Shown here one piece after another: positions 1 through 20,035 of a stretch of DNA of 20,035 bases. The DNA is from a virus, in the IMG/VR virus record IMGVR_UViG_3300040801_004731, positions 1-20,035 of that record; one strand, 5' to 3'. The first letter of the stretch is position 1. Each line of letters starts with the position of its first letter. The notes under the pieces are model-generated. The model searched no databases. It was not told the origin of the DNA and saw only the letters and a program-made list of their open reading frames with translations. A program made the position numbers and the translations under genes.

Positions 1-361
1 CTGGCGACGAAAGCCGACAGACCGGATCACGGTGCATTCAGACCAGGGTTCGCAGTTCACCAGCCGCGAATGGCAGACCTTCCTCCGTCAGCACGGCCTC
101 GAACCCAGCATGAGCCGGCGCGGGAACTGCCACGACAACGCCGTGGCAGAGAGCTTCTTCCAGCTTCTGAAGCGAGAGCGCATCCGGCGTCGGATCTACA
201 CGACCCGCGACGCCGCCAGACAGGACGTGTTAGAGTACATTGAGATGTTCTACAACCCGAAGCGCAAGCACGCGAACAACGGCATGCTGTCGCCCGTTGA
301 TTTCGAGATCAGACAGCAGAAACCGAATCAGGCACGTGTCAAGGAAACCAGGGGCACCTCA
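1..361 (+). mobile_element. IS3-family insertion sequence, right end
   Basis: The element enters from outside the window and is inferred to end at base 361. Bases 336-361 read as an IS3-type right terminal repeat: they begin GTGTCAAGGAAACC and end GGGGCACCTCA, so the outer terminus is 5'-TGAGGTGCCCC on the other strand, with the TG...CA ends usual for the family. The transposase frame runs through this repeat. The left repeat and the target duplication (expected to match GAC or GACA, from base 362) are not visible, so the exact boundary is an inference. Confidence 0.65.
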
Positions 362-436
362 GACAAAGGGATACGCCTCGGCATCCCCAGTCGAAAACAA
401 CGCAAGACGGCAGAAAAACACGACAAGCGCAGATAG
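1..436 (+). CDS. IS3-family transposase (OrfB), 3' part only
   Basis: C-terminal part of a DDE integrase-type transposase of the IS3 family, which cuts and rejoins IS ends. The frame is open from base 2, so the gene begins outside the window. Visible hallmarks are HSDQGSQFTS (second catalytic Asp of DDE), NAVAESFF (catalytic Glu, near base 150) and YNPKRKHANNGMLSPVDFE, the usual IS3-type end. The protein then reads VKETRGTS, which is encoded by the inferred terminal inverted repeat, and about 25 further residues (to the stop at 436) that seem to come from flanking DNA. The native family protein would normally end near the repeat, so this tail is probably accidental. Family identity is sure. 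Whether the element is complete cannot be judged here. Confidence 0.9.
   Translation, partial: WRRKPTDRITVHSDQGSQFTSREWQTFLRQHGLEPSMSRRGNCHDNAVAESFFQLLKRERIRRRIYTTRDAARQDVLEYIEMFYNPKRKHANNGMLSPVDFEIRQQKPNQARVKETRGTSDKGIRLGIPSRKQRKTAEKHDKRR
336..361 (+). repeat. Probable IS right terminal inverted repeat
   Basis: A 26-bp stretch whose reverse complement starts TGAGGTGCCCCTGGTTTCC and ends in ACAC, like IS3-group terminal repeats. It encodes the VKETRGTS end of the transposase. The left partner lies outside the window, so the call rests on resemblance and position only. Confidence 0.55.
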
Positions 437-478
437 CCGAATCGCCAAAACGACCTCCAGGGTGAGCATCCAGACCAT
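362..478 (-). pseudogene. Small reading frame with signal-peptide-like start, cut by the IS
   Basis: From ATG at 478 the minus strand reads 39 codons and stops at a TGA (361-359) that is the first triplet of the IS end. The interrupted host frame is therefore longer than what remains. The product starts MVWMLTLEVVLAIR and continues LSALVVFFCRLALF, then STGDAEA and YPFV. This is a strongly hydrophobic core followed by a plausible AEA signal-peptidase site. GGAAG lies 6 bases before the ATG, a reasonable ribosome binding site. I do not recognise the family. A competing frame on the same strand (536 to 339) also exists and ignores the IS boundary. The reading is an inference, of moderate to low confidence. 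Confidence 0.4.
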
Positions 479-672
479 CTGAATCTTCCGGACAGCGAAT
501 GTTGAAGTTCAAGACTACCCTCGCTCCACCGCGCATACCAATCGTATTAAGTGCGTCTGGGAATGCCGAATATCGCCAGCGTCTGCTTCACTGATGTATC
601 GGCTGACGCGAGACAAAAGGGGCTACTCAATCAAACCGGCTTCAAACGCGAGGTAGGGAAAAGTTCATTGCG
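479..672. other. Intergenic stretch downstream of the GTA cluster
   Basis: It separates the last GTA gene (stop at 673) from the interrupted frame. I see no convincing hairpin with a T-run after the GTA cluster, no tRNA and no credible gene. A T-rich tract, CCCCTTTTG on the minus strand (about 612-620), lacks a stable stem before it. Where GTA transcription ends is therefore not evident. Confidence 0.4.
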
Positions 673-3600
673 CTATGAAATCGCCAATGATGAAAACGGG
701 CCAGGACCAAAAATCGACGAGACCTGAGCGACTTCAAAGCGAAGAGCACCGGACAGACCGTCACCGTTTCGCAAGGATGAAAGGTAAGTCCAAGAGCTGG
801 TTTCAACGAATTCTTCGCGAAGCACACGATCTCCTTGAACAACCCGAACAAGATATTGCTCTTTGTCTTCCCCAATTGGCACATCGACTAGATCCCAACT
901 GTCACCATTGATACGCGTCCTTCGAATCCACTCGAAAACCAAGTCTCCGCTACCAGCCTCTTTGCACTCGATATGACATGGCGAGTAAGGCCGCAGGCCA
1001 ACTCCATCGAAGGTTTCAACCAAGTGTTGGAACGAAGGATCGTCATAGTGACTCTGAGCCGGGCCAATTCTGTAGTGCCTTGCCCGACGACGTTGCGCAC
1101 TGTTCAAACCGATCTGTTGAGGTGCATCATCCAACAACACGAACCAAGACCCTTTGGGCCAGACATCTTTCATTGCAGCGTCAGTACCGAGTTGACCTCT
1201 CAAGAGACTCCTCAAGAGATACGTGTCCTTCTCGATCAATTCTGCGGTCCTGAACTGGATTAGTTCCCAGTTTTGCGAACTGCCGTCGCCGATGGCTGCA
1301 AGGTTGGCTCCGCTAAGAACAGAATCGGCTGATCGTGACTCCAACCCACCACTTAGAAGCTTGACCTGTACCCCAGCAGACTCGTCCCAGAGTCCTGGCG
1401 TAGCTCTCGCAAGGATGGACTCTGTTTGCCCAACGACAGATCTCCGCGGAACGATTTCGCTCAAACGATAGTTTTCATCCGCCTCCGATGCATAGACCGC
1501 AACAGCCCCAGGCCACGGTTGAGCCGTAATCGCCAAGTGAGGCGCGTGCGGCTTTTCATCCCCCGTCATCAGCGGCAAATCGAGAAAGAGTGGAAAAACA
1601 GGAGTGGGAGGTACAAAGGCTTTCACACTTGGCACGTCTGTTGCCATTTCAGAAGGCAGGTAAACCTCGCTCTCGATACGTACAGCTTCAGCGATCTGCA
1701 TTTCCCCGAGTTCGATACGATCGACCCTGAAGAGTGCTTCGGGTTGGTTTTCACTATTCGAAAACCGCACGATATCACCCGCTCCAATCCCGATCTTCGA
1801 TGGCGGCAGCGCAAAGCTTGCTGAATCGCGGGAGACACGCGATTCAGCAAGCCATCGTTCTGCGACCTGGCGGCCCTCGGCACGTGTCATCGACAAAGCG
1901 AGATCATTCGTCGTGACAGAATGAGTTGAAGTGTCCGGCAGAACCGCTTCCTCCGAGACAATATCGTGGTCACCTTCGGATTGCAGAAATCGAACTCTGA
2001 CCCGTCCCGCCACCTCGGCGTTGGCATCTCGTTTGAACTGCACCAAGCCCTCGATGTCAGCGCATTCTGCCAATTCGTTGCTATCGATTGTCTGTACGTT
2101 CGTTCCGTCCCGAGAAACGAATTTAAGAACTCCATCCCGTTCGATCGCGTCGAAAGCAAACCTCAGCATCAAAGGCTGCAAAGCACTTCGTGCATCTGTG
2201 ACCTGATCGACAGTGTATCCTCTCACCACACCGAATAGCCGTGAGGTGTCGATTTGCTTAAGATCGGACTTGAGGCAGATCTCCTCTACCACCGAAGCGA
2301 GACTGCGCGAACCGACTCGTCCATTGAGCCAATGACCACGCGCATAGTTTTTCCCATCTTCCCACAAACCAAGATTGTTTGGAAACCTTGGAAATGGACG
2401 CGTATCCCACGCCCATACATAGGCGTTCTGCATGTCGATCATTCGACCTTCATACAGATCAGAGGCTGGATTGTTGGCGTCGTCACTCCAATAGCCGAGC
2501 ATGGCCTGCAGGTAATGACGCTGGATCAGGTCATCCCGCAGTCCGTTGGAGAATTTGGGCAAGCTCGATTCAGACGATTTGGGATCAAGAAACTTGTTGG
2601 GTTGATTCGTTGCCTTGTCCAAGGCGGCACAGCCAAGTTCTGTGAACCAAATTGGTTTCGAATGCGGAACCCAACCAGTTGCAGTAGCCTGTCGGACTCC
2701 AGAAATCCGTTCATGGTGCTCGTTGCTCCACCAGTTACGGAGATCCTTGTATCGCCAGATCCACGGCTCATTGTGTTCCAGATCTTCAATAGGGGCTCTG
2801 ACCTGAGCCGAAGCCGCCTCCAGTGACTCGTAGAACCAGTCAAAACCTTCACCACCCTCAATGTTGGCGCGAAGATAGTCTGGCGAATAAACAGATTTCC
2901 ATTCCGCATCGGCGTGTTTGTCCTCGTCGCGCCAATCCGAGAGCGGCATGTAGTTGTCAATACCGATGAAATCGATGTTCGCATCCGACCAAAGCGGATC
3001 AAGATGGAAGTATCGGTCGCCGGAGCCATCCTGTGGCTGGTAGCCGAAGTACTCCGACCAGTCAGCCGCATACCCGATCTTGGTCTTCGGTCCGAGCAAG
3101 GCGCGAGCTTCGGCTGCAAGCTCCTTGAGTGCGTCCACAGCTGGAAAACCGGTCGCTCCCCGGATCTGCGTCAATCCTCTCATTTCGGACCCGATGCAGA
3201 ACGAAGATACGCCGCCAGCCGCAGCACATAGAGCCGCGTAGTGCAGGATGAACCTCCGCATGCCCCACTCGGCTGGACCATCGTAGCGTACGGACCCATC
3301 AAGGATCTGAAAGTCCGATGCCTTGGCTTCACCAAAGAAACTCCGGACTTGATCGTCGGCCATTTCCGAACCATCTGCAGAATCCGCGCGCGGCGGGGCC
3401 GAGGAAAGGGTGATCCTGCCCCTCCAAGGCAACGCTGGCTGACTATCAGAACCGGTCCAGGGATCTTGTAAACGGTTGTCAGCAAGCTGATCCATCAGGA
3501 TGAACGGATAGAACATGACTCGTTGACCAGATGCCCTCATGTGCCGGATGGCTTCAACGACGGCTGCATCGGCCGTGGTACCACCATATACAGGTTGGCC

Positions 3601-4593
3601 ATTCTTTCGGGGGACTGTCTGCGCTGCGGATCGCGAAACGCCAGCGACGCTCCAAGGCATATTGCCCCCATCGAACTCGCTGCGCTCGACCTTCGGCTTG
3701 ATCGTACAACGATCACATCTCAGGTCGCTTCCGAACCAGGAAACGACCAAGGATGCAGCAGAACAGTTCGGCAGTTCTTCCCGGAGCTGTGCCAAGGACG
3801 CCAGAAAATCTGTTCGGCCCATCGGGCTGTTCGTGTTGGCCGCCCAATTGCTTCCCGGTCCCTTCGAGTAGTGAACGGGAGTGGTGGCCAGTGCATACTC
3901 ACCGGTACCAGGAACCAGGGCGACGCCCTTGATCAACTGCGGAAGGTCTTCCGAAAAAGTCGAGGAGTCGCGCTGCTCTGTCCTCACCACCTCAAACGAA
4001 AACTGCGGAACCCGGTTCCCGAAACGCTCCAGAGCCAGGTCTTCAAGGACGACATAGGCCGTTCCGCGATACGCCGGCACCTGACCACGCCCTTCGATCG
4101 CCTCGATGGTAGGATCGGGAAGCTGCTCTTGCGAACCAGTGTAGATTTGCATGTTCAAATCACGACGGGCAATTTCCTCGCCGTCAGCCCAGACTCTGCC
4201 GACCGTGGATATTTCGCCTTCACATATCGCAACAGCCAACGAAACACTGTAGCTATAGGTCGTGGTTGTGGGCGAACTGCTTCCACCTTTGCCACCGCCG
4301 CTGGTAGTGGATGCTTCACGAAAGTCCGAAGCCCAAATCACTTGACCACCCACTCGGGAGCGCCCGAAGACTTGAGCGATCGGATTGCCTTCGCCCGTTT
4401 GGGTCAGACGGAACCGATCGACTTTCCCGGTTTCAACAGCTTCAGCGCCTTGACCCAAGAGACGCTGATCGATCACCTGCCCAAATGTCGCTCCAACAGC
4501 GCGCCCAATCACCGCTGTAGATAGACCGGCCACTGTGCCACCAATCGAACCACCAAGTGCTGCACCTGCAGCAGAAAGAACAACAGTAGCCAT
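673..4593 (-). CDS. g15: GTA g15 tail-tip host-interaction protein with TIM-barrel domain
   Basis: A 1306-residue protein matching the last and largest gene of the R. capsulatus GTA cluster (rcc01698 type), the tail-tip protein that contacts and helps penetrate the recipient envelope. The N-terminus (MATVVLSAAGAALGG, then GSIGGTVAG) is glycine/alanine-rich, as in phage tail-tip proteins. A TIM-barrel glycosidase-like domain spans roughly residues 360-735, with FCIGSEMRG (Glu about 470) and WFTELGCAA (Glu about 652) as candidate acid residues. The C-terminus IFGPGPFSSLAIS resembles the family end. The start was set at ATG 4593 because its A is shared with the TGA stop of g14, which implies translational coupling; an upstream in-frame extension is not family-like. 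No frameshift is seen. The domain is known in the family as GTA_TIM; its substrate is not known from sequence. Confidence 0.93.
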   Translation of the reverse strand: MATVVLSAAGAALGGSIGGTVAGLSTAVIGRAVGATFGQVIDQRLLGQGAEAVETGKVDRFRLTQTGEGNPIAQVFGRSRVGGQVIWASDFREASTTSGGGKGGSSSPTTTTYSYSVSLAVAICEGEISTVGRVWADGEEIARRDLNMQIYTGSQEQLPDPTIEAIEGRGQVPAYRGTAYVVLEDLALERFGNRVPQFSFEVVRTEQRDSSTFSEDLPQLIKGVALVPGTGEYALATTPVHYSKGPGSNWAANTNSPMGRTDFLASLAQLREELPNCSAASLVVSWFGSDLRCDRCTIKPKVERSEFDGGNMPWSVAGVSRSAAQTVPRKNGQPVYGGTTADAAVVEAIRHMRASGQRVMFYPFILMDQLADNRLQDPWTGSDSQPALPWRGRITLSSAPPRADSADGSEMADDQVRSFFGEAKASDFQILDGSVRYDGPAEWGMRRFILHYAALCAAAGGVSSFCIGSEMRGLTQIRGATGFPAVDALKELAAEARALLGPKTKIGYAADWSEYFGYQPQDGSGDRYFHLDPLWSDANIDFIGIDNYMPLSDWRDEDKHADAEWKSVYSPDYLRANIEGGEGFDWFYESLEAASAQVRAPIEDLEHNEPWIWRYKDLRNWWSNEHHERISGVRQATATGWVPHSKPIWFTELGCAALDKATNQPNKFLDPKSSESSLPKFSNGLRDDLIQRHYLQAMLGYWSDDANNPASDLYEGRMIDMQNAYVWAWDTRPFPRFPNNLGLWEDGKNYARGHWLNGRVGSRSLASVVEEICLKSDLKQIDTSRLFGVVRGYTVDQVTDARSALQPLMLRFAFDAIERDGVLKFVSRDGTNVQTIDSNELAECADIEGLVQFKRDANAEVAGRVRVRFLQSEGDHDIVSEEAVLPDTSTHSVTTNDLALSMTRAEGRQVAERWLAESRVSRDSASFALPPSKIGIGAGDIVRFSNSENQPEALFRVDRIELGEMQIAEAVRIESEVYLPSEMATDVPSVKAFVPPTPVFPLFLDLPLMTGDEKPHAPHLAITAQPWPGAVAVYASEADENYRLSEIVPRRSVVGQTESILARATPGLWDESAGVQVKLLSGGLESRSADSVLSGANLAAIGDGSSQNWELIQFRTAELIEKDTYLLRSLLRGQLGTDAAMKDVWPKGSWFVLLDDAPQQIGLNSAQRRRARHYRIGPAQSHYDDPSFQHLVETFDGVGLRPYSPCHIECKEAGSGDLVFEWIRRTRINGDSWDLVDVPIGEDKEQYLVRVVQGDRVLREEFVETSSWTYLSSLRNGDGLSGALRFEVAQVSSIFGPGPFSSLAIS

Positions 4594-5042
4594 CAGACCA
4601 CCTCCAGTGGAAACTTGAATCGGGCAACAATTTTCTTCATCCACGGAGCGCTCAAAGCGCTTTCGACAACGCCGTGCTTCGAATACGCATGAATGAAGGC
4701 GGGCTTGTCGTCAGTTGCGGAGACGATTGCCAAGTGCTTGGCTACAGATTGATCACGCATGCGAAACAGGATCACGTCGCCCCGCTGCAGCGCGGCTTCG
4801 TGCATTGGAACTTCAACCAGGTGCCGGCGGGCCGACAACCACAGTTGTTCGTCGCCGGAAGGTTCGGACCAATCCATCGAATAGGCCGGAACCTCTTCGG
4901 GTTCGCATCCGAACAAATGCCTCCAAACACCACGCACCAGACCTAGGCAGTCCGTCCCTGCGCCACGACAAGCTGCCTGATGACGATAAGGCGTTCCGAT
5001 CCAGGTCTTTGCGATGCGAACGACTTCCTCACGATCCCCCAT
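4593..5042 (-). CDS. g14: GTA g14 NlpC/P60-like cell-wall peptidase
   Basis: A 149-residue papain-fold peptidase of the NlpC/P60 type carried in the GTA tail tip (rcc01697 type). It presumably cleaves recipient peptidoglycan peptides during DNA delivery. The catalytic Cys is visible as TDCLGLVRG (Cys32). His103 in KHLAIV and His118 in FIHAYSKHG supply the other catalytic positions. The start WIGTPYRHQA is typical of the family. Length is normal for a phage tail peptidase. The ATG follows the g13 stop without a gap (TAAATG) and the stop shares one base with the g15 start, so the tail-tip genes appear translationally coupled. Confidence 0.93.
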   Translation of the reverse strand: MGDREEVVRIAKTWIGTPYRHQAACRGAGTDCLGLVRGVWRHLFGCEPEEVPAYSMDWSEPSGDEQLWLSARRHLVEVPMHEAALQRGDVILFRMRDQSVAKHLAIVSATDDKPAFIHAYSKHGVVESALSAPWMKKIVARFKFPLEVV

Positions 5043-5930
5043 TTACCTAAGGCTCCCACCGGCATTCGTTCCATTTTGCCTAGGGACAGACATCACCCAA
5101 TCCTCCGAAGGAATATCCGGAAAGCCTTGAAAATTGATCAGGTTGTTGAATTTGAACCGACAGGTTTCAAATCGTTTGTCGCATCCGGGTTCCAAGCGCA
5201 CTCGATCACCCGGGCGAACCGTTTGACGAATGGCTTCCCAAACCTCGATCTTTCTCGTCGGCGCCTCGTAGGTGTCCCGCTTGATGGACGCCCACAAACC
5301 CTTCGCTTCTCCGGACAAGACAAGCAACCTTCCCCGAGCGAACCATCCTGGTTCGAACGTGTCAAAATCAGTCCAATGAAAGCGCCTAGACTCGTCGACA
5401 GTTTCGACTTCGAGTTCTTGTGAAAATCCCTGCTCACCTAGGTCCATACCACAACCTCGATCGCCCAAGACTGCCGTGCAAGGCTTTTGAAAAATTCGGC
5501 CCAAAGGCCTGTTCAACGCCTCCGTCAGACCGCGCAGCTCAGCATGGAATGCACCGCTGCCCCTTCGGATTTCTCCGATCGAACCGCGAAACTGCAACCA
5601 TCGAACGGAAACATCAGCCCAATTCACCATCCAAGCCTGAACTTCCGCACCGTCGAAACGACCGGCCTGGATATCATCTTCCCGGATCGACGCATCGCTC
5701 AACGCGCCGATCGCCTCCGTATTGTCCACCGACAATCCGGTACTCTGCTGCAATGCCAGCGCCGACAACCCAGTATCGGCTTTGAAAACCAACCCATCGA
5801 AAGCAAGATTTTCGTCGTGGTCGGTGAAACCGAAACGAGTTCCATCTGAGCGAGAGATCGACCAACACCGGCACAGAGTTGTCACACCGGTTTCGACATG
5901 TGCTTTAAATTCCGCATCAATACCCGCCAT
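5043..5930 (-). CDS. g13: GTA g13 baseplate hub protein (DUF2163 / BR0599-like)
   Basis: A 295-residue tail hub protein (rcc01696 type). Family features are the start MAGIDAEFKAHVETGVTTLCRCW, split here as MAGIDAEFK and TGVTTLCRCW, then FGFTDHDENL and a C-terminal half with four spaced cysteines: Cys151-x8-Cys160 and Cys250-x6-Cys257. This is the spacing of the [4Fe-4S] site of phage lambda tail-tip protein L (C173-x8-C182 and C205-x6-C212). An iron-sulfur cluster is therefore likely, and I recall one reported for the R. capsulatus GTA hub. The protein would link the distal tail ring (g12) to the tip (g15). Its ATG shares one base with the g12 stop (TGATG). Confidence 0.9.
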   Translation of the reverse strand: MAGIDAEFKAHVETGVTTLCRCWSISRSDGTRFGFTDHDENLAFDGLVFKADTGLSALALQQSTGLSVDNTEAIGALSDASIREDDIQAGRFDGAEVQAWMVNWADVSVRWLQFRGSIGEIRRGSGAFHAELRGLTEALNRPLGRIFQKPCTAVLGDRGCGMDLGEQGFSQELEVETVDESRRFHWTDFDTFEPGWFARGRLLVLSGEAKGLWASIKRDTYEAPTRKIEVWEAIRQTVRPGDRVRLEPGCDKRFETCRFKFNNLINFQGFPDIPSEDWVMSVPRQNGTNAGGSLR

Positions 5931-6562
5931 CAGATTCGCACCTCCACAACCGGCACATTCGGAACATCACCGGCCTGAAAACTGGCCACGCTCGTCTGAA
6001 TTCGATCCGTGTCAAATCGAACCGGCACATCAAACTCGAAACCTGCCGTGATCCGCATGGTCTCGGCCGGAGGCGAGGAGAACCGCACGACTCCGGTGCT
6101 TGTATCGAGATCAAAATCTACAGTTTCTCGCATCTCGTCCTGTTCGATACCGATCCGAACCGTTCCAGCTACGGGTTTGGCAATCGGACGCGCATAGGAA
6201 AAATCGCCGGATCGATAGGTCTTGACCAGAGGGAAATCGGTCACTTGACCGTCTCCGACACCAATGACCTGGTCGTCAAAAGAGATGTCCGCGGAAGCCC
6301 GCGAAGACTTGAAATCGGACCAATCTTTCCAGCGAAACCCGAACATCTGGCCGCGTCGCGCTTCGAAGAAGGAAATCAGGGTTTCGACGTCATCGAGAGA
6401 GCGCATACCCAGACCAGCATCGTAGCGTCGGCGTGAGTGCGCCCAAGGCGTATTGCGCTCTTCGAAACCGTTCGCAAGCGTCACAACGTCGGTTCGACGC
6501 TCCGGACCTCCAATCGATCCGAAACTGAGCGATGCAGGAAACCGCACTTCATGAAAATTCAT
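5930..6562 (-). CDS. g12: GTA g12 distal tail protein (DUF2460)
   Basis: A 210-residue protein of the DUF2460 family, the distal tail ring of GTA particles (rcc01695 type). It starts MNFHEVRFPASLSFGS, as GTA members do, and contains the family core RRRYDAGLG, a stretch around EARRGQMFGFRWKD (about residues 68-81) and the end VPVVEVRI. The start at ATG 6562 is supported by GGGGAG about 8 bases upstream. A 24-base gap separates it from g11, the only non-overlapping junction in the tail-tip block. It would connect the tail tube to the hub. Confidence 0.92.
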   Translation of the reverse strand: MNFHEVRFPASLSFGSIGGPERRTDVVTLANGFEERNTPWAHSRRRYDAGLGMRSLDDVETLISFFEARRGQMFGFRWKDWSDFKSSRASADISFDDQVIGVGDGQVTDFPLVKTYRSGDFSYARPIAKPVAGTVRIGIEQDEMRETVDFDLDTSTGVVRFSSPPAETMRITAGFEFDVPVRFDTDRIQTSVASFQAGDVPNVPVVEVRI

Positions 6563-6586
6563 AGTCTTCTCCCCTTCGCGTCCGAT

Positions 6587-7246
6587 TCAGCGGTTTCGAT
6601 TTCCGCGCCCCAAGGCACGGCTCATCTGGGCGGCGATCTGACCTTGGCTCCGATTGAAACCCTGAACGTCTGGAGTGCTGATGTTCATAACGACGTTCAC
6701 GGCTCGCCCGCCCGCACTCCGCACGCCCAGCTTCCCGTCAGCGCCTCGTGCAAGTGGCATGATGGCTTCCGGTCCGGCCTCTCCCATCAGCCCGATTCCA
6801 CCCCGCATGGGAAACGTCACCGGACCAGAAACGACACCTCCATTGGCAAAAGGCGTAACCCGTCCCTGTGAAAAGCTGGCGCCATCGGCAAAAGGCAAAA
6901 TACCCTCCACCAGACCGTTGACACCCTTGGCCAACAACCCGCCGAAATGGTTCGCGACTGGTTTGATGGCCGCCGAGTATGTCGTCTGGATCATCGATTG
7001 CGCAACTGTCTCCAGCGCGTCGGACAACTTCATACCGTCGAACGCCACGCCGTCGAACGCCCGTCGAAGCCCTTTCGACAAGCCTCGCTCCAAGCTCGCT
7101 GCATCTTTGCCGGTCGTGGCAAAGGATTCGCGCATGCGCTTTAACTCCGAGTCAAAGCTCGCAGCCATCGTTGCGGCGGCACCGAGGCTGTCTTCCAACG
7201 CTTCAGCGCGTTCTTCAAGATCCGAGATTCCGTCATTCTCACTCAT
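6587..7246 (-). CDS. g11: GTA g11 short tail tape measure protein
   Basis: A 219-residue tape measure protein (rcc01694 type), far shorter than those of siphophages, in keeping with the short tail of GTA particles. The N-terminal third is predicted helical (DLEERAEALEDSLG, then SFDSELKRMRESF). The middle is rich in Gly/Ala, and PFANGGVVSGP followed by GLMGEAGPEAIMPL is the C-terminal signature shared with lambda-type tape measures. Two adjacent ATGs are possible, at 7249 and 7246. I chose 7246 because GAGGAG then has normal spacing. The gene overlaps the end of g10.1 out of frame, so coupled translation is likely. Confidence 0.92.
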   Translation of the reverse strand: MSENDGISDLEERAEALEDSLGAAATMAASFDSELKRMRESFATTGKDAASLERGLSKGLRRAFDGVAFDGMKLSDALETVAQSMIQTTYSAAIKPVANHFGGLLAKGVNGLVEGILPFADGASFSQGRVTPFANGGVVSGPVTFPMRGGIGLMGEAGPEAIMPLARGADGKLGVRSAGGRAVNVVMNISTPDVQGFNRSQGQIAAQMSRALGRGNRNR

Positions 7247-7442
7247 CATCGTCTCCTCGTTCTTTGTCTGGATACGCCGCGATCAGCGCATCGAGTCCGC
7301 TTCGAGACAGCGCGCCTTGCACTGCGCCGTGACCGAGCATCAAACGAAGTTCTGCTGGGGTCAGGCTCCAGAATTCGCTCGGTTTCAAACGCAACCCCTG
7401 CAGCCCCGCTTGCATGAGGGCCGGCCAGTCAAATCCGCTCAT
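7239..7442 (-). CDS. g10.1: GTA g10.1 small tail assembly protein
   Basis: A 67-residue protein (MSGFDWPALMQAGL through LRLKPSEFWSLTPAELRLML) of the short phage family found immediately before the tape measure in GTA clusters (rcc01693 type). The LKPxEFWxLTPxEL motif is the diagnostic part. By position, between g10 and the tape measure, it is the counterpart of the second tail assembly chaperone of siphophages, although here it is a separate gene rather than a frameshift product. It overlaps both neighbours: its ATG lies inside the g10 end and its stop lies inside the g11 start. Confidence 0.88.
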   Translation of the reverse strand: MSGFDWPALMQAGLQGLRLKPSEFWSLTPAELRLMLGHGAVQGALSRSGLDALIAAYPDKERGDDDE

Positions 7443-7759
7443 TTTTCCCCGGGTACCATGAACGCACGGGCCAATAGTTCGGCCGCTGCTCTTGCTGCAG
7501 CCATCGGCCCGCCATCGATTTCAGCCCGACCAACTTCGATCGCCGACATTTCATAGCCGCCGCCCATCAGACCCGCCGACACCAGAGCGAGAACATCGCG
7601 CGTCGAAAAAACTCCGCTTTCGAATCGTTCCACCAGCGCGACGAGAGACGGTGTTTCCAGCACCTGCTCCAATTCCGCCAACGCACCCAGCGTCAGCTTC
7701 AGTGTCCGGCGCTCGCCATCGAGCACCAGCACCACCTCTCCTGTCCATGGATTGGCCAT
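7439..7759 (-). CDS. g10: GTA g10 tail assembly protein (GTA-family, rcc01692-like)
   Basis: A 106-residue protein, MANPWTGEVVLVLDGERR then TLKLTLGALAELEQVLE, with the N-terminal pattern of gene-transfer-agent g10 proteins and of siphophage tail assembly chaperones. It would act with g10.1 on the tape measure during tail assembly. The ATGs at 7762 and 7759 are adjacent. The first abuts the g9 stop directly; family members usually begin MANPW, so 7759 is used. The 3' end overlaps g10.1 by four bases. Confidence 0.87.
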   Translation of the reverse strand: MANPWTGEVVLVLDGERRTLKLTLGALAELEQVLETPSLVALVERFESGVFSTRDVLALVSAGLMGGGYEMSAIEVGRAEIDGGPMAAARAAAELLARAFMVPGEK

Positions 7760-7762
7760 CAT

Positions 7763-8176
7763 TCAAAGAGCCATGAACGACAATGCGCCGGCACTGGCCA
7801 TCGACAGTTCATAGGTCGCTTCTCCGTTGTGGCTCCCGGCGTACTCGATCGAAGTCACCTGGAAGGGACCCTCCACGATCCCGAAGTCGGGAATGATCAC
7901 TTGGAAATCAGGCGTTTCACCATCAAAGAATAGTTGCCGCGCCCGTTCATCCGTCCCGGCGTCCTTGAATACACCCGATCCGGAGATACCCGCCGACTTT
8001 ACGCCCGCGCCAGATAACAGTTCGCGCCAGCCGCCCTGGCTTTCAAGGCTGGTCACATCCACGCTTTCGGCATTGAAGCTGATGCGCGTAGCCCGCAGGC
8101 CAGCGATCGTTTCGAATAGACCGCTTCCGGTCATGTCCACCTTGACCAACAGGTCCTTGCCATTCTGAGCACTCAT
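7763..8176 (-). CDS. g9: GTA g9 major tail tube protein (TP901-1 family)
   Basis: A 137-residue tail tube protein (rcc01691 type). Family signs are the start SAQNGKDLLVKVDMTGSG, VTSLESQGGWRELL, the GAGVKSAGISGSGVFKD beta-hairpin region and the end TYELSMASAGALSF. It polymerises into the tube through which packaged DNA passes. ATG 8176 is preceded by GGAGA at 6 bases. A 23-base gap separates it from g8. Length is normal for the family. Confidence 0.93.
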   Translation of the reverse strand: MSAQNGKDLLVKVDMTGSGLFETIAGLRATRISFNAESVDVTSLESQGGWRELLSGAGVKSAGISGSGVFKDAGTDERARQLFFDGETPDFQVIIPDFGIVEGPFQVTSIEYAGSHNGEATYELSMASAGALSFMAL

Positions 8177-8199
8177 GTCGCGTCTCCAAGTTTTCTTGA

Positions 8200-8613
8200 T
8201 CAGTTGTCTTCAGTCTGTGCTCGAAAGCGCAGATCGATGCGGCGCAGACGGCCTGCCTGCCCGGCCCGTCGCGCATTGGCACGATCGAACCACAGCCCGA
8301 CGAGACGTCCTCGCGAAAGCGCGATATCGGCATCTTCAAGGGCTTCGCAGACAGCACCCGCGACGCGCTTTGCCTTCCCGAACCCAGCTTCGTCGGTAAC
8401 GACGGAAACTAGAAACCGGTGCTCCGCGCCTGCACCGCTCGAGTCGGATTTGTCCCGAACGGTTTCCGGTCCAAGAATAACGTAGATGTCAGGAACCTTG
8501 CCCTTGGGCAGTGCATCGTAGATTGCATCGCCGACGACTTCGGTGACGCCGGAGGCATTGGTAAGCTGCTGATATACGGCGGACTGGAGAGCTTCCGCAA
8601 AGACATAACTCAT
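8200..8613 (-). CDS. g8: GTA g8 tail terminator protein (DUF3168)
   Basis: A 137-residue DUF3168 protein (rcc01690 type) that caps the tail tube at the head-proximal end. The N-terminal MSYVFAEALQSAVYQQL and the core VPDIYVILGPETVRDKSD, followed by FLVSVVTDEAGF, fit the family. The start overlaps the g7 stop by four bases (ATGA), a standard coupled arrangement. No anomaly is seen. Confidence 0.92.
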   Translation of the reverse strand: MSYVFAEALQSAVYQQLTNASGVTEVVGDAIYDALPKGKVPDIYVILGPETVRDKSDSSGAGAEHRFLVSVVTDEAGFGKAKRVAGAVCEALEDADIALSRGRLVGLWFDRANARRAGQAGRLRRIDLRFRAQTEDN

Positions 8614-8948
8614 GCGGCGACCTCCTCGTCCACGAAACAGGTCAGGTAGCGCCCGTTCGGATCAAGCTCGGCAACCGCGTTGATCACATAGACCCGTGCC
8701 CCGTCGCGAAACCGCTGTTGAGGCAAGGGCCTCGCAACTGAGCCAATCGGCGATCCGCGAACGATTATGCGATAGCTAACCGTCGAAATCGGAAAATCGC
8801 CGCTATTTCGCTCGCGGCCTGTTCGTGATCGAACGTCCGCCCAGAGTTCGCCGAGTTCCACCCAGGATTCCAAGAACCCGCCGGCACCGTCCGCGATACG
8901 ATCGGGTGCTTCCAGAATCAGACGGCGATTCAGACGAAGATCATTCAT
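8610..8948 (-). CDS. g7: GTA g7 head closure / stopper protein (head-tail joining family)
   Basis: A 112-residue protein of the phage head-tail joining family (rcc01689 type), which sits between the connector and the tail. It reads MNDLRLNRRLILEAPDR, then GGFLESWVELGELWADV and PISTVSYRIIVRGSP, all typical of SPP1-gp16-like stoppers. The in-frame opening extends upstream to 9113, but ATG 8948 is chosen because it begins the family match and overlaps the g6 stop by four bases (ATGA). The upstream extension lies inside g6 and is arginine/cysteine-rich shadow sequence. Confidence 0.91.
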   Translation of the reverse strand: MNDLRLNRRLILEAPDRIADGAGGFLESWVELGELWADVRSRTGRERNSGDFPISTVSYRIIVRGSPIGSVARPLPQQRFRDGARVYVINAVAELDPNGRYLTCFVDEEVAA

Positions 8949-9544
8949 AGCGACGCTCCAATACCGATCCGCATGGTGCGATACCGCTGCAGGAGGCTGG
9001 TCACGCCGAAGGGCATACAACCGTCGCTCAGCGCAGTTTCGTTGCGGTACTCGTAGTAATGAGCAGCAAGCAACAGTACCGCCTGGCCCAGATCGGCCGG
9101 CAAGCCGCCCCAATCAGCCGCAAAACCTGCCCGGAACAATATCCGCACCGACCCTCCGGTCGAGATCGTTGGCAAAAGGCTACCTGACGGACGCAGACGC
9201 GGGCGCTGGCTGTCGCGTTCGAGCCTGAACCGGTCATTCGGAAGATCCGTTTCGTCGTCCAGTGTATTGATCAGCTTAACACCGATAATTTCGCTCACGG
9301 GAGCCACCGGAAGGGTCTGCCCGGTCCTGTCTCGCCAACTGGTCAGCGACCAACTGAATTCGCGCGTGATCAGGACCTTGCCAGTGCGTGCCTCGATGGC
9401 TGCAATGGCCGCCCGCAAGAAACTCTTCAGGACACTGTCTTGTAGGTTGTCCTCGCCAAACCCGGTTCCCAGACGCAAATGCGCCTTGAATTCATCCACC
9501 GGCAGCGCCGCATCCGGGACGGTGGTTTCTTCGATCAACATCAT
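8945..9544 (-). CDS. g6: GTA g6 head-tail connector (gp6-like)
   Basis: A 199-residue head-tail connector (rcc01688 type) that forms the ring under the portal. It begins MMLIEETTVPDAALPVDEF, contains AAIAAIEARTGKVLITREF and ends with a helical ALSDGCMPFGVTSLLQRYR segment, matching the GTA/phage gp6-like family. The start at 9544 is supported by GGAGAGAG upstream. An ATG 9 codons further upstream (9571) has no such support. A 169-bp gap holding an RNA hairpin separates it from the capsid gene, so its expression may differ from that of g5. Confidence 0.92.
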   Translation of the reverse strand: MMLIEETTVPDAALPVDEFKAHLRLGTGFGEDNLQDSVLKSFLRAAIAAIEARTGKVLITREFSWSLTSWRDRTGQTLPVAPVSEIIGVKLINTLDDETDLPNDRFRLERDSQRPRLRPSGSLLPTISTGGSVRILFRAGFAADWGGLPADLGQAVLLLAAHYYEYRNETALSDGCMPFGVTSLLQRYRTMRIGIGASL

Positions 9545-9676
9545 CAACTCTCTCCGAAGGCTCGGACCCATCCGGGCCGGTTCATTTCGATGTGGTGGAC
9601 ACGCCCTGCCCCAGGTTGCTCGGACGGAGGGGAGCAGCTAGACAACATGAGGGATCTCGCCAGACACGTGCCCACC

Positions 9677-9700
9677 GCAGGGACGGTTGCCCGCCCCTGC
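9677..9700 (-). promoter_or_regulatory. RNA hairpin between capsid gene and g6
   Basis: In the GTA transcript, 9700 to 9677 folds as a 10-bp stem (GCAGGGGCGG with CCGUCCCUGC) closed by the loop GCAA, a GNRA tetraloop. One pair (9694 with 9683) is G-U in the minus-strand RNA but would be an A-C mismatch on the plus strand, so the structure is better formed in the GTA orientation. It lies 14 bases after the capsid stop. No T-run follows, so it is more likely an RNA-stability or processing element, or a weak attenuator, than an intrinsic terminator. Confidence 0.55.
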
Positions 9701-9713
9701 ACCCGGCTCCGCC

Positions 9714-10895
9714 TTAGGCGACGCCGAATTTCAGCAGCTTGATGGCCGCGAAATCGGAAACGTCCCCGCCAACGCGCTTGGTCGCATAGAACAGGACATG
9801 CGGCTTCGCGCTGAACGGATCGCGCAGAACGCGAAGATCGGGACGCTCGGCGATGGTGTATCCGGCCCGGAAATCACCGAACGCGATCGAGAAGGAGTCG
9901 CTTGCTGCATCGGGCATGTCTTCTGCGATCAGGACGGGATACCCCATCAGGCGAGCGGGCTCGCCGGCGGCCAGACCGTCCGACCACAGGAACCGGCCGT
10001 CTGCGTCCTTCAACTTGCGTACCAGACCCGCAGTCTTCGAATTCATCACGAAAGTGGCATTTGCGCGATACTGGGCACCGAGGGCGTAGACCAGGTCGAC
10101 GATCGCGTCACCCGCACCGATATCACCGTCTGTTCCGGTCGGAATGTACCCAATATTGCCCCAGGTCCAGACGTCGTTGTCAATCTTGTTGTGGTTTAGA
10201 ATACCACGGGGTTTGTCCAACCCGTCACCTTTCAGGAACGCGGCCGCTTCAGCGCGAGCAAACTTGTCTGCGATCCGCCCGGCCAACCAACCCTCGATGT
10301 CGAATGCACTGTCATCCAGCAGCCGCTGGCTCGCCTTCGGCAGCGCGCTCAGCTCGTGCAGCGGAATGGTGATCCGATCGATCTGCGGCGTATCGGTCTC
10401 GGCCGGCCCACCGCTTTCGGTTGCCCATCCGGCACCGACGTCGGTATGATCGACCAAGACGTCAAAACTGGTTGCCTCGACGTTGACCACCGAAGAAATC
10501 GAACGGATCGATGCGGTCGAACGCAGGACCGACTGAACCGAGTCCGCGGTTTGCGGATCGACCAGATAGCCGCCGTCGCTGTTCACCGCGGTCGACATCG
10601 ATTTGCCCGACAGATCGAGCCCTCGCAGGCCGTCGTCATCGCCCGACCGCAGGTAGTCGTTGAAGGCTTTCTGGTGCGGTGCGCCCTCGTCGGTTGCCGC
10701 GGACAGATGCGGACGTGCCGCGGTTTGAGATTTTCGATCCAGCATGGTCAGTCGCTCTTCTGCTTGTTTGAGTTTGGTTTGAATTTCTTCCTGGAAGCCC
10801 TTGAATTCGTTTACGAAGCCGGTCATCGCCTGCTTCACCTCCTGAACCAGGGGCACACCTTCGCCGGCCAGCGCCAGCCCGTCGGTCTTGCTCAT
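9714..10895 (-). CDS. g5: GTA g5 major capsid protein (HK97 family)
   Basis: A 393-residue HK97-fold major capsid protein (rcc01687 type), the main shell protein of the particle. The N-terminus (about residues 12-60, with VNEFKGFQEEIQTKLKQAEE) is a charged helical scaffold-like segment of the kind removed by the prohead protease. The capsid fold starts near GGYLVDPQTADSVQS. The end is HVLFYATKRVGGDVSDFAAI. AGGA lies 7 bases before the ATG. g4 ends 36 bases upstream. Gaps on both sides and the downstream hairpin suggest separately tuned expression, as expected for the most abundant protein. The exact cleavage site cannot be read here. Confidence 0.95.
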   Translation of the reverse strand: MSKTDGLALAGEGVPLVQEVKQAMTGFVNEFKGFQEEIQTKLKQAEERLTMLDRKSQTAARPHLSAATDEGAPHQKAFNDYLRSGDDDGLRGLDLSGKSMSTAVNSDGGYLVDPQTADSVQSVLRSTASIRSISSVVNVEATSFDVLVDHTDVGAGWATESGGPAETDTPQIDRITIPLHELSALPKASQRLLDDSAFDIEGWLAGRIADKFARAEAAAFLKGDGLDKPRGILNHNKIDNDVWTWGNIGYIPTGTDGDIGAGDAIVDLVYALGAQYRANATFVMNSKTAGLVRKLKDADGRFLWSDGLAAGEPARLMGYPVLIAEDMPDAASDSFSIAFGDFRAGYTIAERPDLRVLRDPFSAKPHVLFYATKRVGGDVSDFAAIKLLKFGVA

Positions 10896-10931
10896 CAGAA
10901 CATCCTGTCTGTGGGTGATTGAAAGGCGCGG

Positions 10932-11489
10932 TTAACGGCGCGCCAGCTCCAGCCGCGCACAATGAAGTGTCGCCGCCAATTCACGCAGGGTCGCTTCGGT
11001 TGCCAGGCTGTCACCCTTCGCCGCAACCCGCGCACTGGGCAGCATTGGGAAGGTCACCAGCGACACCTCCCAAAGCTCCAGTTCCGTCAAGAGCCTTTGG
11101 CCCTTTTCCGTCTTGCTTGCCTTGAGGGTCCGGTATCCGATCGACAACCCGTCCAACGCCCCTGCTGCAATCAACGCCGCGGCCTCGCGTCCTTTCTGGG
11201 TGCTGTCCAGCAGCCGTCCTTTGACCCAGAGACCTTGATCGTCTTCGCGAACTTCGTCCCAGACGCCGATGGGCTGCGCAGGGTCATGCTGCCAAAGCAT
11301 CTTGACCCGTTGGCCAACCTTTTGAAGCGCGACAAGCGAAGCTTCATAGGCGCCTTTTCGAACGACATCACCGCCTTGGTCGGTTTGCCCGAACAGACTG
11401 GCATAGCCCTCGATCATGGTGCCGTCACTGACACTCAACCCGTCTCCGAAGCGGGCGAACTTGTGTTCCAGTCCGTTGTCCGTTTCCAC
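10932..11489 (-). CDS. g4: GTA g4 prohead maturation protease (HK97 U35 type), GTG start
   Basis: A 185-residue HK97-type prohead serine protease (rcc01686 type) that trims the capsid N-terminus during head maturation. MIEGYASLFGQTDQGGD opens the family domain. His68 in LWQHDPAQPIGVW, Ser116 in GLSIGYR and Glu141 in LWEVSLVTFP are the expected catalytic region. No ATG lies before the domain in a sensible place. GTG at 11489, preceded by AAGGAG with 6-base spacing and giving VETDNGLEHKFARF, fits the family start. The opening extends upstream to 11717, but that part lies inside g3.5 and the following gap. Confidence 0.88.
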   Translation of the reverse strand: METDNGLEHKFARFGDGLSVSDGTMIEGYASLFGQTDQGGDVVRKGAYEASLVALQKVGQRVKMLWQHDPAQPIGVWDEVREDDQGLWVKGRLLDSTQKGREAAALIAAGALDGLSIGYRTLKASKTEKGQRLLTELELWEVSLVTFPMLPSARVAAKGDSLATEATLRELAATLHCARLELARR

Positions 11490-11524
11490 GGTCTTCTCCT
11501 TTTCAAACGTTGTTGCGGATGCGG

Positions 11525-11752
11525 TCACGGCGTTGCCACGATGAATGACTGCACGGCCTGCGAGAGGATCACGCCGACCACTCCGTAGACGGTCAGCCAC
11601 AGCTTGCGTTCCAGCCGCTCCATCATCTCGTCCAGTCGGTCCAACCTCCGCACCAGGTTCTCGTGATGGATCTGACTGACCCGTTCGTGGGCCGCGAGCC
11701 GCAGCCCGGGCGCGCATTCGAAGGACTCCAACCTGAAGTTCCGGTCATCCAT
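11525..11752 (-). CDS. g3.5: GTA g3.5 small membrane-anchored head-formation protein
   Basis: A 75-residue protein at the position of R. capsulatus rcc01685, whose family is named as a GTA head formation protein. It has a charged amphipathic helix (about residues 24-50, with ENLVRRLDRLDEMMERLERK) written here as LVRRLDRLDEMMERLERK, then a single C-terminal membrane span (LWLTVYGVVGVILSQAVQSF). Anchoring in the inner membrane is inferred; its mechanism is not evident. It starts inside the end of the portal gene, with GGAG 6 bases before ATG 11752. An adjacent ATG at 11755 is the alternative start. Confidence 0.8.
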   Translation of the reverse strand: MDDRNFRLESFECAPGLRLAAHERVSQIHHENLVRRLDRLDEMMERLERKLWLTVYGVVGVILSQAVQSFIVATP

Positions 11753-12932
11753 CATCTTCTCCGTTGGGCAACGCAGGCAGCCCCAACAGCGCACGCTTTT
11801 CCGCGTCGGTCAGAAAATCGGCCGACGCCACACGCGCCCATTGCGCGTCGCGCTCTGCGGATAGCGCAGGCACCTGATCCAAATCGGGTTTCAACTCCAA
11901 GGCCTCGCCACTGAATTGCGATATCCAGTCGCTCAGCACCGACGCGACACGCGTGGCCAGCGGCAGAACCGTCAGTCTGTAGAAGGCGCGATTGGCTTCC
12001 TGATAGTTAGCATAGGTCGCATCCCCCTGGATGCCGATCAGCATCGGCGGCACACCAAAGGCCAAGGCGATCTCGCGCGCAGCCGATTCCTTGGTCTTCT
12101 GGAACTCCATGTCGCTGGGTGAAAATCCCATCGGTTTCCAGTCGAGACCACCCTCCAGAACCATCGGCCGCCCTGCATTGCGCGCACCCTGATAGTTTGC
12201 TTCGATTTCCTCGCTCAGGCGGCGGTACTGGTCGTCGCCCATGGCACCATGACCATCCGTGCCGCTGTAAACCAGCGCACCGCTCGGGCGCGCCGCATTG
12301 TCGAGCAGCGCCTTGGACCAGCGCGAAGCACTGTTGTGGACATCGACCGCCATCGCCGCCGCCTGCATCGGGGAAAACCCGTAATGGTCGTCCTGGGGAT
12401 GAAAAGACTTGATGTGGCAGATGGGCGATTGCGTTCCGGTGGTGTCGAAGCGGTGCTTGCGCGCGCCGACCGTGTATTCATATCCGATGGGCCAGCCGTC
12501 ATTGCCCGGAATGACCTTCATCCGATCGGAGCGCAGCACATGCAGCTCCAGCGGAACGGCCGCCTCGCCGGCAACCGCTTCCACGTATGCGTCGCCAGAC
12601 AGCAACAACTGCCCGTAGAGCGCCTCCATCAGCTCGGCCCGACCTTGTGCCATGTTCGGACGCTGCACGAGGCTCAGGACAGGGTGAACGTCGTATCTCT
12701 GATTGCGGTCCTGCAGCACGAGCGGCAGCGCCGCCGCCGCTTCCGCAATCAGCTTGACCGATCGAAATCCAACCGGATTTCCCGAGAATCCCGTGCGCGT
12801 GAGAGAAACCGTGTCCCGAGGGCTCCAGGCGACCCGTCCTGCTCCGTGATAGGCCACAACCGGTCCAGTTGCGCTTGCCTTGGACTCGGGAACGGTAGCT
12901 CCCGCATTCCGACGCAAGAAATCAAATACCAT
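11745..12932 (-). CDS. g3: GTA g3 portal protein (HK97 family)
   Basis: A 395-residue HK97-type portal protein (rcc01684 type), the dodecameric ring at one capsid vertex through which DNA is packaged and released. Family features are the start MVFDFLRRN, VGFRSVKLIAEAAAALPL, HPVLSLVQRPN and LLLSGDAYVEAV. FGVPPMLIGIQGDATYANY is the strongest signature. AGGAG with 8-base spacing precedes ATG 12932. The stop lies inside the g3.5 start. Length is normal. Confidence 0.94.
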   Translation of the reverse strand: MVFDFLRRNAGATVPESKASATGPVVAYHGAGRVAWSPRDTVSLTRTGFSGNPVGFRSVKLIAEAAAALPLVLQDRNQRYDVHPVLSLVQRPNMAQGRAELMEALYGQLLLSGDAYVEAVAGEAAVPLELHVLRSDRMKVIPGNDGWPIGYEYTVGARKHRFDTTGTQSPICHIKSFHPQDDHYGFSPMQAAAMAVDVHNSASRWSKALLDNAARPSGALVYSGTDGHGAMGDDQYRRLSEEIEANYQGARNAGRPMVLEGGLDWKPMGFSPSDMEFQKTKESAAREIALAFGVPPMLIGIQGDATYANYQEANRAFYRLTVLPLATRVASVLSDWISQFSGEALELKPDLDQVPALSAERDAQWARVASADFLTDAEKRALLGLPALPNGEDDG

Positions 12933-13075
12933 CGTTGACGCTCCTGTCTGTTCATCATCACCGCACGCGTCTTCCGTGCCGCCCGGTCCTGTGCGAACCG
13001 TTCTGAACTATCTTTGGAAATTTTCGTGAAACCGACCGTACGGTGGTCTCGCAACACCCATGTCGCGGGTTCTGG

Positions 13076-14419
13076 TCAGAGCACTCGCAGGCGGGGTTGA
13101 CGATAGACCGCCGCCGGAGCGATCATCAGTTCGTGCAAGCCCCAGACCAGTGCATCCAGCCGGTCGGGCGACCCCTGACCCTCGTAGCCACGCGGCGTCA
13201 TCAGGCACATCTGTTCTTCAAGGTCGACCAGCCCCCGCACATGGCGCACCCGACCCTGCTCATAGAGCGCGGCTACGGGCTCGGCGCGCGCGGACTTGCC
13301 GCGCGCCGCATGCACGGCCTTGTATGGGACCAGCGGATCGACCTGCCTGATGACCTCCTCGACCAACTGCCCGCCTTGGTTGACCTCGGCCACCAACCGC
13401 TCGGCGCCATGCCGGTCCATTGCCGCGATGGCCGCGCGTGCCCAACCTGTCGGTCCGACACCTCTGACCGTGCAATCCTCCAGCACGAACGCCCGCCAAT
13501 CCTGAGGCGGTCCCTTTGTCTGAGCACCGACCACGACGATCCCGCATTCATCCGATCCGGCACCGGAACTCACCGCAGGGTCGAGCGCAACGATCACCCG
13601 GTCGAGCGACGGCACATGCGCGACTCGCGCAGCCTGCAGCATCTCCGTCGTCCACAAGGCCCCGTCGGCATCCGCCAGAAGAATTCCGTCCAGTTCCTGA
13701 CGCCCCAACCGGGTGCCGGCATAGCGCGCTTTCACCTCCTCGAGAAAACTCGCCGCAAGGTTCGCCCGGTTAGCTTCGGTCGGCGCATGGCTCACGACAG
13801 TCGACGGCAGCTGAAGCAGTTCTTTCAGTAGCCCCACGTTGCGCGGGGTCGTCGTCGCACAGACCTGGGGCAAGTCTCCAAGCCGCAACGCGAATTGCAG
13901 CATGTCCCATGTGTCCCGGGCCCGGTTCCACTTCGCAAGCTCATCCACCCAGGCCGCATCGAATTGTGGTCCTCGCAGCCCTTCCGGGTCTTGCGCCGAA
14001 TAGGCTTTCGCTTCGGCTCCGTTTTCCCAGACAAGCTTGCGTTCGCTCGCCTTCCAGGTGGGGCGCCGATCCGGGGGCGAACAGGCAAGGATGCCGCTGT
14101 CGCCATGGACCATCACGTCTCTGACCTGATCATAGGTCTCGCCGATCAGGGCAACTCTGCTCTTGGGACCGGGATCCAGCGGTCGGGATCCTTCGACCTG
14201 CGCACGCACCCATTCTGCACCGGCCCGGGTCTTGCCCGCACCGCGCCCACCCATGATGACCCATGTCCGCCAGTCGCCTTCGGGCGGCAACTGATGGTCC
14301 ATGGCCCAGAACTCGAAAAGAAAAGGGAGGGCGCAAAGCCCTCCCTCTCCGATGTCATCTAGAAATGTTTCCCTAGTCTCCGCATCTGCGGAGGCGAGCC
14401 AGACGGCACCCGACCTCAT
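13076..14419 (-). CDS. g2: GTA g2 terminase large subunit
   Basis: A packaging motor ATPase-nuclease of 447 residues from the chosen start (rcc01683 type). Walker A is MGGRGAGKTRAG (Gly57-Thr64) and Walker B is FDAAWVDELAKW. ATTTPRN is a coupling motif. The RNase-H-like nuclease has IVALDPAVSSGAGSDECG and a late Asp in DALVWGLHEL. LPFLFEFWAMDHQ opens the family match. The start is uncertain: ATG 14419 (MRSGAVWLAS) lacks a clear ribosome site, while a TTG at 14491 has GGAG 7 bases upstream and adds 24 residues. Either choice overlaps g1 (14373-14699), suggesting coupled synthesis of both terminase subunits. Confidence 0.93.
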   Translation of the reverse strand: MRSGAVWLASADAETRETFLDDIGEGGLCALPFLFEFWAMDHQLPPEGDWRTWVIMGGRGAGKTRAGAEWVRAQVEGSRPLDPGPKSRVALIGETYDQVRDVMVHGDSGILACSPPDRRPTWKASERKLVWENGAEAKAYSAQDPEGLRGPQFDAAWVDELAKWNRARDTWDMLQFALRLGDLPQVCATTTPRNVGLLKELLQLPSTVVSHAPTEANRANLAASFLEEVKARYAGTRLGRQELDGILLADADGALWTTEMLQAARVAHVPSLDRVIVALDPAVSSGAGSDECGIVVVGAQTKGPPQDWRAFVLEDCTVRGVGPTGWARAAIAAMDRHGAERLVAEVNQGGQLVEEVIRQVDPLVPYKAVHAARGKSARAEPVAALYEQGRVRHVRGLVDLEEQMCLMTPRGYEGQGSPDRLDALVWGLHELMIAPAAVYRQPRLRVL

Positions 14420-14699
14420 GTCGGGCGGCGTCGAGGTCGAGGGCGTATCCGCCCCTGACGATGCCAAGTTTTCTGTTTTGCTGCTCCGCAAGGATAATCT
14501 CCGCTCTCTGGCAGGACATGACCAGTCTATCGACCGTCAAGACCCGCTTGCTACCGTCCGCTAAATCCGCATCCTCCCCGGCTTCCAGTTGCTTCCGCAG
14601 GTCTTCCGCCTGCTCCCGCAATCTTGAAAGTGACTCGAGGAGCGACTTGTAAACATCAGCCGATCTCGAAACGCACTCGTCCGGGGTAATCAAAGTCAT
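14373..14699 (-). CDS. g1: GTA g1 small terminase (TerS-like)
   Basis: A 108-residue protein at the first position of the GTA cluster (rcc01682 type), reported in R. capsulatus as a small terminase without the usual DNA-binding domain, which fits non-selective packaging of host DNA. The N-terminal part (about residues 15-45: VYKSLLESLSRLREQAEDL, then RKQLEAGE) looks like a coiled coil, and VDRLVMSCQRAEIILAEQQ is also helical. No helix-turn-helix is apparent. ATG 14699 has no strong ribosome binding site, so it may depend on translation of the upstream leader ORF that ends at 14714. It overlaps g2. Confidence 0.87.
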   Translation of the reverse strand: MTLITPDECVSRSADVYKSLLESLSRLREQAEDLRKQLEAGEDADLADGSKRVLTVDRLVMSCQRAEIILAEQQNRKLGIVRGGYALDLDAARHEVGCRLARLRRCGD

Positions 14700-14713
14700 A
14701 TTTGCTCATTGCC

Positions 14714-14785
14714 TCATGCGTGATCACTCTCCGCACGAAAGACATGAAAAAACGGCCTATGGGATACGATCCCACGGCCGTTCAT
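14714..14785 (-). CDS. Putative 23-residue leader peptide upstream of GTA g1
   Basis: The product begins MNGRGIVSHRPFFHVFR and ends AESDHA. AGGAG sits exactly 6 bases before the ATG, a far better ribosome site than that of g1 itself. The first 13 codons span the terminator-like hairpin (14747-14782), so a ribosome on this ORF would disrupt that stem. The stop lies 14 bases before the g1 ATG, allowing translational coupling. The peptide has 3 His and 3 Phe but no run strong enough to name an amino-acid sensor. That it is translated is an inference from the ribosome site and layout only. Confidence 0.5.
   Translation of the reverse strand: MNGRGIVSHRPFFHVFRAESDHA
14747..14782 (-). terminator. 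Intrinsic-terminator-like hairpin in the GTA leader
   Basis: The minus strand reads AACGGCC, then TGGGAT, loop CGT, ATCCCA, GGCCGTT and a run that makes six T in total, followed by C. The two stems (7 and 6 bp) are separated by a small asymmetric internal loop. The structure lies between the predicted promoter and g1, so it would terminate GTA transcripts, read-through from mltG, or both, unless relieved. Confidence 0.7.
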
Positions 14786-14808
14786 TCACTTCTCCTAGCA
14801 TGACACAA

Positions 14809-14837
14809 CCTATAGACGAGTGCGCTCGCATTGTCAA
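14809..14837 (-). promoter_or_regulatory. Predicted sigma70-type promoter for the GTA cluster
   Basis: TTGACA (14837-14832), a 17-base spacer and TATAGG (14814-14809) on the minus strand, pointing to g1. The start of transcription would be near 14802, about 17 bases before the leader ORF. It is the best promoter-like sequence in the window and lies after the mltG stop. Known GTA promoters in R. capsulatus respond to GafA; I cannot assign a GafA site from sequence. Confidence 0.65.
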
Positions 14838-14878
14838 GCGAATTCGCAACGGCCAGATCCGCTAACCGTTCGGCATCA

Positions 14879-14893
14879 TTAATGAAAAGTTAA
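14879..14893. promoter_or_regulatory. CtrA-type box in the mltG - GTA intergenic region
   Basis: TTAA-N7-TTAA (TTAACTTTTCATTAA on the minus strand), an exact match to the spacing of the alphaproteobacterial CtrA recognition sequence TTAA-N7-TTAA(C). Its centre is near -84 from the predicted transcription start. CtrA is required for GTA production in R. capsulatus. The box is the only such match I noticed around the promoter. Binding is inferred. Confidence 0.55.
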
Positions 14894-14924
14894 GTCCTAC
14901 GAACCTGAGCGCTGCACCGCAAGA

Positions 14925-16079
14925 CTAGTTGTTCGCGCGCTCCGCCTCGATCTCGCGCCACTTTGCAACGTTTTGGTTGTGCTCTTCCAGCGTCCGCGCG
15001 AAAGCGTGGCCTCCAGAACCATCCGCCACGAAAAAGACGAAATCCGTGTTTTCGGGCGCAACCGCAGCCTGCAGGCTCGCGACTCCCGGGTTGGCGATTG
15101 GGGTCGGCGGCAGGCCATCGATGACATAGGTGTTCCAGGCCGTGCGCCCGCGCAGTTCGCTCTGCCGCAATCCGCGCCCCAGAACGCCCTGCCCCCGTGT
15201 GATTCCATAGATCACCGTCGGGTCGGTCTGCAAACGCATGCCCTGGCGCAAGCGATTCACGAATACGCTCGCGACCTGACCCCGCTCCTCGGGCACGCCG
15301 GTCTCCTTCTCGATGATCGATGCCAGGATCAGCATTTCTTCAGGGCTGTCCAGCGGCAGCCCGTCCTGACGGCTCTCCCACGCAGCATTGATGCGCAGCT
15401 GCTGAACTTCTTGCATCCGCGCCAATACCGTTTCGCGCGCCACGCCCGGCACAACCTCATAGCTGTCGGGTGCCAGCATCCCCTCCGGAGGAACTTCCGC
15501 CACCTCGCCGATCAGCATGTCCATCGCCTTCAACGCCTGGACCACCTGCCAGCTGGTCACACCTTCCGCCAAGGCGATGCGATAGCGCGTGTCCGGTTGC
15601 GCGCGTTTCTCGGCGAACACGTCAGGCGCGTCCTCAGCCGTGGGGTCAAAGGCGACCAACTCGACGAACTCGTTCGTTGACGGGTTCAGTTCACGGACCC
15701 GCGCCTCGGTCTGGGTGACCCCGACACGATACACGATCTCCGTGCCACAGGTGCTTGCGCCCCCCCGTGTCACCTGGTCCACGATTTCTTCCATCGACGC
15801 GCCCGGCTGGATCAGAAAGCTGCCCGCCTTCAACTGCTGTGACTTTTCGGTGTAATCCGCGCCCAGACGAAAGATCAGACCGTCCCGAACTGCACCTTGC
15901 GCCTCGAGCTCGCGACTGACCGCCCCCATGTTCGACCCACGTTCGACCCGCAGACAGATCGCATCCTCAAGCGGTCCCTGCGCGGTGTATTGCGACTGCC
16001 CCCAAATGACGACGCCGACCAGAAGGAACAGCCCCACCACCAAAAAGGTCAGCATGTTCGAGGCGAGGCTGCGCCACAT
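14925..16079 (-). CDS. mltG: Endolytic murein transglycosylase MltG
   Basis: A 384-residue inner-membrane lytic transglycosylase (YceG family) that cleaves nascent glycan strands and ends chain elongation. One N-terminal membrane anchor (about residues 8-27, MLTFLVVGLFLLVGVVIW), a LysM-like region (VERGSNMGAVSRELEAQG onward) and the catalytic domain with ILASIIEKETG (Glu257) are visible. LQTDPTVIYGI and NTYVIDGLPPTPIANPG are strong signatures. About 55 residues between the LysM-like and catalytic parts (about 115-170) look like a lineage-specific insertion. ATG 16079 shares a base with the fabF stop; a GTG one codon earlier is possible. The overlap implies co-expression with fabF. Confidence 0.93.
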   Translation of the reverse strand: MWRSLASNMLTFLVVGLFLLVGVVIWGQSQYTAQGPLEDAICLRVERGSNMGAVSRELEAQGAVRDGLIFRLGADYTEKSQQLKAGSFLIQPGASMEEIVDQVTRGGASTCGTEIVYRVGVTQTEARVRELNPSTNEFVELVAFDPTAEDAPDVFAEKRAQPDTRYRIALAEGVTSWQVVQALKAMDMLIGEVAEVPPEGMLAPDSYEVVPGVARETVLARMQEVQQLRINAAWESRQDGLPLDSPEEMLILASIIEKETGVPEERGQVASVFVNRLRQGMRLQTDPTVIYGITRGQGVLGRGLRQSELRGRTAWNTYVIDGLPPTPIANPGVASLQAAVAPENTDFVFFVADGSGGHAFARTLEEHNQNVAKWREIEAERANN

Positions 16080-17344
16080 CACCCAAGTTTCCCGAACACG
16101 ACGCTGGCATTGGTCCCGCCGAAACCGAAGGAATTGGACAGGGCGACGTTGATCTCACGCTCGCGCTTGGCGTTCGGCGCCAGATCGACGGACGTGTCCA
16201 CAGCCAGGTTGTCGAGGTTGATCGTCGGCGGCGCAACCTGATCGCGGATCGCGAGGATCGAAAAGATCGCCTCGATCGCACCGGCCGCCCCCAGAAGGTG
16301 CCCGGTGGCAGATTTCGTCGAAGACATCGTGACCTTGCCGGCGGCCTCGCCCATCATCCGCTCGACCGCGCCCAACTCGATCGTATCCGCCATGGTGCTG
16401 GTGCCATGCGCATTGATGTAATCCACATCCTTGGGCTCGAGCCCCGCATGTCCGAGTGCGGCGCGCATCGACCGCTCACCGCCCTCGCCATCCTCGGACG
16501 GCGCCGTGATGTGATAGGCATCTCCCGACAAACCATATCCAAGTACCTCGGCATAGATCCGAGCGCCTCGCGCCTTGGCATGCTCGTATTCCTCAAGAAC
16601 GACCACACCGGCTCCCTCGCCCATCACGAAACCATCACGGTCCCTGTCATAGGGGCGGCTCGCCGCCTGCGGATTGTCTCCAAATTTCGTGCTCAGCGCC
16701 TTGCAAGCGTTGAAACCGGCAATCCCGATCTCGCATATGGCCGCCTCGGCACCACCGGCGATCATCACATCCGCATCTCCGAACTTGATCAGGCGCGAGG
16801 CATCCCCGATCGCATGAGCTCCGGTCGAGCAGGCCGTGACGACCGAATGGTTCGGACCCTTGAACCCGAAGCGGATACTGACCTGACCCGAAATCAGGTT
16901 GATCAATGCACCTGGGATGAAGAAGGGAGACACGCGGCGCGGACCGCGCTCCTTGATCATCACAGCCGTGTCCGCGATCGAATTCAAACCGCCGATGCCC
17001 GACCCGATCATCACGCCGGTGCGCAGTCGATCCGCCTCGTCGTCCGGCGTCCATCCCGCATCCCTGACGGCCATTTCGGCCGCCGCGATCCCATACAGGA
17101 TGAAATCGTCAATCTTGCGTTGTTCTTTTGGCTCCAGCCAGTCGTTGGCGTTGAAGGTGCCATCGCTGCCGTCACCCTTGGGCACTTCGCAGGCATAGGT
17201 CGTGGTGACGCCGCTCGCCGCCGCATCAAACAGCGTGATCGGTCCGGCACCCGACTGACCATCCAGAATGCGGCTCCAGCTTTCTTCGACACCGCTTGCC
17301 AGGGGAGTGACCAGCCCCAGCCCTGTAACGACCACTCTGCGCAT
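16079..17344 (-). CDS. fabF: Beta-ketoacyl-ACP synthase II (FabF)
   Basis: A 421-codon condensing enzyme that elongates acyl-ACP with malonyl-ACP in fatty-acid synthesis in the cytosol. The triad is visible as Cys172 in VVTACSTGAHA, His313 in NAHGTSTMADT and His349 in KSATGHLLGAAGA, with Lys344 in the last motif. The end NSFGFGGTNASVVFGKLG is typical. ATG 17344 gives the family start MRRVVVTGLGLVTPLA; the frame is open upstream to 17428, but that part is not family-like. A 141-bp gap separates it from the upstream HisA-like gene. No convincing terminator with a T-run lies in the gap. It is probably co-transcribed with mltG. Confidence 0.96.
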   Translation of the reverse strand: MRRVVVTGLGLVTPLASGVEESWSRILDGQSGAGPITLFDAAASGVTTTYACEVPKGDGSDGTFNANDWLEPKEQRKIDDFILYGIAAAEMAVRDAGWTPDDEADRLRTGVMIGSGIGGLNSIADTAVMIKERGPRRVSPFFIPGALINLISGQVSIRFGFKGPNHSVVTACSTGAHAIGDASRLIKFGDADVMIAGGAEAAICEIGIAGFNACKALSTKFGDNPQAASRPYDRDRDGFVMGEGAGVVVLEEYEHAKARGARIYAEVLGYGLSGDAYHITAPSEDGEGGERSMRAALGHAGLEPKDVDYINAHGTSTMADTIELGAVERMMGEAAGKVTMSSTKSATGHLLGAAGAIEAIFSILAIRDQVAPPTINLDNLAVDTSVDLAPNAKREREINVALSNSFGFGGTNASVVFGKLG

Positions 17345-17485
17345 GACCTGCCCTCTTGCCCGTGTCCTGTTGGACCACGCTCTTACCCTGCACCGGGGGA
17401 TGGGGGCAAGGGCGCAGCTTGTCCCCAACCGGCGCGTTTTTGCCCGCCAAAGGTTCTTATCCCAGCGCCGGCGCGTGCCTGTTGC

Positions 17486-18229
17486 CTACTGAAATTCGGC
17501 CACTTCCTCACGCCCCGGCCGCGCGACCGAAAGGGCCTCCGACAGCGCAAAGGTCTTTTCGAACAGCGGTCTGCCGACCAGCGCGCCCCAGATGTTCTGG
17601 ACATAGGTCAAACGGGCGATATCATCGACACAGTGCACGACTCCGTTGGCGATCACCGGGATGCGCGCCTGCGCCGCCAGTCCCGAGATCAGGCCAAGCT
17701 GCGCATCCACATCTTCGATCTCGCTGTCTATGTCGGTGATGATCAGCCCCGCAAACGGCGTGTCACCAAAGGCCGCGATAAAACCATCAGGTGTGAAAGC
17801 GCTGGGAGTCCGCCAGCCTTCTGTCATGACCTGTCCCCGCCAGACATCCACCGCCAGCACGATCTGATCCGGGTAGTACTTTGCCAACTCACGGACCAAG
17901 TCCGGATCGCGGGCGGCCAGGGTGCCGATCACGATGCGTCCCGCGCCGCGTTCGATCCAGCGTTCGACCGACTCGCGACTGCGGAATCCGCCACCCAACT
18001 GCACCGGGATGCCGGCCGCGCGAATGATCTCGCCGATCAACTCGCTGTTGTCATCGCGGCCCTCGACCGCGTCGAAATCGGTTACATGCATCCATTCCGC
18101 TCCCGCAGTGGCGAAGCCGCGTGCGGTTTCGACGGGATCGACATGCCAGATCGTCGCCTGGTCCAGCCGCCCCTTCTCTAGCGAGACGCACCGTCCGCGC
18201 TGTAACTCGATCGTCGGAAAGACCAACAT
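17486..18229 (-). CDS. HisA/HisF-like TIM-barrel protein with altered active site
   Basis: A 247-residue barrel clearly homologous to phosphoribosylformimino-AICAR-P isomerase HisA: GRCVSLEKGRLDQAT, VTDFDAVEGRDDN, IPVQLGGGFRSRESVERW, IVIGTLAARDPDLV and the late GALVGRPLFE. However, the first catalytic Asp (position 8 in HisA) is Glu (PTIEL). The second catalytic region (Asp-Gly-Thr in HisA) reads TDIDSEIED, with Glu170 at the Asp position. The C-terminal phosphate-binding Gly-Gly is NGVV. True HisA activity is therefore doubtful; it may be a paralogue with a new role near the fatty-acid genes. GGGAG with 7-base spacing supports ATG 18229. Confidence 0.82.
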   Translation of the reverse strand: MLVFPTIELQRGRCVSLEKGRLDQATIWHVDPVETARGFATAGAEWMHVTDFDAVEGRDDNSELIGEIIRAAGIPVQLGGGFRSRESVERWIERGAGRIVIGTLAARDPDLVRELAKYYPDQIVLAVDVWRGQVMTEGWRTPSAFTPDGFIAAFGDTPFAGLIITDIDSEIEDVDAQLGLISGLAAQARIPVIANGVVHCVDDIARLTYVQNIWGALVGRPLFEKTFALSEALSVARPGREEVAEFQ

Positions 18230-18265
18230 GGCCGCACTCCCTGCTGCCGGTTTCGGAACGCGGAC

Positions 18266-18291
18266 AGGATAGCACAGTGGAGACATGCCAA
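18266..18291 (-). promoter_or_regulatory. Weak candidate promoter before the HisA-like gene
   Basis: On the minus strand TGCTATCCT (TG-N extended -10 plus TATCCT at 18271-18266) follows TTGGCA (18291-18286) with a spacer of only 14 bases. The short spacer means that only an extended -10 type of recognition would work. Low confidence. Confidence 0.25.
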
Positions 18292-18328
18292 ATCGCGTAA
18301 TCCGGCGCAGACTGACCCGTTTGCGGCG

Positions 18329-18868
18329 TCAGAGCGCGGCGGGAGGGCCGGTCCGCCGCAGCAGAACGACCGAATCGTCGCCGTGCGTGATTTCCTGCAT
18401 TTCCTCATAGCCCAGCTTTGCTGCCAGCCGCAGCGAGCCGATGTCCTCAGCATGCACGGACGTCACAAGCTTGCCGGGCATGATCCGGTCGAACCAGTCA
18501 TGCGCGGCAGAGGTCGCCTCGACGCCATACCCCTTGCTCTGCGCCTCGGGCGCAAGTACCCAGCCCGCCGCGGGGAACGGATCGAAGTCCGCCCCATAGC
18601 CCTGCGCGGAAAAGCAGAACCCGGTGTGCCCGACCATCCGCCGCGTTCGCTGCTCGGCGATGGCCCATTGGCCGAATCCCGTCATCTGCCAATGCCCCGC
18701 GTTGCGCAGGAACGCATTCCACGCCTCGCCACGCGACAACGGACGACCACCGGAAAAGCGGACGACTTCGGGCTGTGCCCAGATCTCTGCATAGCGGTCG
18801 AAATCCTCTGGCCGCATCGCGCGCAGGGTCAGACGGGCTGTGTTGATGTTGGGTGTCACGCGGTTCAT
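18329..18868 (-). CDS. GNAT-family N-acetyltransferase (RimJ/RimL type)
   Basis: A 179-residue acetyltransferase of the Acetyltransf_3 / RimJ-RimL type. It starts INTARLTLRAMRPEDFDRY, has the acetyl-CoA motif WVLAPEAQSKGYGVEAT (QSKGYG, residues 110-115) and ends with EDIGSLRLAAKLGYEE, the usual asparagine/serine-like acceptor segment with a variant first residue. The substrate cannot be read. ATG 18868 is chosen because the family match begins there; the frame stays open to 18955, but the extension crosses into the acpP terminator region. It follows the acpP terminator and precedes the HisA-like gene by 99 bases, so it probably has its own promoter, which I could not place. Confidence 0.88.
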   Translation of the reverse strand: MNRVTPNINTARLTLRAMRPEDFDRYAEIWAQPEVVRFSGGRPLSRGEAWNAFLRNAGHWQMTGFGQWAIAEQRTRRMVGHTGFCFSAQGYGADFDPFPAAGWVLAPEAQSKGYGVEATSAAHDWFDRIMPGKLVTSVHAEDIGSLRLAAKLGYEEMQEITHGDDSVVLLRRTGPPAAL

Positions 18869-18953
18869 GTCTCTACCGCAGGGATTGCCTGTCTCATTGG
18901 CCCAATGACTGGCAGCAGCGCCCGCCTGGATGCAAGTCACAAGTCGTTCGGAC

Positions 18954-18990
18954 AAAAAAAATCGGCGTTCCCCCGCCGGGGACCGCCGAT
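18954..18990 (-). terminator. Rho-independent terminator after acpP
   Basis: The minus strand reads ATCGGCG, a mismatch, TCCCC, a short loop, GGGGA, a mismatch and CGCCGAT, followed by a run of eight T. It lies 21 bases after the acpP stop. This is the clearest terminator in the window and fits the high, separate expression of acyl carrier protein. Confidence 0.92.
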
Positions 18991-19011
18991 CAAATTCTCC
19001 GGTCCGTTGCG

Positions 19012-19245
19012 TCAGGACGCTTCGGAGATGAATTTCACTGCATCGCCGAACGTCTGGATGGTCTCGGCCGCATCATCGGGAATCTCGATCCCGAACTCTT
19101 CTTCGAACGCCATCACCAGTTCGACGGTGTCCAGGCTGTCGGCGCCCAGATCGTCGATGAAAGAGGCACCTTCGACCACTTTGTCTTCTTCAACACCAAG
19201 GTGCTCCACAACGATTTTCTTAACGCGGTCTGCGACGTCGCTCAT
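19012..19245 (-). CDS. acpP: Acyl carrier protein
   Basis: A 77-residue acidic carrier protein that holds growing acyl chains on a phosphopantetheine arm. Ser37 in [12 protein letters not shown] is the attachment site. [13 protein letters not shown] is the family helix II-III region. GAGGA with 6-base spacing precedes ATG 19245. It has its own predicted promoter in the 313-bp gap after fabG and a strong terminator, so it is probably a monocistronic or high-level unit between fabG and fabF. Confidence 0.98.
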
Positions 19246-19558
19246 GATTAGTCCTCATTCCATAACGGGCATTTTGCCCAAGTCTGCCCTTGCCCGCTTC
19301 GGGGTAGGTTGGTTTTGCCCTTGTCAGGCGGCTAGATCCCGGTTGCCCGGGTAAGTCAGGCGCGGCCGACGGCCCCCTGCTGAAATATGCGCCGCCTATA
19401 GCATAGAGTTACGCCTAGGCAAACGGTTTACGATTACGGGCCGGAGGTCCAAACCCGAGCGGCAGATAGGGGCTTTCGCGAAACGAAACAAGCCTCAGAT
19501 CATGCTGCATCTGCAAAGCAGGTCCGTGTATTGCACGACGCGCAACTTCGGCGCCGCC
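19246..19558. other. fabG - acpP intergenic region
   Basis: 313 bases without a credible gene. It holds the candidate acpP promoter and a long (about 140 bases) leader before acpP. After the fabG stop there is a weak imperfect stem around 19475-19498 (TTTCG with CGAAA) without a T-run, so a fabG terminator is not evident. No riboswitch class is recognised. Confidence 0.5.
19395..19422 (-). promoter_or_regulatory. Candidate acpP promoter
   Basis: TTGCCT (19422-19417), a 16-base spacer and TATAGG (19400-19395) on the minus strand, about 150 bases before acpP. The same -10 sequence, TATAGG, appears in the predicted GTA promoter. Moderate to low confidence; not checked against mapped starts. Confidence 0.45.
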
Positions 19559-20035
19559 TTAAAGCATCGCCATCCCACCGTTCACATGCAGGGTCGCACC
19601 GGTGACATACCCGGCTTCCGGGCTGGCGAGATAGAGCACTGCCGCGGCGATCTCATCCGCCTCGCCCATCCGACCTGCCGGCACCTGGTTCAAGATTCCT
19701 GACTTCTGGTCATCCGTCAGCTTGTCGGTCATGGCGGTTGCGATGAACCCGGGTGCCACCGCATTCACCGTGATGCCGCGGCTGGCGACTTCATAGGCGA
19801 GGCTTTTGGACATGCCGATCATGCCGGCCTTGGACGCGGCGTAGTTCGCCTGCCCCGGATTGCCGGTGGCGCCGACGACCGAGCTGATATTCACGATCCG
19901 TCCCCAGCGGGCCTTCATCATCCCGCGCATGACTCCCTTGCACAGCTTGAAGGTCGAGGTGAGGTTCACCTGCAGCACGCTGTTCCACTCATCATCCGAC
20001 ATCCGCATGAACAGGTTGTCGCGCGTGATGCCCGC
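19559..20035 (-). CDS. fabG: 3-oxoacyl-ACP reductase FabG, 3' part
   Basis: A short-chain dehydrogenase that reduces 3-oxoacyl-ACP with NADPH in fatty-acid elongation. The frame is open to the window end, reading AGITRDNLFMRMSDDEW at the edge, so the N-terminal nucleotide-binding part is outside. Catalytic Ser lies in VNISSVVGATG, and Tyr and Lys lie in YAASKAG. VNAVAPGFIATAMTDKL and the end YVTGATLHVNGGMAML are typical of FabG. It heads the fabG - acpP - fabF order. An internal ATG at 20008 is not the true start. Confidence 0.96.
   Translation of the reverse strand, partial: AGITRDNLFMRMSDDEWNSVLQVNLTSTFKLCKGVMRGMMKARWGRIVNISSVVGATGNPGQANYAASKAGMIGMSKSLAYEVASRGITVNAVAPGFIATAMTDKLTDDQKSGILNQVPAGRMGEADEIAAAVLYLASPEAGYVTGATLHVNGGMAML

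Follow-up and report, generated by a model that had tools for sequence, protein, structure and literature searches.

A conserved leader with a terminator-like hairpin between the main GTA promoter and g1 of Rhodobacteraceae, and its possible role in GafA-dependent antitermination

A cell that produces GTA is killed by it, and only few cells do so; for Rhodobacter, the published account of this control is that GafA, together with the omega subunit, activates the promoter. The locus studied here raises the question of what a hairpin followed by a T run is doing between a promoter and the first gene of a GTA cluster. An earlier note had proposed that it either keeps the cluster shut by default, to be released by antitermination or by ribosome movement on a short leader ORF, or ends read-through from the upstream fab-mltG genes. 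The window, as we call the whole stretch of 20,035 nucleotides that was analysed, comes from a record filed as a virus (20-kb IMG/VR) and is a GTA cluster with chromosomal neighbours, namely a ketoacyl synthase gene, MltG and a histidine biosynthesis gene. The neighbours identified by Pfam are beta-ketoacyl synthase and MltG/YceG upstream of the leader and terminase, portal, protease and capsid downstream of it, and the genome closest to the window is that of Sedimentitalea arenosa (L002), the terminase of which is identical.

All the elements lie on the minus strand. The −35 element TTGACA (14832..14837) and the −10 element TATAGG (14809..14814) were read from the sequence and are conserved in the family, the former column by column, and the 17-nt spacer between them (14815..14831) contains a motif, CGAGCGCAC here and CGNACGGTC in the family consensus, that shows column conservation and is a putative site for the GafA C-terminal domain. 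From the position of the promoter, transcription is predicted to start near 14802-14801, which places the start 102-103 nt before the ATG of g1. The sequence AGGAG (14796-14792) is read within the conserved 5′ leader GCTRGAAGANNTG (14787..14799), which was delimited from held-out leaders and from the pairing of helix A, the final six bases being the 5′ arm of that helix. Hairpin B (14751..14782), defined by folding and covariation, is terminator-like and consists of 14 pairs (one G-U), one bulged A and the loop CGT; its letters are AACGGCC-GTGGGAT-CGT-ATCCCAT-a-GGCCGTT (14782-14751, minus strand), and a T6 tract (14747..14752) is read at its 3′ side. The 3′ arm of helix A, CATGTC (14741..14746), is assigned from covariation and an arm-swap test, and in the window there is one mismatch between it and its partner GAAGTG at 14792-14787. 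Hairpin C (TTCGTGCG / CGCATGAG, 14713..14739), also based on covariation, ends on GAGG, a possible ribosome-binding site of g1. The gene g1 (14373..14699, with the ATG at 14699) precedes the gene for the terminase large subunit and has homologues in relatives, and a Pfam search gave no match for it. The layout claimed in the earlier note, that is, TTGACA-N17-TATAGG, AGGAG and a hairpin with a T run before g1, is read directly in the sequence. Folding of 14802-14730 gives −34.3 kcal/mol with z = −5.9, and 0/200 shuffles were as good. A simple consensus scan flagged neither the promoter nor the terminator, as its rules demand T as the last −10 base and a bulge-free stem; the sequence hallmark of an intrinsic terminator, a GC-rich hairpin of high stability with a U tract immediately behind it, is present in the window on the transcribed strand. 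An out-of-frame ATG, common to several relatives, is located about nine bases before the start of g1 (window 14708, minus strand ATGAGCAAATATGA).

The region preceding g1 was then read in related GTA loci, drawn from 160 loci, and the same order was found to recur: TTGAC, 17 nt, a TA-rich −10 element, CATGCTRGAAGANRTGGGCAA, the hairpin, the T run and CTCGTGCG...CGCATGAGG just before g1. That promoter, hairpin and T run turn up in a constant position throughout the family means that the module is not a product of chance. In an identity profile of the window and 21 relatives, the promoter and leader mostly score 0.7-0.9, falling to 0.42 in the loop of the hairpin, while the upstream intergenic region scores 0.17-0.3 and the body of g1 about 0.5-0.6, and such a profile is what would be expected for a structured RNA. 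RNAalifold, run on a sequence-only alignment of 53 leaders, predicted 16 pairs, 11 of which have changes on both sides. In the same alignment, helix A (GANNTG with CRTNTC), which encloses hairpin B, is paired in 93.9% of the cells and has both-side changes in 4/6 pairs, the corresponding values being 89.9% and 8/12 for hairpin B and 77.4% and 3/8 for hairpin C; the leaders compared are related sequences, so that changes on both sides are not independent events. None of 500 shuffles reached the values observed for the three helices, and pairing dropped from 86.9% to 42-49% when the partners were slid. In the arm-swap test of helix A, 84 of the 129 non-redundant leaders pair perfectly with their own arm, as compared with 45 on average and at most 59 in 2000 swaps. 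The earlier note had named an alignment across relatives, with a test of the stem, as its check, and the hairpin indeed keeps its pairing through compensatory changes. The GCT of the 5′ leader end is found in 57/58 held-out leaders. No family of Rfam 15 matched the window at the gathering score, the sole match being at chance level (E 0.48). The first transcribed bases, GCTRGA at about +3 to +8 (window 14794-14799), are nearly invariant and unpaired; in Q-type systems a promoter-proximal pause element would be expected at this position, but the match of the motif to a −10 element is poor.

The T tract gives the hairpin a direction. A T run of at least four follows hairpin B in 120/136 non-redundant leaders and one of at least five in 103/136, while an A run of at least five is found on the 5′ side of the hairpin in 2/136; the run is thus placed only downstream of the hairpin and points along GTA transcription. 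In the other 16 of the 136 leaders (~12%) the T run has three bases or fewer, and most of them keep recognisable helices, from which it follows that the RNA fold probably has a role beyond termination. Leaders that have lost the T tract and kept the hairpins occur in the Leisingera-type group and related ones (L046, L054, L063, L069, L076, L055 and L081).

The promoter spacer points to the factor that might act here. In the 135 leaders with a 17-nt spacer, where the promoter pair was picked by scoring each leader against TTGACA and −10 consensi, TTGA is invariant and the following C stands at 99%. Single columns of the spacer motif CGNACGGTC reach up to 1.6 bits, a conservation that is unusual for an inert spacer. 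Inverted repeats are in weak excess in the spacer (mean 3.12 vs 2.94 in shuffles), and no match to the Caulobacter palindrome was noticed. GafZ of Caulobacter, which is homologous to the C-terminal half of GafA, is reported to be an antiterminator that loads between −35 and −10, depends on promoter DNA for loading, acts on no target other than the main GTA promoter and carries the polymerase through a terminator that lies behind the first gene; the same study suggests antitermination as a possible function of GafA too (PMC11150451). GafA-C, in turn, is reported to bind an R. capsulatus fragment with the −35, the −10 and the start (PMC9638019), and the R. capsulatus start has been placed within a fragment 76-125 nt upstream of g1, which the distance of 102-103 nt predicted here fits (PMC6363796). 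The reading of the spacer motif as a putative binding site for the GafA C-terminal domain is based on its location, which equals that of the Caulobacter GafZ element, ZBE (PMC11150451), and falls inside the fragment that GafA-C binds in R. capsulatus (PMC9638019). The R. capsulatus locus was sought with the pattern of the published primers, without a match in viral contigs or 395 family genomes. The gafA gene, which was found by synteny with lipA and not by a search with the DnaA C-terminal profile, carries DUF6456 and the published CtrA site TTAAC-N6-GTAAC. Upstream of the −35 element (minus strand, 14860-14874 in the window, and the corresponding region in relatives), the dyad ACCGNNCGGT occurs in 14/136 leaders vs 0.55 expected, and GTTAAC in 44 vs 2.7 expected; the motif CGNACGGT is found in the spacer as well, and all three are possible regulator sites.

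We propose, and consider the chances to be about even, that the leader contains a promoter-proximal terminator that is passed by GafA-dependent antitermination. The GTA promoter would start a short leader, and hairpin B with its T tract would serve as an intrinsic terminator ~50 nt past the start, at which most polymerases would stop by default and let go of a short transcript. Once GafA is present, its C-terminal domain (DUF6456) would bind the promoter spacer and load onto RNA polymerase, and the loaded polymerase would pass the terminator into g1 and the cluster, as happens with lambda Q at tR′. Termination at the hairpin, antitermination by GafA and its loading at the spacer motif are what we infer here. 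Because helix A can form only in the read-through RNA, the longer form of the leader is likely to serve some additional purpose; it might, for example, stabilise the antitermination complex or the message. Several points do not favour the mechanism: a plain terminator does not predict the conservation of helix A, the spacer motif is not clearly palindromic, unlike the Caulobacter element, ~12% of leaders have a T run of three bases or fewer, and some GTA clusters with GafA have no such leader. Of the earlier proposal, a terminator that stands before the first gene and shuts the cluster by default is retained, with release by antitermination, as backed by conservation, covariation, position and the published homologue of GafA; release through attenuation on the leader ORF is dropped. 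It is probable that an RNA checkpoint holds back the GTA genes and has to be overcome before particles are produced. A bolder version, in which the leader is a family-wide cis-acting RNA whose terminator and enclosing helix make up a single checkpoint, stopping polymerase by default and, with GafA present, serving as part of a platform for a GafA-Nus antitermination complex, is put forward only tentatively and seems rather unlikely to us. If this checkpoint exists, it would be a second barrier after promoter activation, confining GTA production to few cells. The conserved terminator-like element right after the promoter gives the suggested antiterminator role of GafA (PMC11150451) a concrete site at which to act.

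The helices might also matter for reasons other than termination. It is possible, if somewhat doubtful, that the main role of the leader is that of a loading site, as RNA (or DNA), like lambda nut or HK022 put, where helices A and B with the GCTRGA 5′ end would recruit or hold a GafA-RNA polymerase-Nus complex that goes on through terminators deeper in the cluster, with the T tract playing a secondary part. Helix A is supported as well as helix B, the helices are kept where the T tract is lost, as in Leisingera-type leaders, and 59 of the 136 hairpins are closed by a GNRA tetraloop; such loops are, however, common in ordinary stable hairpins too, we know of no RNA binding by GafA, and 88% of leaders retain the T run, on the downstream side only. 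The single copy per genome at the main cluster agrees with the single target reported for GafZ, but GafZ loading is also reported to need promoter DNA (PMC11150451). This explanation and the favoured antitermination are compatible with each other. Control of message stability or of g1 translation, in which the extended 5′ stem would protect the long mRNA and hairpin C would cover the ribosome-binding site, is unlikely in our view: helix C does end, with compensatory changes, on the GAGG upstream of g1, and A and B together form an extended 5′ stem, but neither the directional T run nor the conserved promoter spacer is explained.

A promoter and a terminator ~50 nt apart, with a conserved unpaired 5′ end between them, also have the shape of a small-RNA gene, so that the terminated leader might act on other messages and GTA transcription might represent the read-through fraction. 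We regard this as improbable because there is no independent locus, the strong matches preceding the GTA cluster, because the conserved sequence runs past the terminator into helices A and C, and because a paper on the small RNAs of R. pomeroyi (PMC4809877) does not mention the GTA region in its main text. More improbable still is that the hairpin ends fabF-mltG read-through and lies downstream of the GTA promoter by accident. In 87/134 loci mltG is indeed directly upstream on the same strand, but the leader is kept at loci with a distant mltG or none at all and at loci with a divergent upstream gene, and the read-through branch of the earlier proposal loses its footing accordingly. Upstream genes were called as lying on the opposite strand in 17 loci by a heuristic, and the three of these calls that were checked with Pfam were confirmed as divergent, encoding a pyridoxal-dependent decarboxylase (L066) and aminotransferases (L318 and L354). 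We give the least credence to ribosome-mediated attenuation, in which translation of the 23-codon ORF would decide whether the hairpin forms. The ORF, with its ATG start and stop (14714..14785), is present in the window, where AGGAG and the ATG precede the hairpin, but a start codon stands at that place in only 5/136 leaders; the frames from the conserved RTG range from a few codons to fusion with g1, their stops vary without order, and no frame across the hairpin is conserved. The RTG itself is explained by helix A. The conservation expected by the earlier note therefore holds for the stem and not for the ORF, which we judge incidental and reject as an attenuator element.

Several known systems share parts of this arrangement. 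In lambda pR′-tR′ with Q, and with AlpA of Pseudomonas, the terminator is likewise close to the promoter, a late phage-type operon lies behind it and the regulator site, putative in our case, is in the spacer. Lambda tR′ is ~190 nt from the start, unlike the terminator here at ~50 nt, and we know of no enclosing helix at tR′ like the conserved helix A. HK022 put and lambda nut are likewise structured leader RNAs that lie early in a phage-type transcript, but the present leader has its own T tract, and no boxA was identified in it. With ribosome-mediated attenuators the window shares a short ORF overlapping the terminator hairpin; it differs from them in that the ORF is not conserved and no alternative antiterminator hairpin was found. 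The closest parallel is the GafYZ/CcGTA system of Caulobacter crescentus, in which the antiterminator-binding element lies between the −35 and −10 of the main GTA promoter, where the putative site is located here, the regulator is homologous (GafZ being the counterpart of the GafA C-terminal half) and a terminator separates the promoter from the bulk of the cluster (PMC11150451). The Caulobacter terminator, however, consists of three 150-bp repeats 3′ of the first gene, in contrast to the compact hairpin and T tract before g1, and no conserved leader RNA is described there; nor is a similarity of GafZ to Q, Q21 or AlpA reported (PMC11150451). GafA carries DUF6456. In the open-access literature we found no earlier account of such a leader, of a terminator or of a small RNA for the GTA promoter of Rhodobacterales. 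Control by a promoter-proximal terminator is known in itself; its form and place here are, as far as we found, new for these GTA clusters, and the RNA is absent from Rfam 15.

A covariance model built from the leaders, R1, recognised most of 80 genome loci, including several outside the training set. Examination of 30 genomes gave one strong match per genome, and no copy was recognised at their other GTA operons. When 296 evenly drawn Rhodobacteraceae genomes were surveyed with a match threshold of E <= 0.001, the leader was found in 189, nearly always as a single copy, and all the strong matches whose position was checked precede the GTA cluster. GTA terminase and DUF6456 (GafA) were each found in 20/20 of the leader-bearing genomes sampled; in 20 leader-negative genomes, a terminase match (some broken or divergent) was found in 15/20 and DUF6456 in 15/20. 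Leader-negative lineages such as Roseovarius have rewritten leaders. Since some GTA clusters with GafA do without it, the leader is widespread yet dispensable. The covariance model can be used as a marker for the main GTA promoter across Rhodobacteraceae, which aids the finding of operons and start sites. A match in Roseovarius litoreus (L188), considered as a second leader, was rejected, being an ordinary terminator that separates lipA from a gene converging on it. The promoters of gafA (L294, L295, L296, L236, L234 and L235; ~300 nt upstream of gafA) share with the GTA promoter the sequence TAGGTTGTG or near forms of it, just after the −10 element, and also contain a conserved CTGTTTATCNTTTGGAAACAAT upstream of the CtrA site.
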